Below, piece by piece: positions 1-56,204 of a stretch of 56,204 nt of DNA. Source of the stretch: Bacteroidaceae bacterium. GTDB lineage: Bacteria; Bacteroidota; Bacteroidia; Bacteroidales; Bacteroidaceae. Every line of letters begins with the position of its first letter. The stretch's first letter is position 1. Made by a program: the position numbers and the translations under genes. Below the pieces are notes generated by a model. That model worked only from the letters and a program-made list of their open reading frames with translations, was not told the DNA's origin and made no database searches. The stretch covers positions 1-56,204 of the forward strand of contig JAFYAT010000103.1 in assembly GCA_017540585.1 (NCBI GenBank), given 5' to 3'.

Positions 1-160
1 AGTGCCTCTGACCCCGATAAAAAGTTTAGAGACATTACTCATAACTAAATATAAAACGATTAACTATCAACTTTGATATGATTAAAAATCAATCAAATAA
101 TAATGCAATAAATAGTGTTAAAATGACTGAAATATTTGGTCATTTCAATAATTGTGTTAT

Positions 161-184
161 TACTTACTTACTTACTTACTTACT
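161..184. repeat. TACT tetranucleotide microsatellite (six units)
   Basis: Six perfect tandem TACT units lie about 130 bp upstream of the first gene, inside a very AT-rich stretch. Simple tetranucleotide tracts of this kind can vary in length by slipped-strand mispairing. I see no convincing TAnnTTTG promoter box around it, so a regulatory role is only possible. The rest of 1-160 is AT-rich DNA with no recognisable gene. Confidence 0.85.
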
Positions 185-213
185 AATGTAACTATACTCC
201 TAAAATATTCCGT

Positions 214-285
214 GACGAAGTCCGTGATATAGTCCTTTCAAGGCTATATCACGGACTTCGTCGGTATAGTCACTATAGCCTTGAA
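214..285 (+). promoter_or_regulatory. Overlapping palindromes upstream of the RHS island
   Basis: Positions 214-232 and 244-262 form a perfect 19-bp inverted repeat with an 11-nt loop. Positions 237-248 form a second perfect 12-bp inverted repeat with 274-285. The second repeat uses bases from the loop and right arm of the first, so the two hairpins are mutually exclusive in RNA. The element ends 27 nt before the start codon of the first gene. It could be an attenuator-like leader, an upstream terminator or a remnant of a mobile element end; the sequence does not decide. Confidence 0.6.
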
Positions 286-312
286 CAAGTTTAACCCAAA
301 AACAAAATCAAA

Positions 313-744
313 ATGAAGAGAAAACTTCTTTTGTTGATGATGCTATGTGCATTATCCTCTTTGTGTCATGCTCAGAAGATTCAGTTTGAGTATGACGGTA
401 ATGGTAATGTCGTTAAGAGGTCTGAGGCTGTAAGGTCAGAAGAATACTCTTTAGGCAGTGATTATAAGATTATTTTGTCGTTTACGTCATCTGGCAAAGT
501 TATGAATGTCAAGTTTCGTAATAACCGTTCAAATGCTATTGTGGACTGTCATATAGAAGTGACAATTAGACCTATATCAAGTGTTTGGCATCCTTCAATA
601 CATGCGACATCGGAAAAGGGCGATTTTGATGTCGATATTTCAAAATTGAATAATGTTAAAATGACTTATGGTCTTGATGTTGTCGCTATTCCTGATAGAA
701 CAAAAGGTCCGGTACTACAATCTCTTAAATTTCAGATAAAATGA
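313..744 (+). CDS. Small secreted protein with one YD-like motif
   Basis: A 143-residue protein with a clear signal peptide (residues about 1-20, cleaved after CHA). The mature protein begins with FEYDGNGNVVKR, which resembles a single YD/RHS repeat, followed by about 110 residues of mixed strand character with no domain I recognise. It lies directly upstream of the large RHS gene on the same strand, and its stop codon overlaps the ATG of the next (broken) gene in an ATGA arrangement. The C-terminal part resembles the tail of that broken gene (alternating strand, then a DVVAIPD / EVIACPD motif and LKFQ), so the two probably arose by duplication. Function unknown; a role as an accessory to the RHS toxin is an inference from position only. 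Confidence 0.7.
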   Translation: MKRKLLLLMMLCALSSLCHAQKIQFEYDGNGNVVKRSEAVRSEEYSLGSDYKIILSFTSSGKVMNVKFRNNRSNAIVDCHIEVTIRPISSVWHPSIHATSEKGDFDVDISKLNNVKMTYGLDVVAIPDRTKGPVLQSLKFQIK

Positions 745-1002
745 AAATAGTAAGAAATCTTATATTAATAGTCTTTTCATTGGCTTCGACGGTAGCCTTG
801 GCAGATGATGATTTTGGCTGTACAAAGAAGCTTGATATGCTATTAATAGATATTAATCTGTAATTATCAGTATGTTGGAGATTTTGATATTAGTATCTCG
901 TGGATGAAGAAAAACGAGTTTTATACTATTGAAGTTATTGCATGTCCTGATATGGAAAGAACTTTGATACGTAAAATGTTGAAATTCCAGAAGACTTGGT
1001 AA
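741..1002 (+). pseudogene. Frameshifted small secreted protein, paralogue of the preceding gene
   Basis: An ATG overlapping the previous stop opens a signal-peptide-like sequence (MKIVRNLILIVFSLASTVA) that runs into a stop at 861-863 after only 40 codons. The +1 frame is open from 850 to a TAA at 1000-1002 and encodes YVGDFDISISWMKKNEFYTI and then EVIACPD with LKFQ near the end, matching the C-terminal pattern of the 313-744 protein. A single indel near 850-860 would join the two parts into a protein of about 85 residues. It is therefore called as a broken duplicate; a sequencing error or programmed frameshift cannot be excluded. Confidence 0.6.
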
Positions 1003-1058
1003 TTGTGTTATAACTCTCTTTTTGGGGTAGATAGATTAACGTTTAGAAAAATAAATAG

Positions 1059-4000
1059 ATGAAGAATAGAATTGTTTTGCTTTTGATGCTGTCAATCTTC
1101 AGCATCAAGTCCTTTTATGCTCAAAAGTATGATTTCTCCGCTTTTGTGCATGGAGGAAGTGATAATGGAGTGGTGGGAAAGATTGATGATGAATTCTCCG
1201 TTACTCCATCAGGACAGGCATCATATGAGATTCCTATAACCTTAATGGGTGAAACAGGTGGTGTTGCTCCAAAGTTGTCTGTATCGTATAACAGTTCGTC
1301 TGCAATAGGTCTGCTGGGTTTTGGTTTTGACCTTACGGGTCTGTCAATGATTCAGCGTGTTCCTGCAAACAGGTTCAATGATGGCTTCTCTGGCAGTGTC
1401 GATGTAACCACTGCCAGATTTGCACTTGATGGCTCACGTCTTATTAGAGTTAAACGTGAATCGGGTAAATATCTGTATGCGACGGAACAGGATAATTTCG
1501 CACGTATCACAGCTTATGGAGATAAGGTTAATCCTGATAGCTTTGTTGTCAATACAAAGGCTGGTTTGACTTATCTTTACGAGTCAAGTTCGTCTTTGCT
1601 TGGAAGTACTTCTCCTTCTCTGTATTGGATGGTAACAAAGGTTTCAGATACGAATGGAAACTATTTTGATGTTGCTTATGGTGGAAATAAGAGTGACAAC
1701 GAAATATATCCAGAAAGAATTTCGTACACCAGTAATGATATGAAAGGGCATGGTCCTTGGTATGCCTTAATATTTGAATATAAGTCTGCATCAGTTCCAA
1801 TAAATTATGTATTAGCTCCAAGAAAGTATATTGCAGGCATGCCTGTAAGAAAAAATCATATTTTGAAGAGTATTAGCCTTTATTCAGGTAGCGTCAAATT
1901 GAAAGAATATGGTTTTAGCTATCAATATAAGGCTGGTAACGCTTTTCTTGACAAGATATCTTTGAAATCATCTGATGGTAAATCATGGGAATCACTGAAT
2001 CCAACAAAGATTGATTGGTCGTTCCTTAACGATTTAAAATTCACGGAGGAGAAGGATTATATGCGTTTGCCAGTTAAAGACAATAAACTGTTTGTCCTTG
2101 ATTTTAATAATGATGGCTTGTCAGATTGCTTGTCTGTTCCAGCTAAGTCTGATACATGCAAATGGGATTTGTTTGTAAGTACCGGAGGAGACAAAACTAA
2201 TTTCATTGTGACGAATTACGGAGTCTTTACAGATAAAGACAATAATGCTATAAAAGGCAAAGTAGAAGATGTTGTTACAGGAGACTTCAATAACGATGGC
2301 CACGTGGATTGTGTAGTTATGTTTCATATCGATAATTCTTACAAAACATATTTGTACCTTAACACTTTGACACCTAACACTACGAACAAACAATGGTATC
2401 GTACATTCCAAATGGAAAAAGAACTGTATTACGGAAGTGAGAAGGGAGAAATGAGTGTTGTTGAAATTAATGATGATGGTATTCCTGATTTATTAATCCG
2501 TTTTAATGAAACACATTGTAGTCTGAAGAAGTTTATTTCTCGGACTAATGATGGTTATGTTACTCCTTTGAAATATTATGAAACACAGTCTTTTGGTCGC
2601 AATCTCGAACTTGTAAAAATTATAGACTTTGATGGCGATGGATTGAATGACATTCTTGACTTGAGAGATGATGGCTATAGAGTTTATTCTCTATATGAAC
2701 ATAGCTCATTCTATGATAAAGTTGCATCTGGTGACTATCCTCGTAAAGGCGATTATGTGTATTGTGGTGATTTGAATGGTGATGGAAAGACTGACTTGTT
2801 GTGTGCAAGTGATTCCAAGAAATGTACTCCATATTTCTCAACAGGTAAGGAATTCGTAAAGTTGTTACCAGGCTCTAATCCATTGGCATCAAGTAATGGT
2901 GATATAAATCTGTTTCCTGCAAGCGAGACCGAGATGTTCCTCGTAGATTTGAATGGTGATGGATTGGATGATGTTGTAGGTATTGACAGAAGATTGAATA
3001 ACGGAAAGGGCATAGGCTATCCACAGATATACATAAACAATGGAGACTGTCTTTTTGAAAAAGTGGAAGATACTCGTCGTCAGCGTAGTTTATTGCCGTT
3101 GGAAATATGTTCCTACTATGTCGGAGATTTTAACGGTGATGGTAAACAGGATTTTTTTTGTACGGGAAATCCAGATAATACAAACTATAGTAAAATGATG
3201 CATGCTGATTTGTATTGGATGTCTGTAACTCCTAATAACCTTGTCTCTCGTATCACTGATGGTATGGGTAATTCTACTGAGATAGAATACAAGTACATGA
3301 GTGATAAGGACGTATATACAAGAGATGATGTTCAATATGAAAACGTCAAGTCCATATCTGGTTCTTGGCCATTGGTGTATCAGGTTAAGACTCCTAATGG
3401 CGATTTTGGAGTTGATACGGTTCGATATTCCTATCATAATGCATTGATGCATACAGGAGGACGTGGCATCCTTGGATTCGAATCGATGACTACATTGGAT
3501 TTGACAACAAACACGAAGACAATTCAAACTAATGTTGTTTACAGTTCACACTATATCCTTGTTCCATCATCTTCTGAGACTTACATAAATGACCGACTTG
3601 TGGCAGAAAGCTCGACATGTTATGATTTGTTTGTGAATTCGAAAAATAAATTTGTGTATTCATATTTACCGACAGAAAAATCAGAACGTGAGTATGAATA
3701 TAATAGTGGCGAGCCAATAAAAGACGTATTAACCTTTATGCAATATGATGAGTATGGTAATGCTACTGAAATCGAAACAGACGATATGGTTTCGACGACA
3801 ATAACGTCAAATGAGTATGTAAATGATACCGTACGTTGGTTTTTAGGCCGTCTGACGAATACCAAAGTAGAAAAATATTCTTCAGGGAAAAAAGAAGTTC
3901 GTAAGTCTGCATTCGAGTATGATGATGTTACAGGATTACTACGTGCAGAAATTATTGAACCAGACAACAAAGCTTTAGGCTATAGAAAGACCTATGAGCG

Positions 4001-7000
4001 TGATGTGTATGGCAATATCACAAAGAGCACGATAACTCCGTTTGATACTAAATATTCACCTCGTGTTACTGAGAGTGAATATGAAAAATATGGCAGATTC
4101 CTTGTGAAAGAAAAAGATGCTCTGGGATTTGTTCAATCATACGATCTGGATGAATATAGAGGATTGGTTCTGAAATCAACAGATGCCAACGAACTTGTTA
4201 CGGAAAATACATATGATGCTTTTGGAAATGTCGTGAAGGTTCAGACACCTTTATCCACAACATATACAACTGCAGGTTGGGTAAAAGAATTGTATAGTGG
4301 TGCTATTGGAATTCATGCAAAATCAGACTTGCAATTTATAGCTCCATATACGGCTAAATATTTTGTCTTTACTGAAACTCCAGGACACTCATCCTCTGTT
4401 GAGTTCTTTGACTGTCTTGGAAGAAGTATACAAACTGTCACTGTAAAAGATTATTATGATGAGAACGGTGCCGGTGATGCCCGTAAAAAGATAGAGACTG
4501 GAAGGGATTACAATAGGAAGGGACAGGTGGTTTATGAGTATGGCCCATGTTTTGATATTGCCAAAAATGTCCCTGTAACTTATTATTTTTATGATGAATG
4601 TGGACGTGTTATAAAAAAAATCGGGGTAGATAATGATACCACAACATTTGAATATGATGGTTTGATAACTACAGTTACGGATGCAAAGGGGCATACTTCG
4701 AAAAAGGAAGTCGATATGCAAGGCAGGATGGTTAGAAGTACTGATGCCTTGGGTGGTGAAGTCCTCTATTATTATGATGCGTCAGGACGTAATGTTAAGA
4801 TTGTTGGTCCGAAGAAGGAAATCACAATGGGCTACGACATTATGGGTAACAGAATATCTATGCATGACCCAGATGTCTCTGATGGTACGATTTTTACTTC
4901 ATATAATGCTTTCGGTGAAATTGTAAAAACAGAAGATAGCCATGGCGTAACAACATTTGAATATGACAATGGTGGGCGATTGATAAAAGAAACTCGTCCG
5001 GATATGACTGTTACCAAGTCGTATGACAAGCAGCTTAAGGGATTCCTTGATTATGTAAAGAATGACAAGGTACAAGTAAGCTACTTTTATGACGAATATG
5101 GAAGGACAATCCGTGAAACACAGAAAGACGATAATACTCAACGGACTGATGAGGTCAGTTATGAATATGATGGTTATAGCCGTCTGGAATATACAAATTA
5201 TCCAAGTGGACTAAGGGTTAGAAACCATTATTCTCGTACTGGAGAATTGTTGTCCGTTGAGGATGCCAACGATAAGAATAAGTGCTATTGGCAGCTGGGT
5301 TATAATCGTAATCAAACTTTTAATGCCATTAATGCTAGAGGACAAATTTTGTGTGAGAAATATGGAAATGGTATTATTACAGATGTTCAATATAATGATT
5401 CAACAGGACGAATAAAGAATATAAAGGTAAGTCCAAATAGTGGAAGTTTGTTGGACTGGTCTTATCTGTATGATAAAAATGGCTGCCTGAAAGAACGTAC
5501 GGATAATAAACGAAACCTTACGGAATCATTTGATTATGATGCCCTCGACCGTCTTATATGTGCTAAGAAGAATGGAGAAGCATATCAGACAATGCGTTAT
5601 GATGCGGCAGGCAATATCGTATATAAGTCTGATGTGGGTGAGTATGTCTATGAGGAAAACTCTAACCGATTGAAGGAGGTGAATTCTACTTCGTACAAGC
5701 CTATGGAGTGGGATGAGATACAATATACTTCGTTCAACAAGATTCGTAGTGTCGTTGCAGGCAGGAACAGAATGACTATCAACTATGGCCCTTCCAAGAA
5801 CAGGACTTCTATGGTCATTGATGAGAACGGACAGAAGACTACATACGGATATTTTGGCAGTTTGTTTGAATATGTCCAGAAAAATGGTGAAAATACATAT
5901 AAAAACTATATCTTTGCAGCAGGAAAGTGTGTCGCAATTGTCGAGAATGTAGTTACATCCAAGACTTCCAAGACAAGGACACTTTATGTTCATCATGATT
6001 ATCTTGGTTCAATACAAGCATACTCTGACGAAAATCAGAATCTTGTGTCAGAGCTAAGCTATGATGCATGGGGACGCAGACGTAATCCTGATAACTGGGA
6101 ATACTACGATAAGATAGCTGATGCTGATGCTTTGCAGAACCGTGGTTTTGGCGGACATGAGCATCTTGACCTGTTTGAGATGATAAACATGAACGGTCGT
6201 ATGTACGACCCGGTTCTTGGACGTTTCCTTTCTCCTGACCCGTTGATTCAGGCTCCAGACTTCACACAGAGTCTAAACCGTTACAGCTATTGTCTGAACA
6301 ATCCATTAGCGCTGATAGATCCAAGTGGTTACAGTTGGTTCAGCAAGAACTGGAAGAGTCTCGTTGCTGCTTGTGTTGGTATTGCTGTCTCTGCAATTAC
6401 AGCTGGTAGTGCTTCTGGCTTGGGTATTGCCATTATTGCAGGTGCTGCTGGAGGTGCCGCTTCTGCATTTACTGGGGCTCTTCTTAATGGTGCTAATATT
6501 GGTGAAATCCTTAAATCTACCATAGGTGGTGGATTCATGGGCGCATTAAGTGGAGGTTTGAATTATTTTGCTGGTGGCGGAGATTTCTTGATGAGAATTG
6601 TCAAGCATTCATGCTTTGATGCTGCAATGGAAGGCATCCAAGGTGGTAATATGCTTCATGGATTTATCTCTGGTGCTATAAATGGTGCTTCTGATACATT
6701 CATTGGTGGCATGGATATGACAAAGGGACTTAGAATTGCCTGCAATGCTGTCATTGGTGGTACAGTATCAGAAATTGGTGGAGGCAAGTTCGCCAATGGT
6801 GCTATCACAAGTGCATTCAGTATGATGTTCAATGGATTGATGCATCCAGAAGGAAATAAACGAGCTGCACGCCTTGAATATGAGGAAATTGGAGGCGGCT
6901 ATTATTCTAATGGTGTACTTGTTGGAGAAAAACCTTTGAAATCTGTCTATCCTGAGTTTGACTTACTGTTAGGTGGTAGTTTGACTAAAGGGCTTGGTCG

Positions 7001-7316
7001 TGCGCTTAAAAGCGTAAATGGTTCGATTAAAGGTTTTGCAAATTGGGTAAAGAGCAAAACGCAAGGATCGTTCTTTAAAGGAACCAAACTTAGTAATGCT
7101 GCAAAAGAAAAAGCATTGAGAGGTAACTATCATGGATTCCCTGATAGTGTTGAAGCATTCGAAAAATATGGAGTTCGGTATAAGGCAATGGGTAAAGATG
7201 GCAATATGTATGAACATCTGGATATAAAAGGAAGTTATCATGGAAACGATGGAACTTTTCAGTTTATTAAAGATGGAGATAATATAATAACTCACAGATT
7301 TTTCAAAAAACAATAG
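1059..7316 (+). CDS. Giant secreted RHS/YD-repeat polymorphic toxin (SpvB-FG-GAP-RHS core-toxin tip)
   Basis: A 2085-residue protein. In order: signal peptide (about 1-21); SpvB/TcB-like N-terminal region (about 30-330, containing PSGQASYEIPI and SVSYNSSS); seven FG-GAP/VCBS-like acidic repeats of the type DFNNDGLSD and DLNGDGKTD (about 340-700); many YD repeats (about 730-1650); RHS core with GRMYDPVLGRFLSPDPL and NRYSYCLNNPLALIDPSG (about 1705-1757); a Gly/Ala-rich hydrophobic stretch (about 1765-1880); and a C-terminal tip (about 1945-2085) ending in DGTFQFIKDGDNIITHRFF. In known RHS proteins the YD region forms a shell enclosing the tip, which is released after the DPxG site. The tip resembles small nuclease tips of other polymorphic toxins, but the exact family is not certain. 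The presence of a signal peptide implies export through the Sec system and then the outer membrane, unlike T6SS-loaded RHS proteins. The immunity candidate follows 37 nt downstream. Confidence 0.93.
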   Translation: MKNRIVLLLMLSIFSIKSFYAQKYDFSAFVHGGSDNGVVGKIDDEFSVTPSGQASYEIPITLMGETGGVAPKLSVSYNSSSAIGLLGFGFDLTGLSMIQRVPANRFNDGFSGSVDVTTARFALDGSRLIRVKRESGKYLYATEQDNFARITAYGDKVNPDSFVVNTKAGLTYLYESSSSLLGSTSPSLYWMVTKVSDTNGNYFDVAYGGNKSDNEIYPERISYTSNDMKGHGPWYALIFEYKSASVPINYVLAPRKYIAGMPVRKNHILKSISLYSGSVKLKEYGFSYQYKAGNAFLDKISLKSSDGKSWESLNPTKIDWSFLNDLKFTEEKDYMRLPVKDNKLFVLDFNNDGLSDCLSVPAKSDTCKWDLFVSTGGDKTNFIVTNYGVFTDKDNNAIKGKVEDVVTGDFNNDGHVDCVVMFHIDNSYKTYLYLNTLTPNTTNKQWYRTFQMEKELYYGSEKGEMSVVEINDDGIPDLLIRFNETHCSLKKFISRTNDGYVTPLKYYETQSFGRNLELVKIIDFDGDGLNDILDLRDDGYRVYSLYEHSSFYDKVASGDYPRKGDYVYCGDLNGDGKTDLLCASDSKKCTPYFSTGKEFVKLLPGSNPLASSNGDINLFPASETEMFLVDLNGDGLDDVVGIDRRLNNGKGIGYPQIYINNGDCLFEKVEDTRRQRSLLPLEICSYYVGDFNGDGKQDFFCTGNPDNTNYSKMMHADLYWMSVTPNNLVSRITDGMGNSTEIEYKYMSDKDVYTRDDVQYENVKSISGSWPLVYQVKTPNGDFGVDTVRYSYHNALMHTGGRGILGFESMTTLDLTTNTKTIQTNVVYSSHYILVPSSSETYINDRLVAESSTCYDLFVNSKNKFVYSYLPTEKSEREYEYNSGEPIKDVLTFMQYDEYGNATEIETDDMVSTTITSNEYVNDTVRWFLGRLTNTKVEKYSSGKKEVRKSAFEYDDVTGLLRAEIIEPDNKALGYRKTYERDVYGNITKSTITPFDTKYSPRVTESEYEKYGRFLVKEKDALGFVQSYDLDEYRGLVLKSTDANELVTENTYDAFGNVVKVQTPLSTTYTTAGWVKELYSGAIGIHAKSDLQFIAPYTAKYFVFTETPGHSSSVEFFDCLGRSIQTVTVKDYYDENGAGDARKKIETGRDYNRKGQVVYEYGPCFDIAKNVPVTYYFYDECGRVIKKIGVDNDTTTFEYDGLITTVTDAKGHTSKKEVDMQGRMVRSTDALGGEVLYYYDASGRNVKIVGPKKEITMGYDIMGNRISMHDPDVSDGTIFTSYNAFGEIVKTEDSHGVTTFEYDNGGRLIKETRPDMTVTKSYDKQLKGFLDYVKNDKVQVSYFYDEYGRTIRETQKDDNTQRTDEVSYEYDGYSRLEYTNYPSGLRVRNHYSRTGELLSVEDANDKNKCYWQLGYNRNQTFNAINARGQILCEKYGNGIITDVQYNDSTGRIKNIKVSPNSGSLLDWSYLYDKNGCLKERTDNKRNLTESFDYDALDRLICAKKNGEAYQTMRYDAAGNIVYKSDVGEYVYEENSNRLKEVNSTSYKPMEWDEIQYTSFNKIRSVVAGRNRMTINYGPSKNRTSMVIDENGQKTTYGYFGSLFEYVQKNGENTYKNYIFAAGKCVAIVENVVTSKTSKTRTLYVHHDYLGSIQAYSDENQNLVSELSYDAWGRRRNPDNWEYYDKIADADALQNRGFGGHEHLDLFEMINMNGRMYDPVLGRFLSPDPLIQAPDFTQSLNRYSYCLNNPLALIDPSGYSWFSKNWKSLVAACVGIAVSAITAGSASGLGIAIIAGAAGGAASAFTGALLNGANIGEILKSTIGGGFMGALSGGLNYFAGGGDFLMRIVKHSCFDAAMEGIQGGNMLHGFISGAINGASDTFIGGMDMTKGLRIACNAVIGGTVSEIGGGKFANGAITSAFSMMFNGLMHPEGNKRAARLEYEEIGGGYYSNGVLVGEKPLKSVYPEFDLLLGGSLTKGLGRALKSVNGSIKGFANWVKSKTQGSFFKGTKLSNAAKEKALRGNYHGFPDSVEAFEKYGVRYKAMGKDGNMYEHLDIKGSYHGNDGTFQFIKDGDNIITHRFFKKQ

Positions 7317-7353
7317 CATATTTTACGTTTGTTGGCAATAATATTTATTAATT

Positions 7354-7683
7354 ATGCAGGAGATAAAAATAAAAAAGATTGCGGATATGTATGGCATAGA
7401 GTATGTCGCTCTTGACCTTGAAGAAATATATTTCGCACAGAATAATGCTATCCGGATGATTGAAAAACTTCGTTTTGAATGTTGTCCGATAATTGGTGTT
7501 GATGTTTGTCTGTTAAAAGATGGATATGTAGAGGAGTTTCTTATGCCAAATTTGAGTACGGACAGAGCAAATAATGAATCGTGTAGAGAGTATTTGTTAC
7601 GTAGTTGCGATGAAGCTATAGAATTTATCAGAAACTATCCATATAAATGTGAAGATTTGTTTTACGATATTTGTATTATATAA
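7354..7683 (+). CDS. Probable cognate immunity protein (Imm40-like)
   Basis: A 109-residue cytosolic protein with no signal peptide, encoded 37 nt after the RHS toxin gene. This is the standard position of the immunity gene that protects against the toxin tip. The pattern of an N-terminal helix, AIRMIEKL, then CCPIIGVDVCLLKDGYVE and a C-terminal SCDEAIEFIRNYP resembles the Imm40 family as I recall it (a GxDV strand and a C-terminal Cys-x-x-Ala helix), but this needs a profile search. It is acidic and rich in Cys. Location and size support immunity strongly; the family name is tentative. Confidence 0.75.
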   Translation: MQEIKIKKIADMYGIEYVALDLEEIYFAQNNAIRMIEKLRFECCPIIGVDVCLLKDGYVEEFLMPNLSTDRANNESCREYLLRSCDEAIEFIRNYPYKCEDLFYDICII

Positions 7684-7768
7684 TTCTCATATAGTAGCGA
7701 TTTCTTTGATGAATATTTGAAGTATGTGGGCACATTCCTATGTGCCTACATACTAAAACCTAACTATA

Positions 7769-8740
7769 ATGAAACTTAATATGTTTATGACTAAACTAAT
7801 GAGGACAGTAATGCTTACTGTCATGTTGATGCTAAGAGTATCGGCTTTTGCTCTTGAACCAGTCAAGTATCTTGATGAGAATGGTCAAGAACAGTGGGTA
7901 ACGGATTATACAGAAATTGATATCCCTTATCCTTGGGTACAGGATTATGAATATGATTTTGAGTTGAAGGATGGATGGTATGTCGTGAAGAAATCATTTG
8001 TAGGAGTTCAACAGACAGTACTAAGGGGCGGTCACGCACATGTGATTATTTGTGATAATTGTGTGTTTGATATGTATGAGTTTATGGTACTTTCTGGTTC
8101 TATCCATATTTATTCTCAAAGTTTTGGGGAAAATATGGGTGTGATGAATATACATGATGTTGTGGACTATAAACTTTTTAGTACCTTTGCTGTTAATGGC
8201 GGAAATGTTAATTTCCTGACAACTTTTAGGTCTAAGGATCCAAATATTTTGTGCTATACTTTTACCATGAATGGGGGCAACTTGTTTTTCGGTACTGATG
8301 AATATGGCAGGAAATATAAATTTGAATCTCTTATAAGGTGCAGTGAAATGTATCTGAATGGAGGGACAATAAGTACTGACCGTACAGATGTTTTTGCAGT
8401 TGCAAATAATCATCTGGAGTTTGGCCATTCTTCATGTAATTTTGTCGGAGACTTCGTTAAATTGTTTTATTATGGAGATGATGATATAAAGATTTATGAT
8501 GGCTTGACTGTTAAGTTGAATGACAAAGAGTATGTCGGTTCTGTTCCGTATGACATTACTGATTATGAGACGATCAGCCATGTTGAGGCTGCTTATGATG
8601 ATGTGGTTGGCATAGAACAGAATGACATTAGTGAAGATAATGATGATAGATGGTTTACCCTTGATGGTGTTTGTCTTGTGTCAAAACCATCAACGAGTGG
8701 TATGTATATTCATGGAAAGAAAAAGGTCTATGTAAAATAA
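7769..8740 (+). CDS. Secreted repeat protein with C-terminal tag, paralogue A
   Basis: A 323-residue protein with an N-terminal signal peptide (cleavage likely after SAFA near residue 29). The body consists of short strands with NGG and GG turns (AVNGGNVNF, TMNGGNLFF, YLNGGTIS), as expected for a right-handed beta-helix or solenoid. The last 30 residues, WFTLDGVCLVSKPSTSG then MYIHGKKKVYVK, match a C-terminal tag common on secreted Prevotella proteins (DGR-L--KP---GIYI--GKKV-VK), which may be a secretion-system sorting signal. It is followed 6 nt downstream by a paralogue with the same architecture. No toxin or enzyme motif is visible. Multiple in-frame ATGs near the start leave a few residues uncertain. 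Confidence 0.75.
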   Translation: MKLNMFMTKLMRTVMLTVMLMLRVSAFALEPVKYLDENGQEQWVTDYTEIDIPYPWVQDYEYDFELKDGWYVVKKSFVGVQQTVLRGGHAHVIICDNCVFDMYEFMVLSGSIHIYSQSFGENMGVMNIHDVVDYKLFSTFAVNGGNVNFLTTFRSKDPNILCYTFTMNGGNLFFGTDEYGRKYKFESLIRCSEMYLNGGTISTDRTDVFAVANNHLEFGHSSCNFVGDFVKLFYYGDDDIKIYDGLTVKLNDKEYVGSVPYDITDYETISHVEAAYDDVVGIEQNDISEDNDDRWFTLDGVCLVSKPSTSGMYIHGKKKVYVK

Positions 8741-8746
8741 GGATTT

Positions 8747-9724
8747 ATGAAAACGAATATTAATATAAGGACAGTGATGACTGTCGTATTTTTTCTTATG
8801 TCATCTTACGTTGCAATGGCTCTTGACCCTGTAATGTATCTTGATAAGGATGGCAAACAGCAATGGTGTACTAACTATAAGATTATCACTGGCGAAGAAA
8901 GTGTCCTTACACGTGGATGGTATGTGGTAAGTGGTGATGTCCTCTGCAATTATAAGTCCTGTCACTCTGGTCTTATCGAAGTTCGTGGCAATGTTCATAT
9001 AATCCTAATGGATAATAGTGCTTTTAAATACGAGAATTCTTATGGATTTGTGGAAAGTGAGGAAGAAGACGTGTTTTTCAATTATGCAACTCTTAATCTC
9101 TATTCCCAAAGTTATGGCGATAATATGGGTAAGATTGTTATGAATATGGGGAACAGATATGCTTTTGGCACATACAACATGAATATATTTGGTGGAGATA
9201 TTGATATTACAGATACTGGTGGTGATTGCGCCTTCCATTGCCATGAGTTAACTATATGGAATGGAAAAATCAATATTCATCAAAAACAAAGTATAAGTAC
9301 TAATTTCTTGAATCTTTATGGTGGTGAGATACATTGCGATAAGAGTTTAAGGGTTCATGCTGGTTTGAAATTCGGTCAGTCAAAGTCTGGTTTGATACTT
9401 GATATCGGTGGATGTATAAATCTTAATGATATGTTTAATTTCTCTGGAGATGCTGTTATTGAGGATGGTGTTACGGTAGAGGTCTTCGGAAAGACATATA
9501 CAGAGAAGATTCCTGCATCAGATATGAAAAGCAGAGATATTTGGTCGCGGGATAAAACTGCGATTTTATCTGCAAAAACTTATGATGCGGTATCTGTTGG
9601 CGATGTGTTCTGTACAGAATCTAAAACCTCTGGCTGGTACACTCTCAACGGCATTCGCTTGAATGATAAGCCAACATCCGCAGGTATATATATTCATGAT
9701 GGTCGCAAGGTTATCGTGAAGTGA
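8747..9724 (+). CDS. Secreted repeat protein with C-terminal tag, paralogue B
   Basis: A 325-residue protein, co-directional and almost contiguous with its paralogue upstream. Shared features are a signal peptide ending in AMA, a start of the mature chain of the form LDPVMYLDKDGKQQWCT (paralogue A has LEPVKYLDENGQEQWVT), beta-solenoid-like GG turns, an SQSYGDNMG motif (SQSFGENMG in A), and the C-terminal tag WYTLNGIRLNDKPTSAGIYI then HDGRKVIVK. The two probably form a secreted pair exported by the same route. Function unknown; position after the toxin/immunity genes makes them cargo of the same accessory island. The gene ends in a convergent gap with tonB. Confidence 0.75.
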   Translation: MKTNINIRTVMTVVFFLMSSYVAMALDPVMYLDKDGKQQWCTNYKIITGEESVLTRGWYVVSGDVLCNYKSCHSGLIEVRGNVHIILMDNSAFKYENSYGFVESEEEDVFFNYATLNLYSQSYGDNMGKIVMNMGNRYAFGTYNMNIFGGDIDITDTGGDCAFHCHELTIWNGKINIHQKQSISTNFLNLYGGEIHCDKSLRVHAGLKFGQSKSGLILDIGGCINLNDMFNFSGDAVIEDGVTVEVFGKTYTEKIPASDMKSRDIWSRDKTAILSAKTYDAVSVGDVFCTESKTSGWYTLNGIRLNDKPTSAGIYIHDGRKVIVK

Positions 9725-9729
9725 TAAGT

Positions 9730-9800
9730 ATCATACTTACGCATAACAAACTTTCACTTTTCTGTCTGTGATTTCTCTTTATAGACAGAATAAGTATGAT
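9730..9800 (+). terminator. Nested hairpins after the secreted-protein pair
   Basis: An outer perfect 10-bp inverted repeat (9730-9739 with 9791-9800) encloses an inner perfect 8-bp stem (9760-9767 with 9783-9790). It lies 5 nt after the stop at 9724. The left part also contains the palindrome AAGTATCATACTT (9726-9738), whose reverse complement recurs at 39798-39810. Probably a transcription end structure for the accessory operon. Confidence 0.5.
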
Positions 9801-9879
9801 TTTTCCGCTATGTAAAGTACATCTTTACGCTTCGTAACTATCATGTTTACGGAGGGGAAAGATGTACTTTGTTTTTGTT
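9791..9879 (+). repeat. Structured repeat element, copy A (constant core, variable stem)
   Basis: The element has a conserved 5' box TAAGTATGAT, a 13-bp perfect stem (AAAGTACATCTTT at 9814-9826 with AAAGATGTACTTT at 9858-9870), an inner 5-bp stem CGTAA/TTACG (9833-9837 with 9847-9851) and a T-rich tail (9868-9879). A second copy lies at 39796-39886 with the same core and a different but still complementary outer stem. On the plus strand, stem plus T-rich tail could work as an intrinsic terminator. It sits between a plus-strand gene and the convergent tonB. Confidence 0.75.
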
Positions 9880-9897
9880 ACATTATTGGGATGAACT

Positions 9898-10614
9898 TTA
9901 CTGGAGACGGAAAGTGACAGGAAGAGTGAATTTGACACGTACTGGCTTGCCATGTTGCTTGCCTGGCCTCCATCTTGGCATGGATGATACAACTCGTAAT
10001 GCTTCCTTGTCAAGTGACGGGTCAACGGAACGCGTTACACGGGGTTCTACTATTGAACCATCACGGTTAACGATGAAGGAAACGAGTATGCGTCCTTGTA
10101 TGCCTGTCTCTTGTGCAGCTGAAGGATATTTGAGGTTCTTGGCTAACCATGTCATGAGGGCAGCATTTCCTCCTGGAAATGACGGGTCTTCTTCCACGAA
10201 CTCGAAGATTTCATCTTCACCCGTGTCCTCAAATGTTGGTGCGGGAGGTGCCATCATTGAAGGACCTTGTGGAGATGATGGTCCTGAGATGGCAGAGTTG
10301 ATGTCTTCTACAGTCTCTATCTTTGAGTCATCTATCTCTGTCTCGTTGTCCACGATATCGAGAATCTCTGCCACTTGAGGTGCATCTGCGGGTGGGGGAG
10401 GCGTGTTGGCAAAGACTGGCTGTGTGACAGGTACTATCTCCATCTCGTCGGGTACGAGTGAAGAGTTCTTGCATAGTGTACTCTTGTTTGTAAACTCATG
10501 GGTTGTCCATTCAAAGGCAGCAAGCATTGTTGCAAAGCTGATGACGAAACCAATGAGTAATGATGTTCCTTTCTGACCTTCGAGGTCGGCTTTCTTTGAT
10601 TTCTTTACTTCCAT
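9898..10614 (-). CDS. tonB: TonB family energy transducer
   Basis: A 238-residue inner-membrane-anchored periplasmic protein. A basic cytoplasmic N-terminus (MEVKKSKKADLEGQKGTS) precedes one membrane segment at about residues 19-38. A short proline-rich spacer (NTPPPPADAP, about 70-80) and an acidic linker follow, and the C-terminal TonB domain occupies about 145-238, with FPGGNAALMTWLAKNLKYP and WRPGKQHGKPVRVKFTLPV typical of Bacteroidetes TonB. It would couple the proton motive force via ExbB/ExbD to TonB-dependent outer-membrane receptors; none of these partners is in the window. It is transcribed alone, convergent with the accessory island. The proline-rich linker is short compared with enterobacterial TonB, as is usual for this phylum. 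Confidence 0.93.
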   Translation of the reverse strand: MEVKKSKKADLEGQKGTSLLIGFVISFATMLAAFEWTTHEFTNKSTLCKNSSLVPDEMEIVPVTQPVFANTPPPPADAPQVAEILDIVDNETEIDDSKIETVEDINSAISGPSSPQGPSMMAPPAPTFEDTGEDEIFEFVEEDPSFPGGNAALMTWLAKNLKYPSAAQETGIQGRILVSFIVNRDGSIVEPRVTRSVDPSLDKEALRVVSSMPRWRPGKQHGKPVRVKFTLPVTFRLQ

Positions 10615-10930
10615 AATGCTGTTGTTTTTTTGATTAGTTGGTAATGTTATTTTTCGTATCGAAAAGTTCTGGAGTTAGAAGAATCTTGTCTTCGCTCCTT
10701 GTTTCTGCTGCAAAATTATGGCGGTTTTTATTACCTTGCAAGTAATGACTGATAGAAAGTGTATGTAATAAACGATATGAAAGTAAGTGCTTGAAATAGT
10801 GTTGCTCATGTTTTTTGTTGCATAGGAATTACATACCAAATGGGATGAATTGGGGTAGAAAACAGGGTGGTGTGCGTCGTTATGAAATGTTTTTCTTCGT
10901 TATATTTAACCATCGGCAACGGATTCTAAT

Positions 10931-11172
10931 AAGTAGGTGTGCAAAATTATTCGACCTGTACGGTTGAAACTGTATGTTGTTTTTTGCCGCAGTGCGGCCA
11001 GTTAAAAAAAAACATGGTAAAAACCAAATAAAATCAAAAAAAACATGTTTTTTCTTGTTTTTGTTCTGTTTACTTCCCGCTGGTCAGTGAGAAAAGTTCT
11101 TGACTGTTTTTTAATATGCACCTTTGTGCAAAACTACAACCATACAGTTCGAATAATTTTGCACATCTACTT
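10931..11172. repeat. Inverted-repeat-bounded non-coding element (242 bp)
   Basis: The gap from 10615 to 11246 has no gene. Within it, 10931-10966 and 11137-11172 are inverted copies of about 36 bp with three mismatches (outermost part AAGTAGRTGTGCAAAATTAT). The interior is A/T-rich with poly-A runs and contains a 45-bp segment (11052-11098) that recurs at 38276-38320. No target-site duplication is obvious. It looks like a MITE-like element or a very long-armed RNA hairpin; it encodes no protein. Confidence 0.7.
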
Positions 11173-11246
11173 GGAAAAAAATCTACTTATATAAATAATC
11201 TTGCATACGTACTCAGAGAAGAAAAATTGAAGGCGTGGAAATAAAA

Positions 11247-11278
11247 AAAGGTGCGAAGCAATGGAGCTTCGCACCTTT
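11247..11278 (-). terminator. Intrinsic terminator of ppiD
   Basis: A perfect 13-bp stem (11247-11259 with 11266-11278) with a 6-nt loop is followed, in minus-strand orientation, by a run of T. It lies 28 nt after the ppiD stop codon. Confidence 0.9.
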
Positions 11279-11305
11279 TATAATATAGTGATTGTTGAGT
11301 TCTGA

Positions 11306-13474
11306 TTAGAAGAACTTGTAACGTGTATCTGTGATGTTAGCGTTCTTTGTGAGAACCTGCATGATTCCATAGAATGCAGAACGTGAGATGTTCTGAGCAG
11401 CAGTAGCCTGCTCTGCCTTAGCGTCGAACTTCTCAGCTGTCTTGTTCTTGTTGATTACCTGGAACATGTAAACACCATAGAGTCCCTTTACTGGACCTAC
11501 GTACTTGCCGTTCTGTGCCTTTGCAGCTGCTGCGCTGAGGACAGCCTCGCTTGCATTGATGCTACGAACGAATGTAGGTGCTGCGAATGTGATGTTGCGT
11601 ACTGTGTCTGTAACTGCATTAGCAACCTTTGCTGCCTCTGCGAAGCTCTTTGCGTTCTTTGCAGATGCGATAATCTTCTCAGCCTTCTTGTCGTTTACAA
11701 TCTGCTGCTTAACGAACTCCTTAACCTTGTCGATAGAGTAGTAACCCTTCTCGTTGATACCTGTGAGTGCAACTACCATGAGGTGGTTGTGGTCACCACA
11801 GTCGTAGATGTCAGAGATGTCGCCTACCTCAGCATTTTCGAATACCCAACGTACTGCATCGTGTGTACCCTTGATGTTGTAGATATTGTGTGTAGCGCTG
11901 CTGAAGTTCTCGATAGGATATACTGTGTAGCCGTTCTTTGCTGCGTTGTCCTCAAGTTCCTTAACTGAACGATTTGCAGAAACGAAAGAAGAGAACTTGT
12001 TGTATTCGTTGTTGAATGTCTCGTTAGAGAATTCAAGTGTCTTTACAACAGCTGCTACATTGTACATTGGCTTGAAGTCCTTCTGATCGATAACCTGAAG
12101 GATTACGTTAGCACCGTTTGCGAACTTTACCTTTACTGTCTCACCCTTAGATGTGCTGTAGATAGTGTTGATGAACTTAATGTTGTCATCATCAAGCTGT
12201 GCGTTTGCGAACTGTGATGATACTACCCATGAAGAGTCGCCTGTCTGAGCATACTTCTTTGCAATATCCTTGAATGATGCACCGCCCTTGATAGCGTTGA
12301 GGATTGAGTCAGCCTTTGCATCAGAATCCTTTTCGTCCTTACCTGTCACACCAATCTGGCGGATAAGTACTGAGTCTGCCTTAGTAGCCTTGTCAAGAAC
12401 CTTGACTGTGTAGTAGAGGTTTGTTGAAGCATCATATACTGGTTTAGATACTGAACCTACAGCTGCTGAGTCGAGAAGGTTAGAGATAGCAGAGAAACGG
12501 ATGTTGCCAGAAGAGAGTGTGAAAGCCTCCTTAGCCTTGAATACGTTAGAGTATGGAAGAATAGAAGCGTTAGCACGTACAACCTCGCCAGCCTCTGTTG
12601 CATTCTGTGCAGCAGCGAGTTTATCTGAACATGCGTTCATGTCTTTCTCTGTCTCTGCCTTATCGTCTGCACTTGGAGTAACAACAACGTCGATGAACTT
12701 GATGTCGCGTGTCTCCTGTGGAAGAGCGAACTTCTCTTTCTCTTCGTTGTATTTCTTCTGGATTTCCTCGTCAGTTACGTTTACGTCCTTATCTGCGATA
12801 GAAGACATTGGAACTGCTGCAAGGAGAATGTCTGTCTGGCTTGTACGGCTCTCGAAAGAAACCTTAGCCTCTACTGGGTTAGAAAGGAATGAATTTGCGA
12901 GGAGTGCCTGATACTTCTGTGCGAGAATCTGGTTACGGATTGCCTTCTGAGCAAACATGTAGTAGTCATAAATCTTCTCGTAATCATTGCTGAGCTGTCC
13001 GTTCTCCTTAGCCTGCTTGTAAGCATTGAGGAAAGCCTGAACATTAGCATAGTCGTAACGACCCTGCTGGTTCATGAAGATTGGAGTCTGGAGGAACTGG
13101 CTCTGTCCGCTGCGGAGTATTTCAGATACTTCATCGTCTGTAACTGCAATACCGAGAGCCTCACATTCCTTCTTGATAAGCTCGTTCTGGATGTAAGAGT
13201 TCCAAGCCTCGTCATTAATCTGGTTGAGTTCCTGCTCAGAGAATGATGCCTTCTGTGACATAACCTCATAGAAGTTCTGATACTCCTTTGTGAGGTTCTG
13301 ATAGTCCTGAATAGAAACTTTCTCTCCATTGATTTCTCCAACATTCTGCTTTGACTGCTGGAAGAGCACCTCGCCTCCACGGAGGAAGTCTCCGATAACG
13401 AAGAGGAAAAGTGCAAGTGCGATAACAGAAACAAGCAAAATGCCTCTGTTTCGAATTGTTTGTAATGCTGCCAT
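11306..13474 (-). CDS. ppiD: PpiD/SurA-type periplasmic peptidyl-prolyl isomerase
   Basis: A 722-residue protein with one N-terminal membrane anchor (about residues 11-30, ILLVSVIALALFLFVIGDFL), a SurA_N-like chaperone region (about 45-240, including VGEINGEKVSIQDYQNL), a parvulin-type rotamase region (about 360-465, SVLIRQIGV and GGASFKDIAKKYA) and a long C-terminal region. The family helps outer-membrane and secreted proteins fold in the periplasm while tethered to the inner membrane. Downstream it has a strong terminator; upstream a TAnnTTTG box at 13579-13586 and the lptC terminator indicate that it is its own transcription unit. Its neighbours LptC and an OM protein are also envelope-assembly factors. 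Confidence 0.93.
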   Translation of the reverse strand: MAALQTIRNRGILLVSVIALALFLFVIGDFLRGGEVLFQQSKQNVGEINGEKVSIQDYQNLTKEYQNFYEVMSQKASFSEQELNQINDEAWNSYIQNELIKKECEALGIAVTDDEVSEILRSGQSQFLQTPIFMNQQGRYDYANVQAFLNAYKQAKENGQLSNDYEKIYDYYMFAQKAIRNQILAQKYQALLANSFLSNPVEAKVSFESRTSQTDILLAAVPMSSIADKDVNVTDEEIQKKYNEEKEKFALPQETRDIKFIDVVVTPSADDKAETEKDMNACSDKLAAAQNATEAGEVVRANASILPYSNVFKAKEAFTLSSGNIRFSAISNLLDSAAVGSVSKPVYDASTNLYYTVKVLDKATKADSVLIRQIGVTGKDEKDSDAKADSILNAIKGGASFKDIAKKYAQTGDSSWVVSSQFANAQLDDDNIKFINTIYSTSKGETVKVKFANGANVILQVIDQKDFKPMYNVAAVVKTLEFSNETFNNEYNKFSSFVSANRSVKELEDNAAKNGYTVYPIENFSSATHNIYNIKGTHDAVRWVFENAEVGDISDIYDCGDHNHLMVVALTGINEKGYYSIDKVKEFVKQQIVNDKKAEKIIASAKNAKSFAEAAKVANAVTDTVRNITFAAPTFVRSINASEAVLSAAAAKAQNGKYVGPVKGLYGVYMFQVINKNKTAEKFDAKAEQATAAQNISRSAFYGIMQVLTKNANITDTRYKFF

Positions 13475-13578
13475 TTTTTTATTTATTAGTATTATTTATT
13501 ATTTGGTTTCATCTGATATTAACATGAAGTTAGTTAGTTGCGTTATGGCCTTACAGTATGCGACCTACAAATAACACG

Positions 13579-13586
13579 CAAAAATA
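13579..13586 (-). promoter_or_regulatory. Bacteroidetes -7 box for ppiD
   Basis: TATTTTTG on the minus strand matches TAnnTTTG, about 105 nt upstream of the ppiD start. No clear -33 TTTG box was identified. Confidence 0.45.
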
Positions 13587-13665
13587 CAAAAAAAAAAGGA
13601 CAGTCAAAGAATGGTTAGTTATAATTTTCCTTATAAATGTGTAAATAATGCTATAAAACAAAAAA

Positions 13666-13707
13666 AAAGCAGTAAGAAAGGCTAAATTATAGCAATCTTA
13701 CTGCTTT
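13666..13707 (-). terminator. Terminator overlapping the lptC stop codon
   Basis: AAAGCAGTAAGA (13666-13677) pairs perfectly with TCTTACTGCTTT (13696-13707). In minus-strand orientation the hairpin begins inside the last lptC codons and ends in a long T run. Confidence 0.8.
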
Positions 13708-14324
13708 GTTTTTGCTGAATCTGCCATTTGCATCATTTCTGCATCTGGAGTTGGCTCTGTATTATCCTCGCTTAGTGGGAACGCTCCGACGGAACCATAA
13801 ATCTTGTAATCCGTCATTGTTTCGTTGGATGAGAAGTTGTAACCTGATAATTGTTGTTCCTCTCCATCAATCTCCATGTATCTGTCGGAATAAATCCTGT
13901 GAGTACCCATGTCCCAGTAAAGTAATGAGGTCTTGAACGTCTCTCCCTTCAGGTTCTTTACGAGTACTCGTCCTCTCATTTCCCACAGACGTTTTGTCTC
14001 ATAATGGTAGGCGGTATCGCATGATATGAATGCTACTACATGGAACGATTTGTCAAACTTCTCAAGGAATAGTCCCTTCTCAAATGCGTGATACGGAACT
14101 TCCTTCTTGTCATAGTAGTACCAATCTTCTGATATAATCTTGTAACTGATTATACCTGAGTCAGAGACAGAACTTGACACTCCTACAGACATGAGTACTG
14201 GAATGGAATCCCTTATACCGATGTCAGGATGGTTTGTTTCGTTGTCGGATGAGCAAGAAAATAGCATAGCAGCGGTAGAAACTACCGCTGCTATAGTTAG
14301 TTTATATGTGAGATTTTTTATCAT
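13698..14324 (-). CDS. lptC: LPS export lipoprotein LptC
   Basis: A 208-residue protein with an N-terminal lipoprotein signal (AAMLFSCSSD, Cys at about 24). The body has the LptC pattern seen in Bacteroidetes: SVSDSGIISYKIISEDW, then FEKGLFLEKFD, ADTAY-like CDTAYHYETKRLWEMRG, VLVKNLKGETFKTSLLYWD, RIYSDRYMEI, and the Asn-Met-Thr segment SNETMTDYKI. LptC takes lipopolysaccharide from LptBFG and passes it to LptA at the inner membrane; the lptG/lptF-like permease lies 4.6 kb away in this window. Its ATG overlaps the stop of the TPR gene upstream (ATGA), so the two are co-translated. A lipid anchor replaces the transmembrane anchor of E. coli LptC. Confidence 0.88.
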   Translation of the reverse strand: MIKNLTYKLTIAAVVSTAAMLFSCSSDNETNHPDIGIRDSIPVLMSVGVSSSVSDSGIISYKIISEDWYYYDKKEVPYHAFEKGLFLEKFDKSFHVVAFISCDTAYHYETKRLWEMRGRVLVKNLKGETFKTSLLYWDMGTHRIYSDRYMEIDGEEQQLSGYNFSSNETMTDYKIYGSVGAFPLSEDNTEPTPDAEMMQMADSAKTKQ

Positions 14325-15727
14325 CGTGCGTTGTTAAGACGAATAGTTGTTGATTCGCCAAGAACTGTTGCTGCCTGACCTTCCTTCAAGCCCTGGAAGA
14401 ATGCCTCTGACTTAGGGAAGAAATGACCTGCATAGCTGCCACAAGCCTTGTTTGCTGCACCTGCACAAGCTGGGTCAACTGCCTTTGCACGGAGTGCCTT
14501 GTCGTAAGCGAGGCAGTAGAACTTGCTCTTCTCAAGGTTGTTTCCTGATGCGAGACGTGCTACACAGCTTGCTTCAAGGAGATATGCCTTACCGAGAGAT
14601 GGCTGGAACTGGAGTGCCTTCTTACACCACTGGCGTGCATTTGCTGCATTACCCTTCTTGAAATACATTGCTGCTACAGAGTAAGCATAGAGTGACTTCT
14701 TGATTTCGTCATTCTCCATATCAACTGCTTCCTGAGCGAGCTTGATGGCTCCATTTGTGTCACCACCTTCGATGAGACGTTTAGCCTTAGCGATGGCTGC
14801 ACGTGGAGTTGGCTTTATAGCATAGATGTAGTCAGAAGCCTTGAAGTAAATCTGGCTCTTGTCACACTCGAACTGCTCCAGTGTCTTGAGGACTGCATCG
14901 AGGTACTCTACATCGTTCTTGTGTTCTTCTACACCTGCAGAGTAGATTCTTTCAAGAGCATCACAGTCTGCTGCACCTGACTGAACGAAGAGGTCGTTAC
15001 ACTGTACCTGTGTTGGAAGGTAGTTTGCAACAATCTTCTGTGCCTGAATGGTATCTGTCTCAGCAAATTCCTTTGCCTGTCCAAGGAGCTGGTCGCAGAT
15101 ATCATTACACTCCATGTAGTCGCGGATGAAGTCAGTACGCTTGTCAACATTCTCCTTGTCTGCAATATAACGGCGGTAAGAACAGTCGATGAATGCGTAA
15201 AGAACAAAAGCCTCTGTGTTGAGACCTACATCGTCGATACCTGAACGGAACATCTTGTATGCCTCCTCATTGTTCATCTTTGGACAATAGTAGTAGTAGT
15301 CTGTTGCCTTACGACAGAAGATATATCCCTTTGTTGTATAAGTCTTCTTTGATGCAAAAGAGTTGAGTGCATCAAGATACTGAAGACGCTGATCATATAT
15401 CTTCATCAACTTGTCGAAGTATTCATTCTTCTTTGCTTCGTCAGTTTCTGCCTTGATAAGGTTCTCAAACATCCATGCACCATCTGTATATACACGGCTT
15501 TGAGAAAGTGGGCCTTTTGTGAATGCTACTTCCCAAGGCTCGATAGCCTCAAGATAATCGCCCTGCTTGAAGTAACTCTGATAGAGGCTTAATCCCTGGC
15601 GAACATCAATGCTATCTTGTCCATGACCGATACGGTCTTCCAATCGTGTACCTCTGAGGTCTTGAGCAGATGTGCCCAACGCCATAGCTGCGAGTGTACA
15701 ACTGAGAATTAAAGTTTTCTTCATCAT
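14321..15727 (-). CDS. Periplasmic tetratricopeptide-repeat protein
   Basis: A protein of about 468 residues. Signal peptide MMKKTLILSCTLAAMALGTS, cut near SAQ; a start at the first of the two Met codons (15727) is preferred over an upstream Met at 15754 because it directly begins the signal peptide. TPR-like helix pairs are visible in GLSLYQSYFKQGDYLEAIEP near the N-terminus and NGAIKLAQEAVDME and YFKKGNAANARQWCKKALQF in the C-terminal half. It is very rich in Tyr, Cys and Asp. It sits between an OM protein gene and lptC and overlaps lptC by 4 nt. The family accompanies lptC and the OM protein in other Bacteroidales, so a role in envelope assembly or LPS transport is an inference from this linkage. 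Confidence 0.8.
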   Translation of the reverse strand: MMKKTLILSCTLAAMALGTSAQDLRGTRLEDRIGHGQDSIDVRQGLSLYQSYFKQGDYLEAIEPWEVAFTKGPLSQSRVYTDGAWMFENLIKAETDEAKKNEYFDKLMKIYDQRLQYLDALNSFASKKTYTTKGYIFCRKATDYYYYCPKMNNEEAYKMFRSGIDDVGLNTEAFVLYAFIDCSYRRYIADKENVDKRTDFIRDYMECNDICDQLLGQAKEFAETDTIQAQKIVANYLPTQVQCNDLFVQSGAADCDALERIYSAGVEEHKNDVEYLDAVLKTLEQFECDKSQIYFKASDYIYAIKPTPRAAIAKAKRLIEGGDTNGAIKLAQEAVDMENDEIKKSLYAYSVAAMYFKKGNAANARQWCKKALQFQPSLGKAYLLEASCVARLASGNNLEKSKFYCLAYDKALRAKAVDPACAGAANKACGSYAGHFFPKSEAFFQGLKEGQAATVLGESTTIRLNNAR

Positions 15728-15915
15728 AGGTATTTTAGTTTTAGTTATTATCAATGTTTATTATCTCTTTTGAATGTTCCGCTTAGAGCATTTATGCTTG
15801 CAAAACTTGAATTTGGTTGCAAATAAAGCGTATTCCAATAATTTCTTTGGGTGGGGAAGTACTCTTTATTAAGGGGAAAATCCTATTTACGTTGGGATTC
15901 TCCTGCGTTGCGTCC

Positions 15916-17244
15916 TTACTTAGCCTTCCACTTATAGAACCATCTGTCACTCATTGTCAATCCGAGACAAATCTTCATGTAATTCTCTGTCAACTTGTTC
16001 TGGATGTTTGTTGTTGCATTGAGGTATGGAATGTCGGAATGAACCCATTGTAAGGAAATGTTCAACTTTGGAGTTGCTCCGTATGAGTTTCCGTTGGCAA
16101 GAGGGAGAGACATACCTGCTGAAAGACCGAACTCGTATGGCTTGTCAGATAATTTAATACCTTCTACATTAGCGTATGATTGTGCATAGAAACCTCCCAA
16201 CTTATATGTAATCTTCTTTCTGTATGATGTTGCAAACATATCTGGAGTCCAAGCAAGACCTGCAGATATCTTCATTCTGTCGTTGAACTGACCAGTTGTT
16301 GACTGAAACTCATTCAGATTATTATTTGGGAACTTGACATTGCTCCATTTCTGCAACTCAAAGTCTGCTCCTGCAAGGAACTTGTATGAGTTGTAGTATG
16401 TAAGACCAATTGCAAATGCATCTGGAAGTTGAAATGCATCTGGAATGGTCTTTGTTTCAGAGTTTGTCTGACTTGAAGATTTGATTGATGAAATAGTCTT
16501 GCTTGCCTCGTTGTTGATGTTGTGACCAGGACTATATGTGAAACCAAAAGTCATTCGGTCATTGTCAGAAAGTTTCTGAGTATATTGAACACCGAGATCA
16601 AGACTATATGTGCTAATGTCTGCGGAATAGCTCTTTGTTATTGTACTTGCACTTGAAGAACTGAATGGAATGCTCTCTGTATGGCTATAGTCACCATAGA
16701 GATATGAAAGGTTTGCACCGATAGACAGCGGTTTGATTACCTGCCAACCAATACCGAGCTGAATCTGGTGGAGACCTCCGTTGCCAGTAAATTTGTAGCT
16801 TGATGTAACGTCTGTTCCTTCAACAGTCTCGCTATTTGATGTGAAGTTATAGCCTATGTTGGTAACTGGAAGCATGGATACAGCAACACCTAATCCTTTG
16901 TATGCCCTAAAGTGGAATGCAAAGTAATCGAGGCTGGAGTTCTTGGCGTTTTGCTGAAGTCCGCCCATTTTATAGTTTCCGTTCTGGAGACTAACACCAA
17001 TATCGAAAAGTGCTGTTAGGGAGTCGCAGGCAGAAAGGGCTGCTGGGTTAGCTGTATTTATGCTCTGTCCGTCTCTGTAACCTTGGGCAATACCGCCCAT
17101 ACCTTTGTTGAATCCCATTGAACGGTCTGCCATAAGACCGAATCCTGAGCGGGAGTATGGAGAGTTTACGCCATTCTGTGCATAGACGTTGATGCTTACG
17201 AGTGCAAGTGCTGAGAATACAGCAGTCTTGAATGCTTTTACCAT
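15916..17244 (-). CDS. FadL/PorV-like outer-membrane beta-barrel protein
   Basis: A 442-residue protein with signal peptide (cut near VYAQ, residue 22). The mature start NGVNSPYSRSGFGLMADRSM, with GFNKGMGGIAQGYRDGQSIN, is typical of the Bacteroidetes OmpP1/FadL-like family, and a typical NPAALSACDS motif follows. Alternating aromatic strands run to the C-terminus. It lies upstream of the TPR-lptC pair on the same strand (161-nt gap), a linkage usual in Bacteroidales. It has an excellent promoter at 17322-17353. Function in this lineage is unsettled: either hydrophobic-substrate transport or an OM scaffold; PorV-type partners act in type IX secretion, but no T9SS genes are here. Confidence 0.82.
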   Translation of the reverse strand: MVKAFKTAVFSALALVSINVYAQNGVNSPYSRSGFGLMADRSMGFNKGMGGIAQGYRDGQSINTANPAALSACDSLTALFDIGVSLQNGNYKMGGLQQNAKNSSLDYFAFHFRAYKGLGVAVSMLPVTNIGYNFTSNSETVEGTDVTSSYKFTGNGGLHQIQLGIGWQVIKPLSIGANLSYLYGDYSHTESIPFSSSSASTITKSYSADISTYSLDLGVQYTQKLSDNDRMTFGFTYSPGHNINNEASKTISSIKSSSQTNSETKTIPDAFQLPDAFAIGLTYYNSYKFLAGADFELQKWSNVKFPNNNLNEFQSTTGQFNDRMKISAGLAWTPDMFATSYRKKITYKLGGFYAQSYANVEGIKLSDKPYEFGLSAGMSLPLANGNSYGATPKLNISLQWVHSDIPYLNATTNIQNKLTENYMKICLGLTMSDRWFYKWKAK

Positions 17245-17321
17245 CTTGGATAATATAGTATTTGTCTGTTTGTCTATTATATTCTAAAGCTTATTTTACG
17301 GAACCTGCCTTATTTCAGATG

Positions 17322-17353
17322 CAAATATAATGGTTTTGTTGTTTAAATCAAAA
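17322..17353 (-). promoter_or_regulatory. Consensus Bacteroidetes promoter for the OM protein-TPR-lptC unit
   Basis: Minus strand: TTTTG at 17349-17353, 19-bp spacer, TATATTTG at 17322-17329. This fits the -33/-7 primary sigma consensus of the phylum. The start codon follows about 78 nt downstream. Confidence 0.8.
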
Positions 17354-17404
17354 CGAAAGTGGCAATCTGTGTGAATAATTAAAGAATTTAAACACTTTTT
17401 ATGT

Positions 17405-18799
17405 TTATTTCACAGATGTGCTATCATTTGTGCTACCATTTTGTGGCTTTTGCTTGAAATTCTGATTGCCACTTTTATGATTTCTATGATAGTTGCCTGA
17501 TTTGTTGCCTTGCTTGTTTCCTTGCTTTGGATTATTGCTCTGTGGCTTGCCGTTATTTGGTTTCTGTCCGTTGCCTTTTCCTTTATTATATTTATGGCTT
17601 GGCTTACCATGGCGATAGTTTCCTCTGCCATTACCGCCTTGATTTTCGTGCATGACAGGCTTTTCGCCACATCCTTCTGGGAGTTCAGGCTTGTCAATCT
17701 CCTTTTCGATAAGTTTCTCTATACGACGGAGAAGGTGATAGTCCTTCTGTGTTACGAGTGTTGCTGCCTGACCATCACGATTGGCACGTGCGGTACGTCC
17801 GATACGATGGACATAATCTTCTGGGTCACGTGGCACATCATAGTTGATGACAAGCTGAATGTCGTCAATGTCAATTCCACGACTCACGATGTCTGTTGCT
17901 ATGAGGATGCTTATTCTGCGGTTCTTGAACTCGTGCATGACTGTGTCACGTTCCTTCTGGTCAAGATCTGAGTGCATGGCTTCTACCTTGAAGCCTTTCT
18001 GCTTCATGGAGCGTGCAAGTTCCTTTACCTTCTGCTTGGATGAAGCGAATACGATTACTCTGTCGAGTGTCTTGTCAGAAAGGATGCTTTCTACAATCCT
18101 ATCTTTCATGCCATCGTAGCAAAGGTAAGCCGACTGCTTGATTTTCTCTGCAGGCTTTGATACTGCAATCTTTATCTCTACCGGGTTGTGGAGAATATTG
18201 CTGGCAAGTTTCTGTATCTCGTTTGGCATGGTTGCAGAGAAGAGGATTGTCTGACGCTCTGGTGAGAGATAGCTTACAATCTTCATGATGTCGTCATAGA
18301 ATCCCATGTCGAGCATACGGTCAGCCTCGTCGAGAATGAAAAATGAAACTCGCTTGAGGTCTATGTGTCCTCCTGCAAGGTGGCTGATGAGACGTCCTGG
18401 GGTAGCTATGATGATGCTTGCTCCATGCTCAAGTCCCTTGCGTTCTTGCTCAAAGCGTGCTCCATCGTTACCTCCATATACGGCAACGCTGGACACTCCA
18501 TCGATGAAGTATCCAAATCCTTCTACCTGCTGGTCAATCTGCTGAGCCAATTCGCGTGTTGGCGACATGATGATACAGTTGATTGCGTCCTGTGGATAGT
18601 TCCCTGAGTTAAGCTGGTTGAGTACTGGCAAAAGATAGGCGGCAGTTTTTCCTGTGCCTGTCTGAGCTATACCTATTATGTCTTTGCCTTCAAGTATTGG
18701 CGGAATTGCTTTTTCCTGTATTGGTGAGCACGTCTCGAAGTTCATCGAGTCGAGTGCGTCGAGAATGTCATCGTCTAATGGTAATTCGTCGAAATACAT
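17405..18799 (-). CDS. DEAD-box ATP-dependent RNA helicase
   Basis: A 464-residue helicase with the full motif set in order: Q motif (FETCSPIQEKAIPPIL, about 20-36), motif I AQTGTGKTAA, Ia PTRELAQQ, Ib TPGR, II DEAD, III SAT, V ATDIVSRGIDID, VI HRIGRTAR. The tail from about residue 375 is a low-complexity Gly/Asn/Lys/His/Gln region (HKYNKGKGNGQKPNNGKPQS), which in RhlE/CsdA-type helicases binds structured RNA. It most likely works in ribosome assembly or RNA turnover, especially in the cold. Assignment to RhlE or DeaD is not clear. It stands alone between lptG and the OM protein gene. Confidence 0.95.
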   Translation of the reverse strand: MYFDELPLDDDILDALDSMNFETCSPIQEKAIPPILEGKDIIGIAQTGTGKTAAYLLPVLNQLNSGNYPQDAINCIIMSPTRELAQQIDQQVEGFGYFIDGVSSVAVYGGNDGARFEQERKGLEHGASIIIATPGRLISHLAGGHIDLKRVSFFILDEADRMLDMGFYDDIMKIVSYLSPERQTILFSATMPNEIQKLASNILHNPVEIKIAVSKPAEKIKQSAYLCYDGMKDRIVESILSDKTLDRVIVFASSKQKVKELARSMKQKGFKVEAMHSDLDQKERDTVMHEFKNRRISILIATDIVSRGIDIDDIQLVINYDVPRDPEDYVHRIGRTARANRDGQAATLVTQKDYHLLRRIEKLIEKEIDKPELPEGCGEKPVMHENQGGNGRGNYRHGKPSHKYNKGKGNGQKPNNGKPQSNNPKQGNKQGNKSGNYHRNHKSGNQNFKQKPQNGSTNDSTSVK

Positions 18800-18957
18800 A
18801 TCTTTTTCTATATGCAGCTCCTCTAAGTTCTTTGTTAATCTCCCAATATGGAAGTTGAATGTCTGAGGATTGTATGAATATTCTTTTTATTTATGATGAG
18901 GTCTTCAGGTCAATATGATAGAATGACTTCCAAACCTAATAACCTGATAACCTTGAT

Positions 18958-20103
18958 TTACTTTGGTGCTTTGCGGTAAACGAAATAGGCGATAAGAGCA
19001 AAGATGATGTTTGGAATCCAAGCTGCTATTATTGGTGCCATGTTAGCGTTTGTTGCAAAGGTCGCGAATGTTGTCTGGAACATGATGTAGGTAAAACTGA
19101 GGCCGAGACCGATACCTAATGAGAATCCCATTCCATTCTTTCGCTTCTGGGCAGAAAGTGAGACACCGATGATGGTGAGAATGAAGGCAGCAAACGGGCT
19201 TGCAATACGCTTGTGGTATTCCACTTCAAACTCCTTTATGGCGGCAAAGCCTCGTGCCTTCTGTTTATCTATATACTCCTTGAGTTTAGGAGTTGTGAGA
19301 GTTTCCTGTTGTCCCTTAGTGATGAGAAAGTCCTGTGGCTCAAATTTGATGATGGTGTCTTTGCGGTAGCCGCTGCTGAGCGTTTCTTTCAGCCCTTTGA
19401 GGTCACGTGTTTGATAGTTTGTGAGAATCCAATGGTATGGCTCTTCTGACAGGGTGTCGTACTGAATCGTCATGGCTTGAAGGTGCTTGACGAGTTTCTT
19501 GTTCTCAAACTTGTCCAACTGGAAGTCCCAACCTGTTTTCTGTGTGTCCTCATACCTGCCTATGTAGGCAATGACTCCTGAATCGACCTCCATCTGTACG
19601 TTAGATGTGAATGTCTGGAAATCTCTCTTTCTCTTGTAGGTGTTCTCAAACTTTACTCGTACTACATTACATTCAGGGATGACGTATGCTCCGAGAATGA
19701 ATGTGAGAGCACAGATGATTGCTGCCGAAATCATGTAAGGGCGCATGAGTCGCTTGAAACTTACGCCTGTTGACATCATAGCAATAATCTCCGAATTGTC
19801 AGCAAGTTTGGTGGTAAAGAAAATTACCGAGATGAATACGAACAACTGACTGAAGAGGTTGGAGTAGTATGGAATGAAGTTGACGTAATAATCAAGGAAG
19901 ATTGCCTTCATCGGTGCATTGTTCTGCAAGAACTTGTTGATGTTCTCGTTGAAGTCAAAGATGACCGATATGGAGATGATGAGTGCAATAGAGAAGAAGT
20001 ATGTGCCGAGGAACTTGCCGATGATATATCGGTCAAGGCGTGACACAGGATTATTCTCATCGCACCAATCCTTTATCTTATTCCATGATTTCAATTGTTT
20101 CAT
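18958..20103 (-). CDS. lptG: LptF/LptG family LPS export permease
   Basis: A 381-residue inner-membrane protein (YjgP/YjgQ family). It starts with DRYIIGKFLGTYFFSIALII, the usual first membrane helix, has three N-terminal helices, a periplasmic jellyroll region (about 150-285) and three C-terminal helices (SPFAAFILTIIGVSLSAQKR onward). With LptB and a partner permease it extracts LPS from the inner membrane and passes it to LptC. The lon-tgt-lptG order on one strand is a conserved Bacteroidales arrangement. LptF and LptG cannot be reliably separated by eye; the symbol follows length and context. Confidence 0.88.
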   Translation of the reverse strand: MKQLKSWNKIKDWCDENNPVSRLDRYIIGKFLGTYFFSIALIISISVIFDFNENINKFLQNNAPMKAIFLDYYVNFIPYYSNLFSQLFVFISVIFFTTKLADNSEIIAMMSTGVSFKRLMRPYMISAAIICALTFILGAYVIPECNVVRVKFENTYKRKRDFQTFTSNVQMEVDSGVIAYIGRYEDTQKTGWDFQLDKFENKKLVKHLQAMTIQYDTLSEEPYHWILTNYQTRDLKGLKETLSSGYRKDTIIKFEPQDFLITKGQQETLTTPKLKEYIDKQKARGFAAIKEFEVEYHKRIASPFAAFILTIIGVSLSAQKRKNGMGFSLGIGLGLSFTYIMFQTTFATFATNANMAPIIAAWIPNIIFALIAYFVYRKAPK

Positions 20104-20261
20104 AATTCTTTTTCCGGAGTTGTTTCCTTCGTTAATCCTTCGTTGGTTCCTTATTTCCTCTTAGCATTCTCTTTGTTTCTCTTAGCAACACTAAGAGAAC
20201 ATAATGGAAACATAAAGCAAGCATAAAGGGTTGCCATTAGGAACGGATGTGTGAAAGATTG

Positions 20262-21392
20262 TTACAATCGTCTTCCAAGTTCGCTTACCATCTTCGCTTT
20301 CCAAATTGCAAAGTCGCCTGCTATGATGTGCTGACGTGCTTCGCCAACAAGCCAAAGGTAGAATGCAAGGTTGTGAATACTTGCAACCTGCATGGCAAGA
20401 AGTTCCTGAGCCTTGAAGAGGTGGTGGATGTATGCCTTTGTGTAGGCAGTATCTACGTATGAAGTTCCCTCTGGGTCAAGAGGCGAAAAGTCCATTTCCC
20501 ACTTCTTGTTGCGAAGGTTGATTGTACCATGCTTTGTGAATATCTGTGCGTTACGTCCGTTACGTGTTGGCATGACGCAGTCAAACATATCGACTCCTCG
20601 CTCTATTCCTTCAAGAATGTTGATTGGTGTACCTACTCCCATGAGATAGCGTGGCTTGTCTTGAGGAAGAATCTCGTTGACAACCTCAATCATCTCATAC
20701 ATTACGTCAGTAGGCTCACCTACGGCAAGTCCACCGATGGCGTTTCCGTCGGCTCCTTTCTTTGCTATGTTCTCGGCTGCTTTCTGACGGAGATCCTTGT
20801 ATGTACATCCCTGAACGATAGGGAAGAGTGACTGGTTATAACCGTACTTTGGTTCTGTTTCGTTGAAACGTTTGATACAACGGTCAAGCCAGCGTTCTGT
20901 AAGTCCGAGTGACTTCTTTGCGTATTCGTAGTCACTTGTGCCAGGAGGGCACTCGTCAAACGCCATCATGATGTCGGCACCAATTGTGCGCTCTATGTCC
21001 ATCACGCTTTCTGGTGTGAACTTGTGCTTGCTTCCGTCGATGTGGCTGCTGAATTCCACACCTTCCTCACGTATCTTGCGGATGCCTGCAAGTGAGAATA
21101 CCTGAAAGCCACCGCTGTCTGTGAGCATAGGACGATCAAAGCCGTTGAACTTGTGAAGACCGCCTGCAGCCTCTATGACCTCAAGTCCCGGACGAAGATA
21201 AAGGTGGTATGTGTTGCCAAGGATTATCTGTGCCTTGATGTCGTCCTTTATCTCATGAAGGTGTACACCTTTCACGCTTGCGAGGGTTCCCACAGGCATG
21301 AAGATAGGTGTCTGTATCTGTCCGTGGTCGGTTGTTATGAGACCTGCACGTGCGTTAGTCTTACTATCTGTATATTGTAGTGAAAATGTCAT
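20262..21392 (-). CDS. tgt: Queuine tRNA-ribosyltransferase, apparently lacking the zinc cysteines
   Basis: A 376-residue enzyme that exchanges guanine 34 for the queuine precursor preQ1 in GUN-anticodon tRNAs. Conserved motifs: DSGGFQVFSL with the substrate-binding Asp, GGLAVGEP, YLMGVGTP and FDCVMPTRNGRNAQ with the nucleophilic Asp. In well-studied bacterial Tgt a Cys-x-Cys-x2-Cys plus a His holds zinc. Here the corresponding segment reads DPEGTSYVDTAYTKAY, so all three cysteines are replaced, although the His (SIHNLAFY) is kept. The catalytic residues are intact, so the enzyme is probably active with a zinc-free fold. It begins 18 nt after the lon stop and is probably co-transcribed with lon. 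Confidence 0.95.
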   Translation of the reverse strand: MTFSLQYTDSKTNARAGLITTDHGQIQTPIFMPVGTLASVKGVHLHEIKDDIKAQIILGNTYHLYLRPGLEVIEAAGGLHKFNGFDRPMLTDSGGFQVFSLAGIRKIREEGVEFSSHIDGSKHKFTPESVMDIERTIGADIMMAFDECPPGTSDYEYAKKSLGLTERWLDRCIKRFNETEPKYGYNQSLFPIVQGCTYKDLRQKAAENIAKKGADGNAIGGLAVGEPTDVMYEMIEVVNEILPQDKPRYLMGVGTPINILEGIERGVDMFDCVMPTRNGRNAQIFTKHGTINLRNKKWEMDFSPLDPEGTSYVDTAYTKAYIHHLFKAQELLAMQVASIHNLAFYLWLVGEARQHIIAGDFAIWKAKMVSELGRRL

Positions 21393-21410
21393 TTTAACTT
21401 ATTTCAAATG

Positions 21411-23894
21411 TTATTTCTTCTCCTCCTTCTTTTCCTCTATTGCTGCTTCGAGGTCGATAGGATTGGCTACCTTCTCGTCGAGGAGGGCGAAGTCGAGTAC
21501 ATCCTTTACGTTTTCTACGTAGTGGAATGTGACTCCTGTCACGTATTTCTCAGGAATCTGTTCGATGTCCTTACGGTTTTCGTGACAAATCATGATGTCC
21601 TTTATGCCAGCTCGCTTGGCTGCAAGAATCTTCTCTTTTATTCCTCCTACAGGAAGAACCTTGCCACGGAGCGTAATTTCTCCTGTCATAGCGAGGTATG
21701 GGCGTACTTTGCGCTGGGTGAGAGCTGAGGCAAGCGATGTAGCAATCGTGATACCAGCTGAAGGCCCGTCCTTAGGAGTTGCACCTTCAGGTACGTGGAT
21801 ATGGATGTTCCAGAAGTCGAATATCTCATGACGGATGCCGAGCATATCATGATGAGCCTTGAGGTATTCGAGAGCAAGAACGGCAGATTCCTTCATCACG
21901 TCGCCGAGGTTACCTGTGAGGGTGAGTTTGCCAGCCTTGCCCTTGCTGAGACTTGTCTCGATGAATAGAATCTCGCCACCTACAGCTGTCCATGCAAGAC
22001 CTGTGACAACTCCTGCATAGTCATTACCCTGGTACTTATCGCGGTTGTATGGCTCAGGACCGAGGTACTTGGTGAGGTCGGCAGGTTTGAACTCAATTTT
22101 GCCTTGTTCATCGTCTGAACGTGCAATGTTGAGTGCTGCCTTGCGAAGCATCTTGTTAATCTGCTTGTCGAGGTTACGTACACCAGATTCTCTTGTGTAT
22201 TTCTCGATAATCTGTTCGATGGCTGTCTTTGCAATCTTTACTCCGAAGTTGCTCATGCCGAGGTTCTCGAGGTTCTTTGGAATGAGGTGACGCTTGGCAA
22301 TCTCTATCTTCTCTTCGGTAAGATATCCACTTACCTCTATGAGTTCCATACGGTCGAGGAGCGGAGCTGGGATTGCGCCTATATTATTAGCCGTGGCAAT
22401 GAACATGACCTTAGAGAGGTCGAAGTCAATGTCAAGGTAGTTGTCGTGGAATGTTGTATTCTGTTCTGGGTCGAGAACTTCAAGAAGGGCAGAAGCAGGA
22501 TCACCATTGATGTTCTGCTGTGTTATCTTGTCAATCTCGTCAAGAATGAATACTGGGTTTGAAGAACCTGCCTTTGCTATTCCATTGATGATTCGTCCTG
22601 GCATAGCTCCTATGTATGTACGACGATGTCCTCTGATTTCTGATTCGTCGTGAAGACCTCCAAGGCTGATGCGTACATACTTACGTTTCATAGCCTTGGC
22701 GATACTCTTTCCGAGTGAAGTCTTACCGACTCCAGGAGGACCATAGAGGCAGATGATAGGACTCTTGAAGTCACCTCTCATCTTGAGGACAGCCAAATGT
22801 TCAAGGATGCGCTCCTTGACTTTGTCCATACCATAGTGGTCGGCATTGAGAACCTTTTCTGCGTTGTTTATGTTGAGGTTGTCCTTTGTACATTCGTTCC
22901 AAGGAAGGCTGAGCATTGTCTGGGCATAGTTATACTCTACTTGATACTCAGGACTCTGTGAACTAACACGCTTCAGTTTCTTGACAACCTTGTTGAAGGC
23001 TTCTTGTGTCTTTTCATCCCACTTCTTTGTGGCTGCCTTCTTAGTGAGTTCTGCTATGTCAGAATTAGAATCCTCCTCGCCAAGCTCCTGCTGGATGTTC
23101 TGTATTTCTTGACGCAAGAAATATTCGCGTTGCTGCTTGTTAAGACTCTCTCTTGTGTCGTGCTGAATCCTGTTCTTTAGCGAAATGAACTGGTATTCGC
23201 GGTCAACTATTGTAAGGAGCGCATTTGCTCTTGCCACAAGTGTGTTTGCGGAAAGGAGTCGGTAACGCTCTTCGTTTGTTACATCAATATTTGTACAAAT
23301 GAAGTTGATGATTGACTCTTCCTCCGTTATGTTGGTAAGAGCCATGTAGGCGCTTGGATTGCTACTCTTGAAACACTTGATGGATGTCTCCTTGAGGGTG
23401 GCAATAAGTGCCTTGAAATATCTGTCGCTTTTTGATGGTGCATCCTCTTCTGGCGCATTCTCCACATGGCCTGTGAGGTATGCTCCCGAATTGTCAAGAT
23501 CAATCAGCTTGATGCGCTGGAAACCTTGTATGACAGCCATCTTCGTACCGTCAGGAAGGTTGATTACCTTGAGAACCTTGGCAAGACATCCGTACTTGTA
23601 GAGGTCTTTCTTTGTAGGCTCTTCTACAGAATCATCCTTCTGTGAGAATACGGCTATAGATGAGTTCTTTGCAGATGCTTCCTGAACAATCTTCAATGAG
23701 GGTTTTCTTCCCACGCTTATAGGCAGAATGGAAAGAGGAAAGAGCATGACATTTCTTACTGGCAATACAGGCAATGGCTCGTTTGAGTCCATTGGCTGGT
23801 CAGTAAGCTTTGATTTGTCTATATTTGCGATGAAGGAGAGTGTGCCTTCAGATGAGGCCTCCTCCATAAATTCGTCAAACGGGAAATCGTTCAT
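21411..23894 (-). CDS. lon: ATP-dependent Lon protease
   Basis: About 827 residues. LON substrate-binding N-domain (about 40-235, [20 protein letters not shown]), coiled middle region ([20 protein letters not shown]), AAA+ module with Walker A GPPGVGKT and Walker [10 protein letters not shown], and a C-terminal Ser-Lys peptidase domain with KDGPSAG (Ser) and [14 protein letters not shown] (Lys). It degrades misfolded and regulatory proteins in the cytoplasm. I chose the Met at 23894 rather than the upstream ATG at 23942 because a TAnnTTTG box at 23940-23947 would place the transcript start inside that extension. It heads the lon-tgt-lptG cluster. Confidence 0.96.
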
Positions 23895-23939
23895 TTGTAT
23901 TGTAAGTGTACTTTCTCTGTAATTTATAATAAAACGCGG

Positions 23940-23947
23940 CAAAATTA
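23940..23947 (-). promoter_or_regulatory. -7 box for lon
   Basis: TAATTTTG on the minus strand matches TAnnTTTG, about 45 nt upstream of the preferred lon start. The -33 element is weak. It supports the shorter start of Lon. Confidence 0.55.
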
Positions 23948-24071
23948 CGAAAAAAAGTTGAGATACGCTATGAGTATAACCTTAATTTATATTAAAAGGC
24001 TGACTTTGATATGTTTTTGATATGTATTAGAACCAGCCGTGGTTCATACTTTATGGTACTATGAAACTAAG

Positions 24072-24105
24072 AAGCGACAAGGTGCTTCGCAGCAACTTGT
24101 CGCTT
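24072..24105. terminator. Hairpin downstream of the SPOR lipoprotein gene
   Basis: A 10-bp perfect stem, AAGCGACAAG with CTTGTCGCTT. The T-tract is poor in both orientations, so termination is likely but not certain. The rest of the 23948-24240 gap shows nothing else recognisable. Confidence 0.55.
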
Positions 24106-24240
24106 AAAATTCTTACATGTATATTCTCACCTTTACCAAAAAGAAATTAAGTTTTATAAGTAGTATGTGGAATCCGTAGGACGGCACTATTTTGAAAATC
24201 GATGCTTAGATGTGTACCGCCCAAACGGGTTTTGACGAAT

Positions 24241-24771
24241 TTAGTATGTTCTGTAGAGAAGCCATGCGTCCTTGTAGGCGCTACGGAGCTTGTCACGAGA
24301 ACTTGTTGCAGCTTCTTTTGTGTCATGTGAAGAAGCGATAACGCGATACATACCAGTGTCTGGGTTCTTTGCAATCTGTGCGCTATAACCCTTGTCAACC
24401 AACTCGTTACGACGCTTGTTTGCGTTGTCGAGGCTCTTGAACGAACCTGCTACCACGTTGTAAGCCTTGATGCTTCCTCCGCCTACTACATCAAGACGCT
24501 CCTGACGGATTTCGTTTGAAGCGGATCTTGCTGTTGTGGTTGTTGTGGTAGTAGTTGATGCCTTTCTCTGTCGTATGCTTGTATAAGACTGTGTCTCTTC
24601 TTTTGGAGTTACAGGTGCCACCTCTACTGGTTCAGAGTCGTCCTGAGTATAGAGCTCCTGATTCTTTGCCTTCTCGTAAGCAGCCTTCCATGATGCTTCC
24701 TTGGAAGTGCCACAAGATATGAATGATACTGTTGCGATGAGTGCAAGACCCATCATGAAAAACTTTTTCAT
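24241..24771 (-). CDS. SPOR-domain lipoprotein
   Basis: A 176-residue lipoprotein: signal MKKFFMMGLALIATVSFISC with the lipid-modified Cys at about 20. A low-complexity Thr/Ser linker (TTTTTTTTARSAS region, about 75-90) precedes a C-terminal SPOR domain (about 105-175, YNVVAGSFKSLDNANKRRNE through MYRVIASSHDT). SPOR domains bind denuded peptidoglycan glycan strands at the division septum, so it probably acts in cell division or septal wall turnover. It is encoded 52 nt downstream of the HU-type gene on the same strand and may share its transcript. Confidence 0.88.
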   Translation of the reverse strand: MKKFFMMGLALIATVSFISCGTSKEASWKAAYEKAKNQELYTQDDSEPVEVAPVTPKEETQSYTSIRQRKASTTTTTTTTARSASNEIRQERLDVVGGGSIKAYNVVAGSFKSLDNANKRRNELVDKGYSAQIAKNPDTGMYRVIASSHDTKEAATSSRDKLRSAYKDAWLLYRTY

Positions 24772-24823
24772 AATTAATATAAAGATTGGATGTTGTGTAG
24801 TCTTTGTTTTTTTATTTCTCTCC

Positions 24824-25210
24824 CTATTTCTCCACTTTCGTGAATGTGGAGTTCTTTATTGTGTTCTTTAGCCTTACAGCTGAACGGAAGTTTATGTTCT
24901 TGACCTTTACCGATGGCGCTCTAAGGTCATCTTCGCTCTCTACCAGTTTCGATTCTGCCGATACCGAGAATGTTCCTAATCCATCAATATAGACGTTGTA
25001 GCCATTCATCAAATTTGTTGCAACCGAAGATGATATTGCCTCTATTGCTGCTCTGAGGTCTGCTACCGTGAGTGTACAGCCTGATGAGATTTCCTGGCAG
25101 AGGCTCAGTGTGTCGATAGTGCCCTTTGTTACAACCTGTGCATAGTAGCCTTTTTTAGGGCTCTTGCTGATGTTGTCCCTCATTGGCGTAACTCTGTATG
25201 GAATGCTCAT
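24824..25210 (-). CDS. HU-related DNA-binding protein
   Basis: A 128-residue member of the Bacteroidetes HU-related (histone-like) family. It starts with MSIPYRVTPMRDNISKSPKK, typical for this family, then an HU-like dimerisation region (LSLCQEISSGCTLTVADLRA) and an arm region (GYNVYIDGLGTFSVSAES). It probably acts as a nucleoid-associated protein or local regulator. About 290 bp of gene-free, T-rich DNA separates it from the divergent YtxH operon; I see no clear operator there. Family assignment is good; the target is unknown. Confidence 0.88.
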   Translation of the reverse strand: MSIPYRVTPMRDNISKSPKKGYYAQVVTKGTIDTLSLCQEISSGCTLTVADLRAAIEAISSSVATNLMNGYNVYIDGLGTFSVSAESKLVESEDDLRAPSVKVKNINFRSAVRLKNTIKNSTFTKVEK

Positions 25211-25514
25211 CTTTTTTCAAAGTTTATTGTTAGATAACTTTTTTTACACTTTTAATTCATTTCTTTTAGACCTTTTTCTTTTTTGCTGTACGACTTATTT
25301 TTGTTTGTCCTACATCTTACTTTCAAAAGGTGTACTGCAAAGGTATTGTGTTTTTTTGTTTCTGCCAAGACTTCTTGTGCAAAAAAATGTTAAAACCTTT
25401 GATTTTTGCTGTTTTTTCAGTGGAATGGCGTATTTTTGAGTGCTTTTTGAAGTGCTTTTGGCTGTTTTGAGAGGCATTTGTGTCGATAATTAGTCGATAG
25501 TGTTAAATTGTAAA

Positions 25515-25793
25515 ATGAATAAATGTATGGGAAAAGGTAATGGTTTGGCAATAGCGGCAGCTTTCCTTGGTGGTGCTGTCATTGGTGCGGCAGCAGGTCT
25601 TCTGCTTGCTCCTGATAAGGGTGAAAACACTCGTAAGAAGATACGTGAGGCTCTGGAGAAGAGTGGTATCAAGTTTGACAAAGACGAACTTGAAAGTCTT
25701 GTGAGCAGAGTTAAGGATGCTGTTTCGTCTTCGGATGATGATGACGATGTGGAAGATGATGCAACTGACATGATTTCTGATTCAGTGAAATAA
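25515..25793 (+). CDS. YtxH-domain membrane-associated protein
   Basis: A protein of about 92 residues. A glycine/alanine-rich membrane segment (LAIAAAFLGGAVIGAAAGLL) is followed by APDKGENTRKKIREAL, the signature of the YtxH family, and a very acidic tail (SSSDDDDDVEDDATD). The start is uncertain: ATG at 25515 or 25527 are both plausible, and the longer frame would need a GTG at 25500. It heads a three-gene operon with a holin-like membrane protein and a small basic protein, an arrangement frequent in Bacteroidetes and linked to envelope stress, though the precise role is unknown. Confidence 0.85.
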   Translation: MNKCMGKGNGLAIAAAFLGGAVIGAAAGLLLAPDKGENTRKKIREALEKSGIKFDKDELESLVSRVKDAVSSSDDDDDVEDDATDMISDSVK

Positions 25794-25806
25794 TGATTGT
25801 GGATTC

Positions 25807-26193
25807 ATGATTGGAGATAAAAAGATAAAGTTACCTGAAGAAGAAAGGGAACTGCTGGGGCTGCTTTCACGCTACCTCAAATTGGAGGCGGTGGACAAGC
25901 TGTCGGTTGCTACAACGTTCGTGGTAGTAGCTCTTGTTATGTTTGCTCTTGGTACGTGTGCCTTGTTCTTTTTGAGTGCTGGACTTGTCAAGAGTATATC
26001 TGTCCTGGTGGGTGATGAGGCGCTTGCCAACTATATTGTAGGTGGTTCGCTTCTGCTCGTTATTGTTTTGTTCTATGCTTTCCGTGTACGCCTTGTAGAG
26101 AATAGGGTGGTGGCAGCTATTTCCGCATCCATTCTTCGTGCTGAGACGGAGGAAGGAAATGAAAATATGGAGGATGATGAAGATGAAGACTGA
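25807..26193 (+). CDS. Phage-holin-superfamily membrane protein (DUF1469/holin-X-like)
   Basis: A 128-residue protein with two long membrane segments (about 36-60, VATTFVVVALVMFALGTCAL, and about 78-97, ANYIVGGSLLLVIVLFYAF) flanked by short cytoplasmic ends, the C-terminus highly acidic (NENMEDDEDED). It belongs to the conserved chromosomal holin-like family, not to a prophage: no phage genes are nearby. It lies 13 nt after the YtxH stop and overlaps the next gene by several nucleotides. Function unproven; its constant companionship with YtxH suggests a membrane-stress role. Confidence 0.82.
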   Translation: MIGDKKIKLPEEERELLGLLSRYLKLEAVDKLSVATTFVVVALVMFALGTCALFFLSAGLVKSISVLVGDEALANYIVGGSLLLVIVLFYAFRVRLVENRVVAAISASILRAETEEGNENMEDDEDED

Positions 26194-26449
26194 TGGAACA
26201 ATGAAACAGGCACAGGGGTATGCAACACTCTCAGAGGTACGTGCGGAGAAAGCTAAGGTGAGTCGTCGTCTCAGCAAGGGCGTGGAGAAGCTTCAGTCGG
26301 ATATAGTTGATAGCTTCGTGCCCGACAAGTCTTTCTTTGATTCCGCACTCCCTTATATGAAATATTTTGGTTATGCTGTTACGGCTTATAAGACTGCTCG
26401 TATGGCAAAGAACGTTATGAGTTTCCTTCATCGCAGGAAGTGGTTCTGA
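26177..26449 (+). CDS. Small basic protein of the YtxH-holin operon
   Basis: About 91 residues. The start is set by a GGAGG at 26169-26173, a rare strong Shine-Dalgarno for this phylum, which favours the ATG at 26177 or 26183; this overlaps the end of the holin-like gene. The middle is a charged helix (LSEVRAEKAKVSRRLSKGVE), the C-terminal half a hydrophobic/aromatic helix (MKYFGYAVTAYKTARMAKNV) ending in a basic HRRKWF. It may be a peripheral membrane protein. No family recognised. Confidence 0.72.
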   Translation: MKMKTDGTMKQAQGYATLSEVRAEKAKVSRRLSKGVEKLQSDIVDSFVPDKSFFDSALPYMKYFGYAVTAYKTARMAKNVMSFLHRRKWF

Positions 26450-26530
26450 GATCGTATCTTTGCAGACTTGAGAGCCTCATTTGGTGTACTCCTCCATGTA
26501 ACACATACGATTTCGGGGTACTTGCAAAAT

Positions 26531-26570
26531 AAAAAAAGAACCTGTTTCATAAAGAAACTGGTTCTTTTTT
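26531..26570 (+). terminator. Terminator of the YtxH operon
   Basis: An A-tract, a GAACCTGTTTC stem with matching GAAACTGGTTC (one mismatch pair) and a following T-tract. The symmetric A/T flanks make it potentially bidirectional. It lies about 80 nt after the last gene. Confidence 0.85.
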
Positions 26571-26836
26571 ATTGCATCTATTTATTTCGTGTTTGCATCT
26601 TGTTTGGGAGTTTTCTGATCTTTTCTGTCTTTTTGTGGGTATGATATTTGAACAATAACTCATTTCGTATGCTGGAAGAGCCTTGAATCTTCATTAGCCG
26701 ATAACTTTGCATCCTTGTTCTTTCTATGCATATATCTGGTTGGCTATCCATTGTGTGGCAAACGTGGAATATACTTGCAAACTTTGTGTTGAGTAGTATT
26801 TCTTCTTGATAATCCGTCAGATATGGCAAGCTCTAT

Positions 26837-27032
26837 GTGTTAACTGTTAACGCGTAACTCGTTAATTCGGTCAATATGGCATATTCTTGTTATATCCCAT
26901 GTGCTATATTTTGCCTATATAGAGAAAATAATATAATATAATAATATAATATTTCTATATATATAAGGTTCGCGTAAGCGAGAAGAATGTGGAAAACGAA
27001 AAAAACGTGAGTTACGCGTTAACAGTTAACAC
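26837..27032. repeat. Inverted-repeat element with AT-rich core in a gene-free gap
   Basis: The 26571-27307 gap has no convincing gene. Positions 26837-26860 and 27009-27032 are a perfect 24-bp inverted repeat (containing GTTAACTGTTAACGCG), 148 bp apart. The core includes a 40-bp stretch of almost pure A/T (about 26926-26965) and then GTTCGCGTAAGCGAG. Several further GTTAAC/CGTTAA words occur at the edges. No DnaA box was found. It looks like a MITE-like element or long cruciform. Confidence 0.7.
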
Positions 27033-27307
27033 CCCTCACCCGTTTTCTCTCATAAGCCCTTTTGTGATTATACAGAATATTCTTTCTGATTATAAGGAAA
27101 CCTGTTCCATGTTTTCATAATACTCCGTATCTTTGCATCGGGATTTGGAAGCAGAGCTTTCATCCGCATGACAGAAACGGCCACCCTGACATAAAGCGGA
27201 CATAAAGCAATGCCGAAGCCCTTGCCTAAGTGAAATCCTCTACGTCATAAAAACAAGTCTGTTTCCCTCAACAGACATAAGCATAAAGGAGAATACCGTT
27301 GGTGACC

Positions 27308-28705
27308 TCAGAAGTATGCCTTCCATGAGGATGCAACAATGAGGCGGTCGGGCATGATGTTGGTGAAGGTGTGGAAGTAATCTACCACAACTCCTGCAGA
27401 GTGGTTACGACTGTTGAGGATGTCAATTGACATTCCTGCTCCTACTTCGAAACGTGTCTGTTCGGGAAGTTGAAGGAATGGAGTAGTTGAGTTGTCGTCT
27501 AAACGCTCAAAGGTGATAGGCTGACTGTTGCGTACACCTGCCATCAGTCTTCCGCTCATGCGCTTCGTCATGTTCTGAGGTATGCTGAACTTAGCTGCAA
27601 TATCCGCATGGTACATAGATATGCTTTTGCCCATGATGGAAGTCGTACCAGCATCCTTGCCTGATAGGTCAACCTTGGCATGTGAAGTGGATATGCGTGC
27701 GAGTCCCTCTATGGCAAAGTTTGGTGTGAGGAACCAGCTTGCATCAAGTCCTATGGAGTATGGTGTAGATAGATGTACCGTAGCCTCTCCGTTGAAGTCC
27801 TCGAGCATTTCGAGATTGTCCGTTTCTACATGTTTAGTTCCCCATTCTGTTCCCATCATGAAGCGAATGCCAGATGGAGCGTTCTGCATCTTTCTAAGTC
27901 GTTTTCTGTATGCCTCACGACTCTCGAGAGTTTCTATTTCTCTTTCTCCAAGTATCTTGTCTGTGAGAAAATATCCGAGGTTGGCAGACATCATTCCAAT
28001 ACCCGCTCCTACGAATGTGTCGTGCACCCAATGGCTATTGTGACGCATACGCATGAACTGTGTTGCTGTGGCACATCCGTAACCGCCTATGCTCACCCAT
28101 GGACTTAGGTGGCCGTACTCGCGGCTGAGGATGGTTGCACTCATGTAGGCGAGGGAAGTGTGACCCGAAGGAAAAGACTGGTCATTCTCTCCATTAGGGC
28201 GGCGTTCCTTGACCGTATGTTTGAGGGCTTGTGTAGCACCTACGTGGATGGCGAGAGCCATAGAATTGGACACGATGAGTCGGTTCCAGCTACTTTTGCT
28301 CTTTACTCCCAATGATTTGAGAGCCCATGTGGCTGCAACTGGAGTGATGGCAACAGCATAGTCCTGTTTGCTGAAATGACGGTTCTCGTATAGTACTGCA
28401 TCTGTATAATATTTGCGTTGGGTGAACGCGTGAACTGCACCTTTGACAAGGCTTGTCCATCCTGTCCATTCCATTGACATCTCGTCCTTTGTGCTCTTCT
28501 TGCGCCAGGCTTCTTCTGATGCCATCATCATTTCCAAATCTCCGTATAACTTTGATTTTGGATTGCGGTCATGTTCGGCAATGAGCGCTTCGACTTCACG
28601 CACAAAGGATGAATCTACAGCCACAGGTTCTTGTGCCTGCACGTCTGTGGTACATGCAAACAAAACTGTAATTGCAATACTTGTTATTGTTTTGTGGTAA
28701 TTCAT
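27308..28705 (-). CDS. PAP2-family phosphatase fused to an outer-membrane-like barrel
   Basis: A 465-residue protein with signal peptide (cut near VQAQ, residue 24). The PAP2 catalytic motifs are complete: K-x6-RP (KHTVKERRPNG), PSGH (QSFPSGHTS) and R-x5-H-x3-D (RMRHNSHWVHD), about residues 165-235. The C-terminal 190 residues (from about 275, FMMGTEWGTKHVE onward) lack PAP2 helices and have alternating strands, as in a small beta-barrel or OM-associated domain. The PAP2 part would remove phosphate from lipid A or undecaprenyl diphosphate in the periplasm; which substrate is not visible. The fusion to a C-terminal strand-rich domain is recurrent in Bacteroidetes but uncharacterised. Confidence 0.88.
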   Translation of the reverse strand: MNYHKTITSIAITVLFACTTDVQAQEPVAVDSSFVREVEALIAEHDRNPKSKLYGDLEMMMASEEAWRKKSTKDEMSMEWTGWTSLVKGAVHAFTQRKYYTDAVLYENRHFSKQDYAVAITPVAATWALKSLGVKSKSSWNRLIVSNSMALAIHVGATQALKHTVKERRPNGENDQSFPSGHTSLAYMSATILSREYGHLSPWVSIGGYGCATATQFMRMRHNSHWVHDTFVGAGIGMMSANLGYFLTDKILGEREIETLESREAYRKRLRKMQNAPSGIRFMMGTEWGTKHVETDNLEMLEDFNGEATVHLSTPYSIGLDASWFLTPNFAIEGLARISTSHAKVDLSGKDAGTTSIMGKSISMYHADIAAKFSIPQNMTKRMSGRLMAGVRNSQPITFERLDDNSTTPFLQLPEQTRFEVGAGMSIDILNSRNHSAGVVVDYFHTFTNIMPDRLIVASSWKAYF

Positions 28706-28709
28706 GGTG

Positions 28710-28717
28710 CAAATGTA
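28710..28717 (-). promoter_or_regulatory. -7 box adjacent to the PAP2 start codon
   Basis: TACATTTG on the minus strand matches TAnnTTTG and ends only 5 nt before the ATG. If used, the mRNA would be leaderless or the real start would lie downstream. Confidence 0.45.
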
Positions 28718-28886
28718 GCGATTATTTGTAAATTATCACTAAATTTGCACTCAAAAAGGAACGTGTTTAGACACAGAGAACTCATGTAACTAAGAGGGAA
28801 CAGAAATCCAATTGTTGGTTTTGTATGTTCATCATGAAATAATGAGTTCTATGTTCTTTGTTTTTTTTGACTTTAATACTGGACTT

Positions 28887-29441
28887 ATGAATAGATATAC
28901 ATTCGCACTTATCCTGAGTTCATTCATACACTCGGCTGCAACCAAGGCGCAGGAGTTGGGCAACATTATACGTCAGATGCCTGACACAATTATTCCTACT
29001 TTGTCAAAGAATAATGTCCTTGACTTTGTGGATTATCAGGATAGCAAGATGAAAGCAGTCGTGACTAACAATCTTGGCTACAAGAGTGAGATGACGACTC
29101 TCACAACTGACTATGCCTTTATCCGCACATCATCCAATAGTGACATACAGATAAAGTTGCTTCCACTTGCTGACAGCAGTAAGATTGTCTCTCTTGTGCA
29201 TACCGTCACGTGCGACAGCATAAATGCAGACAGTCGTATCGAGTTCTATACTACCGATTGGAAACCTCTTAGTGTGGCGGATTATTTCTCGTTTAATGAC
29301 AAGGAAAATTTCTCACGCTATATACTTTCGCCAGATGATACTTCTATCCTCGTTCGTTTTACCAATCCTCTTGAGCCAAACAAGGATGTGAAACCACGTG
29401 AGTCAATTATCCTGAAGTGGAATGGCAAGAAGTATGAGTGA
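28887..29441 (+). CDS. DUF3256 family secreted protein
   Basis: About 184 residues with signal peptide MNRYTFALILSSFIHSAATK, cut near TKAQ. The start at 28887 is preferred over the in-frame ATG at 28812 because it begins exactly at the signal peptide. The body (IIRQMPDTIIPTLSKNNVLD, FVDYQDSKMKAVVTNNLGYK, then alternating strands) matches DUF3256, a Bacteroidales-specific periplasmic or outer-membrane-associated family of unknown function. It is divergent from the PAP2 gene and ends in a strong hairpin shared with the convergent rpmE2. Confidence 0.8.
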   Translation: MNRYTFALILSSFIHSAATKAQELGNIIRQMPDTIIPTLSKNNVLDFVDYQDSKMKAVVTNNLGYKSEMTTLTTDYAFIRTSSNSDIQIKLLPLADSSKIVSLVHTVTCDSINADSRIEFYTTDWKPLSVADYFSFNDKENFSRYILSPDDTSILVRFTNPLEPNKDVKPRESIILKWNGKKYE

Positions 29442-29571
29442 TAATTGATGCACATTGAATTCATTTCTTGTGTTTCTCATACTTGTCTGTTAGTATTCTG
29501 TTTGTTTTCTAAGAGAAATGAACAGGAACATAAGGGAAACATAATGTAACTATAAGTGAAAGGATATAAAA

Positions 29572-29604
29572 AAGAACGTAATCGCTTGATGCAATTACGT
29601 TCTT
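29572..29604. terminator. Terminator between DUF3256 and rpmE2
   Basis: AAGAACGTAAT (29572-29582) pairs with ATTACGTTCTT (29594-29604), with A and T tracts on the two sides; it can serve both convergent genes. Confidence 0.85.
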
Positions 29605-29639
29605 ATTTTTTTAGTATATCTTAAAGAATTTTCTTCAGA

Positions 29640-29894
29640 TTACTTCTTCATAGCAGCGTAGCGGCTCATGAACTTATCAACACGTCCTGCAGTATCGACG
29701 AGCTTAGCCTTACCTGTGTAGAATGGGTGTGAAGTAGAAGAAATTTCAATCTTGACTACTGGATACTCCTGACCGTCAGTAAATACTTCTGTGTCATTTG
29801 TCTTTGCTGTTGAGCGAGAAAGGAACATATCGCCATTTGACATATCCTTGAAGATAACTGTGCGATAGTTCTCTGGGTGAATACCTTGCTTCAT
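29640..29894 (-). CDS. rpmE2: 50S ribosomal protein L31, type B
   Basis: An 84-residue ribosomal protein. It starts [20 protein letters not shown] and has the type B loop ([20 protein letters not shown]) with YTGKAK. The zinc-binding Cys pair of type A L31 is absent, as expected for the zinc-independent form. It is a single-gene unit with a consensus promoter at 29992-30023 and a leader of about 95 nt, long enough for regulation. Confidence 0.97.
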
Positions 29895-29991
29895 AATTTT
29901 ATTGTTTTTATACAGTTCAATATTATTGCTGGTAACAATAAATAATTTTAATAATCTCTATGTGAAGACGGATTTCTCCGAATTCAGCGTG

Positions 29992-30023
29992 CAAAATTAG
30001 CAATTTCCGATGAACTGACAAAA
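29992..30023 (-). promoter_or_regulatory. Consensus promoter of rpmE2
   Basis: Minus strand: TTTTG (30019-30023), 19-bp spacer, TAATTTTG (29992-29999). A near-perfect Bacteroidetes -33/-7 promoter. Confidence 0.82.
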
Positions 30024-30104
30024 CATTTTCGATATTTTCTTCTAAAACATCAGCAATATATGTAAATCGAATGTCAAATGTATGTTAATTGTTGATAGAT
30101 AATG

Positions 30105-30749
30105 CTAATCAACTTTCGCTTTCTTCGGATTCTTGAGTCCTATAGTTCCCATATATACTGAGGCGTCTCCGAGGATAGTCACCTTGTGACCGAGCATGAA
30201 AGGATTGTCAACAAGATTGAGCGAATTACGTATGTCGATATGCGTGCCTTTAGGGAGTTGTATTGGTACGCACAACTCGGCAGAGACTTCGTCGGGTGCA
30301 CATCCTATTATAATGTTTGTCACCACGTTGCCAGTGCCGAATTCGGCATAATTGATGCTTTTGCCTTGTATGTAGCCTACGATGAATCCTGTTATCCATA
30401 TATTTTGTATGTTCTTCTCACCAGCAACAATTCTTGATGCCACATCGCCAAGCAGAAAGTCGTATATGGTATATGGGTTGTCTTCTGTTCCTGCTCCAGA
30501 GGTATAGAAAGAATCTTTGATGTTTGTTGAATCTTTAATCTCGCCATTTTCAAGGTCAAGAGTACAATTGTATATCCATCCAGTTTTGAACGGATGCAAG
30601 ATCGAGTCTTCGTCTTCAATATCCGTAGTCTTTTCCTTCTTTGTGGTTGGTGCATCCTCTGAAGGAATGTTCGGTATCTCCACCTTTTCGCACGAAAAGA
30701 TGGAGAACATCACAAGCGTGATTAGGATATATGGCGACACTTTGTCCAT
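30105..30749 (-). CDS. Lipoprotein with DUF6359-like domain
   Basis: A 214-residue lipoprotein (LVMFSIFSCEK, Cys about residue 20) with an acidic Thr/Asp/Glu linker up to about residue 60. The C-terminal domain has GAGTEDNPYTIYDFLLGDVA, then IWITGFIVGYIQGKSINYAE and a final VTILGDASVYMGTIGLKNPK, which fits the DUF6359 OB-fold-like family found in Bacteroidales surface lipoproteins. Function unknown. A TATATTTG -7 box lies at 30814-30821 on the same strand, about 65 nt upstream of the start. Confidence 0.72.
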   Translation of the reverse strand: MDKVSPYILITLVMFSIFSCEKVEIPNIPSEDAPTTKKEKTTDIEDEDSILHPFKTGWIYNCTLDLENGEIKDSTNIKDSFYTSGAGTEDNPYTIYDFLLGDVASRIVAGEKNIQNIWITGFIVGYIQGKSINYAEFGTGNVVTNIIIGCAPDEVSAELCVPIQLPKGTHIDIRNSLNLVDNPFMLGHKVTILGDASVYMGTIGLKNPKKAKVD

Positions 30750-31034
30750 TGGATTTGTCTCTCTGTGATATTATGTTTTTCAGCACAAGGTGTGCGATTG
30801 TATATCTCGATTGCAAATATAAAGAGAATATTAAAGGAGTATTAAAAGTTTGTGAACTTTCTACATTTTTGACTCATTATTTTACGTCAGATATGCAAAA
30901 ACAAGATACGAAATGTAAGGTACAGATACCATTAAGAAAGAATTTGAGGCATAAGTATGTGTAAAAAATCATAAATAGTAATAAATGAGCAAAAAAATAA
31001 TGGCAAAAGACGTGGGAGAACGGAAAAAATGCGC

Positions 31035-31042
31035 TACCTTTG
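31035..31042 (+). promoter_or_regulatory. -7 box for fba
   Basis: TACCTTTG matches TAnnTTTG exactly, about 80 nt upstream of the fba start; the -33 region is not obvious. It supports the shorter start of the aldolase. The remaining DNA from 30750 to 31121 contains only this box, the 30814-30821 box of the opposite gene and A/T-rich sequence. Confidence 0.6.
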
Positions 31043-31121
31043 CAATGCTTTTCGTGAAATGAAGCGTAAAGTCTTAAATAGGGTAAAAAGTTTATATACT
31101 TATTTTCTAAATATTAACATT

Positions 31122-32129
31122 ATGGTAAATTACAAAGAACTTGGTCTCGTAAATACACGCGAGATGTTCAAGAGAGCTATTGCTGGTGGCTACGCTATCC
31201 CAGCTTTCAACTTCAACACAATGGAGCAGATGCAGGCTATCGTTATGGCTGCAGTTGAGACAAAGTCTCCAGTTATCATGCAGGTTTCAAAGGGTGCTCG
31301 TAACTACGCTAACGGCACAATCCTCCGTAACCTTGCTAAGGGTGCTGTTGAGTACGCTAAGGAACTCGGTTGTGAGGCTCCTGAAATCGTTCTCCACCTC
31401 GACCACGGAGATACTTTCGAGCTCTGTAAGGATTGTATCGACAACGGTTTCTCTTCTGTAATGATCGATGGTTCTTCACTTCCATACGAGGAGAACGTTG
31501 CACTCGCAAAGAAGGTTGTTGACTACGCTCACCAGTTCGACGTAACAGTTGAGGCTGAGCTTGGTGTTCTTGCTGGTGTTGAGGACGAGGTTGTTGCAGC
31601 TGAGTCTCACTACACTAAGCCAGAGGAGGTTATCGACTTTGCTACTCGCACAGGTTGTGACTCTCTCGCTATCTCAATCGGTACTTCTCACGGTGCTCAC
31701 AAGTTCACTCCAGAACAGTGTACACTCGTAAATGGCGTACTCGTTCCACCACCATTGGCATTCGACGTACTCGCTGAGATCGAGAAGAAGCTCCCAGGAT
31801 TCCCAATCGTACTCCACGGTTCTTCTTCAGTTCCACAGGATGAGGTTGCTACAATCAACAAGTACGGTGGTAAGCTCGAGGCTGCTATCGGTATTCCAGA
31901 GGAGCAGCTCCGCAAGGCTTCTAAGTCAGCCGTATGTAAGATCAACATCGACTCTGACTCACGTCTCGCTATGACTGCTGCTATCCGTAAGTATCTCGCT
32001 GAGAACCCATCACACTTCGACCCACGTCAGTACCTCAAGCCAGCACGTGAGAACATGAAGAAGATGTACATCCACAAGATCGTTAACGTTCTTGGTTCTG
32101 ATGGCAAGCTCGCTTGCGCTAACAAGTAA
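31122..32129 (+). CDS. fba: Class II fructose-1,6-bisphosphate aldolase
   Basis: A 335-residue zinc-dependent aldolase of glycolysis and gluconeogenesis, splitting fructose-1,6-bisphosphate into DHAP and glyceraldehyde-3-phosphate. The start at 31122 (MVNYKELGLVNTREMFKRAI) fits the family; the reading frame is open upstream to 31029 but overlaps the promoter. Visible motifs: HLDHGDTFELCKDCIDNGF (catalytic Asp and zinc His), VEAELG (zinc Glu), SIGTSHGAHK (zinc His and phosphate loop) and IVLHGSSS. Codon use is strongly biased to CTC, GCT, CGT and TCT compared with the neighbours, a sign of very high expression. It ends in a textbook terminator. Confidence 0.97.
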   Translation: MVNYKELGLVNTREMFKRAIAGGYAIPAFNFNTMEQMQAIVMAAVETKSPVIMQVSKGARNYANGTILRNLAKGAVEYAKELGCEAPEIVLHLDHGDTFELCKDCIDNGFSSVMIDGSSLPYEENVALAKKVVDYAHQFDVTVEAELGVLAGVEDEVVAAESHYTKPEEVIDFATRTGCDSLAISIGTSHGAHKFTPEQCTLVNGVLVPPPLAFDVLAEIEKKLPGFPIVLHGSSSVPQDEVATINKYGGKLEAAIGIPEEQLRKASKSAVCKINIDSDSRLAMTAAIRKYLAENPSHFDPRQYLKPARENMKKMYIHKIVNVLGSDGKLACANK

Positions 32130-32153
32130 TTTAGTACAACTAAATAACTCTTC

Positions 32154-32186
32154 GGACGCTTTCCTCATTGGAAGGCGTCCTTTTTT
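32154..32186 (+). terminator. Terminator of fba
   Basis: GGACGCTTTCC (32154-32164) pairs with GGAAGGCGTCC (32170-32180; one mismatched pair), followed by TTTTTT. Confidence 0.93.
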
Positions 32187-32197
32187 ATGTCTTTATG

Positions 32198-32228
32198 TTT
32201 TGTTAATCAAGTTTTTTATATAACTTTG
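32198..32228 (+). promoter_or_regulatory. Promoter of the D-2-hydroxyacid dehydrogenase gene
   Basis: TTTTG at 32198-32202, 18-bp spacer, TAACTTTG at 32221-32228; start codon 28 nt downstream. Confidence 0.8.
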
Positions 32229-32256
32229 CAACAGAAAGTAACGAAAGAAGATAAAC

Positions 32257-33219
32257 ATGAAGATAGTAATACTTGACGGATATACAGTAACACAGAATGA
32301 TTTGAACTGGAATGCCCTTGAGGACATTGCCGAGGTAGAAGTATATGAACGTACTTCGCCAGAGGAGGTAGTGACTCGATGCAAGGGAGCAGAGATGGTT
32401 CTTACTAATAAGGTGGTACTAGATGCCGCAACACTCAATATGTTGCCACGACTTATGTATATAGGTGTGCTGGCAACAGGATATAATGTGGTTGACCTTG
32501 AGGCTGCCACACGACAGAGTATTGTTGTCACTAACATTCCTGCGTATAGCACCAATAGTGTTGCGCAGATGGTGTTCAGTCACATACTTAATATTGTGAG
32601 TCGTGTAGGTCATTATGCAGAGGAGAATCGTAAGGGTAAGTGGAGCAACTCTGCCGACTTCTGTTACCTCGACCATAACCTCTTTGAACTTGCGGGCAAG
32701 AAGATCGGTATCATCGGACTTGGCAATACGGGTAAGGCAACAGCACAGATTGCCCTCGGCTTTGGCATGAATGTGCTTGCATATACTTCTAAGGACGCAG
32801 AAGACCTTCCTGAGGGAATAAGGAAGGTCACTATGGATGAACTGATGGAGATGAGTGACATCATCTCGCTTCATTGTCCTCTTAATGATGACACACGGCA
32901 TATCATAAATGCAGAGAACCTCAGTAAGATGAAACATTCTGCAATCGTCATCAATACAGGTAGAGGTCCGCTTGTCAACGATAATGATGTGGCAGAAGCC
33001 CTCAATAATGATGTTATTGCAGCATACGGAGCAGACGTAGTTACCACAGAACCTGTTTCTGCAGACAATCCTCTCCTTACAGCTAAGAATTGTTTCCTCA
33101 CTCCTCATATTGCATGGGCTACACATGAGGCACGCCAGCGCCTTATTAATATATGTGTGGATAACGTCAAGGCATTTATTGATGGAGAAGCAATAAATCA
33201 GGTGAATAAGGAAGTTTGA
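32257..33219 (+). CDS. D-2-hydroxyacid dehydrogenase (glycerate dehydrogenase / hydroxypyruvate reductase-like)
   Basis: A 320-residue NAD(P)H-dependent dehydrogenase. The Rossmann motif is GIIGLGNTGKATAQIALGFG (about residues 149-168); the catalytic Arg lies in NTGRGPLVND, the Glu in the TTEPVSADNPL segment and the His in LTPHIAWAT. Closest in pattern to bacterial glycerate dehydrogenase (HprA-type), which interconverts hydroxypyruvate and glycerate, but substrate specificity cannot be read from sequence. It is a single-gene unit with its own promoter and a terminator shared with the convergent Crp/Fnr gene. Confidence 0.92.
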   Translation: MKIVILDGYTVTQNDLNWNALEDIAEVEVYERTSPEEVVTRCKGAEMVLTNKVVLDAATLNMLPRLMYIGVLATGYNVVDLEAATRQSIVVTNIPAYSTNSVAQMVFSHILNIVSRVGHYAEENRKGKWSNSADFCYLDHNLFELAGKKIGIIGLGNTGKATAQIALGFGMNVLAYTSKDAEDLPEGIRKVTMDELMEMSDIISLHCPLNDDTRHIINAENLSKMKHSAIVINTGRGPLVNDNDVAEALNNDVIAAYGADVVTTEPVSADNPLLTAKNCFLTPHIAWATHEARQRLINICVDNVKAFIDGEAINQVNKEV

Positions 33220-33233
33220 TACATTCTTAATTC

Positions 33234-33280
33234 TAACAATAACAGCCATTAGGTTTTTTACCTAATGGCTGTTATTGTTA
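33234..33280. terminator. Bidirectional terminator, 21-bp perfect stem
   Basis: Positions 33234-33254 pair perfectly with 33260-33280; the right arm includes the stop codon of the convergent Crp/Fnr gene. The loop is T-rich. Confidence 0.88.
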
Positions 33281-33874
33281 GATATCGTCTTCAGAAGTAC
33301 TTGCCCTTACTCGGGAAAGTGTCTCTGGTGTCATCTGTAGATACGAAGCAACGTAGTGAAGTGGGGCACGACGCACGATGTCGGGATTCTCCCTTAGAGT
33401 TCGCAGATAACGCTCCTTGGCACTCTCAAATCGGATTACGTCTGCTTTCTGTTGTGAGATGATAAGTGAACGTTGCTCTATGGCAAAGATGAGCTGGCAT
33501 ACCTCAAAGGAAGAACTTGCCCACTCGAATAGTTCATCATGAGGAATACCATAGAGAATGCCTGGCTCAAGCATGGAAATCTGGATGCGTGAAGGCTCGC
33601 GCTGGAAGAAACTTTCGATACAGATTACCATATCACCCTCGTGGGCGATGTGTTCCGCCACCGTGAGTTTCTGCTTATGGTAAGACTGAAGTACGAGACC
33701 GCGCTCTACATAATACATATAGTCGCAAACCTCGCCCTCGGACAGTACCAAGGCGCCTCGTAGAAGCTTTCGTGGAACGAGCATATTGGCAAACCGTTCC
33801 ATTGCCTCTGGGCTTAATGTTATGTTGTAGCTACGACATATTTCTCTTGCTACATCTCTTTTCTTTTCCAACAT
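33278..33874 (-). CDS. Crp/Fnr family transcriptional regulator
   Basis: A 198-residue regulator. The N-terminal cyclic-nucleotide-binding-like barrel (about 30-130) contains LRGALVLSEGEVCDYMYYVE and AHEGDMVICIESFF, and a C-terminal helix-turn-helix follows (about 165-192, APLHYVASYLQMTPETLSRV). No Cys cluster for an FeS centre is present, so it is not a classical Fnr, and the residues that bind cAMP in Crp are not clearly kept. It is convergent with the dehydrogenase gene. Target and ligand unknown. Confidence 0.9.
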   Translation of the reverse strand: MLEKKRDVAREICRSYNITLSPEAMERFANMLVPRKLLRGALVLSEGEVCDYMYYVERGLVLQSYHKQKLTVAEHIAHEGDMVICIESFFQREPSRIQISMLEPGILYGIPHDELFEWASSSFEVCQLIFAIEQRSLIISQQKADVIRFESAKERYLRTLRENPDIVRRAPLHYVASYLQMTPETLSRVRASTSEDDI

Positions 33875-33928
33875 AAAGATTTAATTAAGATATTTGGTAA
33901 TTAGTATTTTGTGCTATGTAATTTAAGG

Positions 33929-34042
33929 ATTAAGAGTTAAGATTGAAAAATAAAATTTGTCTGGATATTATCCGTTTTTTATATAATGACAGTTATTGTT
34001 TGTGTCTTTGTTAATCTTAATTTTTAAATCTTAACTCTTAAT
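33929..34042. repeat. Inverted repeat in the gap before yggS end
   Basis: ATTAAGAGTTAAGATT (33929-33944) is perfectly inverted at 34027-34042, 82 bp apart, immediately next to the yggS stop. The A/T-rich interior encodes nothing recognisable. It may act as a long hairpin 3' end for yggS or be a small repeat element. Confidence 0.6.
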
Positions 34043-34044
34043 TC

Positions 34045-34719
34045 TTAATTCATTGAGTAGTTTCTTGCTCCGAATATCATGCTGCCCACGCGTACCATGG
34101 TGCTGTGTTCTTCCTGAGCAATCATGTAGTCTCCACTCATTCCCATTGATAGTTCCTTAAAATGTGGTGCGTCGGCAAAGAAACGTTGTTTGACTGCCTC
34201 GAATGTTTCGTGGGCGTATCTGAATTCCTTGTGTATCTGCGTTTCGTCATCTGTGTTTGTAGCCATACACATAAGTCCTGTTATGCGTACGTTTGTGAGC
34301 GACTTCCATTCGCCTGCCTCAAGCATTTCCGTAAGTTCGTCAGGAGTGAATCCATACTTTGTCTCTTCTTGTGCTATGTGCATCTGGAGGAGGCAGTCGA
34401 TTACACGTCCTACCTTCTGTGCCTGACGGTCAATCTCGTTCAGGAGCTTTACGGTATCTACTGCATGAATGAGGCTGATGAAAGGTGCTATGTACTTCAC
34501 CTTGTTGGTTTGTAGGTGTCCGATGAAGTGCCACTCTATGTCCTTTGGCAATGCTTCATACTTGACCATCAGTTCCTGCACGTGACTCTCTCCGAAGACA
34601 CGCTGACCTGCATCGTATGCCTCTCGCAGGCTCTCCACAGGATGGAACTTTGATACTGCAACAAGGCAAACACCCTCGTGAAGAGAGGCTTTAACCTTGT
34701 TCAAATTCTGGCTTATCAT
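34045..34719 (-). CDS. yggS: YggS/PLPBP family PLP-homeostasis protein
   Basis: About 224 residues. The open frame extends to 34797, but the Met at 34719 (MISQNLNKVKASLHEGV) fits the family start and avoids a basic nonsense extension. Key features: LVAVSKFHP with the PLP-binding Lys, VFGESHVQELMVKYEALP, WHFIGHLQTNKVKYI, LMCMATNTDD, and SMGMSGDYMIA with the phosphate-binding region. It binds pyridoxal phosphate without known catalysis and buffers B6 vitamers and amino acids. It overlaps the DUF4494 gene by 29 nt, so the two are translationally linked, a conserved pair in Bacteroidales. Confidence 0.93.
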   Translation of the reverse strand: MISQNLNKVKASLHEGVCLVAVSKFHPVESLREAYDAGQRVFGESHVQELMVKYEALPKDIEWHFIGHLQTNKVKYIAPFISLIHAVDTVKLLNEIDRQAQKVGRVIDCLLQMHIAQEETKYGFTPDELTEMLEAGEWKSLTNVRITGLMCMATNTDDETQIHKEFRYAHETFEAVKQRFFADAPHFKELSMGMSGDYMIAQEEHSTMVRVGSMIFGARNYSMN

Positions 34720-35179
34720 TCTGCTTGTCCTCCTTCTGTGAATATGGGAACACATCAAGGATTGCAGTCTCGGTAATGGCTGCCACCTCGTAGTCACCCA
34801 TAGTACCCTTCATTCCTTCCTCAAAATTCTGGAGTGCGTCTGCGACGTTACCTGCCTGAACGAGGATATTAGTTGAAGTTCTCTTCTCTGTCTGTGTCTT
34901 GTCGTCGAATGTGACAAACACGCACTTTACCTTGTACCACTTGTCTGCACTCTCCAATTCGCTTGGGAACAACTCTGAGTAGCGGGCACGCTTGATGTTG
35001 TCCACTTCAAGCGGGCCATTGGCACAATAAGGAGTCACCTCCTCTATAATGCGTGACTCTGCCTCCGTGAAGTTGAGAGCATCGATGAGGTAAGTCTGTG
35101 TAACTTTCTGAGGGAGGTCTTTTCCTTCTACCTGCTTCTCGAGTTTTACCTTACACTCGAACCAGCCATTTATTATCAT
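34691..35179 (-). CDS. DUF4494 domain protein
   Basis: A 162-residue cytoplasmic protein: MIINGWFECKVKLEKQVEGK, then YLIDALNFTEAESRI and SADKWYKVKCVFVTFDDKT, matching DUF4494, a Bacteroidetes family of unknown function. The Trp-Phe-Glu start and FTEAE motif are hallmarks. Its 3' end overlaps yggS, which suggests related roles, perhaps with PLP or amino-acid balance. Upstream a TATATTTG -7 box lies at 35257-35264 on the minus strand. Confidence 0.85.
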   Translation of the reverse strand: MIINGWFECKVKLEKQVEGKDLPQKVTQTYLIDALNFTEAESRIIEEVTPYCANGPLEVDNIKRARYSELFPSELESADKWYKVKCVFVTFDDKTQTEKRTSTNILVQAGNVADALQNFEEGMKGTMGDYEVAAITETAILDVFPYSQKEDKQNDKPEFEQG

Positions 35180-35398
35180 ACGTTCTTTATATATTTACGT
35201 GGTTTAACTAAAATTGGTTTTTCTTTACATGAAACTTTGTCATGTGAATTTGGATGCAAATATATAAAATCTGAATCAAAAAATAATGATTTGACCTGTT
35301 ATTTGCGCTGTTTTCAAGAAAAACTTCCGATATTTGCCGTAAATTTTGAGAAAAGAAGATATAATATATAACAATTTTATTGATTTAGATTAAAAACT

Positions 35399-36529
35399 AT
35401 GAGAAAGTATTTATCGTTTGCCCTCGTGGCATCTCTCGTATCATTCTCTGCTCATGCTGAGAGTGAAGTCAACAACGAACTTACAGAATCAGAGACAGAA
35501 AACGTAATAGACATAGATGCAGCAGAGCCATCTGGCTTCCTCACTTCTGCGCTTAACAGTAGCGTAGAGACTGCTATGAATGATGATGTTGAGTATGGTC
35601 GCAAGGTGACAGCCTACGCAAGTGCACCTAAGTTTGGTGGATATGTTATCGGCAAGTATTCTTACTCTGACATGGATGGTGCACTTGGTGGTGACGGATT
35701 CAACCAGCGTCTTATCCGTTTCTATGTTGACGGAACAATCTTGAGCGACTTCAAGTATCGCATTCAGGTACAGACAAACAACGATAAGTTCCACATGAAG
35801 GACTTCTTCATTGAGTGGCAGAAGTTTGAGTTTGCTAAGATTAAGGTTGGTCAGTTCAAGCGTGCTTTCGGTTTCGAGAATCCTATGAATCCTTGGGACA
35901 TCTCTACTGGCGACTATTCTTACTTCACAAAGAAGATGACTGGCGACTACAAGGATGACACTTGGGGTGGCGGCGGTCGCGACCAGGGTATTCAGGTACA
36001 GGGTGACTTCCTCAAGATTGGAGAAGATAATCATAACCTCATCCACTATCAGGTAGGTATGTGGAACGGTGAAGGTATCAACAAGAAGGATGAAGACGGA
36101 AAGAAAGACTTTATAGGTACTATCCAGTTCCAGCCAGTCAAGGGACTTGTCATCGGTGCATTCGGATGGACAGGCGAGTGTGCTGGTGAACAGCGTGACC
36201 GTTATGCTTTCGGTGTTAAATATGACAGCAAGGCAGGTTTGACTGTACGTGGTGAATATGGACACAGCCATTATACAAGCCGTAATGATGATGCATGGTA
36301 TCTCGTTGTCGGACAGCCAATCAACAGCTGGTTCAAGGTTTCTGCTCAGTATCAGACATATCGTAAAGGCAAGTCATGGGGCGATGCTCAGTGTACATAC
36401 TCACTCATTCCAGAGTTCCAGTTGCACAAGAATCTTAAGTTCCAGATTCAGTACAACTACAACAACTTCCGTGGTTCAGCAGACAGACATTACAATGAGG
36501 TTTGGGCTGAGACATACTTCAGATTCTAA
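35399..36529 (+). CDS. OprO/OprP-like outer-membrane porin
   Basis: A 376-residue porin with signal peptide MRKYLSFALVASLVSFSAHA. After an acidic N-terminal stretch (about 24-60) the barrel follows: GYVIGKYSYSD, FNQRLIRFYVDGTILSDFKY, RIQVQTNN, then KVGQFKRAFGFENPMNPWDI, a motif typical of the phosphate-selective porin OprO/OprP family, and the C-terminal strand EVWAETYFRF ending in Phe. It is predicted to pass anions or small solutes through the outer membrane; phosphate selectivity is not established for Bacteroidetes members. Single-gene unit with a strong terminator. Confidence 0.92.
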   Translation: MRKYLSFALVASLVSFSAHAESEVNNELTESETENVIDIDAAEPSGFLTSALNSSVETAMNDDVEYGRKVTAYASAPKFGGYVIGKYSYSDMDGALGGDGFNQRLIRFYVDGTILSDFKYRIQVQTNNDKFHMKDFFIEWQKFEFAKIKVGQFKRAFGFENPMNPWDISTGDYSYFTKKMTGDYKDDTWGGGGRDQGIQVQGDFLKIGEDNHNLIHYQVGMWNGEGINKKDEDGKKDFIGTIQFQPVKGLVIGAFGWTGECAGEQRDRYAFGVKYDSKAGLTVRGEYGHSHYTSRNDDAWYLVVGQPINSWFKVSAQYQTYRKGKSWGDAQCTYSLIPEFQLHKNLKFQIQYNYNNFRGSADRHYNEVWAETYFRF

Positions 36530-36604
36530 TTAGGAATGAGTAATTAGAAATGAGTAATTAGTAATATATTTGAGTTTCTCAAAACTATATTTGTACACAT
36601 AAAC

Positions 36605-36642
36605 AAATGCCATTCGGTACATTGCGTTACCGAATGGCATTT
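36605..36642. terminator. Terminator after the porin gene
   Basis: AAATGCCATTCGGTA (36605-36619) pairs perfectly with TACCGAATGGCATTT (36628-36642). It lies between the porin and the convergent barrel gene. Confidence 0.85.
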
Positions 36643-36690
36643 ATGTTTTATATTGAATGTCTCTGTTCTATATGCAACCTTTATAGAGAC

Positions 36691-37482
36691 TTAGAACGTA
36701 TAGCTCAATCCGATGTTTATCTTATTTTGATAGGTCTTGTATCCTTCTTGTTGATAAAGCTTATGGTCTGTCAATCCTTGTGAATAAGTGAAGTTGATAC
36801 CCCAGTTATGAATCTTGAGGCTTGCACCATACTCTGTCTGGAAATTAAGATGACGAGGATTTTGTCCATTGCCATAATCTTCATAATCATAATATGTCTC
36901 AGTATATCTCTCGTGGTAATAATGATCATAATATGTTTCGTCTTCCTCAAAAGTACCTACAATTGCAAGGTTCATTCCGAGTCCTCCGTAAAAAGAGATT
37001 GAAGCCTTTGGAGTCAAAGGTATAGTAAACTGACCGTGTAATGGAATGTATGTGCCGAATTCAGAGAAACGGTCATATCCAGTATCCCTTACCCTTTGGC
37101 ATGTAGATATGTAACATTCTAAGCTGAGACCAGTACTTAATCCAAACTTAAAACCACCAAGGTCAACTGCAGGCTGATAAAGGAAGCCGATTTGGAAACC
37201 ATGGAGACGCTTGTTGCGGTCGCCCCAGAAGTTTTCCTTTACTATTGTGCCGTCCATATCTGTGTTCCATGTCTTGTTTACATAACCGAAGACAATACTT
37301 ATTGGTGATTCGAAGTTATCCTCGTCGCCATACTCCTGTGTTTCTGGCTCGTAATAGTCAGAATAGGTCTCCTGCTTGTTCTCTCTGTTTCCCAAGCCAC
37401 CTTCTATCTGCCATCCTTGTGCCATGGATGTTTGTGCTGTCAATGCTGTCAATGTGACTGCTATATATCTTAATGCTTTCAT
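36691..37482 (-). CDS. Outer-membrane beta-barrel protein
   Basis: About 263 residues. Signal peptide MKALRYIAVTLTALTAQTSM ending at AQG; the Met at 37482 is preferred to the upstream frame start at 37581 because a promoter lies between them (37538-37570). The barrel has regular aromatic strands, a very Tyr/Asp/His-rich loop (YDHYYHERYTETYYDYEDY, about residues 190-210) and the C-terminal strand KINIGLSYTF ending in Phe, as needed for BAM insertion. No substrate can be assigned. Confidence 0.8.
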   Translation of the reverse strand: MKALRYIAVTLTALTAQTSMAQGWQIEGGLGNRENKQETYSDYYEPETQEYGDEDNFESPISIVFGYVNKTWNTDMDGTIVKENFWGDRNKRLHGFQIGFLYQPAVDLGGFKFGLSTGLSLECYISTCQRVRDTGYDRFSEFGTYIPLHGQFTIPLTPKASISFYGGLGMNLAIVGTFEEDETYYDHYYHERYTETYYDYEDYGNGQNPRHLNFQTEYGASLKIHNWGINFTYSQGLTDHKLYQQEGYKTYQNKINIGLSYTF

Positions 37483-37537
37483 AAAATAGTTGTTTATGTT
37501 ATTGTCAGTTCTTGTGTCTTGTTTTATTATCACGGTA

Positions 37538-37570
37538 CAAAGATATAAATAATCAACTGAAAACGCAAAA
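37538..37570 (-). promoter_or_regulatory. Promoter of the OM barrel gene
   Basis: Minus strand: TTTTG (37566-37570), 20-bp spacer, TATCTTTG (37538-37545). It places the transcript start inside the longer open frame and so supports the internal start. Confidence 0.75.
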
Positions 37571-37746
37571 GGGAAAATCATATCTTTTGTAGGATATTCC
37601 CGATTTGCAGTTTGCAGACATGTTTTTTAACTGAAGCCGCCGAAGGAGTAGTGCTTTGGTATGAGTTTTATGAAGGAATAGAAATAATATGCGGAAAGAT
37701 GCGAAAAATAGAAATGTATTTATTACTTTTGCATCATAAATAATTT

Positions 37747-38265
37747 ATGACTATGAACCGATTCAAGATTTACTTATTGGCATCATTCACATTTCTACTG
37801 TTTTCAATGTTTACTTGTCATGATTACTATCCAATTGATAGGGATGAGACACATCATGCTATTATTAGGATTGACAATCAAACAGGGAAGTCGGTGTATG
37901 CGGGATTCAGCCAATATTCCCCGGATTCCATAATGGAATATGAGGAGGACTTACGTTATCACTATCTTAATGGCGTTGCACCTTGGTCAACAAGTGCAGG
38001 AGCTGTTGCCTATGGTTATTGGGAGGACTATCTGACGAAGCATGATTCCGTATGGGTATATGTTCTCGACGCATTCTTGTATGATAGGCATGGAATGAAA
38101 AATCCTAGTGCCATTCTTCAGAGCTATCGTGTTTCGCTTAGTGAATTGAACGCATTTGGATGGACTTTGGCTTTCCCTCCTGTAGAAGTAATGAAGGACA
38201 TGACTATGCGTCCTACTTATAACGAAGTACAGGAATTGTTGAATACTCAGCAAGAGACAAAATGA
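37747..38265 (+). CDS. Hypothetical lipoprotein
   Basis: A 172-residue lipoprotein: FLLFSMFTCHDYYPIDRDET gives a lipid-modified Cys at about residue 24. The mature part has IIRIDNQTGKSVYAGFSQY, SVWVYVLDAFLYDRHG and SYRVSLSELNAFGW and looks like a small beta-sandwich. A TACTTTTG -7 box lies at 37724-37731. Start at 37747 or at 37753 (MNRFKIY). No family recognised; it neighbours the orphan toxin patch. Confidence 0.7.
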   Translation: MTMNRFKIYLLASFTFLLFSMFTCHDYYPIDRDETHHAIIRIDNQTGKSVYAGFSQYSPDSIMEYEEDLRYHYLNGVAPWSTSAGAVAYGYWEDYLTKHDSVWVYVLDAFLYDRHGMKNPSAILQSYRVSLSELNAFGWTLAFPPVEVMKDMTMRPTYNEVQELLNTQQETK

Positions 38266-38510
38266 TTCATCGGGATTCTTGTTTTGACCTGTTTGCTTCC
38301 CGTTTGCCAGTGAGACAGTTTCGCTATGTGTGGTGGCATATTTCGCATTGCTCAATATCAATTATTCCTCCTATTTTGATTATACTGGGTCTGTAAATTA
38401 CCTCTTATCTCATGTGCATAAATACGATAAGACGTAAGTATGTGAATACACATTCATTTGTCCTTTAAAATCAAAAGAAAAAGGGTGAATTTTTTGTACG
38501 CGTAGAAAAA

Positions 38511-38558
38511 AATTTTTGTACGCGTACAAAAATTATCTCCATCGTGATGCAGATAATT
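38511..38558. repeat. 24-bp perfect palindrome and adjacent hairpin
   Basis: The 38266-38748 gap contains no gene. Positions 38511-38534 form a perfect 24-bp palindrome centred on GTACGCGTAC. The word TTTGTACGCG or its complement also occurs just upstream (about 38494-38503) and downstream (about 38565-38573), and a second hairpin pairs 38531-38538 with 38551-38558. Further on, a 10-bp unit TTATTGGTAA is repeated in tandem at about 38700-38721. Possibly a cluster of operators or a repeat element. Confidence 0.6.
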
Positions 38559-38748
38559 TTTCTTCGCGTACAAATATTGTCTTTATTGCCATGTTTGCGT
38601 TTTTTTATGACTGATATTTTACGATAAGTCCCTCGTATGAGTGTAAGTTTCTATTGTACAAATGGGACAAACGAACCTGAACGTTTTTTATTGGAACAAT
38701 TATTGGTAATTATTGGTAATTATTGTCTTTATATCAGCCAAAGGCTGA

Positions 38749-39031
38749 AACATACCAGTTACTACTGAGGTATCTTTTAAGGTCGAAGGTACAACTTATC
38801 GTGCTGACGTAGTTTTACATGGACAAACAAGGAACTTTGCATGTTGTTGAAGTTAAAACAGGACCCAATGCAGGATTAACTCCCAATCAGAAGTTTACTA
38901 TTCCAGAAATGAGAAAGGGAACTCCAATTACACCTTTTGGTGGAAAAGCTATGGATTTTTTTTGTGTGCCTACTAAAATTGATTTGCCAAAACATTTTAC
39001 AAATTATTCGTTTGATTTTATCGAAATATAA
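38749..39031 (+). pseudogene. Orphan PD-(D/E)XK-like toxin tip, frameshifted
   Basis: From 38749 one frame encodes IPVTTEVSFKVEGTTYRADV and then VLH, followed without a gap, but in another frame from the ATG at 38819, by MDKQGTLHVVEVKTGPNAGL and TPNQKFTIPEMRKGTPITPF, ending at 39031. Joined, this gives a D (RADVV) and E-x-K (VEVKTG) as in PD-(D/E)XK nucleases, and it resembles C-terminal tips of RHS-type toxins. One nucleotide change near 38818 would restore the frame. No toxin body is present upstream. The short frame from 38819 could still be translated, but it would lack the catalytic Asp. Confidence 0.65.
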
Positions 39032-39053
39032 TAATATCTTTGTAAAAAAAACA

Positions 39054-39725
39054 ATGAGCTATAGAAGAGAAATGAATAATGCATTAAAGATATACTTTAA
39101 GCCTTTTGGATTCAAATATTCAACCAAATGTTGTATGTTTGAATACCCAGAAAATGTCGATTTAATGCATTGCATTAGTGTTTCTGATGAAACACGATTC
39201 AGGCCTCAATATTTTTGGCTTCGTATTTTTGTTTATGTACAATCAAGATTTATGACATCTTTGATTAGTGAGTTAACAGGTAGGGAATGTGCTTATCGTG
39301 GTATTCTTTCTTTTGAAACAGTGCCTGGAAGGGAAGACCCTCATGTTGAGTTTATCGGTGAGCGTCCTATGGAGGAAAACATTGCTGATTTTAGTAATCA
39401 CATGGATAAGTATGTGTTCCCTATTTTCGAGCAATTTAAGGATACACAGTCTGTTATCAATTATTTCCTTTATGAAAAATGGAATAATAAGGATGTGAGA
39501 CATTGGACAGGAGCAAGCTATATTGATCATTATACTTATCCTCTTGCATATTATCTTGCTGGACAGAATGACAGATGCCTTCAGCAATTACAGAAGAATA
39601 GAGAACATCTTGAATGGCAGGCTTCTCATCCTGGCTCTATGGCAATTGATGAACTGAACTATTTCCGTCCATTTCAAGCAAATCTTACTAAGTGGATAAA
39701 TGATGGTAAGGTTATTCGTATCTAA
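39054..39725 (+). CDS. Probable immunity protein of the orphan toxin tip
   Basis: A 223-residue cytosolic protein starting MSYRREMNNALKIYFKPFGF, 22 nt after the toxin-tip stop. The open frame extends further upstream but overlaps the toxin tip, so the Met at 39054 is chosen. It has an aromatic-rich mixed fold (FWLRIFVYVQSRFMTSLISE, then SYIDHYTYPLAYYLAGQNDR). Its position right behind a toxin tip is the usual place of immunity genes. Some resemblance to DUF4304-type proteins at the N-terminus (GFKYSTKCCMFEY) is weak. It remains intact although the toxin is broken. Confidence 0.6.
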   Translation: MSYRREMNNALKIYFKPFGFKYSTKCCMFEYPENVDLMHCISVSDETRFRPQYFWLRIFVYVQSRFMTSLISELTGRECAYRGILSFETVPGREDPHVEFIGERPMEENIADFSNHMDKYVFPIFEQFKDTQSVINYFLYEKWNNKDVRHWTGASYIDHYTYPLAYYLAGQNDRCLQQLQKNREHLEWQASHPGSMAIDELNYFRPFQANLTKWINDGKVIRI

Positions 39726-39747
39726 CATGTCCATTTATTAGTTTTTA

Positions 39748-39784
39748 GCCGTGTGTCAAACGTTATAATAGTTTGATACACGGC
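39748..39784 (+). terminator. Terminator after the immunity gene
   Basis: GCCGTGTGTCAAAC (39748-39761) pairs with GTTTGATACACGGC (39771-39784; one G-U pair), followed by a T-rich stretch. Confidence 0.8.
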
Positions 39785-39795
39785 TTTGTGTGTTA

Positions 39796-39886
39796 TAAGT
39801 ATGATACTTGTGTTATGTAAACTGCCACTTTACGCTTCGTAACTATCATGTTTACGAGGTGTAAAGTGGCAGTTTGTTTTTGTTTT
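39796..39886 (+). repeat. Structured repeat element, copy B (constant core, variable stem)
   Basis: Same layout as copy A at 9791-9879: TAAGTATGAT (39796-39805), ATGTAAA, outer stem AAACTGCCACTTTAC (39819-39833) with GTAAAGTGGCAGTTT (39861-39875), an identical 28-nt core at 39829-39856, and the T-rich tail TTTGTTTTTGTT. Between the copies the 7-nt variable part of the stem is GTACATC/GATGTAC in A and CTGCCAC/GTGGCAG in B, so both arms changed together. It sits between the immunity gene and the convergent EamA gene. Confidence 0.75.
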
Positions 39887-39908
39887 ATGCCTTGAAAGGA
39901 ATGTAATG

Positions 39909-40826
39909 TTATCTGCTTCCCATGAAAAGGAAGAGCATGGAGAGGAGGACAAGGGCAAGGTCGATGACCTTGGACTTGAGGTTCTTCTCCTTGAAGACCA
40001 TTGCTCCGAAGAGGAAGCTGACAATTACTGAACCACGGCGTACCATGCTGACGATGCTAATCATTGCTCCATCAAGTCCGAGTGCATAGAAGTATGCGAA
40101 GTCGGCAATGGAGAGGAATACGCTGATGAGGATGATGCACCAGTCCCAATGGAATGGGGTGGTCTTCTTGCGTGTTGGCCACCAAAGGAGGATGAGCATG
40201 GCAAGCATCATGAAGAACTGGTAGATGTTGTACCATGACTGTACAGCCATCTTGTCAAGTCCTACGCCATGGTTGGCAGGTGATGCCATGAGAAACTTGT
40301 CGTACAGTCCACTCATTGCTCCGAGGATGTTGGCAAGTGCAACGAACACAATCCATTTGTTATGCTTGAAGTTGATGCCCTCCTTCTTGCTTGAGCGTGA
40401 GAGCATATAGAGTCCTACCATTGCGATGATGACACCGCACCACTGCCATACGTTGAGTCGTTCGGAGAAGAAGGTGAGAGCACCTATGAGTACCATGACA
40501 GGTCGTGTGGCATTGATAGGTCCTACGATGGTGATAGGGAGGTGCTTGAGTCCGAAGTAGGCAAAGAGCCATGAACTGAGTACGATACATGACTTGAGGA
40601 GTATGTACTTGTGTTCCTCCCATCCGTATGAGTGGGTGTAGAAGAGTGAGTCTTCGCTGATGGTGCCATTCGCCGAGAGTATGATGAATGGAAGGAAGAT
40701 GAGACTCGAAAACAAAGTGTTGAGCAGCAATACTGGTATTACTGCATTATCCTTCAAACTTTTCTTTTTAAATACATCATAGAAGCCAAGCAGGCATGCT
40801 GATGTGAATGCTAAAATTAACCACAT
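39909..40826 (-). CDS. EamA/DMT-family transporter
   Basis: A 305-residue inner-membrane protein with about ten membrane helices in two EamA repeats (first about 1-140, LILAFTSACLLGFYDVFKKK; second about 155-300, GSVIVSFLFGAMVFKEKNLK). A characteristic segment is LPITIVGPINATRPVMVLIG. The drug/metabolite transporter superfamily exports or imports small metabolites; substrate unknown. It is the first core gene after the second accessory patch. Confidence 0.88.
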   Translation of the reverse strand: MWLILAFTSACLLGFYDVFKKKSLKDNAVIPVLLLNTLFSSLIFLPFIILSANGTISEDSLFYTHSYGWEEHKYILLKSCIVLSSWLFAYFGLKHLPITIVGPINATRPVMVLIGALTFFSERLNVWQWCGVIIAMVGLYMLSRSSKKEGINFKHNKWIVFVALANILGAMSGLYDKFLMASPANHGVGLDKMAVQSWYNIYQFFMMLAMLILLWWPTRKKTTPFHWDWCIILISVFLSIADFAYFYALGLDGAMISIVSMVRRGSVIVSFLFGAMVFKEKNLKSKVIDLALVLLSMLFLFMGSR

Positions 40827-40831
40827 AATGA

Positions 40832-40986
40832 GCCCCCCAGCCCCCGAAGGGGGCGGCCATTCGGATAGGGGGAGATGGCGTTAATAATTGATAATTGACA
40901 ATAGATAATTGATACACGTATATATCGATATACATTCCTCGATACAAGCACGACCCGGAGGACGCCCCCTTGGGGGGCTGGGGGGC
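40832..40986. repeat. G/C-rich inverted repeats between truA and the EamA gene
   Basis: Positions 40832-40858 and 40960-40986 are 27-bp inverted copies with two mismatches (core GCCCCCCAGCCCCC). They enclose about 100 bp of A/T-rich DNA with repeated AATTGAT words. Each arm can itself fold as a short C5/G5 hairpin. The right arm ends just before the truA stop. Runs of five to six G could form quadruplexes. Confidence 0.75.
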
Positions 40987-40987
40987 T

Positions 40988-41725
40988 TTAGTATGTTACA
41001 TCCGCAAGGAACAAGGCGTTGCCTGGTACGCTTGTGCCTGCGGAGCAGCGGTCTTTGTTCTCGATGACCTTGCGGAAGTCATCGAGTGTGAGTGTGCCAC
41101 GTCCTACGTCGATGAGTGTGCCTACGATGGCACGTACCATGTTGCGGAGGAATCTGTCTGCCTTGATGGTGAAGCACCACTTTATTGGACTTACCTTGTC
41201 CCAGTGTGCCTCCATTATCTTACAGTTGTTGGTCTTGACGTCTGTGTGGAGCTTGGAGAATGAAGTGAAGTCTGTGTATTCAAAGAGAATCTTGGCAGCC
41301 TCATTCATCTTGTCGAAGTCAAGCGGCTGTGGGAAACGGTAGGCGTATGGCTCGAATGGCGACTTCTCCGTTATCACATAATAGTGATATGTGCGTGATG
41401 TTGCTGAGAAACGTGCGTGCATATCGTCGCTCACCTGTTGTATCTTCTGTATGGCAACATCAGGCGGAACGAGTTTGTTGAGTCGGTAGCACAGCTGTCG
41501 TCTTTCTTCTTCGTCAGCCATATCTTTGCTGGTGTCGAAGTGTGCCACCATCATTGAGGCATTGACTCCTGCATCTGTTCGTCCTGCTCCCGTGACCTCT
41601 ATGGGTTCACGCAGCAGGGTAGTGAGTGCCTTGTTGAGCACTTCCTGCACGCTTATTCCGTTTGGCTGTATCTGCCATCCGTGATAACGTGCTCCGTCGT
41701 ATGATAGTGTTATGAAGTAACGCAT
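40988..41725 (-). CDS. truA: tRNA pseudouridine(38-40) synthase TruA
   Basis: A 245-residue enzyme that converts uridines 38-40 in the tRNA anticodon arm to pseudouridine. It starts [20 protein letters not shown]; the catalytic Asp is in [12 protein letters not shown] (about residue 52); [14 protein letters not shown] and [20 protein letters not shown] follow in the normal order. It is transcribed in the same direction as the EamA gene but separated from it by the G/C-rich inverted repeats. Confidence 0.97.
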
Positions 41726-41863
41726 TATTCAATTCATAATTCAAAATTCAAAATTCATAATTAGCATGTTAGCAATTAATAATTAACAATTAACATGCTG
41801 GTTTGCTTAGCGAGTAAATTAGCGATGGACTATCCATTCCTAATTCCTCATTAAAACCAAAGG

Positions 41864-43267
41864 TTACGGTGTGACTCTGTTATGGAAGAATACGCGGTGA
41901 AGCGTACTACGCATACGGATGGTCGGTGCTTTGCGGTTGCCTCTGTAATGATGCCAAAGCATGATGGCTGCGACGATGACGCTTATACCGTCAGATACTG
42001 CGATGCTTGCCCATACTCCGTTTGTGCCCCATATCTCTGGGAAGATGATGAGGAACGGTACGAGGAAGAGCATCTGGCGACTTACGCTGAGGAAGATGCT
42101 CACCTTTGCCTTACCGATGGACTGGAAGAAGTTACCCGTGACTATCTGGAAGCCTACGAATGGTGCCATGCTCACGATGATGCGCATACCGTCGATGGAG
42201 AGGCGTGTAAGCTCTGGGTCGTCCGTGAACAGTAGGACTGGGTACTCAGGGAAGAACTCTGAGAGGATGAATGAGCAGGTCATGATGCAGGTGGCTGCTA
42301 TGATTGCCTTCTTCAGTACCTCTGTCACTCGCTCTGGCTGTTGCGCTCCGAAGTTGTAACCTGCTATAGGTTGCATTCCCTGACATACTCCCATGACTAC
42401 CATGACGAAGAGGAAGGTGATGCCGTTGACGATGCCGTAAGCTGCAATGGCGAGGTCGCCGCCATGACGTGTGAGTCCCTTGTTGATAAGGATGACTACG
42501 AGACATGCGCACAACTGCATGCAGAATGGTGAGAGTCCGATGCTGAAGATGTGCTTGACGATAGCCTTGCGCAGACCGTATATTCCACGGCGGAGATGTA
42601 GCTGGTCTTTAGGGTTGCATAGCATTTCTGTCACGTAGATGAGTGCAAAGAGCTGTGCAAGTATCGTGGCAATGGCTGCTCCCTTGATACCCATGCCAAA
42701 CTTGAAGATGAACAACGGGTCAAGTATGGAGTTGATGATGACTGTGGATATTGTTGCCGTCATTGCTGCCATTGGGTGACCTGTGGAACGTAATGCTCCG
42801 TTGAGACCGAGGTACAGATGCGTGATGACGTTGCCCAAGAGTATGATGAACATATAGTCGTGGGCATAGCCAATGGTGTTCTCTGATGCTCCGAAGAACA
42901 TGAGCAACGGATTGATGAATATCAGTCCGAGTGCACCGATGAGCAAGCCTGTGATGACATCGAGGCTCACGAGGTTACCAAGTGTACGTTGTGCTCCTTC
43001 TATGTCTTTCTGACCAAGCTTGATGGACATGAGTGTACTTGCTCCCACACCTATCATTGCACCGAAGGCTGCGCTAAGGTTCATGATAGGGAACGTGACA
43101 GCAAGACCGCCGAGTGACAGCGTTCCTACGTCTGGTATGTGACCGATGAAGATACGGTCAACCATATTGTATAGTGACGATGCAAGCATCGCGATGACAG
43201 CTGGTAAGGCGTACTTCATAAGAAGGCTGCCTATCGGCGCTGTGCCCAGTTCTTTTGTGTTGTCCAT
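41864..43267 (-). CDS. MATE family efflux transporter
   Basis: A 467-residue inner-membrane exporter with about twelve helices. Typical elements are the N-terminal LGTAPIGSLLMKYALPAVIA, MVDRIFIGHIPDVGTLSLGG, GASTLMSIKLGQKD and MQPIAGYNFGAQQPERVTEV. MATE proteins export cationic drugs or metabolites with sodium or proton antiport. The C-terminal tail is short and basic. The substrate is unknown. Confidence 0.93.
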   Translation of the reverse strand: MDNTKELGTAPIGSLLMKYALPAVIAMLASSLYNMVDRIFIGHIPDVGTLSLGGLAVTFPIMNLSAAFGAMIGVGASTLMSIKLGQKDIEGAQRTLGNLVSLDVITGLLIGALGLIFINPLLMFFGASENTIGYAHDYMFIILLGNVITHLYLGLNGALRSTGHPMAAMTATISTVIINSILDPLFIFKFGMGIKGAAIATILAQLFALIYVTEMLCNPKDQLHLRRGIYGLRKAIVKHIFSIGLSPFCMQLCACLVVILINKGLTRHGGDLAIAAYGIVNGITFLFVMVVMGVCQGMQPIAGYNFGAQQPERVTEVLKKAIIAATCIMTCSFILSEFFPEYPVLLFTDDPELTRLSIDGMRIIVSMAPFVGFQIVTGNFFQSIGKAKVSIFLSVSRQMLFLVPFLIIFPEIWGTNGVWASIAVSDGISVIVAAIMLWHHYRGNRKAPTIRMRSTLHRVFFHNRVTP

Positions 43268-43344
43268 TATGAATAATGAGGAATTAGGAATGAGGAATTA
43301 GGAATTGAATGAAGAGTACCTTGAAGTGACTCTCAAAATTGCTA

Positions 43345-43453
43345 CCTCAAATGGGACCAAAAATCGTACCTCGTATGATGTGCAACATCAATCCTCGTTT
43401 GAAATGGTACATCGAACCTCGTATGATTTGCTATATCAAACGAGGTACGATTT
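43345..43453. repeat. Degenerate 24-bp tandem repeat with terminal inverted arms
   Basis: Four head-to-tail 24-bp units (43345-43368, 43369-43392, 43393-43416, 43417-43440), each starting CCTC, the last three CCTCGT(A/T)TGA. In addition AAATCGTACCTCGT (43361-43374) is perfectly inverted at 43440-43453. It lies between the S9 peptidase stop and the MATE start, both on the minus strand. Not seen elsewhere in the window. Confidence 0.75.
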
Positions 43454-43461
43454 ATAGATGC

Positions 43462-45615
43462 TTATTTCCACTCTGGAGGATCTACTCCAAGAAGGTTCTT
43501 GACGAAGAAGTCGTAGCGCTTATGTTCGCCGAAGGATTCACCCATTGTGTGGCGTGCTCCCGGGAGGAGAATGAACTCGAAGTTCTTGTTCGCCTTCTGG
43601 AGTGCATTTACTACCTGATAAGATGATGATGGGTCAACATTGTCGTCCATCTCACCTACGACGAGCATGAGCTTACCCTTCAGGTTCTTGGCATTCTCCA
43701 CGTTGCTGCACTCTATGTAGCTTGAGTCAACTGGATAGCCCATCCATTGTTCGTTCCACCATATCTTGTCCATACGGTTGTCGTGACATCCACATGCTGC
43801 GTATGCTGCCTTGTAGAAGTCGCCGTGGAAAAGAAGCGCACCGAGTGCTTCCTGTCCGCCTGCACTACAACCATAGATACCCATGCGCTCGATGTCCATG
43901 TAAGGATATTTCTTTGCAGCTGCCTTTATCCACTCTATACGGTCAGGGAAACCAGCATCCTTCAGGTTCTTGTAACATACCTGCTCAAAGTCGAGGTTGC
44001 GGAACGATGTACTCATTCCATCAAGCTGTACGACAATAAAGCCAAGTTCCGTGAGGTCATCGTAGTACCACATCCAAGGCATGAATGACTTAGGCACATA
44101 CTGGTCGCCAGGACCAGAGTAGATATACTCGATGACCGGATATTTCTTGTTAGGGTCGAAGTTGCGTGGACGACGTATGATGCCCCACATATCTGTCTTG
44201 CCGTCACGTCCCGGAGCTACGAATACTTCTGGCTTTACCCATCCGTTAGCCTTGAGAGCAGAGATGTCGGCAGTCTCAAGTGTGCTGATGACCTTACCGT
44301 CAATGGCAGAGCGAAGTACGGTGACAGGTGGCATATCGACAGAAGAGTAGGTGTCGATAAGTGTCTGCTTGTACTTGTTGTAGGTAATGGAGTGATTGCC
44401 TCGCTCTGGTGTGAGAGCCTTGAGGTTCTTGCCGTTGAGGTCGATGCGGTAGAAATGTATGTTGTATGGGTCTTCCTGTGCAATTTCGCCATCAAGGTTA
44501 GATGCAACGACTCCCATATTCTTGCAGTTCATACCGTTTGCAGAGAAGATGATATATCCCTTGCCTTTGTCGTCAATCTCGTAGTGGATGACGTTGCGTA
44601 CCCAGTAGTCTCCCTTGGTAACCTGTGAGAGCTTGCCAGTCTTACGGTTGAGAATGTAAAGGTGGGCATGACCGTCACGGTCACTCTTCCACAGGATATG
44701 GCCAGCATCCATGTCACGGCGGAGATTGCGAGAGTAGGCAACGTACTTGTCGTTCTTCTCTTCAATAAGCGTCTTGACTTCTCCCTTGAGGTTCATCTCA
44801 AGTACGCGGTATGTCTTGTGTCCTCGTTCGTTGAATTCGAATGTGACTGTCTTGCCGTTAGCATCCCACCAAGGTGCAGATACATTATACTGTGATGCAA
44901 AGAGTGCCGTTGATGTAGGACGGATAACTTTCTTGTTCTCCACGTCGATGATGACAGGTATGCGATAGTTGAGTGAGTCGCCTGGCTTTGCATATTCCTG
45001 CTTGGAGTACTTTGGCTGTACTTGGTCGGTAGGTGACGAGAGCGTGTATGTAACATAACGCTTAGGTGCTGGCTTGATGAGTACTGTGGCATAATACTTG
45101 CCATCAGCCGACCAGTTACCCCATGAAGAGTAGTAACAAGTGTCGCAACCGTCAGATGTTATCGGAGTATCTGTCTCCTTTGGTTTCTCATCAGTTATGA
45201 TGCAATCCTGAAGATACAGGTTGTTGTCCTTGTGAATGATGAATGTATTCTTTTTGACAGGATTCTCGGCACGTCCGTCCTTCTCATCACGCACCTCCAT
45301 CCAATGATGGTATTCGCCAGAAGTATGCTCTGGTCTCTGACGCTTAGGCGTAGGGTCTTCGCATGATTCCTTCTCGCCAGTCACGGCATTGACCTTGAAC
45401 CATGCCCTTCCCTTGCCGTCATACACTGAATAACGGAAATAGTCAGCATTGTCCTCACGAATTGGGGAAACGTTGACGGTGCCGTGTGTCATCTTGTTCT
45501 CGTATCTGCTTCGTACCTTGAAAGCATTCTTGTAGTCCTCTGCCGTTCCTTGTGCGTTTATTGCAAGGCTTGACGCAGAAGCTAATACCATTGAAAGAAA
45601 TAATTTGTTTAGCAT
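43462..45615 (-). CDS. S9 family (DPP IV-like) prolyl peptidase
   Basis: A 717-residue secreted peptidase with signal peptide (LFLSMVLASASSLAINAQ). The N-terminal beta-propeller (about 50-450, with SADGKYYATVLIKP and WKSDRDGHAHLYIL) is followed by an alpha/beta hydrolase: Ser in GCSAGG (about 584), Asp in GEMDDNVDPSS (about 655) and His in GARHTMG (about 690). DPP IV normally has GWSYGG; the Cys and Ala here mark a divergent subgroup. It would trim peptides in the periplasm. It is downstream of the DUF6057 cluster on the same strand (97-nt gap rich in TATAGT words), so possibly part of that unit. Confidence 0.92.
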   Translation of the reverse strand: MLNKLFLSMVLASASSLAINAQGTAEDYKNAFKVRSRYENKMTHGTVNVSPIREDNADYFRYSVYDGKGRAWFKVNAVTGEKESCEDPTPKRQRPEHTSGEYHHWMEVRDEKDGRAENPVKKNTFIIHKDNNLYLQDCIITDEKPKETDTPITSDGCDTCYYSSWGNWSADGKYYATVLIKPAPKRYVTYTLSSPTDQVQPKYSKQEYAKPGDSLNYRIPVIIDVENKKVIRPTSTALFASQYNVSAPWWDANGKTVTFEFNERGHKTYRVLEMNLKGEVKTLIEEKNDKYVAYSRNLRRDMDAGHILWKSDRDGHAHLYILNRKTGKLSQVTKGDYWVRNVIHYEIDDKGKGYIIFSANGMNCKNMGVVASNLDGEIAQEDPYNIHFYRIDLNGKNLKALTPERGNHSITYNKYKQTLIDTYSSVDMPPVTVLRSAIDGKVISTLETADISALKANGWVKPEVFVAPGRDGKTDMWGIIRRPRNFDPNKKYPVIEYIYSGPGDQYVPKSFMPWMWYYDDLTELGFIVVQLDGMSTSFRNLDFEQVCYKNLKDAGFPDRIEWIKAAAKKYPYMDIERMGIYGCSAGGQEALGALLFHGDFYKAAYAACGCHDNRMDKIWWNEQWMGYPVDSSYIECSNVENAKNLKGKLMLVVGEMDDNVDPSSSYQVVNALQKANKNFEFILLPGARHTMGESFGEHKRYDFFVKNLLGVDPPEWK

Positions 45616-45712
45616 ATTTTGTTAGTATAGTCTGGTGAGTCTGATGTGGCTAGAGGCTCTAGCTTGTATAGTTCTTATAGTTAATATAGTTTCTCTAAAG
45701 CCTATAGTCTTT

Positions 45713-47209
45713 CTAGTATAACACTAAGTCAGAATAGAAATAATAGTACCACCAGTATGTTTCGCCATATAGTGGTTTGAGCTTGCTTGCCATTTCCTCG
45801 TCACTTAGCTTCTGTTCCTTCAAAGCATAGAACTCACGGACGAAGTTGTTGTAGCGTTCGGCTATGATATTGTCAAAGTCAAAACCGCTTATGTCGAGTG
45901 CCTCGTCTGGCATAGAGCCAAACATGATGGCAGCCTCTTGGTAGAGATGCGGTATTGGCCCTTGTGGGTGAGTCTTGACATAGTCGATGAAATGGGTGGC
46001 GAATCTATATCCATCCTTTGCCACGAGTGAGAAACAGAGTGCTACGTTCTGTTGCTTCTCGTTCTTGGCTTTCTCTATTGAGGAGAAATAACGGATAATC
46101 CAATCAAGACAGTTGCTGTTGTCGTTGTCGAGTTCAACGTCATCATCCACAATGAGTGGAACGACGTTGCCACATTCCTCTGACTGATAGAACAGGGTGC
46201 TTGAATGAATCTCTCGTTCCTTCTGTATTGCCCAGTCACGATGGAACTTGGTTGACTTGAGCAGGTTGATATACTTCTGTGCAAGGTCCAGTTCCTGGTT
46301 GTACATGGCTGAACGGATAAGTATCTTCATGTGCCTTATGCTCATGCCGTACTCCACAGAATTCTCTATTGCCCAACGATAGGCAAAGTTGAACTGACCA
46401 AACTGGTAGTATAACATTGGTGCTCCGATGCGTGAGGTGCGTACCTGTAGTGAGTCGGGAGCATCATAGATTGTGCCACAGTTGTTGGTCTTGAGCATAT
46501 CGTCAAACTTATTGGTGTGTATGAGGGCTACGTTCTTCATCATGACCATGAAGTTGGTAGGTTCCTTTGCCTTGATGTTCTCGTTGATAACATCGTCCCA
46601 GCGACATTCGTCCATGGCGTGATACATCTTCAGTTCAGCGAAGAAGTTCTTGGATGGATAAGTCCACGAATATAGTTTCACCACAGGATTTGCCACTATA
46701 TATATGATGCAGCAAAGCGCAAGGACGATGTTGGTAAATTTAGCCTTTATCTTTGTAAACCTGTCTATCGCTAATCTAATCATCATGGCAACTATTGACA
46801 TGACGAGTATGCACACAGCCATGGCGAACGCATATCCTGGACACTTGGAGTAGTAGATGTAATAGCCGAACGTCATTACCGCATAAAGCTGGAAGGCTAC
46901 GGGCAATAGAGGGATGATATGCCAGTAACCCTTTGGACGGAAGGCTACTATGAGGCTTAGGTGCGTTGCCACCCATACCATGGTGAGCATCAATGCACCA
47001 AGCCATGGATAATAGAAGAATTGGGTGAGATAACTTCCCACCCATATCCATAGTCCTTGATTACGGTTCAGCAACTCTTGCATGAAGGTATGTCCACCTA
47101 TGAAGATGGAGTTGTCCTGAAGGGCATAGAGATACTCGCTGTGCATCACAAGCAACGCATAGGCTATGATTGCAAAGACGAGTGCTGAATAGTATTGTGA
47201 ATGTTTCAT
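45713..47209 (-). CDS. DUF6057 membrane protein (second copy)
   Basis: A 498-residue protein. The N-terminal half has about six to seven membrane helices (YYSALVFAIIAYALLVMHSE through ALCCIIYIVANPVVKLYSW); a loop LLNRNQGLWIWVGSYLTQFF with YYPWLGA is the clearest conserved block. The C-terminal half (about 215-498) is soluble and helical, with a YRWAIENSVEYGMSIRHMKI block. Both blocks recur in the paralogue at 48973-50940. The layout resembles multi-spanning GT-C-type or O-antigen-related proteins with a soluble tail, but no catalytic motif is sure. It starts 3 nt after the PD40 lipoprotein gene, so it is co-translated with it. Confidence 0.8.
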   Translation of the reverse strand: MKHSQYYSALVFAIIAYALLVMHSEYLYALQDNSIFIGGHTFMQELLNRNQGLWIWVGSYLTQFFYYPWLGALMLTMVWVATHLSLIVAFRPKGYWHIIPLLPVAFQLYAVMTFGYYIYYSKCPGYAFAMAVCILVMSIVAMMIRLAIDRFTKIKAKFTNIVLALCCIIYIVANPVVKLYSWTYPSKNFFAELKMYHAMDECRWDDVINENIKAKEPTNFMVMMKNVALIHTNKFDDMLKTNNCGTIYDAPDSLQVRTSRIGAPMLYYQFGQFNFAYRWAIENSVEYGMSIRHMKILIRSAMYNQELDLAQKYINLLKSTKFHRDWAIQKEREIHSSTLFYQSEECGNVVPLIVDDDVELDNDNSNCLDWIIRYFSSIEKAKNEKQQNVALCFSLVAKDGYRFATHFIDYVKTHPQGPIPHLYQEAAIMFGSMPDEALDISGFDFDNIIAERYNNFVREFYALKEQKLSDEEMASKLKPLYGETYWWYYYFYSDLVLY

Positions 47210-47212
47210 CGA

Positions 47213-48760
47213 TTACTTCTTTGCGTCTTCCTTGAAGGTTACCTTTCTTGCATCTGTCTTAGCCACGGAAGTGAATTCCTTTGGTGAAATCTTCACGCTC
47301 TCAACCATAAATTCAGGACGGTTGAAACTGCGAAGGAAGAATGTATAGAAACTTGGGTCTTTCTGTGGAACGGCAAATGCCTTGTGTACCTTGCCCTTCT
47401 TGTCGAAGTATGCAATGTAAGGACGTGTGTAGTTGCCGTCGTCTCTACGACTCTCGAAGATAATCCATCTGCCGTTGCTTGACCATACAGGATAACTCTC
47501 AGAACGCTTGCTGTTCATTGGTGAGGTAGTAACCTTATTGCCAGTCTTGAGGTCAAGAATCTGAATGTCTGCCTCAGGATGCCATACATGGAAGCATCCC
47601 CAATTGCCTTCTGCAAAGGCGATGTAGCGTCCGTCCGGACTTATGCGTGGGAGTGTGGCACTCTTCTCGTTTGCCACGGCATCATATACCAGTTCTCTTT
47701 CCCCGAATGTGCGGGTCTTTGGATCGAATGACTTCTTATAAAGATTGTAGCGACATTCCTTGTAACGCTGTATCATCTCAGTCTCCATAGCTATTGGAGC
47801 TGCTGTATCGCTTTGGAGTGAGTCTGGTTTGTCGTGGTCACGACCTGTATATACAAAATATGCAGAGCCATAGTAAAGAGTCTTGCCGTCTGGCGACCAT
47901 GTAGGGAATATCTCAAGTTCGTTTTCTTCACGTGAGATATAGCTTACCTCGTCTTTATCGACGTCGTAGAGGATAAGGTCAGACTGTGTGTCCTGTACCT
48001 CAATCTTGGCTATGTCCTTGGTGTGGAATGACTGTCCTGTCTTGTCCGTTGAGAATGCAATGAGGTTGAGTGTAGGATGCCAAGCTGGATATACACCTGC
48101 GCTGATGGTTGAGTCTGTCTTGAGGTCAACCTTCTTAACGTTGCCATTGTCAACAATCATCGTTCCTCCAAATGACTGACGCATGTGGAAGAGCATGTTG
48201 TCTGTCTTATAGTTCTTGTATGAGTGGCAGTTGATACACTGTCCTTCCTCTTCATTAGACACGCTGAGGTTGCTGTATATCGTGCTTTCCTCGAATGTCG
48301 TGATGTCACGCTGCTGGATGGAGAGGTCCTCGTATGCCACGTATGAAGGCTGGATGAGACGGTAAGATATGTACTGGTCGATATCCTCGTCTGCAACTGT
48401 AATGTTGAAGCTCTTGTAGGCTGTCCACTTACCGTTGTTGTTGGCAAACACATCTACCTTGATGTCCTTGCCCTTGGATGCTGCGAGCATCTCCTTCCAC
48501 TCGTCTTCGTCGATGAGAATCTTCTTGCCGTCGCCGTATGTGTATTCGCCACCAGCGAATGTGAAGCGAGCCACTGCCTCTGTGCCTTGCTCCATGACGG
48601 CAAAGTTGAGTGGCGCGATGTTTGAAGGAACGACTACGTCTGTGTAGTCAGGGTATATTACTGGCACCTTGTTGTCGCTGCTGTAAGAAGTAGGGACTGA
48701 AGGATGTCCGCAGGCAGCAAGAAGTGCTGCAAGTGCTATGATTGATAATGATTTTTTCAT
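47213..48760 (-). CDS. PD40/TolB-like lipoprotein with a CxxCH motif
   Basis: About 515 residues; the start at 48760 (MKKSLSIIALAALLAACGHP) gives a lipoprotein signal, while the frame upstream is low-complexity. After an N-terminal sandwich (about 35-150) there is a single CINCH (in EEGQCINCHSYKNY, about residue 173), a possible c-type heme site, and then four PD40-type beta-propeller repeats (GVYPAWHPTLNLIAFS, EIFPTWSPDGKTLYYG, ATLPRISPDGRYIAFAEG, ESYPVWSSNGRWIIFE). Homologues are sometimes labelled cytochrome c biosynthesis proteins, without evidence here. Encoded between two DUF6057 genes. Confidence 0.8.
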   Translation of the reverse strand: MKKSLSIIALAALLAACGHPSVPTSYSSDNKVPVIYPDYTDVVVPSNIAPLNFAVMEQGTEAVARFTFAGGEYTYGDGKKILIDEDEWKEMLAASKGKDIKVDVFANNNGKWTAYKSFNITVADEDIDQYISYRLIQPSYVAYEDLSIQQRDITTFEESTIYSNLSVSNEEEGQCINCHSYKNYKTDNMLFHMRQSFGGTMIVDNGNVKKVDLKTDSTISAGVYPAWHPTLNLIAFSTDKTGQSFHTKDIAKIEVQDTQSDLILYDVDKDEVSYISREENELEIFPTWSPDGKTLYYGSAYFVYTGRDHDKPDSLQSDTAAPIAMETEMIQRYKECRYNLYKKSFDPKTRTFGERELVYDAVANEKSATLPRISPDGRYIAFAEGNWGCFHVWHPEADIQILDLKTGNKVTTSPMNSKRSESYPVWSSNGRWIIFESRRDDGNYTRPYIAYFDKKGKVHKAFAVPQKDPSFYTFFLRSFNRPEFMVESVKISPKEFTSVAKTDARKVTFKEDAKK

Positions 48761-48778
48761 TGTTGGAATATTTTTGAT

Positions 48779-48952
48779 GGAGTAAAGTGAAGTAAAGAGG
48801 AGTAAAAGGGAGTAAAGAGACGAATGTGAGAGTGTCAAATCTATGCGTCCAGAACGCTTTCGCTATGGGGGTATAAATCATAGATTGGAAATTTACGATA
48901 GGAGTATCGTCTTTTTACTCCTCTTTACTCCCCCTTTACTCCTTCTTACTTC
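48779..48952. repeat. GGAGTAAA-type repeats as an inverted pair
   Basis: The gap between the first DUF6057 gene and the PD40 gene carries tandem GGAGTAAA-like words at 48779-48822 and their inverted counterparts at 48908-48952. The arms match imperfectly over about 44 bp. The interior (48823-48907) contains no gene. It can form a long hairpin inside the presumed operon. Confidence 0.7.
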
Positions 48953-48972
48953 ATTAATTACTACAGGAATGT

Positions 48973-50940
48973 TTAATATGATTTCACATCACGGCAGAAG
49001 AAGTAGAACCAGTAGAATGTATCACCGAAGGTTGGCTTCATAAGTTCGCCGACCTTCTTTGTGTCGATATCTCCTGTCATGCTCTTCTGCTGTCGCATGA
49101 TTTGTTGTGACATGTTCTGGAAACTTGCGTAACGGTCAATGACCTTTTCCTTGTCGAAAGGCATGTGGCTGATGTCCATTGAACCTGGTTCAAGGTTGCC
49201 GTAAAGGAAGGCTGCCTCCTGATAGTGGATTGGCATATCCTCACCTTTGTGAAGGTTGGCATAGAGGAAGAAGCGTGGCCAGAACATCTGTATGTCCTTC
49301 TGAATGCAGGCGTATGCAAGTGTTAGTTCCTGAAGGAGCTTGCTGTCCTTGTTCATCGTGTTGCTGAAGTAGTTGAGCAGGTACATCTCGCAGAGACCGT
49401 TGTCACCGTCGAGTGTTGAACCCATGTGGTCGTAAAGTTCCTTGACCACATCAAACTCATGATAATCGCTCATGAGTTTAGGGTTGTTGACGAGCGAGTC
49501 GTAATGCTCTGCCCATTCCTTGTGGAAAGTTGTTGTCTTGAGAATGTCAAGATATTTCTTAGCTACATCCCATTCGCCTGCTATTATTGAACAGCGAGTA
49601 AGATTCTGAAGGTTTGAAATGTTGTAACCGAACTCCACGCTGTTCTCTATACACCAGCGGTAGGCAAAGTTTGTCTTGGCATGGTTGTAGTATATGAGTG
49701 GAGCGGCTGTCTGTACCATGTGTACCTCAAGTGAGTCGTATTTGTATATTTCTGCACTCATGTTGTTGTAACGGAAGAGTGCAGAACCGAGCTTGCCTGT
49801 GTTGAGAAGTGCAATATTCTTGAAGAGTACCATCTCGCGCGTGGCATCGCCGGGGATGTTGCCCATTTCTGTGAGAACATCGTTCCAGCGCTGTTCCTCT
49901 ATACCACGGTACATACGCATCTCAGCGTGGTAGTTGTAGTCGTCGATGTTTGCCTTGTCTGCTGCGTAGTATGAAGCGCAGAACACGATGACGATTGAGG
50001 CGAGAAGGGCGTATGCCTCTTTGCCCTTGATGTCAGTCCCTGCATTCTCCTTCTTGCTTACGAGAGTGAAGGCGAGTGGTGCGAGTGCCATTATGACGAA
50101 TGGCAATTCTGCTATTGTCGTAAAGTCCTCGTTTGACCAGAAGAGTGGGAGTACTGCTATGTATGCGAGTGAAGCATTCGTATTTGGATAGAAATAGAGC
50201 GCAACAATCGGAACGAGTATTGCTACGGCAACTCCTGCAATGGGAATGATGAACTTGTTCATCTGCTTGTCCTTGTAGTTCACGAGGTATGCAACAATCA
50301 TGTAGATTGTTCCTAACCATGAGAACCATCCGAAGAGAGGGTAGGCTACGATAGCCCAGAGGATTACCCATACGAGCTTGAGTTTTTCGCAGAGCATACG
50401 GCATACGAATACTGCAATCAACGTGAACAGAAGTCCGAGGCTTGATGTGAAGAAGTATCCAGCTGACTTGATGTAGTATATCCAGTATCCGAGACACACG
50501 CTTGAGCAAAGTAGTGCCGCAATAGGAATGATAGCGAGAATCGTCCATCCGCTCTTCATGTTGAAGGCATACTTTGACGCAGCGATTATGAGCAGCCATA
50601 ATGCAATAAGTATGGATGCTCCCGTGGTTGGGTAGTAGAAATACTGGGTGAAGTATGTGCCCATCCATACGAGAAGGCCACCAGGCTTCGACATACAGTC
50701 GGCAAAATACTCCGAAGTGTTCATGAACAGGTTATGGCTTTGTGCCATATAAAGCGTATCGCTGTTCTTGACTATAAGAAAACAGGCTGCTATGACTGCA
50801 AAGATGGCAGCATAGCACCATGGCATTATCTTCTGCACCTTTGCTGATATGCAGAATGGTTGAGTCTCTTTCTTTGGCTCTTTTGGTGGAGCACTTACGA
50901 AAGAAGGCTTCTTCTGATTAAGGTTTTGTTTGTTTGACAT
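48973..50940 (-). CDS. DUF6057 membrane protein (first copy)
   Basis: About 656 residues from MSNKQNLNQKKPSFVSAPPK; the frame is open to 51030, but a promoter box at 50965-50972 argues for the shorter start. A basic, Pro/Lys-rich cytoplasmic N-terminus precedes about ten membrane helices and a soluble helical C-terminal region (from about 350). Shared with the other copy: GGLLVWMGTYFTQYFYYPTT, GYWIYYIKSAGYFF, YRWCIENSVEFGYNISNLQN and a final FYWFYFFCRD (YWWYYYFYSD in the other). It heads the cluster that continues with the PD40 lipoprotein, the second copy and the S9 peptidase. Confidence 0.8.
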   Translation of the reverse strand: MSNKQNLNQKKPSFVSAPPKEPKKETQPFCISAKVQKIMPWCYAAIFAVIAACFLIVKNSDTLYMAQSHNLFMNTSEYFADCMSKPGGLLVWMGTYFTQYFYYPTTGASILIALWLLIIAASKYAFNMKSGWTILAIIPIAALLCSSVCLGYWIYYIKSAGYFFTSSLGLLFTLIAVFVCRMLCEKLKLVWVILWAIVAYPLFGWFSWLGTIYMIVAYLVNYKDKQMNKFIIPIAGVAVAILVPIVALYFYPNTNASLAYIAVLPLFWSNEDFTTIAELPFVIMALAPLAFTLVSKKENAGTDIKGKEAYALLASIVIVFCASYYAADKANIDDYNYHAEMRMYRGIEEQRWNDVLTEMGNIPGDATREMVLFKNIALLNTGKLGSALFRYNNMSAEIYKYDSLEVHMVQTAAPLIYYNHAKTNFAYRWCIENSVEFGYNISNLQNLTRCSIIAGEWDVAKKYLDILKTTTFHKEWAEHYDSLVNNPKLMSDYHEFDVVKELYDHMGSTLDGDNGLCEMYLLNYFSNTMNKDSKLLQELTLAYACIQKDIQMFWPRFFLYANLHKGEDMPIHYQEAAFLYGNLEPGSMDISHMPFDKEKVIDRYASFQNMSQQIMRQQKSMTGDIDTKKVGELMKPTFGDTFYWFYFFCRDVKSY

Positions 50941-50964
50941 TTTATTGTGAGTTTTATTTGAATG

Positions 50965-50972
50965 CAAAGATA
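50965..50972 (-). promoter_or_regulatory. -7 box for the DUF6057 cluster
   Basis: TATCTTTG on the minus strand matches TAnnTTTG, 25 nt upstream of the preferred start; no good -33 box. Confidence 0.5.
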
Positions 50973-51061
50973 CTGCTTTTTTGTCAAGTGTTTGCGCTTT
51001 ATTAAAGAAAAAATGTCTCCAGATGTGCAATCTGGAGACATAATGCTATTTTTCTTGTATG

Positions 51062-53227
51062 TTAGTCCTCATTCAGAATCTTCATGATTTCGACGCATGC
51101 CTTGGCTACGCTTGTACCAGGACCGAAGATGGCAGCAACACCAGCCTTGTAGAGGAAGTCGTAGTCCTGAGCTGGGATTACTCCACCTGCTATCACGAGG
51201 ATGTCCTCACGACCAAGCTTGCGGAGCTCTTCGATAACCTGTGGTACGAGTGTCTTGTGACCTGCTGCAAGTGAGCTGACACCGAGCACGTTGACATCGT
51301 TCTCCACTGCCTGACGTGCTGACTCGGCTGGTGTTTGGAACAGAGGTCCCATGTCCACGTCCATTCCGCAGTCGGCATAGCCTGTTGCACATACCTTTGC
51401 ACCACGGTCGTGACCATCCTGTCCCATCTTGGCAATCATGATACGAGGACGGCGACCGTTCTTCTGGGCGAACTGCTCTGTCATCTGGCAGGCAAGTTCA
51501 AAGTCTTTGTCTGACTTGGATTCTGAACTATACACGTTGCTTATTGTTCTGATTATTGCTTTGTAACGTCCTACGACTGTCTCGCAAGCGTCTGATATCT
51601 CACCGAGGGTACAGCGCAGACCAGCAGCCTTGACTGCAAGGTCGAGAAGGTTGTTCTCTGACTTCTTGCCATCCTGGAATTCCTGTACACACTTCGTGAT
51701 TTCTGCAAGGGCTGCCTTACATGCTGCCTCGTCACGATTTGCCCTGAGCTCCTTGAGGTTTGCCTCCTGCTGGAGACGTACGGCTGTGTTATCCACCTCG
51801 AGGATGTCGAGTGGGTCCTCGTGGTCAAGACGATACTTGTTTGTACCCACGATGGTCTGTGTACCTGAGTCGATACGTGCCTGAGTACGTGCAGCGGCTT
51901 CCTCAATACGCATCTTAGGAAGACCTGTCTCGATAGCCTTAGCCATACCGCCGAGCTTCTCGATTTCCTGTATGTGTTCCCATGCCTTGTGAACAAGTTC
52001 GTTTGTGAGAGTCTCAACGTAGTATGAACCTGCCCAAGGGTCAATCTGCTTACATACCTTTGTCTCGTTCTGAATGTATATCTGTGTGTTACGTGCTATA
52101 CGTGCAGAGAAATCAGTTGGAAGTGCGATAGCCTCGTCGAGTGCGTTTGTATGGAGTGACTGTGTGTGACCGAGTACGGCAGCCATAGCCTCGATACATG
52201 TACGACCTACGTTGTTGAATGGGTCCTGCTCCGTGAGTGACCATCCTGATGTCTGCGAGTGGGTACGGAGTGCAAGTGACTTAGGATTCTTTGCACCGAA
52301 GCTCTTGACAATCTTTGCCCAGAGAAGTCGTCCTGCACGCATCTTGGCAATCTCCATGAAGTGGTTCATGCCTATTGCCCAGAAGAACGAGAGACGTGGG
52401 GCGAATGCGTCAACGTCAATACCTGCGTTCACACCAGTGCGGAGGTAATCCATACCATCGGCGAGGGTGTAAGCCAACTCGATATCTGCAGTTGCTCCTG
52501 CCTCCTGCATGTGGTAACCAGAGATGGATATGGAGTTGAACTTAGGCATCTTCTGCGAAGTGTATTCGAAGATATCTGCGATAATCTTCATGGAGAATGC
52601 TGGTGGATAGATGTATGTGTTACGCACCATGAACTCCTTGAGGATATCGTTCTGGATAGTACCTGCCATCTCTTCGAGCTTTGCACCCTGCTCAAGTCCT
52701 GCGTTGATGTAGAATGCAAGGATTGGGAGTACGCCTCCGTTCATGGTCATGGAGACGGACATCTTGTTGAGCGGAATACCTGCAAAGAGAACCTTCATGT
52801 TCTCCAGTGAGCAGATGCTTACTCCTGCCTTACCTACGTCGCCGACCACACGTTCGTTGTCTGGGTCGTAGCCACGGTGAGTAGGGAGGTCGAATGCCAC
52901 GGAGAGTCCCTTCTGTCCTGATGCGAGGTTACGCCGGTAGAATGCGTTTGACTCTTCTGCCGTAGAGAATCCTGCATACTGACGTATTGTCCAAGGACGG
53001 AACGGATACATCATGGAATAAGGACCACGGAGATAAGGCGGAATACCTGCTGCGAAGTCGAGGTGTTCCATACCCTCAAGGTCTTCCTTAGTATATACTG
53101 GCTGAATGTCAATCTGCTCTGGTGTTCTCCAGTTTGCGCTGATGCCATTCTCCTTCTGCCATTGCTGACCATTCTTCTCCTGAATGCCAGCATATATGTC
53201 GATTGAATTGAAATCTTTTCTTGCCAT
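51062..53227 (-). CDS. mutB: Methylmalonyl-CoA mutase large (catalytic) subunit
   Basis: A 721-residue adenosylcobalamin enzyme that interconverts succinyl-CoA and (R)-methylmalonyl-CoA. The N-terminal TIM barrel (about 60-420) has [20 protein letters not shown] and [17 protein letters not shown]; the C-terminal B12 domain (about 590-715) has the cobalt-ligand His in [11 protein letters not shown] and the AGGVIP and FGPGTSV segments. In Bacteroidales it carries carbon from succinate to propionate. Its usual partner mutA lies upstream on the same strand, here 499 bp away with a foreign gene between. Confidence 0.97.
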
Positions 53228-53271
53228 ATTCTATATTTTTTTCAACACAGAGGACACGGAGTTCTCAGAGG

Positions 53272-53670
53272 TTAAAGTCTCTCATATATTTTTCTTTTAA
53301 TGCCATCTTTGAGATGGGCAACATTGAAGTTTATAAGAAGACCTATGTTTTTGTTTGTGAGTTTCAGATAAGTTACTAACTGAACTTCATGAACGGGAAG
53401 TATCTTTTCCACAGCTTTAAGTTCGATTACAATCTTGTCTTCAACTACAATATCCATTCTGAGATGCTTGTCTGTCAATTGTCCTTTGTAATAGACAGGA
53501 AAATCAACTTGATGTTGTACGCATAGTCCTTTCCTTTCTAATTCCTCAATTAGACAGACCTCATAAATTGATTCCAACAGACCAGGCCCCAATTCTTTAT
53601 GAACATCAATGGCTGCACCGATTATTTTCTCGGTTAATGCATTTAGTTCATTGAATTTAGCTGGCTCCAT
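53272..53670 (-). CDS. GxxExxY protein (PD-(D/E)XK-like), inserted between mutA and mutB
   Basis: A 132-residue protein. The family signature GPGLLESIYE is at about residues 27-36; LRMDIVVEDKIVIELKAVE gives the Asp and Glu-x-Lys of the PDDEXK_3 fold; HEVQLVTYLKLTNKNIGLLI follows. The family is widespread and often horizontally spread; biological role unknown. Both flanks have CACAGAG/CTCTGTG-type repeats (53234-53270 and 53672-53727), and the same repeat type recurs at 55800-55880 and at the window end. It interrupts the mutA-mutB pair, which is normally contiguous, so the gene plus repeats looks like an inserted cassette. Confidence 0.92.
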   Translation of the reverse strand: MEPAKFNELNALTEKIIGAAIDVHKELGPGLLESIYEVCLIEELERKGLCVQHQVDFPVYYKGQLTDKHLRMDIVVEDKIVIELKAVEKILPVHEVQLVTYLKLTNKNIGLLINFNVAHLKDGIKRKIYERL

Positions 53671-53725
53671 TTTTATCTCTGTGTTTTTAATGAAAAACTC
53701 TGTGTTCTCTGAGTTCTCTGTGTTT

Positions 53726-55585
53726 TTAAATGTTCAATAGAGAATTGTACTCCCTCAGCGTTTCAAGCTGGTTTGACTTGACGTGGATGAAGTTCTCGAT
53801 GCCTGCTGCCTTGAGGTCTTCCGAGCATGCTGGGGCACCTGCTACGACGTACATGGCACGGCCGTTGAGGTACTTGAATGCTGGGATGGCGTACTCGGCA
53901 TATTCGTCGTCTGATGAACAGATGACTACGATGTCGGCTCCTGCGGCAAGGGCTGCATCTACTCCTTCTTCTACGGTTGTGAAACCGAGGTTGTCTATTA
54001 CCTTGTAGCCTGCTGCTGCAAGGAAGTTACATGAGAACTGGGCACGTGCCTGACGCATGGCAAGGTTGCCTATCGTGAGCATGAATGCTATCGGCTGCTT
54101 CTTGGCTGCTTCTGTCTGGAGACGGAGTGCCTCGAAGTCGGATGCCATGCGGGATGTGTTGAGGGCTGGGATTGCTCCTGCCTCCTCCTTGCTTCCGCAA
54201 CAATTGCAGCATGATGAGACAGGTCGCTTGCCTTCGGATGTCTCAGTGAAGTTAGGGAACTGGTTTGTTCCGAGAATAAACTCCTTACGCTTGGCTGTGT
54301 CGTCATGACGCTTCTGGTTTGATGCGTTCACGGCGTTCTGGATGTTTCCGTTGAGTGACTCTACGAGGAAACCGCCAGCATTCTCAACGGCGAGGAAGAG
54401 TTTCCAGCCTTCCTTTGCGATGGCATCTGTGAGATGCTCTATTGTATATGAACCGCCTGCTACGTCCACGAGCTTGTCGAAGTGTGCCTCTTCCTTGAGG
54501 AGAAGCTGCTGGTTGCGTGCTATGCGCTCTGCAAAGTCCGTTGGAGTCTCGTACTGCTTGTCAAATGGTACTACCACGATGGAGTCAACATTTGCAATGG
54601 CAGCCGACATTGCCTCTGTTTGTGAACGGAGGAGATTGACGTAAGAGTCGAAGAGTGTCTGGTTATATTCTGATGTGTAGGCACATACGTGCATCTGGCA
54701 AGCGCAGTCGCACTTAGGTTCATACTGCTTGACAATCTGTGCCCAGAGCATACGTGCTGCACGGAACTTGGCAATCTCCATGAAGTAGTTGTCGCTCACA
54801 CCCATGTTGAACTTGATGCGCTTGGCTGCTTCTGTTGACTCTACGCCAGCGGCAGTCAGTTCCTCAAGGTATTCAGCACCCCATGCGAGAGCATATCCGA
54901 GTTCCTGATAGATGTATGCACCTGCATTATTAAGTTTCACGGAATTTACGTTGATGCACTTGAACTTAGGGAGTTCGGCAAGTGCCTCGATGAGTGGCTT
55001 TGCTTCTGCAAGGACTGCAGAAACGTCCTTTCCCTTTGAAAGTATTCGACCTATCGGGTCGAAGTCGATAGAGCCTTCAAGTTCGGCGAGAGGGTAGCCC
55101 TTCTCCTTGAAGTATGTGACGAGAACCTTGGCAAGTTCCACGCAATGACGCTGGCATGTCGTGAAGTTGAGTTCCACGTATTGTGGAAGGATGTCCTTCA
55201 GGAGGTCAGCAATAAAGTCCTTGCTGATTTTGTCTGACGGAATGGTGAATCCGAGAGAGTTGACGCCCTTGTTGAGGATGTCGAGAGCTTTCGCGTTGGC
55301 AGCCTTGGCATCGTCTGCGTTTATCTCCTGACGGACGTACCAGAGGTTGTTGTCTTTCTTGTTTCCACGAACAAATGGAAACTCGCCTGGTAGAGAGTTT
55401 ACCGCCTTGAGGTCCTTGAGGTCTTCACGGCGATAGAAAGGCTGTACGTTGAAGCCTTCGTTGGTTCTCCAAACCATCTTCTTCTGGAAGTCGGCACCCT
55501 TGAGGTCAACCTCGATTTTCGCGAGCCATTCCTCTGTGGTAGGAGCCTGGAACTCCGAGAAGAGTTTTTCTGTCATATTAGCCAT
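53726..55585 (-). CDS. mutA: Methylmalonyl-CoA mutase small subunit
   Basis: A 619-residue partner of MutB. The TIM-barrel part (about 20-430) includes FPFVRGNKKDNNLWYVRQEI and AKFRAARMLWAQIVKQYEPK; the C-terminal B12-like domain (about 480-619, AGADIVVICSSDDEYAEYA) lacks the cobalt-binding His, as expected for the non-catalytic subunit. The linker before it has a Cys-rich block, SSCCNCCGSKEEAG (about residue 465), that I do not recall from characterised MutA. A consensus promoter lies at 55644-55672, so this gene heads the unit. Confidence 0.95.
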   Translation of the reverse strand: MANMTEKLFSEFQAPTTEEWLAKIEVDLKGADFQKKMVWRTNEGFNVQPFYRREDLKDLKAVNSLPGEFPFVRGNKKDNNLWYVRQEINADDAKAANAKALDILNKGVNSLGFTIPSDKISKDFIADLLKDILPQYVELNFTTCQRHCVELAKVLVTYFKEKGYPLAELEGSIDFDPIGRILSKGKDVSAVLAEAKPLIEALAELPKFKCINVNSVKLNNAGAYIYQELGYALAWGAEYLEELTAAGVESTEAAKRIKFNMGVSDNYFMEIAKFRAARMLWAQIVKQYEPKCDCACQMHVCAYTSEYNQTLFDSYVNLLRSQTEAMSAAIANVDSIVVVPFDKQYETPTDFAERIARNQQLLLKEEAHFDKLVDVAGGSYTIEHLTDAIAKEGWKLFLAVENAGGFLVESLNGNIQNAVNASNQKRHDDTAKRKEFILGTNQFPNFTETSEGKRPVSSCCNCCGSKEEAGAIPALNTSRMASDFEALRLQTEAAKKQPIAFMLTIGNLAMRQARAQFSCNFLAAAGYKVIDNLGFTTVEEGVDAALAAGADIVVICSSDDEYAEYAIPAFKYLNGRAMYVVAGAPACSEDLKAAGIENFIHVKSNQLETLREYNSLLNI

Positions 55586-55643
55586 ATATAATCATTTAAA
55601 GTTTGTAAAGTTTTAATTGTGTAAGGTCTCTTGAAAAGTCTCG

Positions 55644-55672
55644 CAAAGATAATTAATTTAGTTTGAAACAAA
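55644..55672 (-). promoter_or_regulatory. Promoter of mutA
   Basis: Minus strand: TTTG at 55669-55672, 17-bp spacer, TATCTTTG at 55644-55651. A second TTTG at 55673-55676 would give 21 bp. The start codon is about 60 nt downstream. Confidence 0.7.
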
Positions 55673-55721
55673 CAAATATTACAGTAAAAATATTTACGTC
55701 TTGATAAAAATATTTGAGGAG

Positions 55722-56009
55722 TTAGCGAAGTTGTATTACTGACCGCAGGGAAGTAACGGGGCTGCCATCCGGGACAGAGGGGGTAAATGATTTTTGTTTC
55801 AACACAGAGGACACAGAGGTCACTGAGTTTTTCTCTGAGAGCCTCTCTGAGTTCTCTGTGCTTTCTGTGTTATTTGTGTTTGTGCACACTTTCCTACCCC
55901 TGACTCTTCGGCAACCCTTCGTGAACCCTTCGTGTCGGCTTCGTGAGGCGGATATGTTCCGGACGGCTGCCCCGTTACTTCCCTGCGGTCTGTGAGATCG
56001 CTTCGCTAA
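55722..56009. repeat. Inverted-repeat element enclosing CACAGAG repeats
   Basis: The stretch 55680-56204 has no gene. The arms are 55722-55730 with 56001-56009 (TTAGCGAAG, perfect) and 55741-55774 with 55957-55990 (34 bp, three mismatches, the first 22 perfect, containing GACCGCAGGGAAGTAACGGG). The interior holds CACAGAGGACACAGAG and CTCTGAGTTCTCTGTG repeats like those beside the GxxExxY gene. It resembles a MITE-like element. Downstream of 56009 I see only A/T-rich DNA and another ACACAG repeat at the window edge. Confidence 0.75.
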
Positions 56010-56204
56010 GTTTGGGGGTTAGGGGGCTTGTGGTCTATGCTTCTGAATCACATTGCAAAGATACGGTGAATCTGACATACCGCCAAGGATTTTGGAAATG
56101 TCAACTGCACAACACTGCACAACTTGAATTTTGTACCCGAAAGATTTGATAATCAAGGAGAAATGATTATATTTGCATTGTAAAAACACAGTAAACACAG
56201 AGCG

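Follow-up and report, generated by a model that had tools for sequence, protein, structure and literature searches.

Dispersed intergenic stem-loop repeats that probably act at RNA 3′ ends in a Bacteroidaceae genome and two congeners

Two places in a 56,204-nucleotide stretch of DNA from a Bacteroidaceae bacterium (contig JAFYAT010000103.1, assembly GCA_017540585.1; the whole stretch is called the window below) carry copies of one structured element, raising the question of whether it is a mobile hairpin, a recombination site or an unusual kind of terminator, the options named in a sequence-only reading of the locus. That reading described the two copies accurately. Both carry the 5′ box TAAGTATGAT (at 9791 and 39796), a 28-nt core that is identical between them (0 mismatches) and a T-rich tail (Table 1), while their outer stems, GTACATC/GATGTAC and CTGCCAC/GTGGCAG, differ on both arms in four of the seven pairs. 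The fold of each copy beats 200 of 200 shuffles of its own sequence; the copy 2 region (39795-39888) reaches -41.8 kcal/mol, with z -8.5. A scan of the window with Rfam 15 gave no match above the gathering score.

Table 1. Coordinates of the repeat elements and the adjoining hairpin in the window.
Feature	Position	Strand	Remarks
Remnant of a third element, with 5′ module TAAGTATCATACTTACGCATAACAA	9723..9755	+	at the stop of the gene at 8747-9724
5′ module of copy 1, ATAAGTATGAT...	9790..9806	+	palindrome mostly decayed
Copy 1 hairpin	9813..9871	+	outer stem TAAAGTACATCTT/AAGATGTACTTTG; core 9824-9851; -28.7 kcal/mol, z -5.1
Copy 1 T-rich tail	9872..9879	+	read from sequence
Separate terminator-like hairpin, AGCCGTGTGTCAAAC...GTTTGATACACGGCT then TTGTG	39747..39785	+	about -24 kcal/mol
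5′ module of copy 2	39795..39811	+	small palindromic hairpin ATAAGTATGATACTTGT
Copy 2 hairpin	39818..39876	+	near-perfect stem; core 39829-39856
Copy 2 T-rich tail	39877..39886	+	read from sequence

Part of a third element lies ahead of copy 1. A similar gene end (94.5% over 55 nt) occurs at locus L050, where the 5′ module seen at 9723-9755 is followed by a whole hairpin; by this comparison, the window stretch is a half-unit whose hairpin part has diverged. Ahead of copy 2, the stop codon is followed first by the terminator-like hairpin listed separately in Table 1; a stretch 83% similar to this hairpin is found with equal spacing at L037. Both copies face convergent genes as described, namely a TonB_C gene at 9898-10614 and an EamA gene at 39909-40826. 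The accompanying claim that each copy ends a toxin/immunity patch is less firm: an RHS-repeat protein is encoded at 1059-7316, but the flanking genes lack a Pfam match above cut-off, with none at all for the gene before copy 1 and a DUF4304 match below cut-off (19 vs 23.2 bits) for the gene before copy 2. The RHS-repeat protein has FG-GAP and TcdB_toxin_midN matches and is polymorphic-toxin-like, with small genes behind it.

The element recurs well beyond the window. Its core was found with up to three mismatches at 14 places in the genome that the window comes from (G000; 3.62 Mb, 86% complete), whereas a reversed-pattern control gave 0, so the recurrence is not due to chance. A covariance model built from these 14 places (R1) returned at least 79 two-strand matches at E ≤ 0.1, equal to at least 40 distinct places, when 150 of 1,493 first-look candidates were scored. 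The working set comprised 47 copies, including five from the congener G050 and two from G021; locus L073, which came from pattern searches, has no R1 match and lies inside a 753-aa ORF, was excluded everywhere. A stricter model built from 45 copies (R2; E ≤ 0.01, 150 candidates scored per genome) gave at least 38 places in G000, all of them used in building the model, at least six in G050, one of these new and weak, and at least two in G021. Covariance searching, the check suggested by the sequence-only reading, thus recovered the family in its own genome and in two congeners. The outer arms of the additional copies pair with each other, and the core lies outside genes and insertion sequences, the exceptions being L073 and two viral matches that lack the hairpin.

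Five other congeners (G053, G041, G052, G022 and G051) yielded 0 elements with R2 at 150 candidates scored per genome, and R1 under stricter filters matched three of the 45 genomes of the genus. A degenerate pattern was matched in one of 399 genomes of the family, a sample that did not include G050 and G021, and in one record among genome contigs, a goat-rumen MAG (Bacteroidaceae bacterium) with a locus resembling L074 of G021. Plasmids and phages gave no blastn match to the element. A viral origin was rejected: the two exact viral core matches sit within long open frames, in the same surroundings and without the hairpin, and a longer pattern had 0 matches in viral sequences.

Read by eye, the consensus hairpin is TGCCACTTTACGCATCGTAAAC-ATCAT-GTTTACGAKGYGTAAAGTGGCA. 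It is about 60 nt long, or 97 nt with flanks, and conservation spans about 57 positions, loop included, at 0.98 bits per position. The notion of a constant core within a free outer stem, drawn from the two window copies, did not hold in the larger set; across 45 copies the outer stem seldom changes (it is usually GCCAC/GTGGC), the core also varies, and window copy 1 (9791) is the outlier. A 5′ palindrome resembling AAGTATNATACTTA (up to three substitutions) is present in 22 of the 47 copies, compared with 2/47 for each of two control stretches. The consensus of this 5′ module, entered by hand, is identical to the apex and 3′ arm of the hairpin at 22 of 33 positions, a level reached by 0 of 20,000 composition shuffles, and owing to this resemblance the full element appears to be composed, mosaic-like, of related units. 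The 5′ box had been proposed to form a pseudoknot with the loop, yet the necessary complementarity occurs in just five of the 22 copies carrying the palindrome; its sequence suggests instead that the box is related to the apex and 3′ arm. Some 55 nt after the hairpin are common to L043, L046, L047, L061, L066 and L083, mostly before different genes, and this shared stretch ends in TATCTTTG, which we take to be promoter-like.

Pairing within the stem is under selection. In our own alignment of the 45 distinct copies (with a single gap shifted by script; L071, L072 and L073 left out), 90.1% of 837 stem cells pair, compared with 84.7 ± 0.6% after shuffling, and 12 of 19 pairs show changes on both sides, compared with 5.5 ± 1.5; 0 of 1,000 shuffles, which ignore the relatedness of the copies, reached either value. 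When partners were slid along the stem, the paired share fell to 36-44%, whereas double changes persisted in 4-10 pairs. The double-change count is therefore weak taken alone, and the paired share serves as the better control. The alignment made by the tool, with 13 pairs, agreed: 93.3% of cells paired against 90.6% shuffled (0/500), with seven double-change pairs against 2.1 shuffled (1/500) and 2-5 with slid partners, these shuffles likewise taking no account of relatedness. G.U cells outnumber A.C cells by 73 to 21, although 25 of the 73 fall in a single pair. In 40 of 47 copies, the forward strand gives the more stable fold. Both strand preferences are partly circular because the model set the orientation.

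The copies lie between genes and are oriented with respect to them. Mechanical ORFs of at least 70 aa leave 44 of 47 copies untouched; those on the opposite strand that overlap L061 (72 aa), L066 (98 aa) and L083 (161 aa) are taken to be spurious. With ORFs of at least 100 aa, 44 of the 47 copies could be classed as 22 convergent (L083 only by virtue of its 161-aa overlapping ORF), 15 in tandem with the genes, three in tandem against them and four divergent. Convergent positions are thus more frequent than among element-free gaps (22/44 vs 24/118; Fisher p = 0.0004), these background gaps being drawn from the window and from loci chosen for carrying elements, and tandem copies follow the direction of the genes (15 vs 3; p = 0.008). 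Raising the ORF limit gave 23/15/2/2 at 130 aa and 20/15/2/1 at 165 aa, in the same order of classes. The 12 nt after the stem contain a mean of 5.7 T (n = 44; flanks 31.5%), with six or more T in 23/44, and the 12 nt before it a mean of 3.9 A (flanks 29%), L070 to L073 being left out of these counts. At 35 loci (L071, L072 and L073 left out), the stem base is a median of 63 nt behind the stop codon and within 100 nt in 25.

The convergent excess and the T enrichment bear out the terminator-like position and T-rich 3′ side noted from the two window copies. Together with the selected pairing, they lead us to favour, as fairly likely, the view that these are lineage-specific REP/ERIC-like intergenic repeats that have spread in G000 and two congeners and serve as hairpins at RNA 3′ ends. 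On this account, each copy would be transcribed together with the gene ahead of it, and the RNA copy would fold into a long hairpin whose 3′ side is rich in T, providing an extra intrinsic terminator or a 3′-end stabiliser; between convergent genes, the hairpin could work from both sides. The elements probably do act at RNA 3′ ends, although several observations weigh against the account. Four of the 44 classed elements lie between divergent ORFs, and no target-site duplication was established. Furthermore, an extra terminator-like hairpin stands between the stop codon and the element at 7/35 loci, window copy 2 included (L071, L072 and L073 again left out; this detector misses L050 and a by-eye hairpin before L037), so the element is not the sole terminator at those loci. 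A stricter detector found such hairpins at 2/37 loci (L050 and L064) and also missed the one before L037. Our own terminator detector passed 10 of 45 elements, and a simple consensus terminator scan flagged neither window copy.

Comparison with G050 provides one orthologous locus that lacks the element. At L036, a single G050 HSP crosses the element site, and the stop-to-start distance is 283 nt in G000 vs 188 nt in G050, the difference of 95 nt being about one element. The G050 orthologue retains a stem-loop and T run behind the stop codon, like the separate one in G000. The intergenic sequences align too weakly there for the ends to be placed, and no target-site duplication was seen. Searches with the flanks of L036, L042, L049 and L064 reached 26 loci in relatives, and R1 detected 0 elements in these. 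The shorter gap would also suit a MITE, that is, a non-autonomous element mobilised in trans and bounded by ends such as AATAAGTATG...CATACTTATT; its hairpin would then be a transposase substrate and any RNA role incidental. Pointing the same way, L035 has 10-nt matching ends (GATAAGTATG/CATACTTATC), a few other copies end in CATACTTWT by eye, and the window holds another MITE-like repeat with inverted ends of about 24 nt. Even so, we regard a MITE as unlikely. The 5′ module is missing from all but 22 of the 47 copies, target-site duplications were not seen, and the strand asymmetry better suits RNA. No partner transposase was found, none being noticed among the neighbour ORFs listed, with PF01797 as the one family searched systematically.

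Other repeats share this DNA. The MITE-like repeat of the window occupies about 245 nt (10931-11174) between inverted ends AAGTAGGTGTGCAAAATTATTCGA and TCGAATAATTTTGCACATCTACTT, identified by eye; some 130 nt of the interior are found again at L087, L093, L097, L099, L100 and L104, and near L032 and L069 comparable ends seem to enclose another interior sequence. At L104 (G000 contig C31, 9400-10230), an IS200-type Y1 transposase gene is flanked, judging by eye, by two direct near-copies of a different short repeat, CCGTAGGTTCTACGAACCCACGG...GACGGTTTCACCGTC; searches beside it found 0 and 1 small pair of inverted repeats.

Alternatively, the hairpin could mark the boundary of exchangeable accessory modules, at which single defence-like genes insert or are swapped. 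Several arrangements are suggestive of this. A DUF4143/AAA gene region adjoining the hairpin is 98.4-98.9% identical at two places in G000 and one in G050 (L067, L062 and L082), and between the two G000 places, compared over 445 nt up to a contig end, homology begins at the hairpin. A GNAT block is flanked by hairpins on both sides in contig C6 and by a half and a whole hairpin in C1. The G050 neighbour differs on one side of the element at L042, L049 and L064, and gene order on one side likewise differs at L061/L083. However, the rate of order breaks elsewhere has no control, gene order is kept at L036, the C3 copy is truncated where its contig stops, and in G050 the distance between hairpin and DUF4143 gene is about 66 nt longer, with homology to contig C135 resuming after the hairpin. 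G000 contig C132 and G050 contig C4, otherwise in the same order, each have an element in the same variable interval.

At the base of their stem, integron attC sites carry the boxes RYYYAAC and GTTRRRY. These boxes are found in 0/47 copies on either strand, which speaks against an attC identity, and the integron integrase model TIGR02249 had matches in two of the three incomplete genomes, 0 of them above cut-off; the recombination site suggested by the sequence-only reading is thus unsupported, and we judge the module-boundary explanation quite improbable. The specific version in which the hairpins are docking sites for cassette-like exchange of single defence-type genes, without integron attC or integrase, seems highly doubtful; its cargo could be such neighbours as Abi_2, RhuM, PIN, GNAT, the DUF1016 nuclease or the DUF4143 ATPase, or RHS-associated small genes. 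Nine neighbour proteins picked by eye matched DUF4143/AAA, GNAT, RhuM, DUF1016/YhcG nuclease, PIN, Abi_2, ORF6N and AAA-ATPase, with one lacking a match, while further genes among those listed look housekeeping-like by eye; an accessory-gene bias is consequently a lead, not a result. Finally, that these are unrelated terminators grown alike by convergence, as their anatomy and position might suggest, is extremely unlikely given the conservation of about 57 positions including the loop, the presence in only three of 45 genomes of the genus and the addition of the element to an existing terminator at L036.

The favoured account, a REP/ERIC-like repeat acting at RNA 3′ ends, can be set beside known families. 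Two reports describe REP/BIME sequences as short palindromes behind genes, between convergent and co-directional ORFs and in both orientations, with G.T pairs in the stem taken as a sign of an RNA role, and mention CGTC-tagged REPs in Bacteroidetes as well (PMC3733652; PMC2817692). The present family similarly has at least 38-40 short palindromic intergenic copies, a gene-end position and G.U (G.T) pairs, but its stem is longer and its copies are fewer. REP tags at the stem base are scarce (GTAG 2, CTAC 1, CGTC 1 and GACG 1 of 44 copies, with L070 to L073 left out). PF01797 was found in one gene of G000 and 0 of G050 and G021 (86, 86 and 55% complete, respectively), and that gene is not a RAYT: it scored 73.5 bits with the IS200 model (cut-off 55) and 18.1 with the RAYT model (cut-off 80), and its locus, L104, has no R1 element. 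With no REP tag and no RAYT found by PF01797 in these three incomplete genomes, the family is filed as REP/ERIC-like and not as REP.

ERIC-type families share one long stem-loop among tens of intergenic copies, and Yersinia ERIC is reported to have an RNA-level effect on neighbouring genes (PMC2267715). Dispersed intergenic copies with one stem-loop and selected pairing are found here too, although the hairpin is about 60 nt long (97 nt with flanks), against the 127 nt given there for E. coli ERIC (PMC2267715). The MITEs BrickBuilt and MITE239 of Porphyromonas gingivalis are intergenic with inverted ends resembling those of the IS5 family, and one BrickBuilt copy sits behind an intact natural terminator (PMC4596501). 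They share phylum and intergenic location with this element, but the ends published in that report do not, by eye, resemble it. Paired DNA uptake sequences form terminator-like hairpins from an inverted pair of a repeated motif (PMC2267715). That identity was rejected here because unpaired copies are nearly absent: GTAAAGTGGCA occurs 16 times in elements and 0 times elsewhere in 272,548 bases, and AAAGTGGCA 21 times in elements and four times elsewhere in the same bases, two of those four lying in elements that the mask missed.

The family adds a well-supported repeat with compensatory changes to a Bacteroidaceae lineage. REP-like repeats and MITEs have already been reported for the phylum, and the literature searches listed none that shares this sequence or comes from this group. 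If the elements are active at RNA 3′ ends, they would exemplify how a dispersed repeat can furnish additional terminators, and its copies would offer a natural mutational series for tests of termination or RNA stability.
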